Origin: an uncultured Balneola sp.
GTDB taxonomy: Bacteria > Bacteroidota > Rhodothermia > Balneolales > Balneolaceae
Length of the DNA: 64,000 nt
Direction: 5' to 3'
Assembly: GCA_913058495.1 (NCBI GenBank)
Contig: CAJXQC010000007.1
Coordinates: 62,001 to 126,000, forward strand
Numbering within the stretch: position 1 is the first letter of the stretch; every line of letters starts with the position of its first letter. This document shows, piece after piece, positions 1 to 64,000 of this stretch. The notes beneath the pieces were generated by a model. It saw only the letters and a program-made list of their open reading frames with translations. It was not told the origin of the DNA and did not search any database. The position numbers and the translations under genes are program-made.

Positions 1-176
1 TTTGCTATATATCTTTTCAACACAATGCCTTTGTATGTACTATTCCCTTCAATTTTTACATTCCAGATACGATCCGGTTTACCGTCGTCCTGTGCAAAAA
101 GCTGTTGCTGAGGAACTATAACGAACATCAAAAAGATTAAGTAAATTCTGATATGTTGAGTGAGTAGTTTTTTCAA
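1..176 (-). CDS. POTRA-containing outer-membrane protein (BamA/TamA-like), N-terminal fragment
   Basis: The minus strand is open from a TTG at 176-174 to the window edge, giving 58 residues of an incomplete gene. An in-frame TAA lies two codons upstream of the TTG, so this start is the only reasonable one. The product has a basic N-terminus (MKKLLTQ), a hydrophobic Sec signal core and a cleavage-like LFAQ, followed by WNVKIEGNSTYKG. That last stretch resembles the first strand of a POTRA domain in Omp85 proteins, which insert or secrete proteins at the outer membrane. It is divergent from the M14 peptidase gene, with about 100 bp between the starts. The family call rests on one short motif; any other exported protein is possible. 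Confidence 0.5.
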   Translation of the reverse strand, partial: MKKLLTQHIRIYLIFLMFVIVPQQQLFAQDDGKPDRIWNVKIEGNSTYKGIVLKRYIA

Positions 177-277
177 TGTTTAATCAATAGCCAAATATTT
201 ATTCCGCATTCTTGTAACCTTTGTGATTATCCCTTTATATCTTGAATCTGTTTAATTTATTGAACCAACAATGTACT

Positions 278-1528
278 ATGTATAAATATTTAATTCTTTC
301 TGTTTGTATAGCCTTTTTTGTGAACTGTAAATCTTCTGAAGAGTTTACCGGTTTTTCCTACGATCCTCCTAATGTAACAGATACTCAAGATAAAAAAGTC
401 CACCCTCAACACAGAAGAATAATTGGTGCAGGAGATCCAACTGTTTGGGTCTCAAACAATTTCGAAAGTGCTCGACTAAACGATTTTTATGCCATTAATG
501 ACAGCACATTTGAAGTTTATATTGAGCCTGAAAACGCTCCAATAAATAACAGTCCATGGTATGCTTTCAAAATTTGGAGCGACTCATCCCGATCTGCAGT
601 AATACGTCTCAATTACAACAACGCCCGTCACAGATATGTTCCTAAAATTTCTGCCAATGATTCCACTTATTCTGTTGACATGGCCAGGACAGTTTATGAC
701 TCTGTTTCAAAAACACTGGCTTTTCAGATCAAACTTTCAAAAGAACCTATTACCGTAAGTGCTCAACCCATTTCAAATACAAGATCTTATGATGATTGGT
801 TGATGAAAATGTCTCAACATTCTTTTGTCTCAATCAGTGAGATCGGAACAAGTAAACTCGGAAATCCGATAAAAGAATTAACAATTAATGAAACACCCCC
901 CAATAGTGAAACCGGTGTTTTAGTTATAATGAGTAGACAACATCCACCTGAAATTTCAGGTTATTTTGCTGCCCGTTATTTCATTGAAGAACTTGCTTCT
1001 GATTCTGAACTATCAAAACAATTCAGATCAGAATTCATTGTCCGTTCATTTCCTTTGATAAATGTCGACGGAGTTATGAATGGTCATTGGAGGCATAGTG
1101 CTGCCGGTATTGACTTAAACCGTGATTGGGAAAATTTCAACCAACCTGAGACGCAAGCAGTTAAAAATGCTTTGTTGCCTTTACTTCAGGACCCGATGAA
1201 AACTGTTTATTACGGTATTGATTTTCATTCTACTAATGAAAATATATTCTATCCAATAGAAGAATCTGTAAAAACATTTCCTGACAACTTAACCCAAAAA
1301 TGGATCCCTTTTATTCAGGAGGACAATGAGGCTGTTAAATTCGTAACAGAAGAATTTAATACCAGTTCGCCGATCTCAAAAAACTGGATTTACAAAACTT
1401 TTGGTGCAGATGCTGTTACCTTTGAAATGCATGACGAACTTCCTTTGGAAAAAATTGAACAAATAGGTCGCTCTTCAGCGCAAAGCCTTATGAAATTATT
1501 ACTTGATGAAAAAAGTAAAGTCCAATAA
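278..1528 (+). CDS. Secreted lipoprotein M14 zinc carboxypeptidase
   Basis: Probable metallocarboxypeptidase anchored as a lipoprotein in the envelope. The ATG at 278 is chosen over the TTG at 242 because it starts directly on a lipoprotein signal (MYKYLILSV..., lipobox FVNC). An N-terminal beta-rich region of about 140 residues resembles the N-domain of cytosolic-carboxypeptidase-like M14 enzymes. The M14 site is intact by eye: HPPE supplies the first two zinc ligands (His about residue 222), DLNRDW is the substrate-binding Asn-Arg region, DFHST holds the third zinc ligand, and TFEMHDE holds the likely catalytic Glu near the C-terminus. Substrate is unknown; peptide or peptidoglycan-peptide trimming are both possible. 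It is followed 39 bp later by a small membrane protein. Confidence 0.85.
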   Translation: MYKYLILSVCIAFFVNCKSSEEFTGFSYDPPNVTDTQDKKVHPQHRRIIGAGDPTVWVSNNFESARLNDFYAINDSTFEVYIEPENAPINNSPWYAFKIWSDSSRSAVIRLNYNNARHRYVPKISANDSTYSVDMARTVYDSVSKTLAFQIKLSKEPITVSAQPISNTRSYDDWLMKMSQHSFVSISEIGTSKLGNPIKELTINETPPNSETGVLVIMSRQHPPEISGYFAARYFIEELASDSELSKQFRSEFIVRSFPLINVDGVMNGHWRHSAAGIDLNRDWENFNQPETQAVKNALLPLLQDPMKTVYYGIDFHSTNENIFYPIEESVKTFPDNLTQKWIPFIQEDNEAVKFVTEEFNTSSPISKNWIYKTFGADAVTFEMHDELPLEKIEQIGRSSAQSLMKLLLDEKSKVQ

Positions 1529-1567
1529 AAAACTTTGCTATATCCAGCTTTTTTTTCAAATTGAGAT

Positions 1568-2026
1568 ATGAATGGATCCAAAATACTTACTGAAGGATTG
1601 AACAACTGGAAATTACGACTTATCCTGAGTGCACTCTTATCCATTATGGGGTTAGCCGCTCTGATCAGCATGATACTTGGTTTATTTATCAATTTGAGTA
1701 TTTACGATAAATCAATAGTAGCGATCGCAATCTGGATGGTTGGAATACCTACCTATCTGATTTTAAGCGGACTTGCTAAAATAACTCCGCAATCCATCGC
1801 TTTATTTATCAATGAAAACGATAACCCGGTTCAGGGCGATCTGCAAATTCTGCTGAAAGATTCCGATGATCTTGATGAATCTTCAAAGACCAAACAACAA
1901 GAACTAATTAATTTTTTCCAGGAAAACCCCTTATATAAATTCCTCCCTGATAAACCTGTAAAGCAAGCATATTTATTGATGGTTACTTCCATGTTGGGCA
2001 GTTTTGGTATTTGGTTTATTTCGTAA
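1568..2026 (+). CDS. Small membrane protein, unknown function
   Basis: A 152-residue protein I do not recognise. Two hydrophobic helices lie at about residues 17-42 and 48-66, followed by an acidic soluble stretch (about 75-125, with DSDDLDESS) and a third hydrophobic helix at the extreme C-terminus (LLMVTSMLGSFGIWF). It lies 39 bp after the M14 peptidase gene on the same strand and may be cotranscribed with it. No catalytic motif is visible. Confidence 0.6.
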   Translation: MNGSKILTEGLNNWKLRLILSALLSIMGLAALISMILGLFINLSIYDKSIVAIAIWMVGIPTYLILSGLAKITPQSIALFINENDNPVQGDLQILLKDSDDLDESSKTKQQELINFFQENPLYKFLPDKPVKQAYLLMVTSMLGSFGIWFIS

Positions 2027-2092
2027 GATCTGAATCCTTTTTAATTCGCTTCGTCTTAATGAAATAAACGCCCATACTTTGTACCTTTTAGC

Positions 2093-3022
2093 ATGTCGCA
2101 CGATCATAAGCATAAGCACCACCATCATCATCATTTTAACGACTCGTCTACTGTAAAGCTGTGGATATCGATATTCCTGAATCTTGCGATAACCATTGCA
2201 GAATTTGTTGGTGGAATACTATCCAATTCATTAGCGCTTCTTTCAGATGCTGTACACAATCTCAATGACACACTTTCACTTGGTATTAGTTTAGCAGCCC
2301 GTAAGATCTCAAAGAAGGGCGCAAATCAAGACAAGACCTTCGGCTACAAGCGTGCAGAAATTATCGGGGCATTTATAAACTTGATCACACTTGTACTTGT
2401 AGCTTTATTTCTGATCAAGGAAGGAGTTGAGCGATTCTTTGATCCTCAGCCTATTGATGGCTTAACTATGTTTTGGGTGGCAATAGTTGGTTTACTGGGA
2501 AATTTTATAACTGCGGCACTGTTGTTTAAAGAGTCCAAAGACAATCTCAATCTTAAAAGTGCATACATCCATATTTTGTCAGACGGTTTATCATCAGTTG
2601 GGGTGATCATTGGTGGCTGGCTGATCTTAAAATATGAATGGTACATAGTTGATACCATTTTAACTGTAGGAATAGGAGCATATATCCTTTGGCATTCCTA
2701 TCATATGCTTCAGGAAACCATTGACATATTGATGCAAGCTACCCCTGAAGAGATCGATCTCCCGGAGCTCACTTCCAAAATAGAGCAACTAAATAAAGTT
2801 CAGGAAGTTCACCACGTACATGTTTGGCGATTAGATGAAAACGAGATCATGATGGAAAGCCATATTGTTGTTGACGAGGATGACTTGTATGAAATGGAAA
2901 ACATCAAGAAAAAAATTAAAAGCTTATTACATGATGAATTTGGAATACATCATTCAACTTTAGAATTTGAATGTCAGCCTTGTAGCTCTCATCAACATGA
3001 AGCAGTAACCCATCAGCACTAA
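2093..3022 (+). CDS. Cation diffusion facilitator (Zn/Cd/Co exporter, CzcD/ZitB-like)
   Basis: Inner-membrane proton-coupled divalent metal exporter. The protein has six transmembrane helices with the two metal-site signatures of the family: HNLND in helix 2 (His55, Asp59) and HILSD in helix 5 (His160, Asp164). The soluble C-terminal domain contains VHHVHVWRLDENEIMMESHIV, a typical CDF cytoplasmic dimer domain, here shown in part as VHVWRLDENE. Both ends are very His-rich (ten His in the first 14 residues, and a terminal HQHEAVTHQH), which fits metal binding. It heads a same-strand group with SCO and PCu(A)C genes, 10 bp before the next start. Zinc is the commonest substrate of such His-rich members, but the metal cannot be read from the sequence. 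Confidence 0.93.
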   Translation: MSHDHKHKHHHHHHFNDSSTVKLWISIFLNLAITIAEFVGGILSNSLALLSDAVHNLNDTLSLGISLAARKISKKGANQDKTFGYKRAEIIGAFINLITLVLVALFLIKEGVERFFDPQPIDGLTMFWVAIVGLLGNFITAALLFKESKDNLNLKSAYIHILSDGLSSVGVIIGGWLILKYEWYIVDTILTVGIGAYILWHSYHMLQETIDILMQATPEEIDLPELTSKIEQLNKVQEVHHVHVWRLDENEIMMESHIVVDEDDLYEMENIKKKIKSLLHDEFGIHHSTLEFECQPCSSHQHEAVTHQH

Positions 3023-3032
3023 AATCCTTTAA

Positions 3033-3617
3033 ATGAAATTATTTTTCCCAGCATCTTTTTTAATTCTTTGCACTGTGCTTATTTCCTGCACAAACAGCCC
3101 GAAAATTATCGATGACCTTTCAGACAAATCTTTCGAGGTTCTTAATCAAAATGGTGAATCCGTAACATTTCCTGACGATTATGAGGGAAAATATGTTGTG
3201 GCAGGTTTTATCTATACAAACTGTCCTGATATTTGTCCTTTAGTGACTCAGAACCTGATCAAAGTTCAGAAGGAGTTTAATAATCCTGATGATATTCAGT
3301 TTTTAGGAATCACATTCGACCCTAAAAGAGACACCCCTGAAGTGCTGAAGAATTATAAAGGACTTTTTAATCTTGATGACAATTTTGATTTCTTAACAGC
3401 GGACTCAACAACCATTAGCGAGCTTATGGACAGTGTAAGAGTCCGTTCTGATGTTTCATTTACACAAGTGAGAGATGATGACAAAGAAGTATACTTCATG
3501 AACCACTCTGACAAAATTATGGTATTGGATAAAAAAGGAAGGGTGATCTTTGAATATGGCGGAAGCATGACCCCTGTAAATTATATTGTTGAAGATATTC
3601 AATCGGTAAGGAGATAG
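3033..3617 (+). CDS. SCO1/SenC family copper chaperone, lipoprotein
   Basis: Thioredoxin-fold protein that delivers copper to, or reduces, the CuA site of cytochrome c oxidase. The N-terminus is a lipoprotein signal with lipobox LISC (Cys19). The SCO copper motif is present as TNCPDICP (Cys64, Cys68), and a distal His158 lies in NHSD, together forming the expected Cys-Cys-His copper site. FDPKRDTPEVLKNY is the usual conserved loop. At 194 residues it has typical length. It sits 10 bp after the CDF gene and 4 bp before the PCu(A)C gene, so the two copper chaperones are almost certainly cotranscribed. Confidence 0.93.
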   Translation: MKLFFPASFLILCTVLISCTNSPKIIDDLSDKSFEVLNQNGESVTFPDDYEGKYVVAGFIYTNCPDICPLVTQNLIKVQKEFNNPDDIQFLGITFDPKRDTPEVLKNYKGLFNLDDNFDFLTADSTTISELMDSVRVRSDVSFTQVRDDDKEVYFMNHSDKIMVLDKKGRVIFEYGGSMTPVNYIVEDIQSVRR

Positions 3618-3621
3618 TACC

Positions 3622-4071
3622 TTGAAAAAGCTAGTAGTATTCTTTCTATCCCTTTTTATTTTAATCAACTGTGGTAAAAGCTCCGAAAAAAATTCTTCAG
3701 AAACTTCTGTTGACCAGGAAACTCAAAACTGGGCTCGTCCCGGATCTCAGGGTCAAATGAGTGGTGCTTATTTTGTCTATGAAAATACGTTAGATGTATC
3801 AGATACTTTAATTTCAGTAGACAGCCCTCAGGCAATGATGACTCAAATTCACGAATCTTACACTACCGAAGACGGACTTGCCGGTATGCGGGAAAAGAAA
3901 GAGATTATTGTTCATTCAGATGAAAGTCTGATTTTAAAACAAGGTGGTTTGCATGTAATGCTGATGAATCTGAAAGAAGATTTATCTGAAAATGATTCTG
4001 TTGAAGTTACTCTCGAATTCACAGAAGCCGGGACTGTAAAATTCAAATTACCTGTAAAGAGCAATAAATAA
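3622..4071 (+). CDS. PCu(A)C periplasmic copper chaperone, lipoprotein
   Basis: Copper(I) carrier that usually works with SCO proteins in cytochrome oxidase assembly. The start is a TTG at 3622, 4 bp after the SCO stop; the next residues form a lipoprotein signal (lipobox LINC, Cys17). The family copper motif H-x-X10-M-X21-H-x-M is complete: His77, Met89, His111 and Met113, with exactly 21 residues between Met89 and His111. The surrounding beta-rich region (SGAYFVYEN, LKQGGLHVMLMNLK) also fits. The gene ends inside a strong hairpin at 4070-4099 that closes the transcription unit. Confidence 0.92.
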   Translation: MKKLVVFFLSLFILINCGKSSEKNSSETSVDQETQNWARPGSQGQMSGAYFVYENTLDVSDTLISVDSPQAMMTQIHESYTTEDGLAGMREKKEIIVHSDESLILKQGGLHVMLMNLKEDLSENDSVEVTLEFTEAGTVKFKLPVKSNK

Positions 4072-4099
4072 AGCCCGAACTTTTCACCATTCGGGCTTT
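4070..4099 (+). terminator. Hairpin terminator after the PCu(A)C gene
   Basis: Perfect 10-bp stem AAAGCCCGAA / TTCGGGCTTT around a 10-nt loop, beginning on the last bases of the stop codon. There is only a short T-run, in the stem itself. It probably ends the CDF-SCO-PCu(A)C unit. Confidence 0.7.
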
Positions 4100-4280
4100 C
4101 TGGGTTGATTAAGAAAATGAGCCGGGTTAATTGCTCATCATATAATACGTATAGCCCGTTATATCGGATTGTATTTTATTTTAAACTGTTGCCAGATATT
4201 AGTTTTTATAGCCGAAGAGTCTTTCTACTATAACAAATGGAGGGAATTTAAATCTGCTTCAATTAACTGAAGGGCATAAA

Positions 4281-4306
4281 AAAAGACATGTGTTGACATG
4301 TCTTTT
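4281..4306 (-). terminator. Hairpin terminator after the DUF411 gene
   Basis: Perfect 11-bp stem AAAAGACATGT / ACATGTCTTTT with a 4-nt loop, flanked by A-run and T-run, lying 24 bp beyond the DUF411 stop. It could work on both strands. Between it and 4099 there are about 180 bp in which I see no gene. Confidence 0.75.
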
Positions 4307-4329
4307 AATAAAGTTTTGTGAAGAAAAAG

Positions 4330-4833
4330 TTAGTAGGAAGAAAAAACTTCGGTTGTACCGTCTTTTTTAACAAGATATACGTCGTAACTATCTGCCTCTC
4401 TTCCCGAAACTTCCATCCCCGGAGAACCGATTGGCATACCCGGAACAGTAAGGCCTATAGCGCCTTCAGGTTTTTCTTCTAAAAGTCGGTTAACATCTTC
4501 AATTGGTACATGCCCTTCAACAAAATACTCACCAACCATTGCAGTATGGCATGACTCAAATCTTGCCGGCACCCCTTTTTCTCTTTTTACTTCCATCAAA
4601 TTAGGGATAGGTTTTTCAACTACCTCAAATTGATCCTCATTCATTAAAGCAGCCCATTTTGTACAGCATTGGCAACCCTCGTTCTTGTACATTACCACTT
4701 CAATCTTGTCAGTAGAAGCCGAAGAAACCGTTGCTGAATACTCGTCCTGCACTTCATTTTTTGGCCAAAATAATGCTGCTGCAAAACCTATGGTAAATAA
4801 AAGTCCAAATATTAAAATCTTGTTATTGCTCAT
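4330..4833 (-). CDS. DUF411 family metal-binding protein
   Basis: Membrane-anchored or exported protein of the DUF411 family, which is commonly linked to copper handling. One hydrophobic N-terminal segment (residues 5-23) serves as signal or anchor. The family features are visible: GCQCC at residues 53-57 (Cys54, Cys56, Cys57) in a thioredoxin-like context, ESCHTAMV (Cys95, His96), EGHVP (His108), and the GLTVPGMPIGSPGMEV block. It lies convergent to the SCO/PCu(A)C operon, which supports a role in copper supply. The exact biochemical activity of DUF411 is unknown to me. Confidence 0.88.
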   Translation of the reverse strand: MSNNKILIFGLLFTIGFAAALFWPKNEVQDEYSATVSSASTDKIEVVMYKNEGCQCCTKWAALMNEDQFEVVEKPIPNLMEVKREKGVPARFESCHTAMVGEYFVEGHVPIEDVNRLLEEKPEGAIGLTVPGMPIGSPGMEVSGREADSYDVYLVKKDGTTEVFSSY

Positions 4834-5117
4834 GATGAATTTTCTTTTAAAAGTTGAACCAAAATACGAAAATTTTTAGAGGAAATTTTGATTTCTGTCT
4901 TAGTGCTGCTTAAATGCAAGAGATCGAATAACATTCTATCAAACATCTGCAATATACTATCTCGCCCTGAAAGAATTCTTTAGCATTACCTTTTCTTCAA
5001 CGACTCTGTTTTTGATCATAATTTAATCCGAAATATGTTTAATAACGGTATCTCTTTTTTTTGGTCTGATTAATCAACATCTTGAATCTATGACAGGAAA
5101 TTAAAATTCTAACCGCC
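4834..5117. other. Intergenic stretch, no gene seen
   Basis: About 280 bp upstream of the DUF411 gene and before the decayed gene at 5118. It has stop codons in all frames and no clear hairpin or repeat. It probably holds the DUF411 promoter, but I cannot point to a convincing motif. Confidence 0.4.
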
Positions 5118-5305
5118 ATGACTTATAAACACTCTTTTCTAACGTTCTTTTCGCTGTGTTTTTCTCTGTCTGTTTTCGCGCAAACTTCAGAATTCAAAGC
5201 TACATTTATAAAAGCTCAATCGGTTCTAAAAGTGCTTTTGATCTTGGTTTCTTCGGTATTGAAGAAACACTTGTACGTTTTGTAAGTTATACTCTCAAAT
5301 TTTAA
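5118..5305 (+). pseudogene. Internally deleted outer-membrane protein gene remnant
   Basis: An ATG at 5118 opens a good Sec signal peptide (MTYKHSFLTFFSLCFSLSVF, then AQ). After about 27 residues the useful frame changes: from about 5198 another frame reads SYIYKSSIGSKSAFDLGFF, then GIEETLVRFVSYTLKF and a TAA at 5303-5305. Those last residues alternate polar and hydrophobic and end in Phe, like the final beta-strand of an outer-membrane barrel. So the start and the end of a barrel gene seem to be joined out of frame with the middle deleted. The original family is not identifiable. The CDGSH gene begins 5 bp later. Confidence 0.5.
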
Positions 5306-5310
5306 AAAAT

Positions 5311-5973
5311 ATGCAATCAAAAAAATTCTCTTACGAAAACAATGAACTCGAAGTAACATGGGATCTGAAACGTTGTATCCATGCTAAAGAATGTGTGCAT
5401 GGGTTACCTGACGTTTTTGATCCTGAAAAAAAACCATGGATCGATCCGGATAAAGAACCTGATTCTGAAAAGATCATGGAAACCATTGAACGTTGTCCAA
5501 CCGGAGCGCTTCAATACCATTTCAAGAATAAAAGCAATCCGGAGACACCTCCATCATCCAATAAAATAATTATTGATGAAAACGGACCTCTTTATGTTCA
5601 TGGCAATATCGTTCTTCAGGATAATGACGGTAATGAGTTACTCAGAGAAACACGATTAGCATTTTGCCGATGTGGAAAATCATCTAACAAACCGTTGTGT
5701 GACAACTCTCATATAAAAGCTGAATTCGAGGCCAGCACTTCCTACAACCCGGAGCGTTTAGAGTTGGAACCTCAGGAAAATGAAGGTGGCGAGCTTTTGA
5801 TCAAACTTATTGAAAATGCGCCATTTGTTGTAGAAGGAAATTATGAAGTGATTGGCGGGGATCAATCTACTAAAACATGTAAGCGAATGAGTTTCTGTAG
5901 ATGTGGCGCCTCTGAAAACAAACCATTTTGTGATGGAACACATCGCCAAATAGAGTTTAAGTCTGATGACTAA
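5311..5973 (+). CDS. 4Fe-4S mono-cluster plus double CDGSH iron-sulfur protein
   Basis: Soluble iron-sulfur protein with three cluster sites. Residues 1-75 are a divergent 4Fe-4S mono-cluster domain (Cys22, Cys28, Cys62 in RCIHAKEC and RCPTGAL). Two CDGSH (mitoNEET-type) motifs follow: FCRCGKSSNKPLCDNSH with Cys119, Cys121, Cys130, His134, and FCRCGASENKPFCDGTH with Cys196, Cys198, Cys207, His211. Each CDGSH site would bind a 2Fe-2S cluster with 3Cys:1His ligation. Electron transfer or redox sensing is the usual inference for this architecture; the partner is unknown. The stop overlaps the start of the DUF423 gene by 8 bp. Confidence 0.92.
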   Translation: MQSKKFSYENNELEVTWDLKRCIHAKECVHGLPDVFDPEKKPWIDPDKEPDSEKIMETIERCPTGALQYHFKNKSNPETPPSSNKIIIDENGPLYVHGNIVLQDNDGNELLRETRLAFCRCGKSSNKPLCDNSHIKAEFEASTSYNPERLELEPQENEGGELLIKLIENAPFVVEGNYEVIGGDQSTKTCKRMSFCRCGASENKPFCDGTHRQIEFKSDD

Positions 5974-6337
5974 CCCAACTATTCTTGTTATTGCGTCTTT
6001 TCTAGCCGCGCTTGCGGTTGGGCTGGGTGCTTTTGGAGCCCATGCTTTAGAAGAATCGCTTAGTCCAAAGAGATTAGAGACATGGAACACAGCTGTTACT
6101 TACCACATGTGGCATGCTTTAGCTTTGATTGCATTGGCGCTGGTTTCCAGAGTTTTTGAAGTTGATCTGGCTTGGTCTTTGAATCTGATAGTAGCAGGAA
6201 TCTTTATTTTCTCAGGAAGTTTATATCTGCTTTGTTTAACCGACACGAGTTGGTTGGGCGCAATCACTCCTATTGGAGGAATTTGTTTTATACTTGGTTG
6301 GTTGATAGCAGGATGGAAATTTATAACACAAATCTGA
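5966..6337 (+). CDS. DUF423 (YgdD-type) small membrane protein
   Basis: A 123-residue inner-membrane protein with four predicted hydrophobic helices. The N-terminal block GLGAFGAHALEESL and the following TAVTYHMWHALAL are signatures of DUF423. Function of the family is unknown. It overlaps the CDGSH gene by 8 bp and is followed 6 bp later by the DUF427 gene, so the three form one operon. Confidence 0.92.
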   Translation: MTNPTILVIASFLAALAVGLGAFGAHALEESLSPKRLETWNTAVTYHMWHALALIALALVSRVFEVDLAWSLNLIVAGIFIFSGSLYLLCLTDTSWLGAITPIGGICFILGWLIAGWKFITQI

Positions 6338-6343
6338 ATTCAT

Positions 6344-6625
6344 ATGAAAGCAATCTGGAACGGAAAAATATTAGCTGAAAGCGACAACACGGTTGTGGTT
6401 GAAAACAACCATTACTTTCCTGCTGATTCTATCAATGAAGAATTCTTTACTGATAGTGATCACAAAACTACCTGTCCGTGGAAAGGATTGGCAAGCTACA
6501 AATCCATTCAGGTTGAGGGCGAAACCAACGAAAATGCCGCTTGGTATTATCCAGAGCCCAAAGTTGCTGCAAGCGAGATCAAAGATCACTTTGCCTTTTG
6601 GAAAGGTGTGGAAGTGACCGAATAA
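6344..6625 (+). CDS. DUF427 domain protein
   Basis: A 93-residue single-domain protein of the DUF427 family. The family pattern is easily seen: W-x-G-x-x-L-A-E-S near the start, YFP-x-x-S/D, TTCPWKGLASY in the middle, AAWYYPEPK, then HFAFWKGVEV at the C-terminus. A role in redox or nucleotide metabolism has not been settled for the family. It is the last gene of the operon and ends 11 bp before the stop of the convergent phoH-like gene. Confidence 0.93.
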   Translation: MKAIWNGKILAESDNTVVVENNHYFPADSINEEFFTDSDHKTTCPWKGLASYKSIQVEGETNENAAWYYPEPKVAASEIKDHFAFWKGVEVTE

Positions 6626-6636
6626 AGCTTCTGAAG

Positions 6637-7968
6637 CTACAAAAGCTCACTGGCAATATTTGCCAGATCAGAACGCTCTCCTTTCTCAAGATTGATATGA
6701 GCATACAAATCACTTTTCTGCATCCGGTCCACTAAATAAGAAAGTCCGTTGCTTTGAGTATCTAAGTATGGAGTATCAATTTGGAAAATATCTCCGGTAA
6801 AAATTACTTTGGTATTTACTCCCGCTCGTGTAATAATGGTCTTCACTTCATGTGGAGTCAGGTTTTGAGCTTCATCGATAATAAATACCACGTTCGATAA
6901 ACTTCTGCCCCGAATATAAGCCAATGGTACAATTCTGAGTTTATCTGTTTGGATCATCTCATCAATTTTTTTGTACTGCTTACTGGTTTCTTTGAATTGA
7001 TGTTTTATAAAACTCAGATTATCCCAAAGTGGCTGCATGTAGGGGTTGATCTTGGCTTCAGCATCGCCCGGCAGGTATCCGATATCGCGATTGCTTAGCG
7101 GAACAATTGGTCTGGCCAAATATATTTGTTTGAAATCACTTCGTTGCTCCAGCGCACTTGCAAGTGCCAGCAATGTTTTTCCTGTTCCAGCAGCTCCGGT
7201 AATAGTTGTGAGAAGAATATTAGGATTTAAAAGCGCATGCATAGCGAAAGTCTGCTCCGCATTTTTGGGCTGAATTCCATACGCATTAATTTTCTCAACC
7301 TGCTCGATATATTTTGACTTCGCATTATACCAACCAAGTGCTGATGAACCATGACTTTTCATTATATAGTAATGATTGCTCGGTGGATTCATTTCCATTA
7401 CATCCTTTGGTTTGATCCTGCCTTTATCATAGAACTTGCTTATCAGAGAAGGATCTTCAAGTTCCAGATCGGTTTTCCCTCTGTATAAATGATCAATGTC
7501 CTTTACCTGAACTGTTTCATAATCTTCAGCATCCAGATTTAATGCTCTGGCTTTAAGCCGTAGATTTATGTCTTTTGAAACTAGTACTACTCTGGTATTT
7601 TCATTTTCATTCTTTAACCTGAGTGCAGCATTTATGATATGATGATCGTTGCGAGTGGCTCCAAAAACTTTGTTAGCATCAACATGTTTGCCTCCATTGC
7701 TTATCACTTTGAGCTTTCCGTGGGACTTTCCATTCAGCGGAATCCAGTCCTGAAGCATATTTTCATCAGAAATTCCATCCAGATACCGGATGAATTCACG
7801 GGCGTGTAAGTTTATTACAGTATTTCCTTTTTTAAAAGTATCCAGTTCCTCCAGAACTGTTATCGGGATTGCAACGTCATTTTTTTCAAAATTCTTAACG
7901 GCTTCATAATCATATAAAAGCACGGAAGTGTCGAGTACGAAGATCTTCTTCGCTTTCTTCTTAGGCAT
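6637..7968 (-). CDS. PIN-PhoH fusion ATPase (YlaK/PhoH2-like)
   Basis: Two-domain protein that couples a putative RNase to an ATPase. Residues 1-140 are a PIN nuclease domain starting FVLDTSVLLYDY, with acidic residues typical of the metal site (VLEELDTF). The C-terminal half is a PhoH P-loop domain: Walker A TGAAGTGKTLLALA near residue 260, Walker B VVFIIDEAQNLTP, then TGDIFQIDTPY. PhoH2-type proteins are reported to unwind and cut RNA, so RNA turnover under stress is a fair inference. It is convergent with the DUF427 gene and separated from the next upstream gene by about 170 bp without features. Confidence 0.93.
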   Translation of the reverse strand: MPKKKAKKIFVLDTSVLLYDYEAVKNFEKNDVAIPITVLEELDTFKKGNTVINLHAREFIRYLDGISDENMLQDWIPLNGKSHGKLKVISNGGKHVDANKVFGATRNDHHIINAALRLKNENENTRVVLVSKDINLRLKARALNLDAEDYETVQVKDIDHLYRGKTDLELEDPSLISKFYDKGRIKPKDVMEMNPPSNHYYIMKSHGSSALGWYNAKSKYIEQVEKINAYGIQPKNAEQTFAMHALLNPNILLTTITGAAGTGKTLLALASALEQRSDFKQIYLARPIVPLSNRDIGYLPGDAEAKINPYMQPLWDNLSFIKHQFKETSKQYKKIDEMIQTDKLRIVPLAYIRGRSLSNVVFIIDEAQNLTPHEVKTIITRAGVNTKVIFTGDIFQIDTPYLDTQSNGLSYLVDRMQKSDLYAHINLEKGERSDLANIASELL

Positions 7969-8136
7969 GGGCTAATCGTTTTGATTTTTCAGAGATCGAA
8001 ACCTCTTTATGTAGATGATGTTAAAGAACGGTTCACTCAATTAAATCAAACAAAAACCAATATGCAATGGATGTGGAAAACTCGTTGGAAATTAATATTG
8101 AGTTAACAGTTCAAGCTTCCCAAAGATGTTGATAAC

Positions 8137-8901
8137 TCAACCATTAAGTTGATAAAGGGCTATACTCAAAGCAATCGCCGCATTCAGGCTTTCAACCGAG
8201 CGATTATCTTTTGAGGATGGAATCATAACCCGTTTTCTGCTTGATGTAATGAGACAGCTATCAACTCCATTGGCTTCATTCCCAACTATAAGAACCATTT
8301 TGTTGGTTGAATTCATTTTTGAAATCGGTACCGCTCCTTCATTTCCGTCTAGTAATAGAATCTGCCATCCTTCTTTCTCAAATACTTCAAGATCTTTATC
8401 TAAATTCGAATTTCTATAACTCAAAACCCCTGTAGCTCCTGCGGTGCTTCTTACCACTTTCGGGTGATGGAGATCTACTGAACCTTTGCCAATTAAAATC
8501 GAACTTGCTCCAAACCAGGCTGCAGTTCTCACAATAGTCCCCAAATTTCCCGGATCCTGAATTCTGTCTGTGGCAATGATCAATCCTTCTCTCTTTGATA
8601 GCTCTTCAACGGAAACTTCTTTCGGAATCTCACAAACGGCAAGGATTCCCTGGCTGTTTTCGGTATCAGTTACTTCAGCCAACGCTTTTGAATCCAACTC
8701 GTAAAAGCTGTTAGCTGTCAGCGGATAGCTAACAGCTTTTCCTTCTTCCACAAAAACTTCCCGAACATTCAGAATACCATTTTCTAAAACCTGCTCTACT
8801 GCCCGCTCCCCTTCAACAACAAACAGTCCCTCTTTTTCACGGTACTTTTTCTGCCCGAGTTTTCGAAGTAATTTTATTTGGTTATTAGATGCTGTCTTCA
8901 T
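8137..8901 (-). CDS. SpoU/TrmH family RNA 2'-O-ribose methyltransferase
   Basis: Uses S-adenosylmethionine to methylate a ribose 2'-OH in tRNA or rRNA. The N-terminal substrate-binding domain contains FVVEGERAVEQVLENG. The knotted SPOUT domain has the three usual motifs: DPGNLGTIVRTAAWFGA, LIVGNEANGVD, and MIPSSKDNRSVESLNAAIAL. Length (254) is typical. The start ATG at 8901-8899 is placed directly against a 59-bp heptanucleotide tandem repeat and has no room for a ribosome binding site. An upstream ATG (8975-8973) opens a 25-codon leader through the repeat whose TGA overlaps this ATG, so translational coupling is possible. The exact RNA target cannot be told. Confidence 0.92.
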   Translation of the reverse strand: MKTASNNQIKLLRKLGQKKYREKEGLFVVEGERAVEQVLENGILNVREVFVEEGKAVSYPLTANSFYELDSKALAEVTDTENSQGILAVCEIPKEVSVEELSKREGLIIATDRIQDPGNLGTIVRTAAWFGASSILIGKGSVDLHHPKVVRSTAGATGVLSYRNSNLDKDLEVFEKEGWQILLLDGNEGAVPISKMNSTNKMVLIVGNEANGVDSCLITSSRKRVMIPSSKDNRSVESLNAAIALSIALYQLNG

Positions 8902-8975
8902 GAGTTCTGAGTTCTGAGTTCTGAGTTCTGAGTTCTGAGTTCTGAGTTCTGAGTTCTGAGAAAAAGATACTTCAT
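8898..8975 (-). CDS. Possible leader peptide coupled to the TrmH-like gene
   Basis: ATG at 8975-8973 followed by four codons (MKYLF) and then the repeat, read as the 7-residue unit LRTQNSE twice and once incompletely, ending in TGA at 8900-8898. The TGA overlaps the gene's ATG as ATGA, a classical coupling arrangement. This is only a sequence observation; the peptide has no recognisable function and may not be made. Confidence 0.25.
   Translation of the reverse strand: MKYLFLRTQNSELRTQNSELRTQNS
8902..8960. repeat. Heptanucleotide tandem repeat (GAGTTCT, 8.4 copies) at the trmH-like start
   Basis: Eight perfect GAGTTCT units plus GAG, ending exactly at the start codon of the minus-strand methyltransferase gene. 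Since 7 is not a multiple of 3, each change of one unit shifts the frame between the upstream ATG (8975-8973) and the gene. No stop codon occurs in any frame of the repeat as read on the minus strand. Confidence 0.97.
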
Positions 8976-9026
8976 AATCTATTACTTCTCATGTAACTAA
9001 TACTAATTATTTGGAGAATGATTTTC

Positions 9027-9034
9027 TATCTTTA
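9027..9034 (+). promoter_or_regulatory. Candidate Bacteroidota-type -7 box before the ALDH gene
   Basis: TATCTTTA matches TAnnTTTG at all but the last base and lies 34 bp upstream of the ATG at 9068. No well-spaced -33 TTG is visible, so this is weak. Confidence 0.3.
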
Positions 9035-9067
9035 GCCAAATCAAAAAAACGAAGCTAAAAATAACTC

Positions 9068-10576
9068 ATGGATTTTTTAAAGAAACTGGGAATTGAGGGA
9101 GTAAACGCAGGTACTAGTACCGGGCGTGTTTATCTGGAAAGCAAAAATCAAATTACCAGTTACACTCCGGTTGATGGTAAAACGATCGCAAATGTGACCA
9201 CAACCACTAAAGAACAATATGAAGAGGTGGTTAATGCATCTCAGGAAGCATTTAAAGTTTGGAGAGAAATGCCGGCTCCGCAACGTGGAGAGATTGTTCG
9301 ACAGATCGGAGACAAGCTTCGTGAGTTTAAAGAGCCTTTGGGAAAACTGGTTACTTACGAAATGGGTAAGATCTATCAGGAAGGATTAGGTGAAGTTCAG
9401 GAAATGATCGACATCTGTGATTTTGCAGTTGGATTAAGTCGTCAGTTATACGGACTTACCATGCATAGTGAGCGACCAAATCACAGAATGTATGAGCAAT
9501 GGCACCCGATGGGAACAGTTGGAATCATTTCAGCTTTTAATTTTCCCGTAGCCGTTTGGAGCTGGAACGCTATGATCGCTGCGGTTTGTGGTGATACCAT
9601 GATCTGGAAAGGTTCTGAAAAAACTCCTCTTTGTGGAATTGCTATCCAAAAGATCGTAGCCAAAGTATTGAAAGAAAATGATCTACCGGAAGGAATCTTC
9701 TGCCTAGTTACCGGAGATAGAGAAGTTGGAGAATGGATGACAGAAGATGAGCGCATTCCGTTGATCTCTGCTACCGGCTCCATTCGAATGGGTAAAGAAG
9801 TGGCTAAAGTAGTTGGCGGGCGTTTAGGGAAAACCATCCTCGAACTTGGTGGCAACAACGCCATTATCGTTTCTGAAAATGCGGATATCGAAATGGCGAT
9901 CCGTGCAACTGTATTTGGTGCTGTTGGAACTTGTGGTCAGCGTTGTACTTCTACGCGAAGACTGATCATCCATGAATCTGTTTATGATCAGTTTAAAGAG
10001 CGCCTGTTGAGTATCTATGAAAATGTCAATATTGGAAATCCTCTGGAGCCGGATACTTTGGTTGGACCGATGATCGACCAGCTTGCAGTAGATGCAATGC
10101 AAAATGCCCTCAAACAAGTAGAGACAGAAGGCGGAAAAGTGATCTTTGGCGGTGAAGTTTTAGACAGAGACGGATTTTATGTTCGCCCGGCTATCGCTGA
10201 AGCAAAAAATGAATTCGAGATCGTTCAGGAAGAAACTTTTGCTCCTATCTTATATCTCATCAAATACAAAACAATTGATGAAGCCATGAGCTACCACAAT
10301 GGTGTGAAGCAAGGATTGAGTTCTGCGATGTTTACATTGAATATGCGTGAAGCTGAAAATTTCTTAAGTACACACGGTTCTGATTGCGGAATTGCCAATA
10401 TCAATATCGGTACCAGTGGTGCTGAAATTGGTGGTGCTTTTGGTGGCGAAAAAGAAACCGGTGGTGGACGTGAGTCAGGCTCAGATGCGTGGAAAGCATA
10501 TATGCGCCGACAAACCAATACCATCAACTGGAGCGAAGAACTGCCGCTTGCTCAGGGTATTTCTTTTGACGTTTAA
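9068..10576 (+). CDS. Aldehyde dehydrogenase, ALDH7 family (aminoadipate semialdehyde dehydrogenase-like)
   Basis: NAD(P)-dependent oxidation of an aldehyde to a carboxylate. The ALDH7A1/antiquitin subfamily resembles this protein most, with the N-terminal FLKKLGI, the block GTVGIISAFNFPVAVWSWN, and a C-terminal GGAFGGEKETGGGRESGSDAWK. Catalytic Cys293 is in GTCGQRCTSTRRL and general-base Glu259 is in LELGGNN. ALDH7 enzymes usually act on alpha-aminoadipate semialdehyde (as piperideine-6-carboxylate) in lysine breakdown. No other lysine-catabolism gene is adjacent, so the substrate is inferred from the family alone. It stands alone between a repeat-rich 670-bp gap and the methyltransferase gene. 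Confidence 0.9.
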   Translation: MDFLKKLGIEGVNAGTSTGRVYLESKNQITSYTPVDGKTIANVTTTTKEQYEEVVNASQEAFKVWREMPAPQRGEIVRQIGDKLREFKEPLGKLVTYEMGKIYQEGLGEVQEMIDICDFAVGLSRQLYGLTMHSERPNHRMYEQWHPMGTVGIISAFNFPVAVWSWNAMIAAVCGDTMIWKGSEKTPLCGIAIQKIVAKVLKENDLPEGIFCLVTGDREVGEWMTEDERIPLISATGSIRMGKEVAKVVGGRLGKTILELGGNNAIIVSENADIEMAIRATVFGAVGTCGQRCTSTRRLIIHESVYDQFKERLLSIYENVNIGNPLEPDTLVGPMIDQLAVDAMQNALKQVETEGGKVIFGGEVLDRDGFYVRPAIAEAKNEFEIVQEETFAPILYLIKYKTIDEAMSYHNGVKQGLSSAMFTLNMREAENFLSTHGSDCGIANINIGTSGAEIGGAFGGEKETGGGRESGSDAWKAYMRRQTNTINWSEELPLAQGISFDV

Positions 10577-10646
10577 TTTTGAATTTTTGAATTCAAAATT
10601 GAGGATTAAAAATTGGTGAATCACCAATTCTTCAACTACATCTCAA

Positions 10647-10672
10647 GTCATCCTGAACTTGTTTCAGGATCT
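10647..10672 (+). repeat. GTCATCCTGAAC-type 26-bp intergenic repeat, copy 1
   Basis: Begins GTCATCCTGAAC and ends TTCAGGATCT, with an internal CCTGAA(C)/(G)TTTCAGG palindrome. The exact reverse complement of all 26 bases occurs at 29179-29204. A related inverted partner, ending ATTCGGGATGAC, lies at 10730-10754, so the pair is bounded by GTCATCC and GGATGAC. Confidence 0.9.
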
Positions 10673-10729
10673 TAAGTAAAGGCTTTGATTTAAGATTTAG
10701 ATTTTGATCAGATTTCTAAAACATCAATT

Positions 10730-10754
10730 GATCCCGAAATAAATTCGGGATGAC
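10730..10754 (-). repeat. GTCATCC-type intergenic repeat, diverged inverted copy
   Basis: Starts GATCCCGAAA and ends TTCGGGATGAC; its own arms CCCGAA/TTCGGG pair. It mirrors copy 1 at 10647-10672 and probably forms the other end of the same roughly 108-bp unit. Confidence 0.8.
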
Positions 10755-10880
10755 GAAAAGGTTTTTTTCGAAGGATTGTAGCTAAACCCTAAGATTCTTT
10801 GTTTGACAAAATAGTGGTTCAGGTTTACAAATATTCTCCCTTCCAAGGGAAACCGACTGAACACTTAGTGAGATTAGAGT

Positions 10881-10920
10881 GATGTTGTGCAATTTCTGAG
10901 TTACTAAATTGCACAACATC
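10881..10920. repeat. Perfect 15-bp inverted repeat
   Basis: GATGTTGTGCAATTT at 10881-10895 is followed by a 10-nt loop and its exact reverse complement at 10906-10920. No T-run follows on either side, so it is not an obvious intrinsic terminator. It lies about 300 bp from either neighbouring gene. Confidence 0.95.
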
Positions 10921-11245
10921 CTCCGTCTTCTGCCCTAATCGGTCAGAATCCACCTCCTTCAAAGGAGGATTTCAGAAAAAAGATTCCAACTACACCGACC
11001 TTTAGAATTATTGGCGAACCAAGAACGCAATGAAAGCGACGGCTCCAAAGGAGCAATCATTACACCCAGGCTGATTTTCACTAGTTCCGAGCGTCTCGTT
11101 CGGAATTTCATTAGGAAGCTCCTGCTTCCTTTTCATTTCAAATTCTAACCATCGTCCTTAACTCTGGAAGAGTTTGACCCTAGAAATATCATTTACTTTC
11201 AAGTTTTCTGTTCTATATTCAAGAAATTAAACTAACTAACAGAAC

Positions 11246-11773
11246 ATGAAACAGATCTTCGTTTTCTTCATTCTGATTATTGGAACTAATGTTCTTTGTG
11301 CCCAAAACCAATCCCCTGAACAAAAGTTAAAAGAACTTGGAATTGAACTTCCTGAAATAGCTCCTCCGGTTGCTAATTATGTTAATGTAGTTCGGTCCGG
11401 AAACCTGTTATTTCTTGCGGGAAAAGGTTCTCAAAATCCTGATGGCTCCAGAATTACCGGAAAAGTTGGAGTAGATCTGACTATTGAAGAAGGATATGAA
11501 GCTGCAAAAAGTATAGCCTATCAACATCTTGCTGTAATTAAGAATGAGATCGGCGACCTCGGCAAAGTAGTTCGCGTTGTGAAAGTTCTGGGAATGGTGA
11601 ATACTACTCCTGAATTTACAGCACACTCTCAGGTTATTAACGGCTATTCCGATTTCATGGTAGAGATCTTTGGAGAAAAAGGAAAACATGCCCGATCTGC
11701 TGTTGGCATGAGTTCTCTTCCTGTCGATTTAGCGGTAGAAATTGAAGTAATTGTTGAAATAGAAAACCCGTGA
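11246..11773 (+). CDS. Exported RidA/YjgF/UK114 family protein
   Basis: RidA-fold protein with an N-terminal Sec signal (MKQIFVFFILIIGTNVLC, then AQ). The domain has family features: NYVNVVRSGNLLFLAGKG, GKVGVDLTIEEGYEAA, VNTTPEF, and HARSAVGMSSLPVDLAVEIEV near the end. The Arg of HARSAVG corresponds to the conserved Arg that binds the carboxylate in imine deaminases. RidA proteins hydrolyse reactive enamines/imines in the cytoplasm; exported members have unknown substrates. It appears monocistronic, 86 bp before the hybrid kinase. Confidence 0.9.
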   Translation: MKQIFVFFILIIGTNVLCAQNQSPEQKLKELGIELPEIAPPVANYVNVVRSGNLLFLAGKGSQNPDGSRITGKVGVDLTIEEGYEAAKSIAYQHLAVIKNEIGDLGKVVRVVKVLGMVNTTPEFTAHSQVINGYSDFMVEIFGEKGKHARSAVGMSSLPVDLAVEIEVIVEIENP

Positions 11774-11859
11774 TCATTGGTTTTTCTTGAGATGCCTAAA
11801 AATTAACTCCTATAATCGTTTAGCATAATTTCTTTAGCTATATTATTTAATATCTAACG

Positions 11860-13602
11860 ATGGCGATGAAGTTAAAGAACATATTCCCGGTAAATGACAA
11901 AAGTAAGGGTGTCGAGTTTCATTTATTTGAAATAGCGGTATTTCTTACGGTTTTAGTTTTTTCTTTTTGGAGCGTCTTTGGCTTTGTAGCAGAGTTTCAG
12001 CTAATTAATAAAATCCTATTTCTTTCTTCTTTTGTAGTCTACCTCTCCATTTATATAGCACAAAAAGCGAAAGTCTCTTTTTCTATAGTATCAGCAAGTT
12101 ACTTCGGATATAGCTTTGTTTTAATGGCTTTCGCATGGCTACCCGGAGGTGGAATCCAGGGAGCGATTCTTCAGTTTATTGTATTGGTTTTTATTGCAGG
12201 GTTACTGGTTCTTCCACTTCGATCGTACCTTATATTCATTTTATCGATAGCGACTATCGTTATTTCATTCTCTATTTATGAATATTATAATCCCGACGCT
12301 GCTTTCCCGTACATAAGTGAGATTAATAGAATAAGAGATATTTCCATTGCCAGTATTATAGCTATAATGGTATTAGGCTTTTCTTTATATACATTCAAAA
12401 AATCTTATGTAAGGGACAAGGAATCCCTAAATAAGGCTATCAAAGAAATTGAAGTTGAAAAGATAAAAGCTCAATCTGCTGACAAAGCTAAATCACAATT
12501 CCTGGCTACTATTAGTCATGAAATGAGAACTCCTCTTAATGGTATCGTTGGTATTTCGGAGTTATTAGGTGAGACTGATTTGAATCCTGAACAAGTGGAA
12601 ATGGTGAAAAACCTGAGTTACAGTAGCAACATGCTTCACAGCTTGATCAGTGATGTATTAGATCTTACCACCATCGAAGATGAGAATCTTGAATTGAGTG
12701 AAAACGTATTCCAGTTAGAAAGTGAGATCAATGATATTCTGGAAATATTCCGTCCTAAAATAGATTCCAGAAAAGCTTTTCTTCATTTGCATCATGAACA
12801 TGATGAGCGCATACCCAAAGTTCTATATGGAGATATTACAAGAATAAGACAAGTACTGGTGAATCTTGTAAACAACGGAATAAAATTTACCAATGATGGC
12901 TCCGTAATTGTACAAACAAAATTGCTGAGTAAAGAAAAGAACATTGCTTCCGTCCAATTTACAGTTTCAGATACCGGTATAGGTATTTCAAAAGAGGATC
13001 AGGATAAACTATTTACAAAATTCTTTAGGACAAGGCTAGCCAATACAATAGAAGGAACAGGATTAGGACTTACTATCAGTAAAAGATTGGTTGAACTAAT
13101 GGGAGGGGAAATCTCATTCACTTCACAACTTAAAAAAGGATCTACTTTTACATTTGAACTTCCTTTATCTATCAAACCTGAAAATCCTCAAAAGATTGAA
13201 TCTTCAACTCATGATGAAGACTTAACTGATCTGAAAATTCTTATCGCTGAAGATGTTCCCATCAATCAAATGGTATTGAGCAAAATGCTTAAGAACCTTG
13301 GTATAGAAAATATAGATATAGTTAACGATGGAAAGGAAGCTGTGGAAGCTGCCACGGATGATGAGAATAAATATGATTTCATTCTGATGGATATTCAAAT
13401 GCCTAAACTAGACGGCTCTCAGGCTTCCAGAAAAATCATTGAGTTTTATAAAGGAGATCTTCCTTTTAAAATCATCGCTGTTACTGCTAATGTAATGAAA
13501 GATGATTTTGTTTTGTATAGAGAATCAGGAATGGTTGATGTCTTAAGCAAACCTGTAAACATAAAAATGCTTTCTCATACTCTTTATAAACATCTGGGCT
13601 AA
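11860..13602 (+). CDS. Hybrid sensor histidine kinase with receiver domain
   Basis: Membrane sensor kinase of 580 residues. About six hydrophobic helices fill residues 20-185 with no large periplasmic domain. A short coiled linker precedes the HisKA domain, whose phospho-acceptor is His220 in TISHEMRTPLNG. The HATPase domain shows NLVNNGIKFT, DTGIGIS and GTGLGLTISKRLVELMGG. The C-terminal receiver domain has LIAEDVPINQ, phospho-acceptor Asp511 in LMDIQMPKLDG, and VLSKPVN. No output domain or partner regulator is adjacent, so a phosphorelay to a distant protein is likely. The signal is unknown. Confidence 0.93.
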   Translation: MAMKLKNIFPVNDKSKGVEFHLFEIAVFLTVLVFSFWSVFGFVAEFQLINKILFLSSFVVYLSIYIAQKAKVSFSIVSASYFGYSFVLMAFAWLPGGGIQGAILQFIVLVFIAGLLVLPLRSYLIFILSIATIVISFSIYEYYNPDAAFPYISEINRIRDISIASIIAIMVLGFSLYTFKKSYVRDKESLNKAIKEIEVEKIKAQSADKAKSQFLATISHEMRTPLNGIVGISELLGETDLNPEQVEMVKNLSYSSNMLHSLISDVLDLTTIEDENLELSENVFQLESEINDILEIFRPKIDSRKAFLHLHHEHDERIPKVLYGDITRIRQVLVNLVNNGIKFTNDGSVIVQTKLLSKEKNIASVQFTVSDTGIGISKEDQDKLFTKFFRTRLANTIEGTGLGLTISKRLVELMGGEISFTSQLKKGSTFTFELPLSIKPENPQKIESSTHDEDLTDLKILIAEDVPINQMVLSKMLKNLGIENIDIVNDGKEAVEAATDDENKYDFILMDIQMPKLDGSQASRKIIEFYKGDLPFKIIAVTANVMKDDFVLYRESGMVDVLSKPVNIKMLSHTLYKHLG

Positions 13603-13623
13603 AATTAGAAAGTAGGGTAATTT

Positions 13624-14970
13624 CTATAAATAAGATTCTATTCTGCTTATCAGTTCTCCTACAAAAACAGCTTGTTCAGGCTTCATAAATACACTTCTGA
13701 GAATGGTAACCTTTTCCGAATCTGCTTCATATTCAGGATGCAATTTTTTAAACTCTGAACTTGGTACTTTAAACAAGGAAAGATAGAATGATTGGTCCTT
13801 CATTCCTTCATCAAATACTTTTTTAGAAAGTTCGGAAATTTGTGAAGTGCTTTTAGTTGATTGGTTGGTTGGGAAATATCCCAGTATATCCAGCTTCGGT
13901 TTTTTATATGGAACCAGATTTCCACTATTCTCCATTAACGAATAACCCTTCAAAGCAGCTTGTCTGCATTTTGCCATTATTGCGCCAAAACCTTCTTTCT
14001 CCTCCAAAGGAAAACATTGAAGTGTAGCCCAAAGTGCTACCGCTGCCGCTCCTGCTCTTGAGCATTCTAAACTTATTTCTCCCAGATGGAGATCATCAGA
14101 AGTAAAATAGGTATATGGCGAATCGTGCTTATAAAACCTTCCGACTTCCGGATCTTTAAAGAGAATACAACCACACCCATAAGGTTGCAATCCATGTTTA
14201 TGAGGATCAATCACAATGCTGTTCGCTTCCTGCATTAATTTCCAGGGAGCTCCATCGATTAAATCCGAATCTTTCAATGTTCTGAAAAATCCTCCGTAAG
14301 CAGCATCTATATGAATTCGAATTCCAAATTCTTTTGCCCAGGGGATAATTTGCTCCAGAGGCTCAACTTCTCCTAAACCGGTGGTACCAAGAGTTACAAC
14401 AATTGTACCTATTTCTTTTGGATCAACAGAGTCCAGATCAAAACTCCCGTCTTCCAGTATTGGGATCTTAACGGAATCTACAGCCAGCACACCGCACATT
14501 CTCTCATGTGTGTAATGTGAATTGGACGAAAATGCGATCTTTTTTCCCGGATGAAATTCTCTTGCAATCCATAAAGCTTCAAGATTTGCAATAGTGCCGC
14601 TTGCCGTCAGGTGCCCCAGAAAATTTTCTCCATATCCAAAAAACTTCGCTAGTTCAGCAACTACTTCTTTTTCCATTTCTGAAGAAGGCGGTCCTCCATC
14701 CAAAGCATGGTTATTCGGATTTATACTCATCGCCATTGCATACGCGGCCCAAGCCACAGGATGAGGTGGTTTCAGCATTTGGCCTGCATAGACCGGATGA
14801 TGAAATGGATAATTACATTTTAGTTTTTGAGAAAGCTTGGTAAAAACTTCTTCAGTTTTTTCATCAGAAACTGAAAGCGTGGAATCCTGTTCCCACGCTC
14901 CAAAAGATAGTTTCCAATCTTGCAGGCGTTCAAGCCCTTTATCGAGTGCTTGTTTAGCCTGCTTATCCAT
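13624..14970 (-). CDS. PLP-dependent group II amino-acid decarboxylase
   Basis: Pyridoxal-phosphate enzyme of the aromatic amino acid/glutamate decarboxylase fold, 448 residues. Key motifs: HPVAWAAYAMAMSINPNNHALDGGP near the N-terminus (in part), TASGTIANLEALWIAR, HIDAAYGGFFR with the PLP-ring Asp, and VIDPHKHGLQPYGCG with the Schiff-base Lys. The short form without N-terminal extension resembles MfnA/tyrosine decarboxylase-like members more than classical GadB. Substrate is not determinable. Its ATG overlaps the stop of the upstream DUF3078 gene by one base (TAATG), so the two are translationally coupled. Confidence 0.9.
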   Translation of the reverse strand: MDKQAKQALDKGLERLQDWKLSFGAWEQDSTLSVSDEKTEEVFTKLSQKLKCNYPFHHPVYAGQMLKPPHPVAWAAYAMAMSINPNNHALDGGPPSSEMEKEVVAELAKFFGYGENFLGHLTASGTIANLEALWIAREFHPGKKIAFSSNSHYTHERMCGVLAVDSVKIPILEDGSFDLDSVDPKEIGTIVVTLGTTGLGEVEPLEQIIPWAKEFGIRIHIDAAYGGFFRTLKDSDLIDGAPWKLMQEANSIVIDPHKHGLQPYGCGCILFKDPEVGRFYKHDSPYTYFTSDDLHLGEISLECSRAGAAAVALWATLQCFPLEEKEGFGAIMAKCRQAALKGYSLMENSGNLVPYKKPKLDILGYFPTNQSTKSTSQISELSKKVFDEGMKDQSFYLSLFKVPSSEFKKLHPEYEADSEKVTILRSVFMKPEQAVFVGELISRIESYL

Positions 14971-15848
14971 TAATACAGATTAACTGAAATTCCTGCGGAA
15001 AGAACCTGTTTGATCTGAACTTCACTTGAAAAATCGTCATCATAACGCATTTCAAACTGGAAAGAAGCACTAATTAAAGAGTTGATTTGGCCTACTAATT
15101 CGTTACTCCAAAAAACATCGGTTTCAGAGACAGGATCAGTAAAACTCGTAAATGTATCCAGATTGCTCGAGTATTGGATATTCTCAGCAACTGTTGCTTG
15201 AAATGAAATACCAGTTGTTAAACCACCTTCAGATCTAAATGTATCACCCTGATTCAGCCCATAATTTGGAGACAGATCTCCATCAGAAATAAATGTCTGC
15301 TTAAGAGCTAAACCTGCTTCTAGTTGTAAACTTGGATTCGCATTGTATTCTAAACCTGCACCCTCTGTTAGGTAAGCCGGGCTAAAAAATCCCGAAATTA
15401 ATGAATCTCCTCCGGCTGGATTCATCTTAGCTTCGTAGTCATACCCATCAGCAAGCTGTGTCCTGAAATGTATGGCTCCGTAAGCTGCTAACTTACTGTC
15501 TTCCTGCAAATCGTATGTAGTTCTGAGCCTGATAGAGATCAGATCATCTGACTTTCTTGTTCTGCCATCTATTCTTGATTGACCGTATCTTAAATTGGTT
15601 CTGAAACCAAAAGTGTATTGTTCTTTTCGATACATTTTGGTGTATACAGTAGAAGCTGCACCACTAACGGTATTAACACCCCCTTCACTCCAATTGCTGT
15701 AAGAAGCCTGAGACCCATTCAGATTTGCAACCCAGGTTTGAGTCCACCCAACAAGAGTATCAGGTACAACAATTGTTTGTGCCTGCAAAGAATTTGCCGT
15801 AAAAAAAGTAATTGCGGTTAGTAGTAACGTCTTGGTAAAAATTTTCAT
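14970..15848 (-). CDS. DUF3078 outer-membrane beta-barrel protein
   Basis: A 292-residue exported protein with a clear signal peptide ending LQAQ. It contains the DUF3078 features GWTQTWVANLNGSQASYSNW and the repeated amphipathic strands expected of a barrel; it ends VLSAGISVNLY with an aromatic terminal residue. DUF3078 proteins are found mainly in Bacteroidota and their role is unknown. The gene is followed with a one-base overlap by the decarboxylase, and preceded by the PyrR-like gene with 14 bp between, all on the minus strand. Confidence 0.9.
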   Translation of the reverse strand: MKIFTKTLLLTAITFFTANSLQAQTIVVPDTLVGWTQTWVANLNGSQASYSNWSEGGVNTVSGAASTVYTKMYRKEQYTFGFRTNLRYGQSRIDGRTRKSDDLISIRLRTTYDLQEDSKLAAYGAIHFRTQLADGYDYEAKMNPAGGDSLISGFFSPAYLTEGAGLEYNANPSLQLEAGLALKQTFISDGDLSPNYGLNQGDTFRSEGGLTTGISFQATVAENIQYSSNLDTFTSFTDPVSETDVFWSNELVGQINSLISASFQFEMRYDDDFSSEVQIKQVLSAGISVNLY

Positions 15849-15862
15849 CGTAAAATTTATAA

Positions 15863-16363
15863 TTAAGTATTTTTGAAGAGCACAACTTGCTCCGGTTTCT
15901 CTTTCGAAAGCATAACTTCAACATGCTCGCCCACCTTCGTTGGAATGGTCATCCCTGTGATGTTCGATTTAATCGGATACTTTCTGTGTCCCCTGTCTAA
16001 CAAAGTAAGTACTTCAATCCGTTCAGGTTCTCCTGCACTTATTATCGCTGATACAGCATCGAACATAGTTTTTCCTGAGAAAATCACATCATCAATGATG
16101 AGTACAAACTTTTCAGAACATTCTGGGAGCGGTTTGTTGTGAGTCAGATTCTTTACATCGTATTGTATCAGGTCAACCGCTGATTCAGTGTGAAAAGGTT
16201 TCAGGTATTCAAATAATACCTTGGCTGTAGAAAATCCCCTTTCATTTAGTCCCACGATCACCAGTTCTTGTTCAGGAGTTAACCTCTCCCAAAGTTCGAT
16301 TGCCATTCTTTTTAAAGAACGTTCAATTCTGGCTTTATCCATCAATACAATTTGCCGTTTCAT
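15863..16363 (-). CDS. PyrR-like phosphoribosyltransferase
   Basis: Type I phosphoribosyltransferase of about 166 residues. The PRPP-binding motif VLIIDDVIFSGKTMFDAV is present, and GLNERGFSTAKVLFEYL is the usual N-terminal PRTase loop. PyrR proteins bind UMP and may regulate pyrimidine genes or salvage uracil; conservation is only moderate, so either role is possible. The ATG at 16363 (MKRQIVLMDK) is preferred to one at 16435 because the upstream 24 residues are not part of the fold and run through the promoter gap. Divergent from the YtxH gene. Confidence 0.82.
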   Translation of the reverse strand: MKRQIVLMDKARIERSLKRMAIELWERLTPEQELVIVGLNERGFSTAKVLFEYLKPFHTESAVDLIQYDVKNLTHNKPLPECSEKFVLIIDDVIFSGKTMFDAVSAIISAGEPERIEVLTLLDRGHRKYPIKSNITGMTIPTKVGEHVEVMLSKEKPEQVVLFKNT

Positions 16364-16492
16364 CTTCACATATTTATTTTGATAAAAGATAACAAAATAG
16401 TACGGTTGAATGCGAAACTTAATGTACTTATACATCGTTAATTTACGTACTTTACAGTGTTAACCTTTTCATAAATCACTTGAGGTTTAATT

Positions 16493-16759
16493 ATGAGCAG
16501 AGGATTAGGAACTTTACTTACAGGAATTGCTGCCTTCGCAGGTGGTGTTGTAGCCGGATTGCTACTAACACCAAAATCAGGAAAAGAAAACCGCCAATGG
16601 ATAGAGGACAAAAGCCATAGAATTCTGGAAGATGGTGAAAAGAAAATTGGTGAAGTATCAAAAAACATAAAGAAGAGTGTTAAAGATAATTTACCGGATC
16701 TTTATGAAGCTACCGAATTATTACATTTTGAAGATGAAGAATTAGAAGAAGATGTCTGA
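16493..16759 (+). CDS. YtxH-like small membrane protein
   Basis: An 88-residue protein with a glycine-rich hydrophobic N-terminal helix (GIAAFAGGVVAGLLLTPKSGKENR) that is the YtxH signature, shown here in part as VVAGLLLTPKSGKE, followed by a charged, helical tail ending in an acidic run. YtxH proteins are widespread stress-linked membrane proteins of unknown mechanism. Its last 8 bp overlap the DUF2851 gene. A second YtxH protein is at 56672. Confidence 0.85.
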   Translation: MSRGLGTLLTGIAAFAGGVVAGLLLTPKSGKENRQWIEDKSHRILEDGEKKIGEVSKNIKKSVKDNLPDLYEATELLHFEDEELEEDV

Positions 16760-17906
16760 AGCGTCGTTTCCATATTCTGAGCAAATTTTGCAATGGGTAT
16801 GGAACGAGCTTTTGTTTGATAGCACATCATTGACCACAGAATGTGGGAAAGCTATTCAAATCATCCATCAGGGAAACTTAAATCATTCAGATGGGCCTGA
16901 CTTTAAATCTTCAAAATTACTGATCGGAAATATTGAATGGAATGGCTCAGTTGAACTTCATTTGAAATCAAGTGGGTGGAAAGCTCATAATCATCATTCT
17001 GATCCTAATTATGATAATGTAATTCTTCATGTTGTAGCGGAAGAAAACCCAAGCCCGGTTTCTACATTATCAGGCAGTTCTCCCTTCACTCTTAACCTGC
17101 TCCCCTACATTCATTCTGATTTAGGATCTTTTTTATCCAATCTCGATCATTCTAAAAAACTGCCCTGCTCAGGCAATCTTACATTTATTTCTGAGGACGT
17201 TTTTCAAAAACAGATTGAGCGATCTCATCGGGAATACTTACACAAAAAAATTGAAGATTTTCTGTCATTCTACGCATCTGATGCTCCCCAAAGTAAAGCG
17301 TGGAAAGATGCGCTCATTATTTCGGTCTTTGATGGATTTGGGATTAGCCAAAACAGAGAACAAATGCGGACTCTGGCTTATGCTTTACTGAACTCTGAGT
17401 TTGATACAATCCATAGTTTACAATCAAAAGCTAATCATATTGCTTTCAGCAGCTCTCAGATAAACTGGAATTTTAAAGGTACTCGACCACACAGCCATCC
17501 AGCACACAGAATAAAGACTGCGGTGCATTTTCTACATCTTATCAAATCCACTCCTTTTGAAGATCTTTTGAACGCCGATTCTTACAAACTCTGGAATGTG
17601 TGGTGCTCCGAAATTGGGGTACAGAACGCCGGGCACCCAAAAATTTTATACGCCACTGTTTTTCTTCCCGCACTTTACTTTCTTGGAAAGTTATATCATT
17701 CGGAAAAAATAACAGCAGCAGTTAAAGAAGAATGGAATTCATTTAAAGCTCCCATACCAAAAATTTTGCTTTCTGAGTTTGCACAGCTGAAAATTTCTCC
17801 TTCTTTTTATCAAAAAAAGCTTGGATCTATACATCAGTTAAGGGAATATTGTAAGCCAAAGAACTGCTCAGAATGTTTAGTGCTAAAAAAAGCATTTTCA
17901 TCTTGA
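16752..17906 (+). CDS. DUF2851 family protein
   Basis: A 384-residue protein of a family typical of Bacteroidota. Recognisable blocks are EQILQWVWNELLFD at the start, IIHQGNLNHSDGPDFK, IEWNGSVELHLKSSGWKAH, and a C-terminal Cys cluster CKPKNCSECLVLKKA. The N-terminal HSDGPDF/WNGSVELH region looks like a conserved acidic and His-containing site, possibly nuclease-like, but I know no demonstrated activity. Translation is likely coupled to the overlapping YtxH gene. Confidence 0.85.
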   Translation: MSEASFPYSEQILQWVWNELLFDSTSLTTECGKAIQIIHQGNLNHSDGPDFKSSKLLIGNIEWNGSVELHLKSSGWKAHNHHSDPNYDNVILHVVAEENPSPVSTLSGSSPFTLNLLPYIHSDLGSFLSNLDHSKKLPCSGNLTFISEDVFQKQIERSHREYLHKKIEDFLSFYASDAPQSKAWKDALIISVFDGFGISQNREQMRTLAYALLNSEFDTIHSLQSKANHIAFSSSQINWNFKGTRPHSHPAHRIKTAVHFLHLIKSTPFEDLLNADSYKLWNVWCSEIGVQNAGHPKILYATVFLPALYFLGKLYHSEKITAAVKEEWNSFKAPIPKILLSEFAQLKISPSFYQKKLGSIHQLREYCKPKNCSECLVLKKAFSS

Positions 17907-17956
17907 TTGCTTTTCGATCTATCTCTATCTTTGGGGTCTGTCGAAACAACATTTTT

Positions 17957-18027
17957 TGCCCGGTCGTCTAATGGCAGGACAGCTGGTTTTGGTCCAGTCA
18001 GTGGGGGTTCGAGTCCTCCCCGGGCAA
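17957..18027 (+). tRNA. tRNA-Gln (anticodon TTG)
   Basis: A complete 71-nt cloverleaf: acceptor TGCCCGG/CCGGGCA, D-arm GTC...GAC, anticodon stem GCTGG/CCAGT with loop TTTTGGT (anticodon TTG, Gln), a 4-nt variable loop, and T-arm GGGGG-TTCGAGT-CCTCC with one G-T pair. The discriminator is A; no CCA is encoded. Confidence 0.95.
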
Positions 18028-18035
18028 CAAACACT

Positions 18036-18070
18036 CAATAAGATAACAACAGGAGCCGTCTTATTGTTTT
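18036..18070 (+). terminator. Possible terminator after tRNA-Gln
   Basis: Stem CAATAAGA/TCTTATTG with a 15-nt loop, then TTTT. The stem is AT-rich and weak. It sits between the tRNA and prs. Confidence 0.45.
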
Positions 18071-18105
18071 ATGTAATCCTGAAATTTTCAGTGCTAGCAG
18101 TTTAA

Positions 18106-19038
18106 ATGGATACTCCTCTCGCAATATTTTCCGGACGAAGCAACCCCGCTCTCGCAAGAGCAATTGCTGAATCCTACGGAACAAAACTCGGTGACGTTAC
18201 CATCAAGGAATTTTCTGATGGTGAATTATATGTCAAATTCGAGCAAAGCATCCGTGGCGAAGATATTTTTATTATTCAACCAACTCCCCCACCCGGTGAT
18301 AACATCATGGAGTTGTTGTTAATGCTGGATGCGGCAAAACGCGCATCCGTAAAGCGAGTAACAGCGGTAATTCCTTACTTCGGATATGCCCGCCAAGATC
18401 GAAAAGATCAACCCAGAGTATCTATTGGTTCTAAACTCATGGCAAATCTGCTTGTTGAAGCAGGTGCAGATCGCATTTTGACCATGGATTTACATGCAGC
18501 ACAAATTCAAGGATTTTTTGATATCCCGCTTGATCATCTTTATGCAAGCCGGGCTTTCATTGAACATTTTAAATCCAACCCAATTGAAAATCTGGTGGTA
18601 GTTGCCCCGGATGTGGGAAGCCTCAAAACATCACGAGCGTATTCTAAAAAGCTTGGAACAAGTCTTGCCTTTATTGACAAGAGACGTCCAAATGCTAATG
18701 AATCCGAGATCATGAACATTATTGGTGATGTAGAGGGAAAGAATGTGTTGATAGTAGATGACTTAATTGACACCGCCGGAACACTTACAAATGCAGCAGC
18801 AGCCATGAAAGAAAGAGGCGCGCTAAATATTACTGCAATTTGTACTCACCCGATACTTTCGGGACCGGCATACCAACGAATAGAAGATTCACCTATAGAT
18901 GAAGTTTTAGTTACAGATACAGTAACTCTTCGTCAGCCTTCGGATAAGATCAAAGTGCTGAGCGTTGCGGATATTTTTGCTGAAGCAATTCAGCGTATCC
19001 ATACTAACGATACTATAAGTGCACTCTTCGACAATTAA
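18106..19038 (+). CDS. prs: Ribose-phosphate pyrophosphokinase
   Basis: Makes PRPP from ribose 5-phosphate and ATP for nucleotide, His and Trp synthesis. The 310-residue protein shows the family motifs in order: IFSGRSNPALARAIAES, GEDIFIIQPTPPP, VIPYFGYARQDRKDQPR (ATP-binding flexible loop), TMDLHAAQIQGFFDIPLDHL, and the PRPP-binding NVLIVDDLIDTAGTLTNAA. Typical length and start. It leads the run prs-rplY-pth-hppA with gaps of 23, 37 and 31 bp, a probable operon; the prs-rplY-pth order is common in bacteria. Confidence 0.97.
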   Translation: MDTPLAIFSGRSNPALARAIAESYGTKLGDVTIKEFSDGELYVKFEQSIRGEDIFIIQPTPPPGDNIMELLLMLDAAKRASVKRVTAVIPYFGYARQDRKDQPRVSIGSKLMANLLVEAGADRILTMDLHAAQIQGFFDIPLDHLYASRAFIEHFKSNPIENLVVVAPDVGSLKTSRAYSKKLGTSLAFIDKRRPNANESEIMNIIGDVEGKNVLIVDDLIDTAGTLTNAAAAMKERGALNITAICTHPILSGPAYQRIEDSPIDEVLVTDTVTLRQPSDKIKVLSVADIFAEAIQRIHTNDTISALFDN

Positions 19039-19061
19039 TGAACAAGTAAGTAAATCCAAAA

Positions 19062-19760
19062 ATGGCAAAAGCTGAATTTAAGACAATAGACGCCGAAAAA
19101 CGTGAGATTAGCAAAAAAGCTAACCGTGAACTTCGTGCTCAAAAAAGAGTTCCCGCTGTTCTTTACGGACCTGAAGTGAAAGAAAACCTTCACTTTTCTG
19201 TAGACGAATTGGAACTGGAAAGAATTTTAAGAACACAACAAACCAAACTTGTTGAATTATCCTTCGATAACACTGTGTACAAAACACTTGTTAAAAGAGT
19301 TGAGTTTGACCCTGTTACTGACAGACCTGTTCACGTAGATTTTTACGTTCTTTCTGATAATTACAAAGTGACCCTGAGAATTCCTGTTACTGTTACCGGT
19401 AATGCTCGTGGAGTTGTAGAAAATGGTGGACGTTTGTTCCAGCCAATGAAAGTAGTTCGCATCAGAGTACTACCTGAATTTATTCCTTCAGAATTCGTAA
19501 TCGATGTAAGCTCACTTAAAATTGGAGAATCTTTCCATGTAGGTGACTTAGACCTTGATGGAATTATACCAATTGATGCAGAAGGAAGAACCATTGTTAC
19601 TATCAGACCTCCAAAAGGAGCTGACTTCCTGGATAGCTTAACCGCTGATGTTGAAGGCGATGACGAAGCTGAAGGCGAAGAAGGTGCTGAAGGCGAAACT
19701 CCTGAAGGTGAGGAAGGAGCTGAAGGCGAAGGTTCTGAAGAAGAAAAAACTGAAGAATAA
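19062..19760 (+). CDS. rplY: Ribosomal protein bL25 (Ctc form)
   Basis: The long, Ctc/TL5-type bL25 that binds 5S rRNA. The N-terminal RNA-binding domain includes KANRELRAQKRVPAVLYGP, and the second domain follows (VHVDFYVLSD, IPVTVTGNARGV, FHVGDLDLDG). After residue 195 there is a Glu/Gly/Ala-rich acidic tail built on EGEEGAEGE-like repeats, a usual but variable feature of this form. It is placed between prs and pth as in many bacteria. Confidence 0.96.
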   Translation: MAKAEFKTIDAEKREISKKANRELRAQKRVPAVLYGPEVKENLHFSVDELELERILRTQQTKLVELSFDNTVYKTLVKRVEFDPVTDRPVHVDFYVLSDNYKVTLRIPVTVTGNARGVVENGGRLFQPMKVVRIRVLPEFIPSEFVIDVSSLKIGESFHVGDLDLDGIIPIDAEGRTIVTIRPPKGADFLDSLTADVEGDDEAEGEEGAEGETPEGEEGAEGEGSEEEKTEE

Positions 19761-19797
19761 TTAAAGTGATTAAGGCGGGAATGCCCAATTCAACACC

Positions 19798-20355
19798 ATG
19801 TCCATAATCGTAGGATTAGGAAATATCGGTAGTGAATATGATGGCACCCGTCATAACATTGGCTTTGATGTTCTTGATGAACTGGCAAAAACGCTTTCAA
19901 TTTCATTTGGTCCGGGTGGCGGACCTTTTGAAATAGCTGAGGGAAGACACAAAGGACGCAAAATCGTTCTTGTTAAACCAACTACTTTTATGAACAGAAG
20001 TGGTACAGCAGTTAAGAAAGCGTTAGCTAAGTTCAATACAGATAAAAAAGATTGCCTGATCGTTTATGACGATTTGAATCTTCCACTTGGCACAAACAGA
20101 ATGAAGCCAAATGGAAGTGCGGGTGGTCACAATGGGATTTCTGATATTATTGAGCGACTTGGAAGTAATGACTTCCCACGATTGCGATTTGGTATCGGTG
20201 ATAATTTTTCGAGAGGCAGACAAGTCGATTACGTACTATCTCCTTTTGATGAAGATGAGCTTGAGGAAAAAAATCAGGCTGTACAAAACGCTCACGACGC
20301 TGCCCTTGCTTTCGTGAATTTGGGTATAGAAAGGGCAATGAATTATTTTAATTGA
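19798..20355 (+). CDS. pth: Peptidyl-tRNA hydrolase
   Basis: Releases tRNA from prematurely dropped peptidyl-tRNA. Family features: IIVGLGNIGSEYDGTRHNIGF with the catalytic His of TRHN, VKPTTFMNRSG, VYDDLNLPLG, and GSAGGHNGISDII. Length 185 is standard. The usual GNPG of the first motif is GNIG here, a minor variation. Same operon as rplY. Confidence 0.97.
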   Translation: MSIIVGLGNIGSEYDGTRHNIGFDVLDELAKTLSISFGPGGGPFEIAEGRHKGRKIVLVKPTTFMNRSGTAVKKALAKFNTDKKDCLIVYDDLNLPLGTNRMKPNGSAGGHNGISDIIERLGSNDFPRLRFGIGDNFSRGRQVDYVLSPFDEDELEEKNQAVQNAHDAALAFVNLGIERAMNYFN

Positions 20356-20386
20356 ATTACAATCATAAACTAACGAAAAGAGTATT

Positions 20387-22597
20387 ATGCTAAACATAAT
20401 CTATTTCTCAGCGGCAGCGGGTGTTATTGCACTTCTATTTACCGCATTAAAATCTTCTTGGGTAAGTAAACAAGAAGTAGGTACTGACCGAATGGCCCGT
20501 ATCGCAGAAAGTATCGCAAAAGGTGCAATGGCTTTCTTAAAAGCAGAATATAAAGTGCTTTCAGGTTTCGTACTTGTAGTAGCTTTAATTTTAGCTTTTA
20601 GTGCTAATCCTGAAACTTCGAGCTGGATGGTTGCCATCTCTTTCGTAGTTGGAGCAATCTGTTCCGGACTTGCAGGTTTCATCGGAATGAAAGTTGCTAC
20701 TAAAGCAAACGTAAGAACAACAAACGCTGCACGAACAAGTCTTGGAAAAGGACTTGAAGTTGCATTTGCAGGTGGTTCTGTAATGGGACTTGGAGTTGTT
20801 GGTCTTGGAGTACTGGGACTTTCAGTTTTATTCTTCGTGTTTTCTCAAATGTTTGGCATTGATGGTGCAGGAGCTGTAAACAAAGTATTGGCTGTTGTAA
20901 CAGGATTCTCTTTCGGTGCATCTTCAATCGCACTTTTTGCTCGTGTTGGTGGTGGTATTTATACCAAAGCTGCTGATGTTGGAGCTGACCTTGTAGGTAA
21001 AGTTGAAGCAGGTATTCCTGAAGATCACCCGTTAAACCCTGCAACTATTGCAGACAACGTTGGTGATAACGTAGGTGACGTTGCCGGAATGGGTGCTGAC
21101 CTTTTCGAATCTTATGTAGGTTCAATCATTGGTACCATGGTTCTTGGTGCTGCTTTCATGACTATTCCGGGATGGAGTGATAATTTTGACGGACTTTCTG
21201 CAGTAATGCTTCCATTGGTTCTTGCGGGAACAGGAATCTTTACTTCTATTTTGGGAACCTTCTTTGTAAGAGTTAAAGATGGTGGCGATCCACAAAGAGC
21301 TTTGAACATGGGTGAGTTTTTATCAGCTGCTGTTATGTTGGTTGCTTCTTTCTTCATCATCCAATGGATGCTTCCTGAAACATGGACATTCTCAGGAATT
21401 GAGTACACAAGCATGGGTGTTTTCTGGGCTACTATCTTCGGATTAGCTGCAGGATTATTGATCGGTTTAGTTACTGAGCATTACACAGGTACAGGTACAA
21501 AACCGGTTCTTTCTATTGTTAAGCAATCTGTAACCGGTGCTGCAACTAACATCATCGCAGGACTTGGAGTTGGAATGATCTCGACTGCAATTCCTATCAT
21601 CATTATTGCAATCGCAATTGTAGGAGCTTACAGCTTTGCCGGACTTTACGGAATCGCTATTGCTGCAGTTGGTATGCTTGCAAACACAGGAATCCAGTTA
21701 GCTGTTGATGCTTACGGTCCTGTTTCTGATAATGCAGGTGGTATCGCTGAGATGGCTGATCTTCCACCGGAAGTTCGTGAGCGTACTGATAAGCTTGATG
21801 CTGTTGGTAACACTACTGCTGCTATCGGTAAAGGTTTTGCGATCGGTTCTGCTGCATTAACTGCTCTTGCACTATTCGCAGCTTTCATCACTGCTTACAA
21901 CGCAACGCACGAAGTTAAGCTTCTTGCTATCGATGTATTGAGCCCGACTGTAATGGCTTCTCTTTTTGTTGGAGCTATGCTTCCATTCTTATTCTCTGCT
22001 CTTTCTATGCAGGCTGTAGGACGTGCTGCAATGAGTATGATCGAAGAAGTTCGTCGTCAGTTTGCTTCTATTCCTGAATTGAGAGCTGCTCTTGACGTTA
22101 TGAACAAGAACGGCGAAACAGAATACGCTGACTGGACAGACGAAGACAAAGCAACTTTTGATGCTGCTGATGGAAAAGCTGAATATGAAAAATGTGTTGA
22201 AATCTCAACAACTGCTTCTATTCGCGAAATGGTTCTTCCGGGACTACTAGCTGTAATCGTTCCTGTACTTTTCGGATTCGTTCCGGGATTTGTAAGCGAC
22301 GATCCTACTTTAGGAGCTCAGATGCTTGGTGGACTTCTAGCAGGTGTAACTTCTGCAGGTGTTCTTATGGCATTGTTCCAAAGTAACGCAGGTGGTGCTT
22401 GGGATAACGCTAAGAAGATGATCGAAGAAGGTGTTACCATTGACGGTGTAGAGTACGGAAAAGGTTCCGAAGCTCACAAAGCAGGTGTTGTTGGTGATAC
22501 TGTTGGTGATCCTTTCAAGGATACTTCAGGACCATCGCTAAACATCCTTCTTAAGTTGATGTCAGTTGTTGCACTTGTTATTGCAACAATGATCTAA
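20387..22597 (+). CDS. hppA: K+-stimulated membrane pyrophosphatase (Na+ or H+ pump)
   Basis: Integral-membrane enzyme that hydrolyses pyrophosphate and pumps cations. About 16 hydrophobic helices across 736 residues. Substrate-site motifs are intact: [22 protein letters not shown] (in part), [39 protein letters not shown], and [16 protein letters not shown] near the C-terminus. [10 protein letters not shown] carries Ala where K+-independent enzymes have Lys, so this is the K+-dependent class, whose members are often Na+ pumps. Whether Na+, H+ or both are pumped is not decided by what I can see. A strong terminator follows. Confidence 0.95.
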
Positions 22598-22611
22598 ACT
22601 TTTAATATTTT

Positions 22612-22640
22612 GTACGGGCGGATGGCTATCCGCCCCTTAC
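22612..22640. repeat. GGGCGGAT palindromic repeat, copy 1
   Basis: GTACGGGCGGAT then GGCT then ATCCGCCCCTTAC: an 8-bp stem GGGCGGAT/ATCCGCCC with a 4-nt loop, bounded by GTAC-like and TTAC ends. A 29-nt relative lies at 22818-22846. Confidence 0.85.
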
Positions 22641-22677
22641 ATCCCACTCATGAGAAATTGTGAGTGGGATTTTTTTT
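22641..22677 (+). terminator. Rho-independent terminator of the prs-hppA operon
   Basis: Perfect 10-bp stem ATCCCACTCA/TGAGTGGGAT, a 10-nt loop, then seven T. It lies 44 bp after the hppA stop. Confidence 0.93.
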
Positions 22678-22701
22678 GGGTATCCACATGATGGAAAAAT
22701 C

Positions 22702-22762
22702 TCCCCTTGAAGGGAGAGGATTTTATCTCTTCACCGTCATTCTGAGCGTCAGCGAAGAATCT
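22702..22762. repeat. Two short intergenic repeats (CTTGAAGG stem and GTCATTCTGAGC type)
   Basis: 22702-22720 is a CTCCCCTTGAAGGGAGAG hairpin of a kind also seen near 10839, 10953, 29097 and 43442. 22736-22762 begins GTCATTCTGAGC and ends GAAGAATCT, with stem GCGTC/AGCG-like pairing, and belongs to the GTCAT family at 10647, 28921, 29179 and 47421. Confidence 0.8.
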
Positions 22763-22817
22763 TCACAAATAAGTTTCTAGCATTTACTTAACTTTGAAGG
22801 ATGACTCTTGAATTTCC

Positions 22818-22846
22818 GTACGGGCGGATCGCGATCCGCTTCCTAC
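22818..22846. repeat. GGGCGGAT palindromic repeat, copy 2
   Basis: GTACGGGCGGAT, then CGCG, then ATCCGC and TTCCTAC. It shares its first 12 bases with copy 1 at 22612; the right arm is one to two bases diverged. It ends 28 bp before the ATG at 22875. Confidence 0.85.
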
Positions 22847-22874
22847 GATAAATATCTAATTATTTCTACAAATA

Positions 22875-23543
22875 ATGCATAATCACCAAATCCTAAAGCT
22901 CATTTTTCATCACGATCAACGATTGGATCAATTAGCGGATCGAAATGCGAATCGCACTAAAGAGCAGATCGAATCTACCCTCGCTGATTTCATGAAGCCG
23001 GATCCAACCTATTCGAAATTATATTTCACGGCTACCGATCTGGAAAAAGAAGAATTCGGATTGAATATTCTGGATGAGTACGACGGATTCATTTCCGCTT
23101 TGGAAGAAGGATTGGATTCGGATAGCTATCAAACGCAGAAAGGAAACTATGACTCTCTGAATGAAGCTGTTGATAATCTGGAATACGGAGAAGTGATCGT
23201 TGTTGGAAATAAAGAAGCTGATTTCGATATCTCAACTCTTCACGTGGATACAAATTCCAACGTCGGTCATTTGAAAACAGAATTGAGAGAAGTCCTTGAA
23301 AGTGAATCTGTGGTGATCTACAAAGAACAAGCCAAAAATGGGTTCGATCTTCATCTATTCTCCAAGAAAAACATCTACACAAAGTTCTTTTTTCCGCTAC
23401 AAAGTATGTTGCCGGATGCTTTCCGCTTCTTCAGCATCAACGGAAAGAAATTCAGATCAGAGCGTCATTTCTATTTTGAGACATGGACACTCGCTCGTCC
23501 TCCCCACGGATTTGAAGAGGTTTTTCCGGAGTCAGTATTATAA
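22875..23543 (+). CDS. Hypothetical protein, unknown family
   Basis: A 222-residue soluble protein I do not recognise. It is acidic through the middle and has no signal peptide or membrane segment. Residues 100-125 (VIVVGNKEADFDISTLHVD) look like a buried strand-loop element, and the C-terminal third is rich in Phe and basic residues (RFFSINGKKFRSERHFYF). It is an orphan, with palindromic repeats on both sides (22612-22846 before, 23549-23629 after). The ATG at 22875 gives the full open frame. Codon use looks like that of its neighbours by eye. Confidence 0.6.
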   Translation: MHNHQILKLIFHHDQRLDQLADRNANRTKEQIESTLADFMKPDPTYSKLYFTATDLEKEEFGLNILDEYDGFISALEEGLDSDSYQTQKGNYDSLNEAVDNLEYGEVIVVGNKEADFDISTLHVDTNSNVGHLKTELREVLESESVVIYKEQAKNGFDLHLFSKKNIYTKFFFPLQSMLPDAFRFFSINGKKFRSERHFYFETWTLARPPHGFEEVFPESVL

Positions 23544-23548
23544 ACAAA

Positions 23549-23629
23549 GTGCTATGGTGTGACAGTGTTTTGGTGTTATGGTATTTCCTTAAAAAGAGAA
23601 TACCATAACACCTTCACACACTAACACTA
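23549..23629. repeat. GTGTTATGG palindromic element, copy A (without ORF)
   Basis: Starts with the 21-nt core (GTGCTATGGTGTGACAG then TGTT), followed by a perfect 14-bp hairpin GGTGTTATGGTATT (23572-23585)/AATACCATAACACC (23599-23612), then TCACAC and the end CTAACACTA (23621-23629). Outer arms GTGTGA/TCACAC and AGTGTT/AACACT also pair, making a nested structure. The last three bases, CTA, are the TAG stop codon of the minus-strand amidohydrolase gene. Relatives are at 47521-47541 and 47998-48086. Confidence 0.85.
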
Positions 23630-26600
23630 CTTTTCCTTCACTCCCGGCACATTCATCGGACCTGTATTCTGCCACCAGAATGTTCCCAGTTCTTCTTTAA
23701 CCGGAAATACCTGATCTAACGTATTCGCATTGTACAGTCTTCCGTTTTTCATGATGTAGCTCACAGAGTTCGAGTTACGAATATTTTGTAGAGGATCTCT
23801 ATCCAGAATTACAAAGTCAGCAAGTTTACCAACTTCGATCGTTCCAAGATCACGTTCTAAACCGATGGCTTTTGCGCCGTGAATAGTTGCAACTTTAAGT
23901 GCATCGTGCTCGCTTAGTCCACCGCTCTGTATAGCCCAAAGCTCCCAATGGAATCCAAGTCCTTGCAATTGACCGTGACTTCCTACACCTGCAATTCCGC
24001 CGCTTTCCACTATATCCTTCAATACTTTCGATTGCTCTTCATGTACATATTCTTCTTCCATGAACCAACCTGCGTTTCTGCGACGAGATCTGGAATCTAA
24101 ATTCTCATGTGGCATAAAGTGATTCAGTTTCACGTTATCATGCGGACGCTCTGTTGCATAGAAATAGTTCTCCGTCCACGGACCACCATAAGCAACTAAC
24201 AATGTTGGAGTATATGCAGTATTTGAAAATGCTACCAGATCCACAACATCACTATAGAGTGGGAATACCGGGAAAGAATGTTCATGCCCCGGATAGCCAT
24301 CAATTACCTGCGTCAGATTTTCCTTGAAGTCGAGAGAACCCTCAGTTGTAGGCATCAACTTTTGCTCACGAGCGGCTTCAATGATCCACTGACGTTGCTC
24401 TCGATTTCCGGCTCCATACATTTTAATCGTTTTGGTGTTGTAATATGAGCTGTATCGCTTCAATACATCCTGTGCATGTTCAAGATTTTTGATATTCTCA
24501 CTGCTGAAAACTCCCGGACCTGTTGAGTATACTCTTGGTCCCAATAATTCTCCTGCATCAACAAGATCGCCGTAGGTCAGCACATCCGTCGTTGCCGTTT
24601 GCGGATCACGAGTTGTGATAACACCAAAAGCCAGATTTGTTAAATATGACCAAAACTGTCCACGGTGAAGGTTTACCGGGTGACGGAAATGAGCGTGTGT
24701 ATCCACAAACCCGGGAACAACGGTTTTACCACTCATATCCATTATTTCAGTGCCACTTGGAATTTCGAAAGAACCTCTCGCTCCTACTTCTTTAATTCGA
24801 TTGTTCTCTACCAAAATATCTGCATTACGAATGATCTCATCACCATTCATAGTAATTGCAGTTGCTCCACGAAGAACGATCATTCCTTCCGGAGTATCAC
24901 GTTTAGCCTGTACTTCAATTCTTTTTTCTAAAGGCTGATAGCCTTCGTCTTTCTTTTTCTCTTTTTTATCCTCTGATTTTTCTTCAGCATCTTCTGCTTT
25001 ATCCTCTTCATCTTCATCAGAGTCTTTGCCTTCTTCTTTCTTTTTCTTCTCCATTTCTTTAGCAGCTTTCACGCTGTCTTCATAAGCTTCGGCATCATCC
25101 AGGCTGTAGCGAATATGAGCATTTCCTATCGACCAATGAATGTTATTGGCTTCCCATCCCCATGCAGGAAATTGTGCTCCGATGTCGGTTAATTTTTCAG
25201 TCGGGAAAGAACTTGAACCCCCAACACGGATCGTTGGAGCTTCTCCTCCAACCTGAGGCACTGTAACTACATATAAATCGTATCCAAGTTGAGCCAACGC
25301 CTGATCTCCTTCAGGAGCCATTCGTATCCAGGAAGCTCTTGGGCTGAAACTGGATCCAGGAGCAGGACTTCCCTGAACCTTCAAATGTTCTTTTTCATCG
25401 GTTCCATCCCAGCGAATAGAAGTCAATCCATTAAAACTCGATAAGAAAATTCTGTCATTTCCTTTTACAAAATGAGGATTTGATCGTCCGTTAGAGTATG
25501 CTATAAAATTGTCTTCACTTCCGTCAGCACTTAACCATATTAAATTTGAAGTTCCGCGGAATGCCGATCTTCGTGTCGCATTTCTAAACCCTTCTGAATC
25601 ACCGTTTACTAAAACAATTCGCTTACCATCATTGCTCCAAACCGGCTCTTGATACACTCCATTGTCTTTGTTCAATTGAGTTAGGTTTCTTCCGTTTGAA
25701 CGCACCTTATATACTTTTCCACCTTCCGGTTCCCAAGTTACAAAAGCGATCCATTTTCCATCAGGCGACCAAACAGGCTGTGCCTGAGTTTCATCCAAAT
25801 CCACTAATTTTTTAGGAGTTCCGTTCGGGAATTCCATTGTGTATACTTCATTCAGAGCAGTAAAAGCAACCATTTTTCCATCCGGAGAAGGAACAGCATC
25901 TCTGATCTGAGTAATCGTAAATTCTTCACTGTCCGAGATCGGATATTCGAAATCGAGTTCCGGTCCCAATTCAATTGTACCATTTACATTAAAAGGGATT
26001 TCAACAGCATCACCACCTTCTGTTGGAATTTTCCAGATCTTTCCGCCATAAGATGCCACTACAAATTTATCATCCGGTGTGAATGAAATTCCCGGAAGCA
26101 CATCTCTGGAAGCTCTTGATTCCTGATCATCGTGCTGAACCGGATATGCCAACCAACGCTCACTGCCTGTTTTCAGATCGCGAATTACCAATCCTGTATG
26201 CTCATCGTGACGTGTACCGTACACCAACCATTTCCCATCATTTGATGGAGTAGCTCTGAATGTGGAACCATAACGAGATCCCTGAGTTGTGATATCTCCG
26301 GTTTCCCGATCATATGTTGCTATCTGATATTGCGGAAGTGAAGCATTATAATTCCAGGTACCGCTTCTTCTTGAAAACCATATATATCTTCCGTCAGGGC
26401 TAAAAGCACCTTCTGTCATTCTCATATTTCCCGGTTCTTTAACTAACGCTGTTCCGGAACCTCCGTCTACGTGATACATCCAAATTTTATGACTCCCCGG
26501 AGAATTTTTAGAAGCGATGATGTACTTTCCATCCGGTGCCCATTCAGGAGATTGATATTCGTTACTTTTACCTTTGGTGATCTGCTTTTTCTCCATTTCT

Positions 26601-27010
26601 TCGGTAGAAAGATCGATCGTCCAAACGGCTTCGCCACCTGAAGCATCTGAAATAAATACTACTTTGTTGCCGTCAGGGTTAAATCTCGGCTGGCTGTCAA
26701 ATTGCATGCCTTCCGTGATCTGAGTTGCTTCGCCACCTGAAATTGGAATAGTGTACAGATCTCCCAAAAAATCGAATACAATCGTTTCTCCATCAGGGCT
26801 TACATCCAAAGCGATCCATGATCCTTCATTCAGATCGAATGAGAATTCTCTTCCCGCTTCTAAAGGAAGATCTCCGTTTTTAATTTTTTCTTCTGTAGAA
26901 TCTGATTCGGCAGGCTCATCCTGTGCAATTGATGTGGTTGACAAAAATCCTGCAATTAAAAACACAGAAAGGATTAACTGAAAATATCGAAATGGCTTCT
27001 TAGCTGACAT
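23627..27010 (-). CDS. Exported TolB-like beta-propeller plus amidohydrolase fusion
   Basis: A 1127-residue periplasmic or secreted enzyme with a Sec signal ending SIAQ. Residues about 50-640 contain many PD40/WD40-like repeats of the type F-S/T-P-D-G-K (DVSPDGETIVFD, WSPDGKWIAFVTW, SNDGKRIVLV), expected to fold as one or two beta-propellers. A highly charged Lys/Glu/Asp linker follows at about 645-700. The C-terminal part is an imidazolonepropionase/adenine-deaminase-type amidohydrolase: GKTVVPGFVDTHAHFRHP with HxH, GHEHSFPVF, GSHGQLQG, and the closing GTIEVGKLADFVILDRDP. The substrate is unknown; related fusions are often annotated as secreted peptidase-like or cyclic-amide hydrolases. No partner gene adjoins. 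Confidence 0.9.
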   Translation of the reverse strand: MSAKKPFRYFQLILSVFLIAGFLSTTSIAQDEPAESDSTEEKIKNGDLPLEAGREFSFDLNEGSWIALDVSPDGETIVFDFLGDLYTIPISGGEATQITEGMQFDSQPRFNPDGNKVVFISDASGGEAVWTIDLSTEEMEKKQITKGKSNEYQSPEWAPDGKYIIASKNSPGSHKIWMYHVDGGSGTALVKEPGNMRMTEGAFSPDGRYIWFSRRSGTWNYNASLPQYQIATYDRETGDITTQGSRYGSTFRATPSNDGKWLVYGTRHDEHTGLVIRDLKTGSERWLAYPVQHDDQESRASRDVLPGISFTPDDKFVVASYGGKIWKIPTEGGDAVEIPFNVNGTIELGPELDFEYPISDSEEFTITQIRDAVPSPDGKMVAFTALNEVYTMEFPNGTPKKLVDLDETQAQPVWSPDGKWIAFVTWEPEGGKVYKVRSNGRNLTQLNKDNGVYQEPVWSNDGKRIVLVNGDSEGFRNATRRSAFRGTSNLIWLSADGSEDNFIAYSNGRSNPHFVKGNDRIFLSSFNGLTSIRWDGTDEKEHLKVQGSPAPGSSFSPRASWIRMAPEGDQALAQLGYDLYVVTVPQVGGEAPTIRVGGSSSFPTEKLTDIGAQFPAWGWEANNIHWSIGNAHIRYSLDDAEAYEDSVKAAKEMEKKKKEEGKDSDEDEEDKAEDAEEKSEDKKEKKKDEGYQPLEKRIEVQAKRDTPEGMIVLRGATAITMNGDEIIRNADILVENNRIKEVGARGSFEIPSGTEIMDMSGKTVVPGFVDTHAHFRHPVNLHRGQFWSYLTNLAFGVITTRDPQTATTDVLTYGDLVDAGELLGPRVYSTGPGVFSSENIKNLEHAQDVLKRYSSYYNTKTIKMYGAGNREQRQWIIEAAREQKLMPTTEGSLDFKENLTQVIDGYPGHEHSFPVFPLYSDVVDLVAFSNTAYTPTLLVAYGGPWTENYFYATERPHDNVKLNHFMPHENLDSRSRRRNAGWFMEEEYVHEEQSKVLKDIVESGGIAGVGSHGQLQGLGFHWELWAIQSGGLSEHDALKVATIHGAKAIGLERDLGTIEVGKLADFVILDRDPLQNIRNSNSVSYIMKNGRLYNANTLDQVFPVKEELGTFWWQNTGPMNVPGVKEK

Positions 27011-27096
27011 ATTAAAGTAGTTAGTAGTTGTTAACCTCTGAATCTAAATAATTTGACCGCCTAGCCCAACCGTTTTACAAGAGATAACAAAGGGCT

Positions 27097-27159
27097 AAAA
27101 CCACAGAGACCACAAAGGATTGAGAGCGCATTAAAATAATCTCTGTGCGCTTTGTGGTT
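27097..27159. repeat. CCACAGAGAC/CTTTGTGG imperfect inverted repeat
   Basis: AAACCACAGAGACCACAAAGG on the left and CTCTGTGCGCTTTGTGGTTT on the right can pair imperfectly around an AT-rich loop; only the outer 11 bp (AAACCACAAAG-like versus CTTTGTGGTTT) match well. It lies in the 200-bp gap between the divergent amidohydrolase and pyrF genes, 56 bp before the pyrF start. Confidence 0.6.
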
Positions 27160-27214
27160 TATTCAAACTTTCCTCTCAGGAAATGTTATCTTCTCGCTGA
27201 GTAAAATTATACCT

Positions 27215-28054
27215 ATGACATTCACTCAAAAACTTACATCTGCAGTAACTTCTTCGGGATCTACCTTATGTGTGGGGCTGGATCCAAACCTAAGTCTGTT
27301 ACCTGCATCTATAAAAGCTAAATTCAGTGAACCGGAAGAACAGGTTATCTTTTTCTGTAAATCTGTAATCGATCACACTCACGAATTTTGTGCAGCTTAC
27401 AAACCCAATTTGGCTTTTTTTGAAGCTTTAGGTTCATCGGGATTATCAGTATTTCATGAAGTACTGGCTCACATTCCTGAAAATCGTATTGTTATTTCTG
27501 ATGCCAAGCGTGGCGATATTAATACCACTGCCGAACACTACAAAAAATCTTTTTTTGATCAGTTTCACGTGGATGCCATTACCTTGAATCCGCTAATGGG
27601 TTTTGAAACTCTGGATGCCTTTACTAAAGATGAAACCAAAGGAATTTATGTCTTGGCTTTAACATCTAATCCCGGAGCAGATGATTTCCTGAAAAAACCT
27701 TTTGAAGGATTTGATATGATGGCTCAGTACATCGCTTCTGAACTAGAAAAAAGATCGTCATCTTCGAGTGCTCACCTGGGAATGGTGATCGGGGCCACAC
27801 AGGCCGAGCTTTCAAAATCCGTAACTGATCTTCATAAAAAAGCATCTTTACTGATTCCCGGAATTGGTGCTCAGGGTGGCTCAATCGAGGAATTGTCTAC
27901 TTCATTAAATGAACATGAAGGAATTCCATTGATCAATTCAAGTCGCGGAATTATTTATGCAGGAAGTGACCATGAAAACTGGACGGAACATGTAGCTCAC
28001 AAAGCCCTGGAAATGAAAGAAAAACTGAATATCATCACTAAGAGATATGTCTGA
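27215..28054 (+). CDS. pyrF: Orotidine 5'-phosphate decarboxylase (type 2)
   Basis: Converts OMP to UMP, the last step of de novo pyrimidine synthesis. [14 protein letters not shown] opens the barrel, [13 protein letters not shown] gives the first conserved Lys, and the catalytic [14 protein letters not shown] (Asp-x-Lys-Arg-Gly-Asp) is intact, followed by the phosphate-binding [10 protein letters not shown] and NSSRGI. The ATG at 27215 is preferred to a TTG/ATG further upstream at 27152 because the extra 21 residues run through the repeat. Length 279 fits the long PyrF form. The stop overlaps the rnhA start by 8 bp. Confidence 0.95.
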
Positions 28055-28502
28055 TTTACCCGAAGTAATTGTATACACCGATGGAGCTTGCAGCGGAAAT
28101 CCCGGTCCGGGCGGTTGGGGAGCCATCCTGATCTGGAATGGAAAAGAAAAAGAACTTTCGGGTGGTGATCCAGCTACTACCAACAACCGCATGGAAATGA
28201 AAGCGGTGATCGAAGCGTTGAAAGCCATGAAGAAACCGTGTCATGTTAAAATTCACAGTGATAGTGCGCTTATCATCAACGCTATGACCAAAGGATGGAT
28301 CGAAAACTGGCAGAAAAAAGGATGGCGAAAAGCCGACAAAAAACCGGTCGAGAACAAAGAGCTTTGGGAACAGATGTTAGCTGCAATAAAACCCCATAAA
28401 GTAAGCTGGATCAAAGTAAAAGGACACTCGGGATTGGAATTGAACGAAAGAGTGGATCAGTTGGCGGTTGCTGAATCGCTCAAATTAAAGATGAAAAATT
28501 AA
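28047..28502 (+). CDS. rnhA: Ribonuclease HI
   Basis: Degrades RNA in RNA-DNA hybrids. The four catalytic acidic residues are in the expected contexts: [18 protein letters not shown] (Asp), [13 protein letters not shown] (Glu), [11 protein letters not shown] (Asp), and [11 protein letters not shown] (Asp). The basic-protrusion helix [22 protein letters not shown] is present in part as [12 protein letters not shown]. Length 151 is normal. It overlaps pyrF by 8 bp, so expression is likely coupled to it. Confidence 0.97.
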
Positions 28503-28530
28503 AAATTGGGTGTTGCCAATTCTTAATTTT
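28495..28530 (+). terminator. AT-rich hairpin at the rnhA stop codon
   Basis: AAAATTAAAAATTGG and CCAATTCTTAATTTT pair in 14 of 15 positions around a 6-nt loop. The hairpin includes the rnhA stop and ends in TTTT, so it may be a terminator. A similar AATTGG/CCAATT palindrome lies after the ALDH gene (10611-10629). Confidence 0.55.
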
Positions 28531-28582
28531 GGATAGGCTTAGGCAGAATAATAAGAGATTAAGCTTAAAGTTAAATTACCGT

Positions 28583-28795
28583 TTATTTATTGCTTCCAAA
28601 CTCCAAGCCGCTTTGATAAGCTTCAGAAATAGCAGAGATATCAATAAAGATGATACCCACTGCAATCAGTATCAAACTGACAATCAGCATTTTTAACCTA
28701 TACTCCTTGTACTTTTTAAAAAAGCTCACAAGAAAAAGAATAACTCCCCCTATCAAACTAAGATCTATTAAAATACCAGTAATGAGATCACCCAT
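28583..28795 (-). CDS. Small two-helix membrane protein, unknown function
   Basis: A 70-residue ORF with two hydrophobic helices (about residues 5-25 and 35-53) separated by a basic loop KKYKEYRLK, obeying the positive-inside rule. Nothing in the sequence identifies a family. It stands alone between rnhA and a repeat island, so it is less certain to be a gene. Confidence 0.4.
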   Translation of the reverse strand: MGDLITGILIDLSLIGGVILFLVSFFKKYKEYRLKMLIVSLILIAVGIIFIDISAISEAYQSGLEFGSNK

Positions 28796-28920
28796 TTCAG
28801 ACTACCTTTTAATTAATATTACTCACTTCTTAAAAAGCATACCCAAAAAATAATTCATAAGAAAGTTATTCATGCAGATCTTTCTTCCGAATATTTAAGA
28901 ATTTAGAATTGTGAATTAGG

Positions 28921-29204
28921 GTCATTCCGAACATGTTTCGGAAACTTATACCAACGGCTCCATCCTGATTACAAACTAGTACAGTTATAAATCGAAACAA
29001 GCTTCTTAGTTGGAGCAGGAACTCTTGTTTGTTTTCTCAATCAGGAGATTGGGAAAGAGGATAATTCTTTAACTAAATATGTTCTTGTTTAGGCGTCCCC
29101 TTCCCTCGGAGAAGGGAAGGGTTATAAACTAAAGGAGGAATGAATTACTGAGGCGTAATCAAAGATCAAGCTCGAAACAGATCCTGAAACAAGTTCAGGA
29201 TGAC
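28921..29204. repeat. Repeat island bounded by inverted GTCAT repeats
   Basis: No gene is seen from 28803 to 29253. The left edge at 28921-28943 begins GTCATTCCGAACATGTTTCG; the right edge at 29179-29204 ends TTCAGGATGAC. Between them are CCCTTCCC/GGGAAGGG near 29097-29121 and other short stems. Edges inverted in this way suggest one composite unit or two repeats that landed together. Confidence 0.7.
29179..29204 (-). repeat. GTCATCCTGAAC-type 26-bp repeat, copy 2
   Basis: Exact reverse complement of 10647-10672 over all 26 bases. Located 50 bp from the tsaD stop. Confidence 0.92.
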
Positions 29205-29253
29205 GGATGGCCTTATTCCTTATCTTTCATTTTTAATCTTAAATCTTTAATTC

Positions 29254-30237
29254 CTACAAGGAAGCAAAAGGTCTTATTTCCATTCCATCATACTCACCGA
29301 GTTCGGCTTTCATTTTTCCAGTGATGGCGATCATAGCAGCGTTGTCTGTGCAGTAAGTAATCTTTGGAATATGGAGCGAAAGTCCCATTTTCTCAGCCAG
29401 TTTTTCTGTTTTAGAACGAAGCAAGGAATTAGCTGAAACTCCTCCGGCTAGTGCTATCGTTTTCACTCCGGTTTGTTCTACCGCTCGCTTCAGTTTCTTG
29501 ACCAATACTTCTGTAATCGCTTCCGATACACTTGCACAAAGATCATTCAGATTTTCTTCTATAAATCCTTCTTCCTGATCCTGAACAAAATACAATGCGC
29601 TTGTCTTTAATCCCGAAAAACTAAAATCCAATCCTTCCCTCAACAAAGCCTGAGGAAATTTGTGGAATTTTGGATTTCCGTTTTGGGAAAGTTTATCCAT
29701 AGTTGGTCCGGCAGGATATTCCAGTCCAAAGACCTTCCCGATCTTATCAAAAGCTTCACCTGCGGCGTCGTCTCTGGTTTTTCCAAGGATCTCATGCTCG
29801 AACGGAGCCTTTACATGAACAAGCTGTGTATGCCCACCGGAAACAGTTAGTGATATAAACGGAAACTCCGGTTCGTTATCAATAAAGTTGGCATAAATGT
29901 GCGCATCCATATGATTCACTCCAATAATCGGAATATCATTTGCCAGCGCCATTCCTTTAGCAAAGCACAATCCCACAAGCAATGAACCCATCAATCCGGG
30001 CCCTTGAGTTACTGCAATCAGATCGATCTCATTTATTGAGATTTTTGCTTCATCCAGTGCTTGTTGCACAGTTTGTGATATCGTTGTCTGATGCGCTCTG
30101 GATGCCAGCTCCGGAACCACGCCTCCGAATTTTATATGAATCGCCTGAGAAGCAATTACATTGGATTGCATACCTCGTTTAGTTAAAACGGCAGCTGAAG
30201 TGTCATCACAGGAAGATTCGATTGCTAAAATATTCAT
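29254..30237 (-). CDS. tsaD: tRNA N6-threonylcarbamoyladenosine transferase
   Basis: Catalyses transfer of the threonylcarbamoyl group to A37 of ANN-decoding tRNAs. The ASKHA fold and metal site are complete: ILAIESSCDDTSAAVL at the start, GVNHMDAHIYANF with the His-x3-His metal ligands, SGGHTQLV, DDAAGEAFDKIGKVFGL, LAGGVSANSLLR, and CTDNAAMIA with the last Asp ligand. Length 327 is standard. It stands alone, divergent from the exported protein gene at 30330. Confidence 0.97.
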   Translation of the reverse strand: MNILAIESSCDDTSAAVLTKRGMQSNVIASQAIHIKFGGVVPELASRAHQTTISQTVQQALDEAKISINEIDLIAVTQGPGLMGSLLVGLCFAKGMALANDIPIIGVNHMDAHIYANFIDNEPEFPFISLTVSGGHTQLVHVKAPFEHEILGKTRDDAAGEAFDKIGKVFGLEYPAGPTMDKLSQNGNPKFHKFPQALLREGLDFSFSGLKTSALYFVQDQEEGFIEENLNDLCASVSEAITEVLVKKLKRAVEQTGVKTIALAGGVSANSLLRSKTEKLAEKMGLSLHIPKITYCTDNAAMIAITGKMKAELGEYDGMEIRPFASL

Positions 30238-30329
30238 TCATCAAAGATAACCACATAATCACTTAACTGCATTTTACTTGTATCAATTACCACAAAATGT
30301 TTAATTGAAGTGTCACCAATTCTAATATT

Positions 30330-30830
30330 ATGAAAATACGATCATCCCTCCTCCTTCTGTTTATAGTTTTTATAAGTTCTTCTCTATTTGCACAAAATGA
30401 AGTTGAGACCGAACGACATTCCCTGATTGGTATCAAAAAATTTGGCATTTCTGTTGAAATAGAAAAACCAATCCGTTTAAAAGAAGCCACACTAAATCCG
30501 GCTCAAATACAAAAGAAGATCAATGAAAGCTTTGAGACCCTTCCGGTAACATTGTTAAGTTTTAACGAGCTTAAGCAATCCTTTTATAATCCGTTTTTCT
30601 ATGTTCATGTAAACATCATGCAAGCTGAAGATGGTATTTATCCGTTTTCTATAGAAATGAGATTTTATCAGCCTATAAAGCTAAGTTTAAAAAATGATGT
30701 GGAAAGTATGGCTTCCACCTGGCATTCCGGTTATGTGGGAATGGTTTCTTTTGACCGAGTAAATGAGATAGCAGAAGTTGTGGTTGAAGCTACCAAAGAA
30801 TTTAAAGAAGAATTTGAAAGGTTAAACTGA
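30330..30830 (+). CDS. Exported hypothetical protein
   Basis: A 166-residue protein with a typical Sec signal (MKIRSSLLLLFIVFISSSLF, then AQ). The mature part has a GIKKFGISVEIEK opening strand and mixed alpha/beta character, ending with an acidic helix (EVVVEATKEFKEEFERLN). I cannot name a family. Its TGA is followed without a gap by the ATG of the MmcQ/YjbR-type gene. Confidence 0.7.
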   Translation: MKIRSSLLLLFIVFISSSLFAQNEVETERHSLIGIKKFGISVEIEKPIRLKEATLNPAQIQKKINESFETLPVTLLSFNELKQSFYNPFFYVHVNIMQAEDGIYPFSIEMRFYQPIKLSLKNDVESMASTWHSGYVGMVSFDRVNEIAEVVVEATKEFKEEFERLN

Positions 30831-31187
30831 ATGAATATTGAAGAATACAGAAATTTTTGTTTGGCTATGCCCGGTGTAACTGAGGGATTTCCCTTTGGAC
30901 CCGAAACTATGGTCTTTAAAGTAATGGATAAGATGTTTGCGCTCACCAATATTGAAACGTATGATTTTGTGAACCTGAAATGTGATCCGGAACGCGCTGT
31001 TACACTTAGAGAAGAATATGAGGGAATAAGTCCGGGATGGCACATGAATAAAGTTCACTGGAATTCCGTTAAAACATCCGCGGATGTTGAAAATGAGCTG
31101 TTTAAAGAACTCATTCGTCATTCATATGAACTTGTAGCTTCATCTTTACCAAAAAAACTCAGAACGGAACTTAGTCTTCTTTCTTAG
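30831..31187 (+). CDS. MmcQ/YjbR family protein
   Basis: A 118-residue CyaY-like fold protein of the YjbR family. Conserved stretches: CLAMPGVTEGFPFGPETMVFKV, FALTNIE, VNLKCDPERAVTLREEYEGI (in part), and PGWHMNKVHWNSV. YjbR members are annotated as DNA-binding but the function is not established. Start adjoins the preceding stop (TGAATG). The last 17 bp overlap the convergent membrane-protein gene. Confidence 0.9.
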   Translation: MNIEEYRNFCLAMPGVTEGFPFGPETMVFKVMDKMFALTNIETYDFVNLKCDPERAVTLREEYEGISPGWHMNKVHWNSVKTSADVENELFKELIRHSYELVASSLPKKLRTELSLLS

Positions 31188-31494
31188 CTGTTTCCCTTTT
31201 TCCGGGAATAAGCCGGCCTAAGGTTTTTTTAAGAAACATTGTGAAAAATTCCCTCTGACCAAAAATAACTCCATACACATACAAAAACACATTGTATAAA
31301 GGCAGAATTGTAAAAACCCAGATTACAGCACGTTGCCAGAATGGAAAGTCATCCGTAATTCCCAACATCTCGAAAACAAACTTACGAGCGTACAGAGCTG
31401 TGAATCCTGTACAAGCAAAAACAATTAATATAATGAATACCTGAAATGTACTTTCGATACCCCAACGAGATTTCAATTTGTCAATAAGACTCAT
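31171..31494 (-). CDS. Small membrane protein (DUF6787-like)
   Basis: A 107-residue protein with three hydrophobic segments (about residues 17-38, 52-75, with a short third part) and a basic C-terminal tail (KKTLGRLIPGKRE). WGIESTFQVFIILIVFACTG and ITDDFPFWQR, GQREFF resemble a small conserved Bacteroidota membrane family that I associate with DUF6787; function unknown. Its end overlaps the MmcQ/YjbR gene by 17 bp. Confidence 0.65.
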   Translation of the reverse strand: MSLIDKLKSRWGIESTFQVFIILIVFACTGFTALYARKFVFEMLGITDDFPFWQRAVIWVFTILPLYNVFLYVYGVIFGQREFFTMFLKKTLGRLIPGKRETAKKED

Positions 31495-31620
31495 TTAAAA
31501 AAATTTTACTTCTCTTTTTTGAACAGTTAACTCGTAAAGAACGAGCTATTTAGTGTTCTAATTTACTTAAAACAAATGAATTAATGCCGATAAATATGTT
31601 GCAATTACACATTACACGAA

Positions 31621-31637
31621 TTAGCTTCCGAAGCTAA
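31621..31637. promoter_or_regulatory. Perfect palindrome just before the channel gene
   Basis: TTAGCTTC-C-GAAGCTAA, 8-bp arms around one base, ending 3 bp before the TTG start at 31641. It could be an operator or an RNA hairpin that hides the start; it is also in the normal ribosome-binding zone. Confidence 0.4.
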
Positions 31638-31640
31638 CTA

Positions 31641-32300
31641 TTGAAGGACATAATTGGTTTATTCTTGGGTTTAAGAAATAATAAATACTTGGTAGAACTC
31701 GTAGGGAGCTATTTTTTAGTTCTTACATATGGGATATCCGGAGACGCTTTTGCGATCGGGTTTATACTAAGTGCGTTCATTTATATCGGAGCTTTAACTT
31801 CAGGTGCACACTACAATCCTGCCATAAGTGTAGGTGCTTTTTTTCTTAAGCGCATTACTGCCACCGAACTTTTGGGATATATTGTTTCTCAACTTGTAGG
31901 AGCTTTTTTAGCTGCTTCCAGTATTCTTCTCATTTCTTCTTATGTATTTTATGTGGAAACGCCCATCAATTCTTTGTTCTATGAACAACTTGGAGTTGAG
32001 ATACTTTTAACTTTTGTGCTCGCCTTAGTTGCATATGTTGCATGGATCGGAAACCCGAATCACAAAAGTGTAGCCACTTATTCTTTTATTATGGGCTTTA
32101 CACTTGTTGCGCTTTATATGATGGCTGAAAATATCTCAGGAGCTGTTTTCAATCCTGCTATATCTATCGGAACCTCTGTTCTTGATTACTTTTTAGGAGG
32201 AGCTTCGTACACAGATATCCCTGTTTACACTATTGCTCCAATAGTTGGTGCTACTTTAGCTGCTTTTATGTATAAATTTATTCTTGAGGATGAGTACTAA
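31641..32300 (+). CDS. Aquaporin-like MIP channel lacking the selectivity-filter Arg
   Basis: A 219-residue six-helix channel of the major intrinsic protein family. The two half-helix loops are present: SGAHYNPAISVG in the first half and SGAVFNPAISIG in the second. In water and glycerol channels the second NPA is followed by Arg, the core of the ar/R selectivity filter; here it is Ile. The channel may therefore pass something other than water or glycerol, or have altered charge exclusion. The start is a TTG at 31641; the preceding sequence has no better start. Its 3' end overlaps the histidine kinase gene by 23 bp, convergent. Confidence 0.85.
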   Translation: MKDIIGLFLGLRNNKYLVELVGSYFLVLTYGISGDAFAIGFILSAFIYIGALTSGAHYNPAISVGAFFLKRITATELLGYIVSQLVGAFLAASSILLISSYVFYVETPINSLFYEQLGVEILLTFVLALVAYVAWIGNPNHKSVATYSFIMGFTLVALYMMAENISGAVFNPAISIGTSVLDYFLGGASYTDIPVYTIAPIVGATLAAFMYKFILEDEY

Positions 32301-33681
32301 GCGTAAAGCTGAACGTACTTCCTACACCAACCTCGCTTGCTACGATAACTTCAGACTCATGAGCTTTTAAGATCCTTTTCACTACCGCAAGCCCTAAACC
32401 TGTGCCTCCTTTATCTCTGGAACGCGCTTTATCTGTTCTGTAAAAACGATCAAATAATCTGTCAAGATGTTCCTTGGCTATGCCGATTCCCGTATCCTTC
32501 ACGGAAACAGTAACTGCATTTTTATGCTCTTTTAAAGATATAGCTATCTGACCCTCATTAGTATACTTGATAGCGTTTGAAAGTAAATTCTCGATCACCT
32601 GCTCAATCTTATCAGCATCACCGACCACATACGATGTCAGATCAGAATCCACAGTAATATTAATACCTTTCTCTACTGCGACTGGCTTGTGGATCTCTAT
32701 AAGACCATCTATAATTTGTTTAAGATCAAACTCTTTCTTTTCAACAAAATTTTGATCGAAATCGTATTTCTGAAGCGTTTTAATTTCTTCAAACAATCGA
32801 GTGATCCGGTTTATTTGCCTTTTTGCCTGCTGATGATATTTCGACTTATCCTCAATAGATAGGTTCTCTAATTCTATCATCTCCAAAGAGCCGGAGATCG
32901 TATGAAGAGGGTTTCTCACTTCATGTGTGATATCAGCAAAAAACTGATTCTGTTTCTCATTCAGCTCTTTCAGTTTTTCGTTGTCAGACTTTAAAGTCCC
33001 TGCCATTTGGTTCAGCGAATCAGCAAGTGTACCAAACTCGTCAGACCGTTTTAAATGAATTTCACGGTCTAAATTCCCTTTAGATATATCCAACGCAGCT
33101 TCTTTAAGTTGTGTGATCGGCTTGGCCAGATACCGTGCAAAGTAAAAACTTAAAATAAATACAACCAGAATAGATCCCACCATGGCGCCGTATATCAAAT
33201 GACGAATACTGGCTTCTGCTGCATATAACTCGTCTTTTGGCTGGCTGATTCGCAGATATCTTGCCGCTGTTTCATTATTCTGAATCTGCTCAAAAGCCAC
33301 CAGATTTTCTAACTCTTCTTTATTAATGATGACGGGTTTATCGGAAGCAATGAGTTCCCTTCTGATCTCATCATTCAAAAATTCCGAAGCATCCACAAAT
33401 CCGGTATCCGGATAGGCGATCAATTGCTCTCCTAAAGAATCGAACACCGCTACATTATATCCGGTTAAATCTGATACAAACTTAGCTTCACTGAACAAGT
33501 TCTGATCCTGCCCCGGTCTTTCAAAAGAAGTTGCAAACGTATGTGCATCACTTTCGAATTTTTGGATAGCTTCTTCCAACAAAAAAGAGCGTATACTTAA
33601 AATAGCATATGAGCTTATTGCCACCACTCCAATACTGAGCAAGGTAATGTAAGTAACCGCTAATTTGGATTGGATATTCAT
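32278..33681 (-). CDS. Sensor histidine kinase of a two-component system
   Basis: Membrane kinase, 467 residues. A first helix (about 8-30), a periplasmic sensing region of about 135 residues, a second helix (about 165-185), then HAMP (KPITQLKEAALDISKGNLD). The kinase core has DITHEVRNPLHTI (phospho-His), NLLSNAIKYTNEG (N box), KDTGIGIA (G1), and GTGLGLAVVKRIL (G2). It overlaps the upstream response regulator by 4 bp (ATGA), so the two are coupled. The signal is not identifiable from the sensing region. Confidence 0.95.
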   Translation of the reverse strand: MNIQSKLAVTYITLLSIGVVAISSYAILSIRSFLLEEAIQKFESDAHTFATSFERPGQDQNLFSEAKFVSDLTGYNVAVFDSLGEQLIAYPDTGFVDASEFLNDEIRRELIASDKPVIINKEELENLVAFEQIQNNETAARYLRISQPKDELYAAEASIRHLIYGAMVGSILVVFILSFYFARYLAKPITQLKEAALDISKGNLDREIHLKRSDEFGTLADSLNQMAGTLKSDNEKLKELNEKQNQFFADITHEVRNPLHTISGSLEMIELENLSIEDKSKYHQQAKRQINRITRLFEEIKTLQKYDFDQNFVEKKEFDLKQIIDGLIEIHKPVAVEKGINITVDSDLTSYVVGDADKIEQVIENLLSNAIKYTNEGQIAISLKEHKNAVTVSVKDTGIGIAKEHLDRLFDRFYRTDKARSRDKGGTGLGLAVVKRILKAHESEVIVASEVGVGSTFSFTLSTHPQE

Positions 33682-34379
33682 CGTTTCAAATACTCTCTGT
33701 TAAAACCATACCCAAGACCACGGTAAGTTTTTATAAGCTTTTCCTCACCCTTCATTTTGATGCGCAGATTCTTGATATGTACATCTACAGTTCGGTCAAA
33801 AATGTACTTCTCCTCATCTGTGATATGTTGTAAGATCTCAGCGCGAGAATACACTATTTTCGGATGCTTGAAAAACAGTTCTGCAATCAAATATTCCGTG
33901 TGAGTAAGATCTATCAACTCTTCATTGATGAACATCTGTTTTGTTTCCGTATCCAGATAAACGTGGTCGTATTTCAGCCAATGTGCTTTTTCAGGATTCA
34001 TTCTCCTTAACTGAGATTCGATCCTGGCTTTAATCAGATTTAAACTTGCGGGTTTTTTTATATAATCATCTGCTCCCAGATTCAACCCCTCAATTTCATC
34101 TACCTCTTCATCCTTTGCTGTCAAAAAAAGAACCGGAATGTCAGCGAGCACCGGATGCTGCCGAATATGTCTGCAAATCTCTTTACCATCATGATTAGGA
34201 ACCATGATATCTAATATCGCCAAATCAATTTCATGAGCTTTATCTTCTATAAGCTGAAGAGCTTTTTTACCTTCCTGTGCCCATAATACTGAATAATCTT
34301 TCAGTTCCAGAAAATTAGCCAGCATCCCTCCTGACTCAATTTCATCTTCAACAAGTAAAATGGTTTTTGCTTCCGTCAC
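33678..34379 (-). CDS. OmpR-family response regulator
   Basis: Partner of the overlapping kinase. The receiver domain begins ILLVEDEIESG with the acidic pair, has the phospho-Asp in LAILDIMVPNHDG, the LTAKD threonine and a KKPASLN lysine. The DNA-binding winged helix follows: LTHTEYLIAELFFKHP, VYSRAEILQHI, and DRTVDVHIKNLRIKM. I place the start at the GTG at 34379 (MTEAKTILLVEDE), because the longer reading to 34448 adds a non-domain stretch and would nearly close the divergent promoter gap. Either start is possible. Confidence 0.93.
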   Translation of the reverse strand: MTEAKTILLVEDEIESGGMLANFLELKDYSVLWAQEGKKALQLIEDKAHEIDLAILDIMVPNHDGKEICRHIRQHPVLADIPVLFLTAKDEEVDEIEGLNLGADDYIKKPASLNLIKARIESQLRRMNPEKAHWLKYDHVYLDTETKQMFINEELIDLTHTEYLIAELFFKHPKIVYSRAEILQHITDEEKYIFDRTVDVHIKNLRIKMKGEEKLIKTYRGLGYGFNREYLKR

Positions 34380-34475
34380 TGTTCGGCTATAAATTTGTGT
34401 TCTCCTTAAAAATACTAATATTAGCGCTTCAAATTTAACGGAATACATAAACTTTCCATTCTCTAAGCTTGCTTA

Positions 34476-35273
34476 ATGAAATACACTAATAAAACCGTCT
34501 GGATAACCGGAGCTTCATCAGGGATTGGAGAAGCTCTCGCAAAAGCTTATTACAAAAATGGAGCTAATCTCATTCTCTCTTCGCGTAGGCAAGATGCTTT
34601 GGAAAAAGTAAGAGCAACACTCGATGACGATCAATCCAGAATAAAAATTCTTACACTCGATCTTTCTCTATCGGATACTTTTGCCACTAAGACTGCAGAT
34701 GCATTATCACTTTTTGGCTCCATTGATGTTTTGGTTAATAACGGAGGAATAAGTCAACGTTCTATTTTCGAGGAAACAGACCTTGATACAGTCCGCAAGA
34801 TCATGGAAGTAAATTATTTCGGATCTGTTGGACTAACACGAGAAGTTATTCCTCATCTGATTAATCGAAAGAGCGGGCATATAGTAGTAACAAGTAGCAT
34901 TGCCGGTAAAATAGGCACGAAATACCGAACGGCATATGCAGGAAGTAAACACGCTGTTCAGGGCTTTTTTGATTCGCTCCGTCAGGAAATGTATGACCAC
35001 AATATTGCTGTAACGTTGATTTGTCCCGGCCCGATTAAAACGGACATTACCAAGAATGCTTTAACCGGTGACGGAACATCTTTCGGCAAAATGGGCGATA
35101 TGCACGATACTGCTATGGATGCGGATGAAATGGTTGCTAAGATCTGGAACGGACTTGTTTCAAAAAAAGATGAGATCGTTGTTTCAGGCTGGAAAGAACG
35201 AATGGCTTTAGTGGTAAAACGTATTTCTCCTAAGCTCCTAAATAAGATCCTGAAAAACAGTAAGGTTGTTTAG
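34476..35273 (+). CDS. Short-chain dehydrogenase/reductase
   Basis: Classical SDR enzyme, 265 residues, using NAD(P)H on an unknown carbonyl/alcohol substrate. The cofactor motif is VWITGASSGIGEALA, NNGG is in VLVNNGGISQ, the catalytic Ser is in VVTSSIAGKIG, and the Tyr-x3-Lys is YAGSKHAV. The Arg-Arg of SSRRQDAL after the second strand suggests NADP(H). It overlaps the convergent DUF58 gene by 4 bp and is divergent from the response regulator. Confidence 0.93.
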   Translation: MKYTNKTVWITGASSGIGEALAKAYYKNGANLILSSRRQDALEKVRATLDDDQSRIKILTLDLSLSDTFATKTADALSLFGSIDVLVNNGGISQRSIFEETDLDTVRKIMEVNYFGSVGLTREVIPHLINRKSGHIVVTSSIAGKIGTKYRTAYAGSKHAVQGFFDSLRQEMYDHNIAVTLICPGPIKTDITKNALTGDGTSFGKMGDMHDTAMDADEMVAKIWNGLVSKKDEIVVSGWKERMALVVKRISPKLLNKILKNSKVV

Positions 35274-36190
35274 CCCAGTCTTCTTCTTTTATTCAGATAA
35301 GCCAGCAACGCTTTATCAAAACCTGATTCAGTATCCATTTCTTCGTAATCGATCTCAAATTCACTGCATGCCATTTTAAATTTCCTTGTATGCTCTTCCA
35401 CTTTGGCAATATAATCTTCCCTAACCTGTGCAGGCATTACTTCAAGCTCTGTTCCCGTTTCCATATCCTCGAACACAACTTTGTTGTCAGAAAAATCCAG
35501 TTCCCGTTCACTTCTTTTTTCCAATGTATTAAATAACAGAACTTCATGTTTGCGATGTCGCAAGTGTTTGAGGGATGATATCAATTCATCATGAGCTTCT
35601 ACATTTTCAAACAGATCCGTAATTATCACAACTAAGCTACGATGGTTTAATCGTTCTGCTACTTCGTGAATTACTGATGCTGTTGCTGTAGTTCTCTTGA
35701 TCTCATCTTTCTTTCCTTCCCGAAGTAGTTCTTTTTCAAGCTCTAAATAAATTTGTCTTAAATGAGCATAAGTGCCTTTAGCGGGAATAAAACTCTCAAT
35801 TTTAGACGAAAATGGAATAAGGCCACAAGCGTCTCTCTGGCGATGCATTAAATATAAAAGCGATGCAGCATAATGAATTCCGTAGCGCAACTTGCTCCAT
35901 TGCCCAAAATGCTTAAACAACATAGATGAACTTGTATCCAGTAATACATAACATCGAAGATTGGTTTCTTCTTCATATTGCTTTACATAAAAGCGCTCTT
36001 TTTTAGCGTACTGTTTCCAGTCAATATGCTTGAAATCATCACCCGGATTGTATGGCCGGTGTTCTGCAAATTCGACACTGAATCCGTGATAAGGACTTTT
36101 GTGTAATCCGGAAATAAATCCCTCTACAATTTTTTTTGCCCGTAGTTCAAGCGATGATAATTTGGTTAGTATATCCGGTTCTAAAATCAT
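35270..36190 (-). CDS. DUF58 (vWA-like) domain protein
   Basis: A 306-residue protein with the DUF58 core: EFAEHRPYNPGDDFKHIDWKQYA (in part GDDFKHIDWKQYAKKER), then a von Willebrand A-like domain with MIDAS-type LLDTSSSM. DUF58 proteins usually sit next to a MoxR ATPase and serve chaperone-like metal-cofactor or envelope functions; no MoxR gene lies in this window, so this copy is isolated. Divergent from the barrel protein gene at 36283. Confidence 0.92.
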   Translation of the reverse strand: MILEPDILTKLSSLELRAKKIVEGFISGLHKSPYHGFSVEFAEHRPYNPGDDFKHIDWKQYAKKERFYVKQYEEETNLRCYVLLDTSSSMLFKHFGQWSKLRYGIHYAASLLYLMHRQRDACGLIPFSSKIESFIPAKGTYAHLRQIYLELEKELLREGKKDEIKRTTATASVIHEVAERLNHRSLVVIITDLFENVEAHDELISSLKHLRHRKHEVLLFNTLEKRSERELDFSDNKVVFEDMETGTELEVMPAQVREDYIAKVEEHTRKFKMACSEFEIDYEEMDTESGFDKALLAYLNKRRRLG

Positions 36191-36282
36191 GATTTAGTTT
36201 ACAAGTTCTACTCTATAAATGAAACTTTGCTATGGCTTAATAATTTTGAATTTTAAATTCTTAATTTTTAATTATTCAAGCC

Positions 36283-36840
36283 ATGAAAAAAGTATTCATT
36301 TTAGCACTTCTTTTTACTCCGCTTGTCCTTTTTGCCCAAAACTCAATTCAGTTAGAAACTCAGGCTTATCCGGCAGGTGTAATTCCGGGAGTTCGTTACG
36401 ACTTCAATATCGGTAACAATTCCTATTTAACTTCCCGAATTGGATATAATTTTACGGATAGACAAGATTTTGGAAAAAATGATAATGAAAAAGGCGGTGG
36501 TCCGGGATTTGGAATTGGTTATGTAAAATCTGAGCTCATAATTCCTAACCTATCAACTCACATCAGAGCTGACCTTTGGTTTATGGATATTGATTGGAGA
36601 GATTCACAAACAATTTGTGGCACTGTACCTCCTTGCTTTGAGCAAGATGTAACCGGAACAACTGAGATTATTGTACTTCAACCAACAGTTGGGATTGAAT
36701 ACAGCATTCCTATTTCAAAAAACCTGTTTCTCGACCCAAATCTCTCATTCGGTTATGAAATCAACATAAAGACAAAAGGAAAAGAAGTCGGTGAAGGGGC
36801 TATTCTACTGCTTGGATTGAATTTGGGGTATCGCTTTTAA
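36283..36840 (+). CDS. Small outer-membrane beta-barrel protein
   Basis: A 185-residue exported protein with signal MKKVFILALLFTPLVLF, then AQ. The mature part alternates strands and turns (GVRYDFNIGNNSYLTSRIGYNF, GIGYVKSELIIP) and ends LLLGLNLGYRF, the usual terminal strand of a barrel with C-terminal Phe. An eight-stranded OmpA/OmpW-like barrel is likely; ligand unknown. No partner gene. Confidence 0.75.
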   Translation: MKKVFILALLFTPLVLFAQNSIQLETQAYPAGVIPGVRYDFNIGNNSYLTSRIGYNFTDRQDFGKNDNEKGGGPGFGIGYVKSELIIPNLSTHIRADLWFMDIDWRDSQTICGTVPPCFEQDVTGTTEIIVLQPTVGIEYSIPISKNLFLDPNLSFGYEINIKTKGKEVGEGAILLLGLNLGYRF

Positions 36841-36939
36841 GAGCGCTTTATAAACTCTTCTAGAGTTATACTTTCTTACTTTTCGTAAATGATCCCAATC
36901 CCAACTCCGGAAAAGTTGAGATCGGATATAACATAAAAA

Positions 36940-39123
36940 CTATTGTTTCTCTTTCGCCAAATAGTAAAGCTGCATTACTCTCAGCTCATCATAACCGATC
37001 TTCTTATTCAGATCATCATAAACAGGGCGTAACATAAGCGGGTTTTTCTTATCAAAAGATTTCATCACCTGATCTCTTTGCCTTAACGAAAGCTCAGAAG
37101 CTTCAAGTAGTCCTTCCAATCTTAACATATTTCCATCGTCCAGAAAATCCTTTAGATGCTTAAGAATGGTCATGTCTTTTACACCGTGTTCTTCTGATAG
37201 TAACTCAACAGATTGACCGGCATTAAAGGCTTCACCAACGATCTCAAATTTTTGCCCGCCTGTCTTTTTCTTGATCTGCCTGGCTATGGATTTCTTTTTT
37301 TCCTCTTTTCCATGTTCGGCTGCATAGTTTTTGATCACACCGACAAACGTGTCTCCGTATTTCTCTTTTTTAACCGAACCCACGCCATACAGCGGTTCTA
37401 AACTCTCTTTACTTTGTGGATAGAAGTAAGACATTTCCACCAATGTTGTATCCGGAAAAACAGCGTATGGAGGAATATCCTGATCATCAGCCAGTTCTTT
37501 TCGTTTTAATCTAAGGATATCGAAAAGAGCTTCATCATATTCGTTTTCAATTTCTGATGAAGTACGCACTACAGCCTCACCTTCAAGTGAAGTCTTGCTT
37601 CTATCCATAGTGCCGAATACATTTTCAGTTCCATCAAGAACTGACAGCCCTGGTTTCTGTAGTTTCAATCCACCGAACTCTCCTTTACTGATGTAATCCT
37701 GACGCAGTAACATTTTGGAGATCTGCATCCATTGATCTTTGGAAAACTCTAAGCCAATCCCGTAAGTAGAAAGTTTCTCGTGCTCATTTTCGAGAACTTT
37801 TTTAGCTTTTGATCCACGTAGAATATCTGCGATATGAGTAGCTCCAAATTTCTCCCCGCTTCGTATGATCGTAGATAAAAACTGCTGAGCCTGTATTGTC
37901 AGATCTTCCACATCGTCATCTACAGAAAGGCAATTATCACACATACCACATTCATCGTTGGGATACGTCTCACCGAAATATGCCATTAGTGGTTTTCTGC
38001 GACATTCCAATGATTCCAGGTATTTTATCAGTTGCTTTAAATGCTTTTCAGCAACTTCTCTTTCTTGTCCTTTTTTCTTGTTGATGAAATACTGGATCTT
38101 TTGAGTATCTGAAGAGCCGTAAAGAAGTAAACAATCAGCTCTAAGTCCGTCACGACCGGCCCGTCCGATTTGCTGATAATATGACTCTATATTCTGTGGC
38201 ATATCGTAGTGAACAATAAATCGCACATTTGATTTATTAATACCCATTCCAAATGCGATGGTAGCCACAATAATTTGGACATCATCTTTAATAAAAGCGC
38301 GTTGATTTCCGGCTCTCATTCCATCACTTAGTCCTGCGTGATATAGTTTTACAGAATAACCTTCATCTTCCAGAGTTTCTGAGAGTTCGTCAACCTGTCT
38401 TCTGGAAAAACAGTATATGATCCCTGATTGTTTTTTTCGGGTGAACAAGAAATCCAGTAATTGATTTACGGGATCTTTTTTGTCTACAATTTTGAGAAAC
38501 AGATTGTCACGATCAAAACTTGAAATGAACTCTTCGGAATCGTCAAATTTCAGAATGTTCTTGATGTCCTCCTGAACTCTTGGAGTAGCCGTCGCTGTCA
38601 GAGCCATGCAAACTGCATCGGGAAAATCTTCTCTTAACGCAGCAATCTGTCGGTATTCCGGACGGAAATCATGTCCCCATTCTGAAATACAGTGCGCTTC
38701 ATCAATCGTAAAACAATCTACTTTCAAATTAGAAAGCATTTCTCTTGTCTTCTCCATCATCAATGTTTCCGGAGCAACATAGAGCATTTTTACCTTGCCG
38801 GAAGTAATTTTACGTACGTTAAAGTCGTAAACTTCCGGGCGCAGCGAACTATTCAGATATACAGCATCAACTCCATATTCTCTGAGTTGATCTACCTGGT
38901 CTTTCATTAATGAGATCAATGGGGAAATTACGATGGTCAAACCATCGAAGATCATTGCAGGAATTTGATAACAGATAGATTTACCACCACCTGTTGGCAT
39001 AATTACCAACGCATCTTTCTTTTGTAAAACCTGATTTATTGCCTGTTCCTGCTGAAGTCGGAAATCCTCATATCCAAAGGTTTCCTTAAGAATATTTTTT
39101 GCTTCGTTGATCACTGATTGCAT
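36940..39123 (-). CDS. recQ: RecQ-family DNA helicase
   Basis: ATP-dependent 3'-5' helicase. Motifs in order: FRLQQEQAINQVL, DALVIMPTGGGKSICYQIP (Walker A), FTIDEAHCISEWGHDFRPEY (DEAH box), MALTATATPRVQEDI, IVATIAFGMGINKSNVRFIVHYDMP, and QQIGRAGRDG. The zinc domain CRRKPLMAYF...CGMCDNC follows, then a C-terminal region that includes an HRDC-like domain. The ATG at 39123 (MQSVINEAKN) begins just before the helicase. The frame stays open 5' of it into a GxxExxY remnant, up to the carB stop. Confidence 0.95.
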   Translation of the reverse strand: MQSVINEAKNILKETFGYEDFRLQQEQAINQVLQKKDALVIMPTGGGKSICYQIPAMIFDGLTIVISPLISLMKDQVDQLREYGVDAVYLNSSLRPEVYDFNVRKITSGKVKMLYVAPETLMMEKTREMLSNLKVDCFTIDEAHCISEWGHDFRPEYRQIAALREDFPDAVCMALTATATPRVQEDIKNILKFDDSEEFISSFDRDNLFLKIVDKKDPVNQLLDFLFTRKKQSGIIYCFSRRQVDELSETLEDEGYSVKLYHAGLSDGMRAGNQRAFIKDDVQIIVATIAFGMGINKSNVRFIVHYDMPQNIESYYQQIGRAGRDGLRADCLLLYGSSDTQKIQYFINKKKGQEREVAEKHLKQLIKYLESLECRRKPLMAYFGETYPNDECGMCDNCLSVDDDVEDLTIQAQQFLSTIIRSGEKFGATHIADILRGSKAKKVLENEHEKLSTYGIGLEFSKDQWMQISKMLLRQDYISKGEFGGLKLQKPGLSVLDGTENVFGTMDRSKTSLEGEAVVRTSSEIENEYDEALFDILRLKRKELADDQDIPPYAVFPDTTLVEMSYFYPQSKESLEPLYGVGSVKKEKYGDTFVGVIKNYAAEHGKEEKKKSIARQIKKKTGGQKFEIVGEAFNAGQSVELLSEEHGVKDMTILKHLKDFLDDGNMLRLEGLLEASELSLRQRDQVMKSFDKKNPLMLRPVYDDLNKKIGYDELRVMQLYYLAKEKQ

Positions 39124-39356
39124 TGATTTTTGATCGCTGATTTTTTGATTTACACAATTCTCATGAAGAATTGCTTTTCTAGTTGCTATTACCCTCTTCC
39201 ACTGTAAATTCGGAGCACCAAAGTTAATCAATAATCCGACTTCAAGCCCGAATGCTTTTAAATAATTTAGAGTCTGGAAATAATGTCTTTGTTCAAGCTC
39301 TCCTATAGCTTTTAATTCTATAAGGATCTTATCAAAAACAACAAAGTCATTGATCC
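39124..39356 (-). pseudogene. 5'-truncated GxxExxY-type protein, in frame with recQ
   Basis: Directly after the carB stop the minus strand reads RINDFVVFDKILIELKAIGE, then LEQRHYFQTLNYLKAFGLEV and GLLINFGAPNLQWKRVI. This is the C-terminal half of the GxxExxY family (characteristic DKILIELKA and GLLINF). The first ~60 residues with the Gly-Glu-Tyr motif are missing. The reading continues without a stop into recQ, so a fused product is conceivable if initiated at a TTG within it, but normal initiation at 39123 is more likely. Confidence 0.75.
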
Positions 39357-42185
39357 TTATTTGGACAGATAAAGGCTCTTAAACTCAAATGGTTTTCTGA
39401 AGTGTTCATCCTTAAAGTCCTTAGCAAAGTAAATACTTTCACCCGTTGATTTCATTTCCGGACCGAGCTCCTTTTTTACGCCGGGGAACTTATCAAATGG
39501 GAACACCGGCTCTTTTATCGCCCAGCAATCCAGCTTCGACTTCAGATCAAACTCCTTAAGTTTTGCTCCCAGCATCACTTTTGTACCTATCGCTGCTTCT
39601 GGAACCTGATTTGCTTTCGCTAAAAATGGAACCGTTCTGGTTGTTCTCGGATTCGCTTCCAACACATATACTTTCTCGTCCTTCACTGCATACTGAACAT
39701 TTAAGAATCCCAGAATTTCCATTGCATCAGCAATTTTTTCCTGATGATCCCGAATTGTTTGCATCACTTCTTCACTCAATGAATATGGAGGCAACACCGC
39801 CGTAGAATCTCCTGAATGAACTCCTGCCGGCTCAATATGCTGCATCATTCCGGAAATATGAAGTTGATCACCGTCATAAACAGAATCCACATCCACTTCG
39901 ATAGCATGTTCCAGATACTTATCAATTAAGAATGCATTTTCTGGATGCGTTTTCAGAATTCTGGTTACATATCGTTTCAGTTCTTCTTCTTTCACCGCGA
40001 TTCTCATTCCCTGTCCACCCAATACATAACTAGGGCGAATCAACACCGGATATCCGATTCTTCTTGCGATCTTTAAAGCTTCTTCTTCATCAAAAGCCGT
40101 TCCGTATTCCGGGAAAGGAATATCTAATCTTGTAAGCAGGTCAGAAAATTGTCCGCGATCTTCTGCAAAATCGATCATCTCAAATGCAGTTCCGAAGATC
40201 TTGATTCCTGCATCAACAAAACGCTTTCCGAGTTTTAGCGCCGTTTGACCGCCAACCTGAATGATCACGCCTTCCGGTTTTTCATGCTCGATGATATCCA
40301 ACACTCTTTCCCAATACACAGGCTCAAAGTAAAGCTTGTCTGCAATGTCAAAATCCGTAGAAACAGTTTCCGGATTACAGTTGATCATAATAGCTTCGTA
40401 GCCCATTTCTTTGGTTGCAAGTACTGCATGCACACAAGAGTAATCGAACTCAATTCCCTGCCCGATCCGGTTTGGACCACTTCCCAAAATGACCACTTTT
40501 TTGCGATCGGTTACTTCACTTTCGTTCTCACCTTCATAAGAAGAATAGTAATATGGGGTTTTAGCAGGAAATTCTGCCGCACAAGTATCCACCAGTTTAA
40601 AAACCGGCTTTAAACCTAAACTCTTTCTTTGATCGCGAACTTGTTCATCTGAAACTTCTGCACCACTCTTGCTTAACAGCCAGGCAATTTGTGTATCAGA
40701 AAAACCTGCTTGCTTCAGTTCAAAGAAATCATCTTTGTCGATGGTTTCCAGAGTTTGTCCTTCTGTTCTGTTTTCAAGCGAAACCATATATCTGATCTGC
40801 TGCAAAAACCATGGATCAACTTTAGTAATGTCTGCTATTTCTTCTACTGAAGCTCCAAGTTTAAATGCGTTTCTGATCTGAAGTGAGCGATCCCAATACG
40901 GTTTCATTAGGCGTTCGCTAACATGCTTTCGATCCAGTTCTTCGTATCCATCAGCACCAAGCCCGTCTCTACCAACTTCCATTGACTGCCACGCTTTATT
41001 GAGCGCTTCCGGGAAATTTCTACCGATGCTCATTACCTCTCCTACCGCCTTCATTTGCGTAGAAAGTTCTTCATCCACACCAACAAATTTATCAAAATTG
41101 AAACGAGGCACTTTGCAAACTACGTAGTCGATACTTGGTTCAAAACAAGCGGAAGTGTTTCCTGTGATCTGATTTTTGAGTTCGTCCAGATTGTAACCCA
41201 CAGCTAATTTAGTAGCCACTTTCGCAATCGGATACCCTGTTGCTTTGGATGCTAGGGCTGAAGAACGGCTAACTCTCGGATTGATCTCAATGGCTACAAA
41301 CCGATCACTTCCGGGCTCCATTGCAAACTGCACATTACATCCTCCGGCAAACGTTCCGATAGAGCGCATCATTTTGATGGCTGCATTTCTAAGGATTTGA
41401 AGTTGCTTATCTGTTAAAGTCTGAGTTGGCGCAACCGTTACAGAATCTCCGGTGTGAACTCCCATCGGATCCATATTTTCGATAGAACAAATGATCACCA
41501 CATTGTCGTTGGAATCGCGAAGTAATTCAAGCTCATATTCTTTCCACCCAAAAATGCATTCCTCAATAAGTACAGAATGAACCGGGCTCATTTCAAGTCC
41601 TCGAAGCACCATTTTATCGAAATCTTCTTCTTCCCAGACGATTCCACCACCGGCACCACCCATGGTAAATGATGGACGAATTACGATCGGTAAACCACCC
41701 AATTCTTCTTTGATCTCTTTTGCATCTAATAGAGATTCGGCCTGGCGACTTTTACATTGTTCAATTCCGATCTCTTCCATTTTATTACGGAAAAGCTGGC
41801 GATCTTCGGTTAATTCTACCGCATCGATATCCACACCAATGATCTTTATTCCTCTTTCTACCCAGAAATTTTCTTTTTCTAAGTCACGACAAAGATTCAA
41901 GCCTGTTTGTCCACCCATTGTTGGGAGAACAGCGTCCGGTTTTTCTTTTTCTACAATTTCTCTGATCGAATCCGTAGTCATCGGCAACATGTAGATCGAA
42001 TCAGCCATGATCGGATCAGTCATAATTGTTGCAGGATTTGAGTTGATTAGTACGATCTCGTAACCCTCTTCCTGTAAAGAACGGCAAGCCTGAGTTCCTG
42101 AATAATCGAACTCGCATGCTTGCCCAATTACGATTGGTCCGGAACCAATGATTAAAATTTTATTAATGTCGTCACGTCTTGGCAT
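39357..42185 (-). CDS. carB: Carbamoyl-phosphate synthase large chain, without regulatory domain
   Basis: Makes carbamoyl phosphate from bicarbonate, ammonia and two ATP. Two homologous ATP-grasp halves are present: KILIIGSGPIVIGQACEFDYSG with its ATP-grasp domain, and VVILGSGPNRIGQGIEFDYS with the second. The usual protein has about 1070 residues; this has 942 and stops just after the second synthetase half (STGESIYFAKDFKDEHF), so the C-terminal MGS-like allosteric domain, which binds UMP/ornithine/IMP in the E. coli enzyme, is absent. I believe short forms occur in other Bacteroidota. The small-chain gene lies 67 bp upstream on the same strand. Confidence 0.95.
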   Translation of the reverse strand: MPRRDDINKILIIGSGPIVIGQACEFDYSGTQACRSLQEEGYEIVLINSNPATIMTDPIMADSIYMLPMTTDSIREIVEKEKPDAVLPTMGGQTGLNLCRDLEKENFWVERGIKIIGVDIDAVELTEDRQLFRNKMEEIGIEQCKSRQAESLLDAKEIKEELGGLPIVIRPSFTMGGAGGGIVWEEEDFDKMVLRGLEMSPVHSVLIEECIFGWKEYELELLRDSNDNVVIICSIENMDPMGVHTGDSVTVAPTQTLTDKQLQILRNAAIKMMRSIGTFAGGCNVQFAMEPGSDRFVAIEINPRVSRSSALASKATGYPIAKVATKLAVGYNLDELKNQITGNTSACFEPSIDYVVCKVPRFNFDKFVGVDEELSTQMKAVGEVMSIGRNFPEALNKAWQSMEVGRDGLGADGYEELDRKHVSERLMKPYWDRSLQIRNAFKLGASVEEIADITKVDPWFLQQIRYMVSLENRTEGQTLETIDKDDFFELKQAGFSDTQIAWLLSKSGAEVSDEQVRDQRKSLGLKPVFKLVDTCAAEFPAKTPYYYSSYEGENESEVTDRKKVVILGSGPNRIGQGIEFDYSCVHAVLATKEMGYEAIMINCNPETVSTDFDIADKLYFEPVYWERVLDIIEHEKPEGVIIQVGGQTALKLGKRFVDAGIKIFGTAFEMIDFAEDRGQFSDLLTRLDIPFPEYGTAFDEEEALKIARRIGYPVLIRPSYVLGGQGMRIAVKEEELKRYVTRILKTHPENAFLIDKYLEHAIEVDVDSVYDGDQLHISGMMQHIEPAGVHSGDSTAVLPPYSLSEEVMQTIRDHQEKIADAMEILGFLNVQYAVKDEKVYVLEANPRTTRTVPFLAKANQVPEAAIGTKVMLGAKLKEFDLKSKLDCWAIKEPVFPFDKFPGVKKELGPEMKSTGESIYFAKDFKDEHFRKPFEFKSLYLSK

Positions 42186-42252
42186 TTTGTTTCTTTTAGT
42201 CTATATAGTTTAAAATTCCTTTCAAATTCTCCTTGTGTGGGAGGATCTATTT

Positions 42253-43359
42253 CTAACCTTTCCCTTCTTTCATCATATCAATGAACTCATCAAATAAATA
42301 AGCAGAATCGTGTGGGCCTGGTGATGCTTCAGGATGGTATTGAACTGAGAATCCGGGAAAATTCTTAAACTTCAATCCTTCTACGGTACCATCATTCAAG
42401 TTGATGTGAGTTACTTCAGCAACTTCATCTTTTACACTTCCTTCTGTTACTGCAAATCCATGATTTTGAGTAGATATCTCAACCAATCCCGTTCTTAAAT
42501 TTTTTACGGGATGATTCGCTCCGCGGTGACCAACAAACATCTTCCCTACTTCAATTCCTTCGCTTAAAGCCATTAGTTGATGTCCAAGACAAATTCCAAA
42601 CAGAGGCTTACCGGTCGACTTAGCATATTCAACCGTTTCCAAGGCATATTCTGCGGTGGCATTCGGGTCTCCCGGTCCATTGCTGAAAAAGAAGCCATCA
42701 GCATCCCAATCTTTAATTTCTTCCAAAGAAGTTTTGGCGGGAAATACTCTTAACGTACATCCTCTCGCGTTCAGGCTGTTGATGATGTTCTGTTTAATTC
42801 CGTAGTCAAATGCTGCTACTTTGAAATCACTTTCTCCGTTTACCGTTTGTGCCTCTTGTCTGCATACTTTTGATGCCAACTCAAGTCCGGTCATGTCTTC
42901 CCAGTCTTTAGCCATTTGAACCAACTTTTTTTCATCTAATTCTGTGGAAGAGATCACTGCATTCATCACTCCTTTTTCTCTGATGTGTCGAACCAACTTT
43001 CTGGTATCTACACCGGAAATCCCCACTACTTCCTGATCTTCAAGATATTCCTGTAGACTACCATCAGCCATCGGATTACTGAATTCATGAGAAAAAGCTC
43101 GTGTAATGATTCCGGCAACCATAACTTTTCTGGCTTCATCATCACGCGACATGGTTCCGTAGTTTCCAATATGCGGATAGGTCATCATCATCAATTGACC
43201 ATGATAACTTGGATCAGTAAAGATCTCCTGATAACCGGTCATCGAAGTATTGAAGCAGAGTTCTCCGCCTGTAATACCTTCATGACCAACTGCCCATCCG
43301 TGAGCTATGGTTCCGTCACTAAGTGCAAGGATTGCTTTTTTTCGTTTAGGAAGCGACAT
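42253..43359 (-). CDS. carA: Carbamoyl-phosphate synthase small chain
   Basis: Glutamine amidotransferase subunit that supplies ammonia to CarB. The N-terminal domain holds LSDGTIAHGWAVGHEG and NTSMTGYQEI. The class I glutamine amidotransferase part has the nucleophile Cys in LFGICLGHQLMAL and the catalytic His-Pro-Glu in SVQYHPEASPGPHDS. Length 368 is normal. It is the first gene of carA-carB, and recQ probably follows in the same transcript. The 512-bp gap upstream would hold the promoter. Confidence 0.97.
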   Translation of the reverse strand: MSLPKRKKAILALSDGTIAHGWAVGHEGITGGELCFNTSMTGYQEIFTDPSYHGQLMMMTYPHIGNYGTMSRDDEARKVMVAGIITRAFSHEFSNPMADGSLQEYLEDQEVVGISGVDTRKLVRHIREKGVMNAVISSTELDEKKLVQMAKDWEDMTGLELASKVCRQEAQTVNGESDFKVAAFDYGIKQNIINSLNARGCTLRVFPAKTSLEEIKDWDADGFFFSNGPGDPNATAEYALETVEYAKSTGKPLFGICLGHQLMALSEGIEVGKMFVGHRGANHPVKNLRTGLVEISTQNHGFAVTEGSVKDEVAEVTHINLNDGTVEGLKFKNFPGFSVQYHPEASPGPHDSAYLFDEFIDMMKEGKG

Positions 43360-43871
43360 ACGTATAATTATAAGTTATTTGTGATGAGTTTAATGTGGTT
43401 ACTGATAAAGCTAACTTTACCCTTTTGACCCACCCCTCAATCCCCTCCAGGGAGGGGAAGCTCTTTGTTTTAGATAAAAATTTGATTTCGGAGTCTTCTT
43501 TTCCTAGGAAAGGAAATAAAGGAGAGAGTTTTTGGGAAGTTAAAGCGCCCTGCAATTTATTCTCTAAATAAAATATCAAAAAAAATCCGACTACGAAGAC
43601 CGCGCCGGATTGGAAAATGATATGGGAAAAAGGGAATGGCATCAATTGCACGTCCTTAATTTTGTGGCGTGCTTTGCCGGGGTTTCAAAGCTGTAAATTG
43701 CTGACACTTTAATTTTTTTCTGTAGCTTTGTTTAGAGTTCGATGAAGATAAGAAAGGTGAGGATTGGATTCAATTAGAAAGTCATAAAAGCTATACTAAA
43801 ACCTAAATATGATTCATTTATTTCCGGGATGTAACTAAGATTAAACGATCCTGTAATTATACCAAGGGTCT
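43360..43871. other. Upstream region of carA, repeats but no gene
   Basis: No convincing gene in about 510 bp. It has a CCCCTCCAGGGAGGGG palindrome (43442-43457) of the same type as several other intergenic stems, a TTTCCTAGGAAA palindrome near 43500, and GA-rich sequence. It should contain the carA promoter and perhaps an attenuator; I see no clear pyrimidine-responsive element. Confidence 0.5.
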
Positions 43872-44558
43872 TCATTCTCTGTATTTTATTAGATCACCAA
43901 ACGTAACATTTATTGACAGATAATTATCATTTAAATCTATGAACCTACCCCCTTCCAAAGTTATAAGAACAAAGCTATCGCTCCATGGCATTGAAAAAGA
44001 TTGAGGAGTAAATATAAAGCTGGATCTTATCCCTATTAACCGAAAATTCTCGTGGCCATCAGGTATAACAGGTGCATAGATATTATAGCTTTCGTCTTCT
44101 TTGAAATTAAAAGATTGCTGTCTGATTACCGGTCCTATTGAAACTCCACCCCAATCTTCATCAGTTATTCTGAAAAGTACAGATGCCATTAAATTTTTTG
44201 GCATTGAAGCAGCAGCAGTAAAATATAACGGTCTGAAAATTTGCACTGTTGCATCCATTCCTGTTGACTTACCAATTGATAAAGAAACAGCTCCTTTATT
44301 AGTCTGTACAGAATCATAAATAAAGAAATTCCTAAAGTAACTAAATCCAAAACTTGGCCGATACTCACGCATACTTGCTTCACCTTGCCTTTCTAGCTCG
44401 CCACTTTTATCTGCACCTAGCCCTGAAATTGACACTCCTCCTGCTTTTTCATACTTCTTGTTTGTAGAGAACATGGTAACCTCACTCATTGGCGCATGCG
44501 TAGCACAAGAAACAAAAAACACTGAGCTTAGAATTAATATGTAAGTCTTGGCTCTAAT
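43872..44558 (-). CDS. Lipoprotein of unknown function, probable ATT start
   Basis: A lipoprotein-like product of about 228 residues. A GTG at 44522 would leave only MFFVSC before the lipobox Cys, too short for a signal peptide. Reading upstream in the same frame gives IRAKTYILILSSVFFVSCAT, a normal lipoprotein signal, back to an ATT at 44558-44556; an in-frame TGA lies further upstream, and no ATG, GTG or TTG is available before the hydrophobic core. The ATT overlaps the TAG stop of the preceding gene by one base. The mature part is beta-rich with strands like FRLIGIRSSFIFTP and ends ITVNVTFGDLI-like; no family recognised. Confidence 0.6.
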   Translation of the reverse strand: MRAKTYILILSSVFFVSCATHAPMSEVTMFSTNKKYEKAGGVSISGLGADKSGELERQGEASMREYRPSFGFSYFRNFFIYDSVQTNKGAVSLSIGKSTGMDATVQIFRPLYFTAAASMPKNLMASVLFRITDEDWGGVSIGPVIRQQSFNFKEDESYNIYAPVIPDGHENFRLIGIRSSFIFTPQSFSMPWSDSFVLITLEGGRFIDLNDNYLSINVTFGDLIKYRE

Positions 44559-44904
44559 TTTTACTCTCTTTGTTCAAACTATCTTTAATCAAACTCCCGC
44601 TCAAAACCGCCAAACCACTTACCAAACCTCCGACAATGCCAGTGATCAGGATTACAAGAATTGGAGACCCAACCCCCAGCATTTCAGCAATCTTTGTTGA
44701 TAGAATTCCATCATTAGCTAAATGTATATAAAGTGCATGTCCACTCCAAAGCAGAAAAAGAGCAAGAAAACCAACTCCAAAGGCTTTTCCGGAAGACGGT
44801 TTCATTTGAAAGCCAAGTACTAAACCAGTGATCGCAATTCCCCACCAGGGAAGAACGAGATTTATAAGATATGCAGTGATTATTAAAAGTATCAGTAAGA
44901 TCAT
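44554..44904 (-). CDS. Small membrane protein, unknown function
   Basis: A 116-residue protein with three to four hydrophobic segments (residues 1-15, 18-32, 45-60, 78-103) and a charged tail (LIKDSLNKESKN). Function not recognised. The stop TAG (44556-44554) overlaps the probable ATT start of the downstream lipoprotein gene, so the two appear coupled and may act together. Confidence 0.65.
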   Translation of the reverse strand: MILLILLIITAYLINLVLPWWGIAITGLVLGFQMKPSSGKAFGVGFLALFLLWSGHALYIHLANDGILSTKIAEMLGVGSPILVILITGIVGGLVSGLAVLSGSLIKDSLNKESKN

Positions 44905-44924
44905 TTGTTTTAGATGTAGGATTT

Positions 44925-44969
44925 AAGACATAAGATGTAAGAAGTCTCAGATCTTACATCTTATGTCTT
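44925..44969. repeat. Perfect 18-bp hairpin at the penicillin acylase stop codon
   Basis: AAGACATAAGATGTAAGA, a 9-nt loop, then its exact reverse complement, ending directly at the stop codon of the minus-strand acylase gene. A T-run is present only on the plus strand side, so terminator use for the acylase is doubtful. It lies between two genes of the same direction. Confidence 0.9.
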
Positions 44970-47402
44970 TTATCTGAGTTCAAGTTTATATAAATATTCG
45001 TTTGGTTCTTCTTTCATGAAATTGAGTTCGAAGAGTTGTCCCGTTCTCCATGGCTCAACCATATAATCGTAGTTTGGTGATCCCGGATTTCCGGAAGCTC
45101 CACCCGGATATAATCCATATGCTTTCACCTCAGGACCTAACTCAACAACCATTCTCCAAGAAGGACCAAATCCACCTCTGGTTGCATTTATAGCTTCAGA
45201 TGACCCGGAACTAAATAAATTCTGTCTGCCTAAACCCGGAATACTTGCCAGATGATCGATATCATTATCAATGAAATATCCCCATTTCCATTTATCACCA
45301 AACTCACCTAAGTAATTCTCAAGCTCGGCTACTGTTTCATAAAAAGATGCAGTTACGATGTCGGATCTTGTTTCCACTTTATCGGTATCGATATCATGAA
45401 TGAATTTAAAATTCGGTTCAGCTTTTATGATCTCTACAAAACGATCTCTGGAGGGATATCTGAGTGTAGCTTCTGTTGTTTCATATTCATCATAAAAAAC
45501 AGCTCTGTAAAAATTACCTGACCAGTGACGAAAAAATGAAGGCGCTATTTCATCACCATCCATAAAATAATCCCACCCTTCCATTAATTGAAGGATTTCT
45601 GTGTCCGTTTCAGACAAGCTATCTCTATCCATCCATTCCAAAAGTGAGGGAAGCAAGGTTTCAGCGTAATAGCTGTAACTATCCATTTGCATTTCCTGCA
45701 TATCTTTTGGTGTAATATTCTCCATTGAAGCCAGTTTATCGTTGATTCTTCTCCCTCTTTCAAAAGGAGCGAAATCATCATCTAAATAATATGGGTAATC
45801 AGGTGCCGCTGATTCCTGATTTGCCGAGCTCACAAATCCTCGTTCCGGGTTTTTGATATTCGGATTTTGCTCAACTGGTATCCAGCCCTGCCAATCATAT
45901 AAAGGATCTGTTCCGTCACTTACTGTTCTTCCCTGATACTCCCACTTATTCGGAAATTTCCCACTTACATAAAGCCCGATGTCTCCTTCATTTGAAGCAA
46001 AAACAAAATTCTGTGCCGGTGCCACCCAGTACTTCACAGCTTCTTCAAAATCGGAATAAGTCTTTGCCCGATTAAATCCATAAATAGTTCTCAGATCATT
46101 TGATGGTTCATGCGCTATCCACCTCAAAGCATGAAAAACCGGTTCTCTTTCTTCATTTATATTTGATTCTACTTTTGTAACCGGACCATGATGAGTATAA
46201 ACAACCGTATCTAAAACCGTTTCGCTTCCTTTAACTTTAATCTCTTCGATTCGAATAGTAGTTGGTTTCCACTTTCCATCGTGCCAATACTCTTTTTGAG
46301 TATCATCTTTAAATTTGACCTCATACCAATCCATTACATCAGAACCGACGTTAGTGGTGCCCCAAGCTACATTTTCATTGAAACCAACAATTACTCCAGG
46401 CGCTCCTTGTAGCGAAACTCCGTAGGTATTTACACCAGGGGCATGTAGTTGAACTTCATACCAAATAGAAGGAAGCGTTAAGCTTAAATGTGGATCATTT
46501 GCTAAGATCGGATATCCTGATTTTGTTTTTGATCCCGAAACTGCCCAGTTGTTACTTCCCACTCCTTCAGGTCGCTCGTATTCTCCCAGCTCCACTGCTG
46601 ATGCAGGTTTAAATAAAGTATCCGGAGCTTCAACAGGAATTCGTTCAAAATCCCATTCTTTTGTTGGTGGAATGATGGGATCATTTAACTCAGGTTTAGC
46701 TTCAAAGAATTTCTCAATGAAATCTGCACCAAAATACTCCATGGTATTACTGGTTCGGTCATCGTTATTGCCTCCGGCAAGCGTACGAGTCATATTCTTT
46801 AGAAGATGAGCGGTCTTGATAGGAGTCCATTCTTCCGGTTCAAAATCCAGGATTTTATACTCTAACGGATAATTCTTGGGTTCCAATGATGATAAATAAG
46901 CGTTAACTCCATCAGCATACGCATTTACAATCTCCCAAGTCTTTGGATCTTTTTTCATCATTTCAAGAGCTTTCTCAGCGCCGTAAGGCATTCCTCTTCT
47001 TCGTGTAGTTTTGTCTCTGCTTAATGCTCTATCCCCAATTTTCTCTGCTAATCTACCCGAAGCGTCTAAGGTTTGAAGCTCCAGTTGAAACAGTCTGTCT
47101 CTGGCAACAACATAACCTTGAGCGAAATACAGATCGTATTCATTGTCTGCAAAAATGTGAGGTACGCGACGGTCATCAAAATAAACCGAAGCTTTTCCTT
47201 TAAAACCTTCTAGAGCTAATTCATTGGATTCGGGGAGATCTGTTTCTGCGTTTGCCCATAATCCGGACTCAGGATCTACAAATTTTCCGATTGGGGGTAG
47301 GGTTATAGTTTCATCTCCAATCTGAACAGAAATTTGGCGATTAAATAAATAAATAAATCCCATCAAAAGGATCAAAGGGAGAACTACTCTAAAAGCTTTC
47401 AT
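44970..47402 (-). CDS. Penicillin acylase family Ntn-hydrolase
   Basis: Exported or membrane-anchored amidase of the penicillin/AHL acylase family, 810 residues. An N-terminal hydrophobic segment (VVLPLILLMGFIYLF) serves as signal or anchor. The alpha chain has VPHIFADNEYDLYFAQGYVVARDRLFQL (in part). Ser283 in VGSNNWAVSG is the expected autocatalytic cleavage site and N-terminal nucleophile of the beta chain, followed by the conserved LANDPHL and GAPGVIVGFN. Members cleave penicillins, cephalosporins or acyl-homoserine lactones; which one is not determinable here. The 60-180 bp on either side hold inverted repeats. Confidence 0.93.
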   Translation of the reverse strand: MKAFRVVLPLILLMGFIYLFNRQISVQIGDETITLPPIGKFVDPESGLWANAETDLPESNELALEGFKGKASVYFDDRRVPHIFADNEYDLYFAQGYVVARDRLFQLELQTLDASGRLAEKIGDRALSRDKTTRRRGMPYGAEKALEMMKKDPKTWEIVNAYADGVNAYLSSLEPKNYPLEYKILDFEPEEWTPIKTAHLLKNMTRTLAGGNNDDRTSNTMEYFGADFIEKFFEAKPELNDPIIPPTKEWDFERIPVEAPDTLFKPASAVELGEYERPEGVGSNNWAVSGSKTKSGYPILANDPHLSLTLPSIWYEVQLHAPGVNTYGVSLQGAPGVIVGFNENVAWGTTNVGSDVMDWYEVKFKDDTQKEYWHDGKWKPTTIRIEEIKVKGSETVLDTVVYTHHGPVTKVESNINEEREPVFHALRWIAHEPSNDLRTIYGFNRAKTYSDFEEAVKYWVAPAQNFVFASNEGDIGLYVSGKFPNKWEYQGRTVSDGTDPLYDWQGWIPVEQNPNIKNPERGFVSSANQESAAPDYPYYLDDDFAPFERGRRINDKLASMENITPKDMQEMQMDSYSYYAETLLPSLLEWMDRDSLSETDTEILQLMEGWDYFMDGDEIAPSFFRHWSGNFYRAVFYDEYETTEATLRYPSRDRFVEIIKAEPNFKFIHDIDTDKVETRSDIVTASFYETVAELENYLGEFGDKWKWGYFIDNDIDHLASIPGLGRQNLFSSGSSEAINATRGGFGPSWRMVVELGPEVKAYGLYPGGASGNPGSPNYDYMVEPWRTGQLFELNFMKEEPNEYLYKLELR

Positions 47403-47420
47403 TCAACATGATATAAATTT

Positions 47421-47499
47421 GTCATTTCGAACGAATGTGAGAAATCTATTACTCGTAAACAAAGAGAAATTGTAGATTTCTCGCTTTGCTCGAAATGAC
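47421..47499. repeat. Long GTCATTTCGA inverted repeat
   Basis: GTCATTTCGAACGAATGTG and AGAAATCTA on the left pair with TAGATTTCT and CGCTTTGCTCGAAATGAC on the right around about 24 nt. The arms are 27-28 nt with a few mismatches. This is a full two-armed member of the GTCAT family (compare 10647, 22736, 28921, 29179). Confidence 0.85.
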
Positions 47500-47520
47500 A
47501 GGAACCTAATTCATTTTATG

Positions 47521-47541
47521 GTGTTATGGCGTGACAGTGTT
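47521..47541 (+). repeat. GTGTTATGG element core, copy B
   Basis: GTGTTATGGCGTGACAG then TGTT. It differs by two bases from the core of copy A (23549-23569) and by two from copy C (48000-48020). Unlike copies A and C it has no paired right half here; the S23 ORF follows. Confidence 0.85.
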
Positions 47542-47634
47542 ATGGTAGTTATCCGAAAGTAATTTTAGAAATTCTGTAAGGAATTGGGTTTGAAACTGTC
47601 TGATTATAGAGAAAGGAATTTAATAAAGAAACTA

Positions 47635-48000
47635 ATGCCTAAAATAACCGCTTTTGAAGAACTTACTTGCTGGAAAGAGGCCAGGGTTTTAGTAAGGAAA
47701 GTATATTCGATAACTAACAAACCACCTTTTTCTAAAGACTTTGGATTACGAGATCAAATCCAACGAGCTTCTGTATCTGTGATGACAAATATCTCTGAAG
47801 GATTTTCAAGATATCACCGAAAAGAGTCTGTCAGGTTTTTTGATTTTTCTCAGAGTTCTGCGGCCGAAGTTAAAAGCTTGCTCTATGTTGCTGAGGATTT
47901 GGCTTACATTTCTAAAGAAAAGGCTCAAGTATTAAGAGAGCAGGCGACGTCATGCCAAAGATTGGTGTTAGGGCTTATAAAACATTTCAATAAACGATAG
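47635..48000 (+). CDS. Four-helix-bundle (S23/IVP-type) protein
   Basis: A 121-residue, mostly helical protein of the S23/intervening-sequence family. Recognisable parts: FEELTCWKEARVLVRKVYSI (the usual F-x-x-L-x-x-W-x-x-A opening), GLRDQIQRASVSVMTNISEG (the family hallmark), and RFFDFSQSSAAEVKSLLYVAEDL (in part). The ATG at 47635 is chosen over the TTG at 47584 because the domain starts there. The function of these proteins is unsettled; relatives occur in rRNA intervening sequences and near diversity-generating retroelements, but no reverse transcriptase is here. Its stop TAG is the first three bases of the palindromic element copy C, and the core of copy B lies about 95 bp upstream. Confidence 0.9.
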   Translation: MPKITAFEELTCWKEARVLVRKVYSITNKPPFSKDFGLRDQIQRASVSVMTNISEGFSRYHRKESVRFFDFSQSSAAEVKSLLYVAEDLAYISKEKAQVLREQATSCQRLVLGLIKHFNKR

Positions 48001-48086
48001 TGTTAGGGCGCGACAGTGTTCGGGTGTTGAGGTGCGATGGTGTTATAGATTTTGCCAATCTATAACACCTGAACACTCTAACACTA
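47998..48086. repeat. GTGTTATGG palindromic element, copy C, with TAG at both ends
   Basis: Starts TAGTGTTAG and ends CTAACACTA, exact inverted ends of 9 bp. Inside are AGTGTTC/GAACACT and a perfect 13-bp hairpin GGTGTTATAGATT (48039-48051)/AATCTATAACACC (48057-48069) with a 5-nt loop, all nested. The first TAG is the stop of the S23 gene on the plus strand and the last CTA is the TAG stop of the aldolase gene on the minus strand. Confidence 0.92.
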
Positions 48087-48743
48087 TTTCTTTAAACTAG
48101 CCTGCAGATCTTCCCAATCTTTTAGAAATCTGGCAAGTCCTGAATCCGTTAACGGATGCTTTAACATTCCCATAATAACATTCAATGGCATGGTTCCCAC
48201 GTCTGCTCCAACTTTTGCGCATTCCACAACATGCATCGGGTGACGAATACTCGCGGCCAACACCTCAGTTTCAAATCCGTAATTCATGTAGATCTGTACG
48301 ATATCTTCGATCAACTTCATGCCATCACTAGAAATATCATCCAGTCTTCCCATAAAAGGAGATATATAAGTTGCTCCTGCTTTTGCCGCGATCAACGCCT
48401 GAGTTGGAGAAAAACAAAGTGTACAGTTGGTTTTAATTCCTTCTTCAGAAAAAGTTTTAATCGCTTTAATACCATCTTTGATCAAAGGAATTTTTACTAC
48501 CACGTTGTCCGCGATCTTTGCAATCTTTCTACCCTCTTCGATCATTTCATTGTAAGTAGTTGAAACAACCTCTGCAGAAACATCCCCTTCAACAATATCA
48601 CAGATCTTTTTGATATGGCCTTCGAAATCACGCACCCCGATTTTAGCGCATAAACTTGGGTTTGTGGTTACCCCATCCAGCACTCCTAGATCATTAGCTT
48701 CTTGTATTTCTTCGAGATTGGCAGTGTCTATAAAAAATTTCAT
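48084..48743 (-). CDS. Transaldolase-like / fructose-6-phosphate aldolase
   Basis: Class I aldolase of the small transaldolase (TalC/FSA) family, 219 residues. It begins [13 protein letters not shown], has [13 protein letters not shown], and the Schiff-base Lys in [22 protein letters not shown] and [17 protein letters not shown] also fit. Members act either as transaldolases in the pentose phosphate pathway or as fructose-6-phosphate aldolases; the decisive residues cannot be assigned with confidence by eye. Its stop codon is the terminal CTA of the palindromic element between it and the S23 gene. Confidence 0.93.
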
Positions 48744-48918
48744 TTGGTAGTGAGAGTTTGTTGAAGTTTTGTCGCCTAAACATAAGGAATCGAAGTATCC
48801 TAATCATTATGTAAAACAATATTTATGTTGCTTCTTTTTACACCACATTAATGACATAAACGAACTAAATAAAGAACTTTACTGTCTAGTACACACAATT
48901 AAAAATAACTTTACGGAC

Positions 48919-50313
48919 GTGACCAAAACAATTTTATCAGCAGTTTTAATTTTATCTCTTTTGTTAATCGGATGCGGTGGAGACACCGAAGAATCCAATC
49001 CTGCCCAAAATGCACAATTCAATGGCTGGGGTGGTGGCGGATTTGGCGGAGCCCGAGTAACCAGTGTAGAAACAGAACCCGTAACACGCCAATCTATTTC
49101 AGAACAGGTAAAATCTTTCGGTACAATAAAAGCCCAGGATGTTGTAGCTATCAATCCTCAAGTAAGCAATAGAATAGTAAAGCTTTATGCTGATTTGGGA
49201 GACACGGTTCGTCAAGGGCAGCTTTTAGCTAAAATTTATGACGCTACTTTCAAGGATCAGCTTCAGCAGGCTAAAGCTCAATTAGAACAAAGTAAAGTTG
49301 CCATAAAAAGAGACAGTACTCAGTTTGCCCGTCAGAAAAGATTACTCGAGTCTAATGCAATTAGTCAGTCTGAATTTGACATTGCTTTTGCAACCTATCG
49401 TAACAGCGTTTCTCAATACCAGTCATCAGTTGCTTCTGTTACTCAGGCTCAGGAAAATTTTAATAATACAGAAGTTCGCTCTCCTGTTCGAGGAGTTGTA
49501 ATTTCAAGAACCGGTGCCGAGGGAGATATTGCCAGTGCCGGACAAACTCTTTTTGAGGTTGCTAATCTTGTAGGGTATGAAACACGAATATACCTTCCTG
49601 TTCAGGATTGGAAAGCTGTTAAGATTGGTCAGGAAGTTAATCTCAGAGTATCGAACGAAAAAGAATCATCAGCTAACGGAGTCGTTTCACGCAAAAGCCC
49701 GCAGCTTGATGCCACCACCGGTCTCGGCGAAGTGGTGATCACACTTACAGAAATTGGACCGAATATTTATCCCGGAGTACTAACTGAGAATGTAATCAGT
49801 ATCGTTACCAAAGATCGGGCTATTGTAATTCCAAGAAGCGCGATGGTTGAAAAGGTTGAAACCATTGTTGAGCCTGAATCAAATACCATTCAACTTCAAA
49901 GAACGTACTCTGTTTTTGTATCTCAAGGTGATTCTGTAGCTCAACTAAGACCACTTGAGCTTGGAATAGAACAGGGTGACAGAATTGAAATACTTTCAGG
50001 ATTAAATCCAGGAGATAATATCATTGTAACAGGTCAGCAGAGTCTTCAGGATCGCGGATCTATAAGAGTAGCATCCGGTTCTGACTTTCAATCTCCACAG
50101 CAGCAAAGAGTGGGTGGAGACGATCAAGCTGGTAATGGTCAAAACAGACAAGCCCGACAAGGCGGCGGCAGGCCCGGACAAGGCGGAAATGCTTTCCAAA
50201 ATATGAGTGAAGAAGACCAAGCAAAAATGAGACAGAGACTACAAAATATGAGCCAGGAAGATAGACGTGCTTACATGGATAGCCTAAGAACAGCTAACGC
50301 TTCAGGGAATTAA
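48919..50313 (+). CDS. RND efflux periplasmic adaptor (membrane fusion protein)
   Basis: Links an RND pump to an outer-membrane channel. The GTG at 48919 is chosen because it starts a lipoprotein signal (MTKTILSAVLILSLLLIGCG); the open frame further 5' carries no domain. Then a lipoyl/barrel-sandwich half (IKAQDVVAINPQVSNRIVKL, GDTVRQGQLLAKI), a coiled-coil hairpin (about 190 residues after the ORF's first Met), the second lipoyl half (VRSPVRGVVISRTGAEGD), beta-barrel and membrane-proximal domains. The last 80 residues are Gln/Gly-rich (RQARQGGGRPGQGGNAF) with two NMSxEDxxxMRxRL-like units, unusual for adaptors. It precedes the permease by 3 bp. Confidence 0.93.
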   Translation: MTKTILSAVLILSLLLIGCGGDTEESNPAQNAQFNGWGGGGFGGARVTSVETEPVTRQSISEQVKSFGTIKAQDVVAINPQVSNRIVKLYADLGDTVRQGQLLAKIYDATFKDQLQQAKAQLEQSKVAIKRDSTQFARQKRLLESNAISQSEFDIAFATYRNSVSQYQSSVASVTQAQENFNNTEVRSPVRGVVISRTGAEGDIASAGQTLFEVANLVGYETRIYLPVQDWKAVKIGQEVNLRVSNEKESSANGVVSRKSPQLDATTGLGEVVITLTEIGPNIYPGVLTENVISIVTKDRAIVIPRSAMVEKVETIVEPESNTIQLQRTYSVFVSQGDSVAQLRPLELGIEQGDRIEILSGLNPGDNIIVTGQQSLQDRGSIRVASGSDFQSPQQQRVGGDDQAGNGQNRQARQGGGRPGQGGNAFQNMSEEDQAKMRQRLQNMSQEDRRAYMDSLRTANASGN

Positions 50314-50316
50314 AAA

Positions 50317-53300
50317 ATGGGCGGACTTTCAAAACTGGCTGTAGACAGGCCTATTACCTTTTTAATGACAAGCCTAATATTAATTGGGTTTGGGATATTT
50401 GGTGTACTTCAACTTCGTTTGAATCTTTATCCAGATGTAAGCTTCCCAACTATAACTATTTTTACAGGTTACGAAGGTGTGGCTCCGGAAGATATGGAGA
50501 CATTGATCACTCGACCAATTGAAGAAAATGTGGGAAGTATTAGCGGTATTAAAAGAGTTCGTTCTCTTTCCAGCCAAGGCGCCTCAGTTGTTAAACTAAA
50601 TTTTAATTGGGGAACCGATCTTTATGAAGCTGAAAATGATGTACGGAAACAGCTTGGATCGATTGAACGGTCTATACCCAGAGACGCTGAAACTCCATTG
50701 GTATTCAGTTACGATCCCAACCAGGAACCAATTATTGTTCTTGCTTTAACTTCTGAAGCACGAAGTTCTCGCGACCTCAGAACTTATGCTACACAGATCC
50801 TGGAGCAACGCATAGAAAGAGTAAATGGCATTGCTTCAGCAGAAACTTCAGGTGGACTTGAAAGACAGATCAACGTTATTATCGATAATGAAAAAATGCG
50901 GTTGTATAATCTTACAATTGCACAAATTTCAACCAGATTAAGCGCTGAGAATATTCAGGTTCCGGCAGGTCAACTTACTGAAGGCAACACGGTATACTCT
51001 TTGCGTACCATGGGAGAGCTGAAAAGTGTTGAACAAATAAGAAATACAGTTGTTGCAACAAGAGAAGGTCAGTCTCTTTATCTAAGAGATGTTGCAGAAG
51101 TTTCTGATGGAATTGCACAACCCGTAGGTAACGTTCGCGTGGATGGAGAAGACGGGGTAATCATCAATGTGTATCGTCAAAGCGATGCAAATGTTGTAGT
51201 TGCAGCTGAAGCAGTGATTGAAAACCTTGAAGAGATCAAAAAAAGTCTTCCTGCTGACGTTCAGGTAGAAGTGCTTACAAACAAAGCTGAATTCATAAAG
51301 CAGTCTATTGAGAATCTCTTATTAACAGGTGTACAAGCTATTATTTTGGTAGTTCTTATCCTGTTGGCTTTTCTCAGAAGCGGCCGTTCAGCTCTCATAA
51401 TTGCGATCTCAATTCCGGTGTCTATTGTCACAACATTTGCTGTGATGGACTTTGCTGATCTGAGCTTAAATATTATCTCGCTTTCGGGTTTAACTTTAGC
51501 AGTTGGTTTGGTAGTGGATGATGCAGTAGTAGTACTTGAAAACATTTTTAGATTCCGTGAAGAAGGAAAAGGACGTAAAGACGCCGCTATAATGGGGGCA
51601 AAAGAAGTTGCTGTGCCCGTGGTGATATCAACCTTGACCACCTTGGTTGTTTTTCTACCAATATTATTTGTGCCCGGTATCGCAGGTTTTCTTTTCAGAG
51701 ATCTCGCATTAACTATTTCCTTTTCACTATCTGTTTCTTCATTAGTGGCTCTTACACTAATTCCTATGATGACTTCTCAATTCTATAAGGATGGTGAGTT
51801 ATCTATTGAAGCAACAAATAAAGTCGCCAATTTCTTCAGTGAGCTTCTGAATAAACTCGAAAAATGGTACTCCGAAAAACTTGACAAAGCTCTTCACAAA
51901 AGTGGACTTGTGGTGCTGGTTGCAATCGTATTTTTTGTTGCTACCCTACCGATCTTTAATATGCTTGGCGGTGAGTTTTTCCCAAGAGTTGATGAAAACG
52001 CATTTAATCTGGAAGTAACAAGAGAAGCCGGTGTTAGTTTACTGGAACTGGAACGTTCTATCGGTCAGGTAGAAAGTATTATAATGAAGGAAGTTCCTGA
52101 AGCCAGGATCATCGTTTCAGATTATGGAGATAAAGAAGGAATTGAAGGCGCCGACAATCCGGGAGGATTCACGGGAGCCGTTAGAGTCGAATTAGTCCCA
52201 AAAAATGAACGGAGTCGTTCACAATTTGACATAGTGAGCGATCTTCTCAAAAAGCTGGAAATAGTTCCCGGTGTCACTATTCAGGAAACTATTCAAGATC
52301 CATTAAGCCCGGATGGCGAAAACGGACTTATTGTTCAAATCTTTGGATTTGATGCTGAGGTAAAGAAGAATTTGTCGGATGGTGTTAAAGAAAAGATCAC
52401 CCAAATTGATGGCGTAGTAAGTGCTTACAGTACTGCCGATCAGGGCCGTCCTGAACTTCGCTTGGTTCTGGACAGAGAGCGAATTGCGCTAGTAGGAATG
52501 AACACTAATCAAGTTGCCACTGCATTAAGTGATGCTGTTCAGGGAAATATTGCTACTAGTTTTGTAGATCAGGGTGTGGAATTTGAAGTTAAAGTCGAGT
52601 TAGATCCCAAACAAAAGGCTGCATCTACAGATCTGGAAAATATTCAAATTCAAACTCCGGCTGGAGAATGGTTACCTCTTAGAACTCTCGCCAGAGTCGA
52701 ACGTTATACAGGGCCAACTAATGTGACCAGAATCAATCAGGAAAGAGTTATAGAGATCTTAACTGAGCTGGATGGCGTTGATCTTAAAACAGCTAGTGCT
52801 GATGCTCGCACGATCCTGGACGAGGTGGAATGGCCAGATGGTTACCGTTATGCACTTGCAGGTTCAGCTGAAGAACAAGCTGAGTCATTTAACTTCCTGC
52901 TTATTGCTTTTGCCATTGCCGGAATTCTGACTTATATGGTTATGGCTTCTCAATTTGAAAGTCTGATAGAACCTTTCATAATCATTTTTACTATTCCTTT
53001 AGCTCTATCCGGTGTTTTGATTATTCTTGGAGTTACAGGAACGGCAATTAGTGTAACCTCAATGGTAGGCCTCATACTGCTCTCCGGTATCGTTGTAAAT
53101 AATGGAATTGTAATGATCGATTACATCAAAATTTTGCAAGCCAGAGGCATTGATCGTCATAAAGCTATTGTTCAGGGAGCTACACGACGTCTTCGCCCGA
53201 TATTAATGACCGCTTTAACTACGATTTTATCTATGGTTCCACTTGCTCTGGAATTAGGATCCGGTTCTGAAACATGGAGTCCAATGGCAAGAACTGTGAT

Positions 53301-53445
53301 CGGCGGTTTAACCATGTCTACTATCTTAATGCTTTTTGTTGTACCCAGCATTTATAATCTGATAAACAGAGGTGTCGACAACCTCGGATTTGATGCTGTT
53401 CATAAAACAGATCCACTTTTGGAAAATAATGAGGTCTCATCATGA
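50317..53445 (+). CDS. RND efflux permease 1 (HAE1-like)
   Basis: Inner-membrane proton-driven exporter, 1042 residues, 12 helices in two repeats with two large periplasmic loops. It opens SKLAVDRPITFLMTSLILIGFGIFG. TM4 carries the proton-relay Asp pair in AVGLVVDDAVVVLENIFR; the TM10 region is SGIVVNNGIVMIDYIKIL, with no Lys at the position corresponding to AcrB Lys940. It is 3 bp after the adaptor gene and overlaps a second permease by 4 bp (ATGA). No TolC-type outer-membrane gene is adjacent, so the channel must be supplied from elsewhere. Confidence 0.94.
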   Translation: MGGLSKLAVDRPITFLMTSLILIGFGIFGVLQLRLNLYPDVSFPTITIFTGYEGVAPEDMETLITRPIEENVGSISGIKRVRSLSSQGASVVKLNFNWGTDLYEAENDVRKQLGSIERSIPRDAETPLVFSYDPNQEPIIVLALTSEARSSRDLRTYATQILEQRIERVNGIASAETSGGLERQINVIIDNEKMRLYNLTIAQISTRLSAENIQVPAGQLTEGNTVYSLRTMGELKSVEQIRNTVVATREGQSLYLRDVAEVSDGIAQPVGNVRVDGEDGVIINVYRQSDANVVVAAEAVIENLEEIKKSLPADVQVEVLTNKAEFIKQSIENLLLTGVQAIILVVLILLAFLRSGRSALIIAISIPVSIVTTFAVMDFADLSLNIISLSGLTLAVGLVVDDAVVVLENIFRFREEGKGRKDAAIMGAKEVAVPVVISTLTTLVVFLPILFVPGIAGFLFRDLALTISFSLSVSSLVALTLIPMMTSQFYKDGELSIEATNKVANFFSELLNKLEKWYSEKLDKALHKSGLVVLVAIVFFVATLPIFNMLGGEFFPRVDENAFNLEVTREAGVSLLELERSIGQVESIIMKEVPEARIIVSDYGDKEGIEGADNPGGFTGAVRVELVPKNERSRSQFDIVSDLLKKLEIVPGVTIQETIQDPLSPDGENGLIVQIFGFDAEVKKNLSDGVKEKITQIDGVVSAYSTADQGRPELRLVLDRERIALVGMNTNQVATALSDAVQGNIATSFVDQGVEFEVKVELDPKQKAASTDLENIQIQTPAGEWLPLRTLARVERYTGPTNVTRINQERVIEILTELDGVDLKTASADARTILDEVEWPDGYRYALAGSAEEQAESFNFLLIAFAIAGILTYMVMASQFESLIEPFIIIFTIPLALSGVLIILGVTGTAISVTSMVGLILLSGIVVNNGIVMIDYIKILQARGIDRHKAIVQGATRRLRPILMTALTTILSMVPLALELGSGSETWSPMARTVIGGLTMSTILMLFVVPSIYNLINRGVDNLGFDAVHKTDPLLENNEVSS

Positions 53446-56400
53446 AAAAGTTCAATCTTACCGGTGGCATTTTAAACCGACCAATTACTGTGATCATGTG
53501 TACACTGATCATAGTAGGATTTGGTATTTTTTCGCTTACAAACTTAAGAGTAACTCTGTTTCCAACTCTTAATATTCCTGTATTGGCGATCTCTTCAGGT
53601 TACCAGAATGTAGCCCCTGAAGACATTGATCGGCTTATTGTCACTCCGATTGAAGGAGCTGTTTCTGCTATCGAAGGAATTGAATCTCTGGAAGCCCGGG
53701 TAAGTCGTGGAAGTGCCTTTGTAATTTTGCGCCTTTTTGAAGGAACTGATATCAGAAAAACGGAACTAAAGGTTCAAAAAGCTATTGATCAGATTCGTGC
53801 CGATTTACCTGCTCAGGCGCGCGCCCCTGCCATTTTTCAGTTTGATCCCGAAAGCAGACCTATCATGCAGTTAAGTATCAATTCCAGCCTGAGAGGCTTA
53901 GATGAATTAAGAGAGTTAGCTATTGAACTGGTAGAGCCACGCTTGGAAAGAATTGTCGGTTTGGCTTCAGCAGATACCCGCGGCGGACTTGAACGAAGGA
54001 TTTATGTTGACGTATCTCCAATGAGCCTCGCCCAACACAACATTGTTCCCCAGGATCTGGAAAGTGCAATAAGTTCAAATAATGTGCAGCTCCCGATCGG
54101 AAATATAGTAGCACAAAATATAAGTTATAGTGTAAGAGCTCAATCGTTATATCAAGATATTGAACAGATAAAGAAAACTATTATTAAAGTTTCAGATAAT
54201 GGAATTCCCATAAGAGTTGAAGATGTTGCTGACGTATCTGATGGCTTCACGGAAGTAACCAGCTTGGTTAATGTAAATGGGAATAACAGTGTTTCTGTAG
54301 AGATCCAGAAAAATTCAGATGCAAACACTTTGGATGTGGTAAAAGCAGTTGAAGAAGTAGTTCCTGAAATCAATGAAATATTACCGCCCGGTGTGGAGCT
54401 TCGAATTTTATCAGATGAAGGGCAGGCCATTGAGGATTCGGTTAATAACTTGTCTCAATCCTCGGTTATAGCTCTTTTAGTTGTTGTGTTCGTTATTTTG
54501 ATATTTATGGGAGGATGGAGAATTTCTTTAGTTGTAGCCACTTCCATTCCTGTATCCATAGCTGCCAGTTTTGCAACCATGTATGCAGCTGATCTAACGC
54601 TGAATATTTTTACGATTTCGGCATTAGCTCTCGCGATCGGACTATTGGTTGATAATGCCATCGTAGTAGCAGAAAGTGTAGCCAGAAAGTTAGAAGATGG
54701 ACTAAGTAAATTTGATGCCGCTCTTACGGGAACTAATGAAGTGGTAGGTCCTCTTCTTGGCTCTACTCTTACAACACTTGGCGTGTTTATTCCAATAACT
54801 TTGATCACCGGTATTCAGGGAATCTTCTTTAAAGAGTTTGCACTTACGATCAGCTTTGCAATTGCTATATCTTTTATTTCTTCCATTGTTCTGGTACCGG
54901 TTTTGTCAGTTTTGATACTCGACCCTGAAATGTTCAGTAAGAGAAACTTTATGTTTAAAGCGATCCATAAACTGGAAAATGGATATGGTAAAGTGTTGAG
55001 CTGGCTCCTCCTTCATAAATGGATACCCGGATTAGCTCTGATCGGTATATTATTTGGTACCGTGGTAATTTATCAGGGAATAGATAAAGAAGGATTCCCT
55101 GAAACAGATTCAGGAGAAGTGGATGTAAACGTGACCTTAACAGAAGGAACCCGCTTGGTTAAAACAGTGGAAGTGATGAAGGATTTTGAAGCACAGCTGT
55201 TACAAAAACCGGAGATTGAAACCGTTGTTTCTTCAATTGGAAGAAGTCGGTTTACTGAACAAACCAACCGCGGAAGCTTTACACTCAAACTTGTTCCACT
55301 TGAAGAAAGAGATATTACCAGTAGCGAACTTGCTGCAGCTCTTCGACAAGAGCTAACCGCTCCGGGAGTAACCATCCGAGCTTCTGTGGAAGGTGGCGGA
55401 CTTAGCTTTGGAGGAAGAGGATTCAGGTCTGGAGGTGGATCCATCAGGCTAAGTCTGATTGGTCCTGAAATGGAAGAATTACTTAAAATTTCCAAATCCA
55501 TAGAAGACAAATTGCTTGATGATCCGAATATCATTCAGGTGGATAATGGAAGAACTGACCCAACTCCGGAAATGCAATTCGTATTAGACAGAAACCGAGT
55601 AGGTTTGCTTAATTCCAGTATCAGTCAGGTTGCTAATGCGCTACGTACCCAGACATTGGGTAATCAGGCAGGTTATTTCAGAGCGGATGGGCGTGAGATT
55701 CCAATCGAAATTCGTACAGCTAAAACTGCTCTCAAATCCAGAGAAGATCTCTTTGACCTGGAGGTGTTGCAATATGAAGATCAGCGGGTTCCCGTAGTCG
55801 CTGTTGGTGAATTCGTTGAAACCAAAGGAGTGGATTCTTATCAGAAAAGAAACAGAGAAATTCTTCTCGACGTCAGCATTCAATTTACCGGTGATGCAAA
55901 CGAATATCGTGAGCTCATCACTAACTTTATTACCAACGAAGTAGTGATGCCGGAAGGTTATCGTTATGAATTTACCGGGGCAACCCGTGAAGCTCAAGAG
56001 GGTGCTCAACAGTTTCTGTTTGCAGGTTTAGCTGCTCTCGTGCTCATGTTTATGATCATGGCTTCCCTTTTCGAAAATTTCCGGGATCCTTTTGTGATCT
56101 GGTTGTGTATACCGATGGCTCTTTTTGGAGCTTTATTCTCTCTGTACATAGTTGGAAATCCGCTAAGCACTACCGGAAATATCGGGTTATTTATGCTGGT
56201 CGGAATTATTGTAAATAATGGAATTGTACTTGTTGATTATATGCATTTGAAAACGAGAGGCATGGCTTTTGACTTAAATAAAGGGTCTGAATTCTTAGAT
56301 GGGATTATTTACGCTTGTAAGCGAAGGATGCGACCTATTTTACTAACTGCTATTACAACTATTTGTTCGATGGTTCCACTTTCACTGGAACTTGGCGCCG

Positions 56401-56585
56401 GTGCAGAAATATGGTCCCCTTTAGCAAAAACTGTAATTGGAGGATTAGCTTTTGGTGTGATCTTTACTCTGTTTATCACTCCGGCTATTTCTGTTGGGTT
56501 TAAACAAGTGATCAATTGGATTAAATCTTTATTCACGAGAAATAAGTCTTCACAAAAAACGGAAATTGCACTTAGTAGTAAATAA
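53442..56585 (+). CDS. RND efflux permease 2 (HAE1-like)
   Basis: Second RND permease of 1047 residues, of similar design. It starts KKFNLTGGILNRPITVIMC and has GFGIFSLTNLRVTLFP. TM4 reads AIGLLVDNAIVVAESVAR, with Asp-Asn where the first permease has Asp-Asp. TM10 reads VGIIVNNGIVLVDYMHLK. A glycine-rich loop (GGLSFGGRGFRSGGGS) lies in the second periplasmic domain. It overlaps the first permease by 4 bp. One adaptor with two tandem permeases suggests a mixed pump like MdtBC; independent pumps sharing the adaptor are also possible. Confidence 0.94.
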   Translation: MKKFNLTGGILNRPITVIMCTLIIVGFGIFSLTNLRVTLFPTLNIPVLAISSGYQNVAPEDIDRLIVTPIEGAVSAIEGIESLEARVSRGSAFVILRLFEGTDIRKTELKVQKAIDQIRADLPAQARAPAIFQFDPESRPIMQLSINSSLRGLDELRELAIELVEPRLERIVGLASADTRGGLERRIYVDVSPMSLAQHNIVPQDLESAISSNNVQLPIGNIVAQNISYSVRAQSLYQDIEQIKKTIIKVSDNGIPIRVEDVADVSDGFTEVTSLVNVNGNNSVSVEIQKNSDANTLDVVKAVEEVVPEINEILPPGVELRILSDEGQAIEDSVNNLSQSSVIALLVVVFVILIFMGGWRISLVVATSIPVSIAASFATMYAADLTLNIFTISALALAIGLLVDNAIVVAESVARKLEDGLSKFDAALTGTNEVVGPLLGSTLTTLGVFIPITLITGIQGIFFKEFALTISFAIAISFISSIVLVPVLSVLILDPEMFSKRNFMFKAIHKLENGYGKVLSWLLLHKWIPGLALIGILFGTVVIYQGIDKEGFPETDSGEVDVNVTLTEGTRLVKTVEVMKDFEAQLLQKPEIETVVSSIGRSRFTEQTNRGSFTLKLVPLEERDITSSELAAALRQELTAPGVTIRASVEGGGLSFGGRGFRSGGGSIRLSLIGPEMEELLKISKSIEDKLLDDPNIIQVDNGRTDPTPEMQFVLDRNRVGLLNSSISQVANALRTQTLGNQAGYFRADGREIPIEIRTAKTALKSREDLFDLEVLQYEDQRVPVVAVGEFVETKGVDSYQKRNREILLDVSIQFTGDANEYRELITNFITNEVVMPEGYRYEFTGATREAQEGAQQFLFAGLAALVLMFMIMASLFENFRDPFVIWLCIPMALFGALFSLYIVGNPLSTTGNIGLFMLVGIIVNNGIVLVDYMHLKTRGMAFDLNKGSEFLDGIIYACKRRMRPILLTAITTICSMVPLSLELGAGAEIWSPLAKTVIGGLAFGVIFTLFITPAISVGFKQVINWIKSLFTRNKSSQKTEIALSSK

Positions 56586-56671
56586 TTTATATGAAACAAT
56601 AGATATTGGAACTACGAATAGCTATTCTTGTTATAGTTAGAAAGAAAGAATTTTAATTTGAGGATTTTATT

Positions 56672-56977
56672 ATGAACAAGTCAGGAAATTTTATTGCAGG
56701 TATTTTAACAGGAGCACTAGCAGGAACCGTTTTAGCACTTCTTTATGCTCCGGATACCGGAAAGAACACCAGAAATCGTCTTTCATACCAATTAAGCAGC
56801 TATAAAGATGAGCTTAACGATCTGATCGCCCAGCTAAGAGAAGAAAAACAACAACTCATCTCCGAAGCAAAAGACAAAGGCGACAAAGTAGTTCAATCAG
56901 CAAAACAAAAAGCTGATGATCTCATCAAAGAAGCTGAGACTCTTCTTGAAAGCATTGATGATGTGAAAGAAGGGTAA
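56672..56977 (+). CDS. YtxH-like small membrane protein
   Basis: A 101-residue protein with the YtxH opening (GNFIAGILTGALAGTVLALLYAPDTGKNTR, shown in part as AGTVLALLYAPDTGKNTR would be read) followed by a long, highly charged amphipathic helix (AKDKGDKVVQSAKQKADD) probably in a coiled coil. Function of the family unknown. It is 86 bp after the RND operon and followed by a terminator, so likely its own unit. Confidence 0.88.
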   Translation: MNKSGNFIAGILTGALAGTVLALLYAPDTGKNTRNRLSYQLSSYKDELNDLIAQLREEKQQLISEAKDKGDKVVQSAKQKADDLIKEAETLLESIDDVKEG

Positions 56978-57002
56978 TTCTTTTACTCTAAAAAAGAACT
57001 TT

Positions 57003-57038
57003 AAAGGATGATGTTCGCAAGGACATCATCCTTTTTTT
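57003..57038 (+). terminator. Rho-independent terminator after the YtxH gene
   Basis: Perfect 12-bp stem AAAGGATGATGT/ACATCATCCTTT with an 8-nt loop, continuing into a run of seven T. Lies 25 bp after the stop. Confidence 0.95.
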
Positions 57039-57101
57039 GTTTATACCTTGCTTTTTTAACCCCCAATCTTTAAATCTCTGTAACAAACTATTGGAGGAAG
57101 T

Positions 57102-58388
57102 ATGAGTTCACGTAAGCAGTTTATTAATCAAATTTCCGGTGGGGCACTGGCTTTTGCTTCCACTGCCTTTCTTACTAAACCTCTTTCTGACTCATTTTAT
57201 AAAGAACTGAATTCGTTTTCAGGATCAGCTTCTGATATAGCAAAAGATGAAGATTTCTGGGCTACCGTTCAGCAGGCTTTTACCGTGGATCGAAGTCTCA
57301 TAAATCTGAATAATGGCGGAGTTAGCCCTTCTCCTGAATTTGTTCAAGCGGCTATGAAGAAACATCTGGATTTCTCCAATCAGGCACCTGTTTATAATAT
57401 GTGGCGGATATTGGAACCAAGACGAGAAGGTGTCCGGCAAAGAATAGCCAGAATGTTTGGTGTGGATACTGAAGAAATTGCTCTGACCCGTAATGCTTCT
57501 GAGAGTCTCCAAATATGCCAATTAGGTATAGATCTTAAAAAAGGTGATGAAGTTCTTACTACAGATCAGGACTACCCGAGAATGATCACCACATTCCAGC
57601 AAAGGGAACGTCGCGAAGGAATTAAACTCAATCAATTCAGCATTCCCGTTCCGGCTGAAAATGATGATGAGATCGTTTCTCTGTTTGAGCAAAATATCAC
57701 TCCAAAAACCAAGCTCATTCTGATGAGCCATATTGTGAACATCTCCGGACAGATCCTACCGGTTAAAAAAGTTGTGCAAATGGCTCGCAAAAAAGGAATT
57801 CCTGTTATTGTGGATGGCGCTCATGCCTTTGCTCATTTTACTTTCAAACAAGAAGATCTGGATTGTGATTATTATACCACCAGTCTTCATAAGTGGCTGT
57901 TCGCTCCTCACGGAACAGGAATGTTGTATGTAAAGAAGGATAAGATCAAAGACCTCTGGCCTATGATGGCTGCTCCCGAAACCATGGATGAGAATATCCG
58001 GAAATTTGAAGAGATAGGTACGCATCCTGCTGCAAATTATCTAGCAATTGGTGAAGCACTTACTTTCCACGAAGGCATTGGCTCTGACAGAAAAGAAGCT
58101 CGTCTGAAATACTTGAATGATTACTGGATCGATCAGCTGATTGATAACGACCGCGTTGTCTTACATACCAGCAGAAATCCCAAATACGCTTGTGCAATTG
58201 CAACAGTAGAATTGAAAGGCATTGCACCAAATGATCTGAATTCGACTTTATGGCGGGATTATAGAATAATTACCACCCCGATCAATCATGATCAGTTCAA
58301 GGGAATACGCGTTACTCCCAATGTCTATACCACACTTGAAGAACTCGACAGATTCGTTGATGCCATCAAAGATCAGCTCAGATCCTGA
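57102..58388 (+). CDS. Class V aminotransferase-like PLP enzyme with export signal
   Basis: A 428-residue fold type I PLP enzyme of the isopenicillin-N-epimerase/cysteine-desulfurase group. The N-terminus SSRKQFINQISGGALAFAS resembles a Tat signal with Arg-Lys in place of Arg-Arg, suggesting export. Catalytic region: NNGGVSPSPEFV, TRNASESLQICQ, VDGAHAFAHF with the PLP-ring Asp, and TSLHKWLFAPHGTG with the Schiff-base Lys. The exact reaction (racemase, lyase or transaminase) is not clear. A strong terminator precedes, and the yajC promoter region follows. Confidence 0.88.
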   Translation: MSSRKQFINQISGGALAFASTAFLTKPLSDSFYKELNSFSGSASDIAKDEDFWATVQQAFTVDRSLINLNNGGVSPSPEFVQAAMKKHLDFSNQAPVYNMWRILEPRREGVRQRIARMFGVDTEEIALTRNASESLQICQLGIDLKKGDEVLTTDQDYPRMITTFQQRERREGIKLNQFSIPVPAENDDEIVSLFEQNITPKTKLILMSHIVNISGQILPVKKVVQMARKKGIPVIVDGAHAFAHFTFKQEDLDCDYYTTSLHKWLFAPHGTGMLYVKKDKIKDLWPMMAAPETMDENIRKFEEIGTHPAANYLAIGEALTFHEGIGSDRKEARLKYLNDYWIDQLIDNDRVVLHTSRNPKYACAIATVELKGIAPNDLNSTLWRDYRIITTPINHDQFKGIRVTPNVYTTLEELDRFVDAIKDQLRS

Positions 58389-58443
58389 GTATCATTAACA
58401 TTTCGATTCGCCAAAAAGCAGTGAGATTCAGTCAATAATGCCG

Positions 58444-58451
58444 TATCTTTG
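58444..58451 (+). promoter_or_regulatory. Candidate -7 box for yajC
   Basis: TATCTTTG, a perfect match to the Bacteroidota TAnnTTTG box, 30 bp before the yajC ATG. No clear -33 TTG is seen at the expected distance. Confidence 0.4.
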
Positions 58452-58481
58452 GGCTTCTAATTAACTATTAAAAATTTATAA

Positions 58482-58805
58482 ATGAGTTTACTTACGTTTT
58501 TTCTAATGGCACCACCTGCTGAAGGTGAAGGAAGTGGATATACAAGCCTTATCTTTATGGGCGCTATCTTTGTGGTTTTTTACTTTTTCATTATCCGTCC
58601 ACAAAGCAAGAAACAGAAAGAAATTCAGAACAAAGTTTCTGAAATGAAAAAGGGCGACAAAGTTGTTACTTCTTCAGGAATGATCGGTGTGCTAAATACT
58701 ATTGAAGACGACTCTGTGTTGATCGAAGTGGGTGGAAATGTCAAAATCAGATTTCTGAAATCTGCAATCAATGATGTGAATCCTAATAAGCAGGAAAAAA
58801 AGTAA
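58482..58805 (+). CDS. yajC: Preprotein translocase subunit YajC
   Basis: Accessory membrane component of the Sec translocon with SecDF. One transmembrane helix (GYTSLIFMGAIFVVFYFFII) is followed by the family hallmark RPQSKKQKEIQNKV, then MKKGDKVVTSSGMIGVLNTI and the C-terminal VRIRFLKSAINDV-like strand (NVKIRFLKSAIN). Length 107 is standard. A later Met (residue 9) is an alternative start. It is 9 bp before the ribB-type gene. Confidence 0.96.
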   Translation: MSLLTFFLMAPPAEGEGSGYTSLIFMGAIFVVFYFFIIRPQSKKQKEIQNKVSEMKKGDKVVTSSGMIGVLNTIEDDSVLIEVGGNVKIRFLKSAINDVNPNKQEKK

Positions 58806-58814
58806 TTCAGTCAA

Positions 58815-59993
58815 ATGAGTGACTCTATAAAATTTAATACCATCCCTGAAGCCATTCAAGACATTAAAAATGGCAAAATGGTTATTGTTGTCGATGATGA
58901 AGATCGTGAAAATGAAGGCGATTTTCTGATGGCGGCAGAAATGGTTTCTACCGAAGCCATTAATTTTATGGTTACTCATGGTCGTGGGTTGGTTTGTGCT
59001 CCAATCAATAAAAGCCGTGCCGAAAAGCTAAAACTTACTCACATGGTCACCGATGGCGCTGATCCTGATGAGGCTAACTTCACTATTTCTATTGATCATA
59101 AAAGATTGACAACCACGGGTATTTCTGCTGCTGATCGTGCTAACACTATTCGTGAAATAGCAAATGATGATGCCAAACCTGTGGATTTCAGAAGACCCGG
59201 ACATGTTTTTCCTCTTCTTGCTGTAGATGGCGGTGTTCTTCGCCGTGCCGGACATACCGAAGCTGCAATTGATCTTGCAAAACTAGCCGGATTAAAACCT
59301 GTTGGTATTATCTGCGAGATCATGAATGAAGATGGAGAAATGGCTCGTGTTCCGGACCTTGCTAAGATCGCAAGGAAATATGATATGAAATTCATCACCA
59401 TTAAAGATCTTATTGCATACCGTAATGAGAATGAATCTTTAGTTCATGAAGTGATGGACATCAATATGCCGACGATGTACGGTGATTTTAAGCTTAGAGC
59501 ATTCAAAGAAAACCTGACGGGCGACATCCACATGGCTCTTACAAAAGGAAGCTGGAGTAAGGAAGAACCTGTTCTCACGCGTGTTCATTCTTCTGATCTG
59601 ATCGGTGACATTTTCGGAAGTCGCTTGAATGATACCAGCGAATTGCTCCATCAGGCAATGCTTCAGGTTGAACGTGAAGGAAAAGGCGTTGTTCTGTATA
59701 TGAACAGAAATCAACGTGGTTCCGTACTTGTAAATCAACTTCGCACATTAAAGGCAATGCAGGAAGGCAACCCTGAAACAGAGGAAGAAAATAACAATCC
59801 GAAAAAAGGTGACTCCAGAGATTACGGAATCGGTGCTCAGATTCTTAAATCTTTAGGTATCTGCAAGATCCGTCTTCTGTCCAATAATCCCGTAAAAAGA
59901 ATTGGTATCAAAAGTTTTGGATTAGAGATCGTAGATCAGGTTCCTATTGATACAAGTATAGATTTTTTGGATGACGCTGTAAGAAAAAACTAG
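58815..59993 (+). CDS. ribB: RibB (DHBP synthase) fused to a degenerate GTP cyclohydrolase II domain
   Basis: Residues 1-200 are an intact 3,4-dihydroxy-2-butanone-4-phosphate synthase: VVDDEDRENEGDFLMAAE, HGRGLVCAPI, RRPGHVFPLLA and GHTEAAIDLAKLAG carry the metal and substrate residues. The C-terminal half aligns with RibA but has lost its active site: the usual SECLTGDVFGSLRCDCG, with the three zinc Cys, is SSDLIGDIFGSRLNDTS, and the RQEGRGIGL motif is NRNQRGSVL. So only the RibB half should be active, making ribulose-5-phosphate into the riboflavin C4 unit. A RibBX-like arrangement; a separate GTP cyclohydrolase is expected elsewhere. Start 9 bp after yajC. Confidence 0.93.
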   Translation: MSDSIKFNTIPEAIQDIKNGKMVIVVDDEDRENEGDFLMAAEMVSTEAINFMVTHGRGLVCAPINKSRAEKLKLTHMVTDGADPDEANFTISIDHKRLTTTGISAADRANTIREIANDDAKPVDFRRPGHVFPLLAVDGGVLRRAGHTEAAIDLAKLAGLKPVGIICEIMNEDGEMARVPDLAKIARKYDMKFITIKDLIAYRNENESLVHEVMDINMPTMYGDFKLRAFKENLTGDIHMALTKGSWSKEEPVLTRVHSSDLIGDIFGSRLNDTSELLHQAMLQVEREGKGVVLYMNRNQRGSVLVNQLRTLKAMQEGNPETEEENNNPKKGDSRDYGIGAQILKSLGICKIRLLSNNPVKRIGIKSFGLEIVDQVPIDTSIDFLDDAVRKN

Positions 59994-59997
59994 TCTT

Positions 59998-60585
59998 TTA
60001 CTTCTTAGCGATTTCCTCTACAGCTGTTTCTTCACCGGCAACTTCTACCTCTGCTGTGGGCTCTTCTTTTTGAGAAGCTGGAAGTAGTTTTTTGCTGAAG
60101 ATCAATAACGAGATGATAGATACAGATATGCCAATATCAGCTACATTAAAGATATAAGGGAAAACCGTCCAGTCATTTATCTGAAGGCTGAAATAGATAA
60201 AGTCGACTACATGACCTTCTAAAATTCCACCATTTCCTTCAACATAACCCATAAAAATTCTGTCCGCAATATTCCCAAAAGCTCCACCCAGAATCAATCC
60301 CATAAATATAAGATATCCGATGGAAGCAGTTTCAATGGATCGAAGCAAGTATATCAAAATACCGGTTACTGCCAGAATAGCTACCGAACTAACCACAATG
60401 GTTGGCAACCAGTCTATTCCCATTGCCATGCCCGGATTTTGAGTGTAATACAACCGTAACCAGCCCTCTATAATAATCTTATTATGAAGCTCCGGAGATG
60501 TTCGGATAATGTATTTTGTGATCTGATCGAGAGCCAACACAATTACTGCCGGCGTCAAAAGTGCAACAAGTTTATTTCGATTCAA
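59998..60585 (-). CDS. lspA: Lipoprotein signal peptidase
   Basis: Membrane aspartic protease that cleaves prolipoproteins ahead of the lipidated Cys. Four helices are visible; the catalytic Asp residues are in GAFGNIADRIFMGYV and FNVADIGIS, and YTQNPGMAMG is the usual substrate-proximal motif (NxGxAxG). The C-terminal extension after residue 165 is Glu/Val-rich and not conserved. It starts 15 bp downstream of the DksA-like gene and its stop lies 4 bp from that of the convergent ribB-type gene. The window contains many lipoproteins for it to process. Confidence 0.95.
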   Translation of the reverse strand: MNRNKLVALLTPAVIVLALDQITKYIIRTSPELHNKIIIEGWLRLYYTQNPGMAMGIDWLPTIVVSSVAILAVTGILIYLLRSIETASIGYLIFMGLILGGAFGNIADRIFMGYVEGNGGILEGHVVDFIYFSLQINDWTVFPYIFNVADIGISVSIISLLIFSKKLLPASQKEEPTAEVEVAGEETAVEEIAKK

Positions 60586-60600
60586 GACGTATGCTTTAAT

Positions 60601-60999
60601 TTATCTGCGCTTCAGTTTTGCATCAATACTTAGCTGTGTATGTGGTACGGCTTCCAATCTTCCTTTAGCAATTTTCTTTCCTGTAACTTTACACACTCCG
60701 TATGTTTTATTATCAATACGTTTGATAGCATCATCAAGGTATTTGATAAATTTTCGTGTACGATTCAGTAACACGTATGTTTTTTCACGTTCTTGCGCAT
60801 CAGTACCTGCATCCGCCATATGAAAAGAATATGCCGACTCGTCTGATGCATTCTCCATGCTTTCACGCAGTGATTTCTGAAGCGTGTTCAGTTCATCTTC
60901 TGAATCTTTTAGTTTCTTTTCGATTATTCCACGAAAATATTCCAGTTCTTTGTCGCTATAAGGAGATACTCTTTCCTCTGTGTTTGATTTATCAGCCAT
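60601..60999 (-). CDS. TraR/DksA-like protein without an intact zinc finger
   Basis: A 132-residue helical protein of the DksA family, which acts at the RNA polymerase secondary channel. A long coiled-coil region (LEYFRGIIEKKLKDSEDELNTL and onward) leads to MADAGTDAQEREKTYVLLNR, the acidic tip region, then TYGVCKVTGKKIAKGRLEAVPH, where only one of four zinc Cys remains. Such Cys-poor forms are familiar to me from Bacteroidota and may be structurally stable without zinc. The ATG at 60999 (MADKSNTEER) is chosen; a longer reading overlaps ileS. It lies between ileS and lspA, an order common in bacteria. Confidence 0.88.
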   Translation of the reverse strand: MADKSNTEERVSPYSDKELEYFRGIIEKKLKDSEDELNTLQKSLRESMENASDESAYSFHMADAGTDAQEREKTYVLLNRTRKFIKYLDDAIKRIDNKTYGVCKVTGKKIAKGRLEAVPHTQLSIDAKLKRR

Positions 61000-61009
61000 A
61001 ACTTTATCC

Positions 61010-64000
61010 TTATGTATTAACTGTTCTGCGAATAGATATTTTACAATCATCATCGCCAATTTCCCACTCTTTAACAAAGTCGGGAACATCTAAATTTTCA
61101 AATTTAATTTCTTCAGACAGTGTTTCAGTTTTGATGTAATCATTCATTGAAACAACTGCTTCCTTTAATTCTTCTGAACCTGTAAAGCCAATCTTGATAC
61201 GGTCTACAACATCAAAATCCGCTTCTTTTCTCATGCTCTGTACTCTATTAACGAATTCTCTGGCGTAACCTTCAAGTTTTAATTCTGAAGATAATTCCGT
61301 ATCAACGGCTACACTTAATCCCCGTTCCGTTTCTACCTGCCAGCCTTCAAGCCCTGTTCTAACGATCTCAAGACCGTCTTCGTCTAATCTAATTGTTTCA
61401 CCGTCGTCCAGATTTATTTCCAGAGAACCTGACTTCTCAAACTGAGTAATTTCGTCTGTACTAAGTTGTGCGATTTTAGCAGCAACCGCCTTCATTTTCG
61501 GGCCCAGTTTTTTTCCAAGTACAGGAAAGTTAGCTTTGGCAGATTTATGTACAATTCCCGAATCATCGTCCACAAACTGAATGTCTTTGACATTCACTTC
61601 TTCTAAAATGATATCCTTTACAGATTCAATTGCAGCTCTTTCTGCTTCATCTTTGATTGGAAGAATAATTCTTGCCAGCGGTTGGCGAACGTTCATTTCA
61701 ATCTGATTTCGTATCCTCAGAACAATGGATGAGATCAATCTAGCCATGTCCATTTTATGCTCCAGCTTCTTAAAGATAGCTGTCTCTTCAACGGTTGGGA
61801 AAAATGAAATATGTACAGATTCTTCTTCCAGGCCAGTAACCATATTCAAATTCTGATACAACCATTCCCCCATAAATGGAGCTATTGGACTGATCATTTT
61901 ACTTAAGCTTTTCAAGCACTCATACAGCGTTTGATATGCAGCTGTTTTATCAAGTGTGTTCCCTTCTTTCCAAAAGCGGCGTCTGTTTCTGCGAACGTAC
62001 CAGTTACTTAGTTCCTCAACAAAATCTTCTATTTCCCTGGCTGCTTTAGTCGGTTCATAATCTTCCAGAAAACCTTCCACCGTTTTGATGGTAGTATTCA
62101 ATCTAGAAATTACCCATTGATCTATTTCAGGGCGTTCAGTTGTTGGAATTTGTGACCCGGAATATTTGAAACCATCGATATTCGCATAAAGTGCAAAGAA
62201 AGAATAGGTGTTCACTAAAGTGTTGAAAAATTTTCGCTGAACTTCTTTCAGTCCGTCTTCAGAAAACTTAAGGTTTTCCCAAGGTGATGAGTTACTCATC
62301 ATATACCAACGAACTGTATCAGCACCGTATTTATTGATGAGCTCAAAAGGATCAGCGGTGTTACCTTTCGATTTGCTCATCTTTTCGCCATTCTCATCCA
62401 GCACTAAGCCATTGGAGATTACATTCCGGAATGCTTCTTCATTAAAAAGCATAGTTCCTAAAGCGTGAAGCGTATAGAACCATCCGCGCGTTTGATCTAC
62501 ACCTTCAGCAATAAAATCAGCCGGATAGTTGTAGCTGAATTCATGGTCGTTATCGAACGGATAATGCCATTGAGCAAACGGCATTGCGCCTGAGTCGAAC
62601 CACACATCCAAAAGATCAGGAATCCTTCTCATGGTTCCGCCATCAGGAGCTTCCCATGTAATGTCATCTATAAAAGGTCTGTGAAGATCTATTTCATCCA
62701 CCTCAGTTAGTCCTGCTTTCTCCCGAAGTTCTCGCATACTTCCGATACACTCAACATATTCAGGATCTTTATCACTAACCCAGATTGGAATCGGCGTTCC
62801 CCAATACCTTTGCCTTGAAACAGCCCAATCCACATTATTTTCTAACCATGTTCCGAAACGTCCACTTCCTGTGCTTTCAGGCTTCCAGTTTATCTTTTTA
62901 TTCAACTCAACCATGCGATCTTTGACACTGGTAGTTTTGATAAACCAGGAATCTACAGGATAACTCATTAGTGGTGTTCCTTTTCTCCAATCAAACGGAT
63001 AGTTGTGAACACAAGTCTCATGCCTGAACATCAGATTCTTTTCCTTTATAGCACGAGCAATATCTTTATCAGCTTCTTTAAACCACTGACCTTCAAAATC
63101 GGGAGCTTCATTAGTGAATTTGCCTTCTCGATCAATAGGATTGAACATAGGAATGTTCGCCTTTTTACAAGAATCGAAGTCATCTGCTCCATAAGCCGGA
63201 GCGGTATGAACAACACCTGTTCCTTCATCGGTAGTAACATATTCTGCTTCTATAATTTTCCAAGCTTCCGATTTATCAAATTCTTTAAAAGCAAAATCAA
63301 AGACCGGCTCATAAGTTCTGCCTAATAAAGCATGTCCGGAGATTTCTTCCAGAATTTCAAAACCTTCTCCGAAAACCTGTTCTGCACAATCTTTAGCAAC
63401 GATAAAATTCTCACCCTCGAAAGATACTTTTGCGTAAGTAAGCTTTGGATTTATGGTCAGCGCCATATTTGATACCACCGTCCATGGAGTCGTTGTCCAG
63501 GCCAGATAATAAGTGTTTTCTTCGCCATCAGCTTTAAATTTCACATAAACAGAAGGATCTTGTGTTTCCTTGTAACCCAAACTTACTTCATGAGAAGAAA
63601 GCACCGTTCCTGAACCGGGTGAATACCACTGGATCTTATATCCTTTATATACCAATCCTTTTTCAAAGAGCTTATCAAAAGCCCACCAAACGGATTCAAT
63701 GTATTCGTTTTTGAATGTGATGTACGGATCATCCTGATCTACCCAATATGCCATTCTGGTAGTCAAGTCATCCCAAAGATCTTTATACTTTAGTACACTC
63801 TCACGACACTTAGCATTGTACTTTGCTATGCCGTACTCTTCAACCTGAGAACGCCCTTCTAACCCTAGTTCCTTTTCAACTTCGATTTCAACCGGCAAAC
63901 CATGAGTATCCCAACCGGCTTTTCTCTCCACTCTGAAACCTTTGAGAGTCTTATATCGGCAGAACATATCTTTTACTGTTCGTGCCATCACATGATGGAT
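61010..64000 (-). CDS. ileS: Isoleucyl-tRNA synthetase, 5' end outside the window
   Basis: Charges tRNA-Ile. The frame is open to the edge (IHHVMARTVKDMFCRYKTLK at the far end), so the first codons including the HIGH-type site are only partly within view. Present are RKAGWDTHGLPVEIEVEK, the editing (CP1) domain with TTPWTVVSNMALTINP and GTGVVHTAPAYGADDF, the class I DRARGWF-like TRGWFYTLHALGT, KMSKSKGN (ENGEKMSKSKGN) and the anticodon-binding region. The architecture fits the longer IleRS2-like form, judging from no obvious C-terminal zinc Cys, but I did not verify this. At least 996 residues are coded here. Confidence 0.96.
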   Translation of the reverse strand: MHHVMARTVKDMFCRYKTLKGFRVERKAGWDTHGLPVEIEVEKELGLEGRSQVEEYGIAKYNAKCRESVLKYKDLWDDLTTRMAYWVDQDDPYITFKNEYIESVWWAFDKLFEKGLVYKGYKIQWYSPGSGTVLSSHEVSLGYKETQDPSVYVKFKADGEENTYYLAWTTTPWTVVSNMALTINPKLTYAKVSFEGENFIVAKDCAEQVFGEGFEILEEISGHALLGRTYEPVFDFAFKEFDKSEAWKIIEAEYVTTDEGTGVVHTAPAYGADDFDSCKKANIPMFNPIDREGKFTNEAPDFEGQWFKEADKDIARAIKEKNLMFRHETCVHNYPFDWRKGTPLMSYPVDSWFIKTTSVKDRMVELNKKINWKPESTGSGRFGTWLENNVDWAVSRQRYWGTPIPIWVSDKDPEYVECIGSMRELREKAGLTEVDEIDLHRPFIDDITWEAPDGGTMRRIPDLLDVWFDSGAMPFAQWHYPFDNDHEFSYNYPADFIAEGVDQTRGWFYTLHALGTMLFNEEAFRNVISNGLVLDENGEKMSKSKGNTADPFELINKYGADTVRWYMMSNSSPWENLKFSEDGLKEVQRKFFNTLVNTYSFFALYANIDGFKYSGSQIPTTERPEIDQWVISRLNTTIKTVEGFLEDYEPTKAAREIEDFVEELSNWYVRRNRRRFWKEGNTLDKTAAYQTLYECLKSLSKMISPIAPFMGEWLYQNLNMVTGLEEESVHISFFPTVEETAIFKKLEHKMDMARLISSIVLRIRNQIEMNVRQPLARIILPIKDEAERAAIESVKDIILEEVNVKDIQFVDDDSGIVHKSAKANFPVLGKKLGPKMKAVAAKIAQLSTDEITQFEKSGSLEINLDDGETIRLDEDGLEIVRTGLEGWQVETERGLSVAVDTELSSELKLEGYAREFVNRVQSMRKEADFDVVDRIKIGFTGSEELKEAVVSMNDYIKTETLSEEIKFENLDVPDFVKEWEIGDDDCKISIRRTVNT

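Follow-up and report, generated by a model that had tools for sequence, protein, structure and literature searches.

Slippage-prone repeats are best known from host-adapted bacteria, where they mainly switch surface structures and restriction-modification genes. Heptanucleotide examples come from Haemophilus influenzae, where an increase in the number of 7-bp repeats at hmw1A and hmw2A leads to less protein (PMC10127715) and where a survey of repeats described heptamers with copy-dependent expression (PMC2651432). As cited in PMC4679880, AGAT repeats in the 5′ UTR of Moraxella catarrhalis uspA2 also give expression that depends on copy number. Heptamers of a different kind, the TAACTGA direct repeats, are found in Beggiatoaceae, Cyanobacteria and some Bacteroidetes, where they lie before start codons and mostly lack a ribosome binding site (MacGregor 2015, PMC4679880). 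The array described here lies before an RNA methyltransferase gene in a 64,000-nucleotide stretch of the genome of an uncultured Balneola sp. (the window).

The AGAACTC array and its gene

On the minus strand, the region reads ATGAAGTATCTTTTTCTC(AGAACTC)x8 ATGAAGACA, with eight perfect tandem AGAACTC units at 8902..8957 (GAGTTCT on the plus strand) and a partial unit, CTC, at 8958-8960. The array abuts the ATG (8899-8901) of a TrmH/SpoU-family gene. TRF placed the repeat at 8901-8960 with a period of 7, 8.6 copies and 100% matches, the top score within the window, which confirms the eight and a bit copies of GAGTTCT that the initial annotation saw ending at the methyltransferase start codon. 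With 8.6 perfect copies, the tract has the purity and the length, well above chance, of a simple-sequence contingency locus. In a 464-kb sample of the source Balneola genome there was no other perfect tandem array with a period of 4-15, a length of 20 nt or more and at least 2.8 copies, and the AGAACTC triple (a 21-mer) had no second locus in the 3.4 Mb assembly. The array is therefore beyond what chance would produce. Its unit, AGAACTC, places it outside the TAACTGA repeat class.

The gene (8137..8901, minus strand) encodes a protein of 254 aa, which Pfam and a PDB sequence match identify as a TrmH/SpoU-family RNA 2′-O-methyltransferase of the RlmP/MRM3-like type. Both SpoU_methylase (PF00588; 1.7e-29) and MRM3-like_sub_bind (PF22435; 2.7e-17) scored above the cut-off. 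The best match among solved structures in the PDB sequence search was 7qiu (3.4e-33; 253 of 254 residues aligned), and these three matches bear out the TrmH-family identity given initially. 7QIU is listed as B. subtilis RlmP (ysgA), which makes Gm2553 in the A-loop of 23S rRNA (PMC12123411). The Balneola protein combines a SpoU catalytic domain with an MRM3-like/L30e-type N-terminal domain, as expected of an RlmP/MRM3-like enzyme, and shares this two-domain layout with B. subtilis RlmP over a near full-length alignment. We take the gene product to be a predicted 23S A-loop 2′-O-methylase of the RlmP/MRM3-like type. The divergent neighbour (9068..10576, plus strand) encodes an L-piperidine-6-carboxylate dehydrogenase (NCBIfam NF050084, 830 bits, above cutoff).

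Array length and the methyltransferase leader

We searched 92 genomes of the family for three tandem AGAACTC units and found them in nine, five of which are Balneola. In all five Balneola genomes the array is at the methyltransferase ortholog and abuts its start codon, which is ATG in the source genome and GTG in the other four. There are 8 copies in the source genome, 8 in G001, 11 in G003, 12 in G007 and at least 22 in G006, a comparison between species with one genome each. Array length thus differs between Balneola species; copy number, which the initial annotation proposed to check in related strains, is not invariant across these species. In G006 (Balneola sp. HXMU1428-10; L195 7755-8015 and L009) the array is split by an N run, and it has at least 22 copies or is of mixed length. 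Short-read assemblies do not reveal arrays that exceed the read length. G002, G004 and G005, which belong to the genus but are more distant, lack the array. Three other Balneola genomes have imperfect AT-rich heptamers (AATTCAAAATTAAGAATT...) a few bases upstream of an ATG (L189 18087, L193 15593 and L197 11518).

There were no unit substitutions across the five Balneola arrays. This is only mildly surprising since, with about 6 variable sites per 110 flanking positions, about 3 would be expected in 56. The 110 nt from the dehydrogenase gene to the array are about 97% identical, compared with 52-71% identity at the four-fold sites of the methyltransferase gene, so the intergenic region is constrained. 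However, comparable identity (92-100%) is found in several of the window's other intergenic regions, so conservation between the two genes is not special by itself, and it was rejected as a sign of an RNA element. An Rfam search of the methyltransferase leader matched no family. The most conserved region, the intergenic interval 17907-18105 (96-100% identical between species), is accounted for by a tRNA at 17957-18027.

The sequence TATCTTT directly before the array (8963..8969, minus strand) is the methyltransferase gene's putative −7 box. A second TATCTTT (9027..9033, plus strand) is the putative −7 box of the dehydrogenase gene, which has TATCTTTA 34 nt 5′ of its ATG. In a sample of 162 gene leaders of the source genome, TA[TC]CTTT[AG] occurred 25-50 nt before the ATG 8 times against 0.8 expected, and none of 200 Markov sets reached 8. 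The plain Bacteroidota consensus TAnnTTTG showed no clear enrichment upstream of genes, whereas the narrower TA[TC]CTTT was enriched. At the methyltransferase gene the box is TATCTTTT, in which the last position is not A/G, and a −33 TTG is not clear. TATCTTT is retained directly before the array in all five array-bearing Balneola species. In the array-free relatives G004, G005, G002 and G012 the start is preceded at 22-43 nt by TACCTTT or TACCTT, and most close relatives that lack the array have TACCTT at the corresponding position, a pattern summarized as TAYCTT. We regard TATCTTT as a likely Bacteroidota-type −7 box of the methyltransferase gene, with the array most likely making up most of the 5′ leader between this box and the start codon.

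Given this anatomy, we tentatively favour a model in which the heptamer tract is the methyltransferase 5′ leader and slippage alters its length, shifting expression by degree while the frame stays constant. The array would form nearly the whole leader of the RlmP-like mRNA, from the −7 box to the start codon. Slipped-strand mispairing would add or remove whole units, as the pure units and the differing lengths in five species suggest, and each such change would lengthen or shorten a leader lacking a Shine-Dalgarno sequence by 7 nt, with a graded shift in expression. The start codon and the reading frame would be the same at any copy number because the upstream ATG considered below would lie outside the transcript. 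Folding predictions for the start region are nearly the same from 5 copies to 22 (mean unpaired 0.59-0.63) and reveal no way in which RNA structure would alter expression. A favourable A at −3 has been reported for Flavobacterium (PMC6847099); the Balneola repeat ends in C at −3, not in the A favoured there. Copy number may tune methyltransferase expression by degree, or do nothing.

Heptamer leaders elsewhere in the Balneolaceae

Lag-7 periodicity was scored in 59 methyltransferase orthologs across the family, with a score of at least 12 within 250 nt upstream counted as positive. Thirteen of the 59 were positive at lag 7, and none at lags 5, 6, 8 or 9. The positives outside Balneola are in Gracilimonas and Rhodohalobacter, together with two weaker cases. 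In Gracilimonas, a 31-nt heptamer element, CTGTATTCTGAATTCTGAGTTCTGTATTCTT, lies 4 nt before the methyltransferase ATG; it is recognisable in all species compared and reaches the score in two. Some Rhodohalobacter orthologs have (TTTTCAC)n directly before the start, and others have (AGAAGTC)n, (TTTCGGG)n or (GGTTTCT)n further upstream. Separately, L211 (G018) carries, at ∼1490-1700, mixed CAGAATT, CAGAATA and CAGGAGT units followed by a long (CCTGACT)n in the opposite orientation.

Among sampled control leaders, a lag-7 score of at least 12 was reached by 0/136 in the source genome, 7/166 in other Balneola (with the methyltransferase locus left out), 4/136 in Gracilimonas and 2/174 in Rhodohalobacter. 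For Rhodohalobacter, 4 of 14 orthologs compared with 2 of 174 control leaders gives a Fisher p of 2.7e-4, a value that reflects few independent events in related species and that is to be read with the caveat that heptamer-rich Rhodohalobacter genomes exist (G034). We prefer this subset as the main figure to that for the whole family (13/59 orthologs versus 13/612 leaders), in which species are not independent. In the Rhodohalobacter genome G201 the array is present though the dehydrogenase gene is not a neighbour, so the heptamer association follows the methyltransferase gene. The recurrent link between heptamers and an rRNA methyltransferase leader appears new; the kind of element is already known. 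That the A-loop methylase leader of the Balneolaceae is a recurrent contingency site, where heptamers arising independently in several genera would through slippage produce phase-variable ribosomes in free-living bacteria, is a broader and rather unlikely extension of these data.

AGAACTC arrays also occur away from the methyltransferase gene. A Gracilimonas Dabb-domain gene has the leader TACCTTTTCTC(AGAACTC)8 AGAATT-ATG, the same architecture as at the Balneola methyltransferase gene; three Gracilimonas species carry 8, 3 and 5 copies there (L155 1713-2089, L159 and L161). This second gene with the same architecture argues for graded tuning by leader length. The Dabb-domain gene is divergent from that for GTP cyclohydrolase I. 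In Gracilimonas mengyeensis (G309), nine AGAACTC arrays were found in the stretches examined; two of them are at contig ends and one is the Dabb-domain array, and most are close to a stop codon or between two convergent genes. These arrays (L150-L158) are scattered through the genome, and beside stop codons the sense strand reads GAGTTCT. Three IMG/VR contigs (L147, L148 and L149) have AGAACTC x9, x4 and x9 in near-identical flanks, a difference in length at one site between close relatives.

These stop-codon and convergent arrays lie where control through a leader is impossible, and they fit a neutral microsatellite, an explanation with a substantial chance of being correct, if short of an even one. 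A permissive leader would allow a chance duplication to seed the heptamer, and slippage would then maintain both its purity and its variability with no effect on the cell. According to PMC4679880, slippage in bacteria favours repeat units of seven bases, and the nearly constant folding predicted for the start region is also as expected of a neutral tract. Yet the Balneola array stands alone in 464 kb, and neutrality does not predict the Rhodohalobacter recurrence above the control rate unless this leader is unusually permissive. Even a neutral tract would make this locus a clear example of a Bacteroidota leader that can expand and has no Shine-Dalgarno sequence.

The array could also be a DNA or RNA binding site for a regulator, as suggested for the TAACTGA heptamers of Beggiatoaceae. 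The position directly before start codons and the lack of a ribosome binding site match that description (PMC4679880), and the Gracilimonas 31-nt element is conserved in its place before the ATG; in G010 it is nearly confined to the methyltransferase locus, which has 3 of its 4 matches in the genome. However, the repeat unit differs between genera, even in strand orientation, which is unexpected for one conserved binder and makes this explanation improbable.

The upstream reading frame and comparison with known systems

The initial annotation described an upstream ATG that reads through the repeat and stops at a TGA overlapping the methyltransferase ATG (as ATGA), and this is what the sequence contains. 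The ATG is at 8973-8975, 3 nt 5′ of TATCTTT, and its frame reads MKYLFLRTQNSEL... to the TGA at 8898-8900, giving a short ORF at 8898..8975 on the minus strand; in the sense direction the array has no internal stop. In an in silico series of copy numbers, the ATGA overlap was produced where n mod 3 = 2 (5, 8, 11), an in-frame fusion where n mod 3 = 0 (6, 9, 12) and a stop at +14 where n mod 3 = 1. The arithmetic of the original proposal, that one added copy or two lost would fuse the upstream frame to the gene and that the other phase would do neither, is thus correct. Of the natural complete arrays, three are in the overlap phase (8, 8 and 11 copies) and one is in the fusion phase (12 copies); in this last species, G007, no stop interrupts the frame within the array.

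If the array is the leader, the upstream ATG would therefore lie outside the transcript, and the short ORF probably begins upstream of the transcription start. A frame or coupling mechanism needs this ATG within the mRNA and is not supported. In G003 the upstream ATG is replaced by TTG while TATCTTT is retained, and the orthologs start at the same residue, with no N-terminal extension in array-free relatives. What stands of the proposed phase-variable switch is thus a length-variable tract (8, 8, 11, 12 and at least 22 copies) with both predicted phases in nature; the frame or coupling mechanism is unlikely. A switch in which the upstream ATG is translated and the copy number modulo 3 selects ATGA termination-reinitiation, an extended enzyme or neither is unlikely and among the least probable of the explanations, for all its exact arithmetic, open array and natural lengths in two phases, given an ATG just before a putative −7 box, the TTG in G003 and an extension without a counterpart in array-free orthologs.

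Were the preferred model of graded tuning by leader length true, it would point to heritable yet reversible variation in ribosome modification among environmental Balneolaceae, with heptamers of other sequence at this gene in sister genera. The closest known parallel is at hmw1A and hmw2A, where there is likewise a heptanucleotide array in the promoter or leader of one gene, with length changes by whole units and an effect that is graded rather than frame-based. The hmw genes encode a surface adhesin of a host-adapted pathogen, have a demonstrated effect on expression, and carry ∼10-60 copies at ∼70-105 bp from the gene. The Balneola array belongs to an rRNA methyltransferase gene of an environmental species, abuts the start codon and may affect expression. 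At uspA2, as it is cited in PMC4679880, a tandem repeat also lies between promoter and start codon, the position predicted for the array in Balneola; that repeat is a tetranucleotide, the gene encodes a surface protein and the effect was measured. The TAACTGA repeats resemble the Balneola array in being heptamers directly before starts, with long arrays in a few Bacteroidetes. They differ in their unit and in their spread, since a genome can hold up to 169 sets in front of unrelated genes, whereas in Balneola there is one locus per genome, which is conserved across species, and heptamers recur at that one gene.
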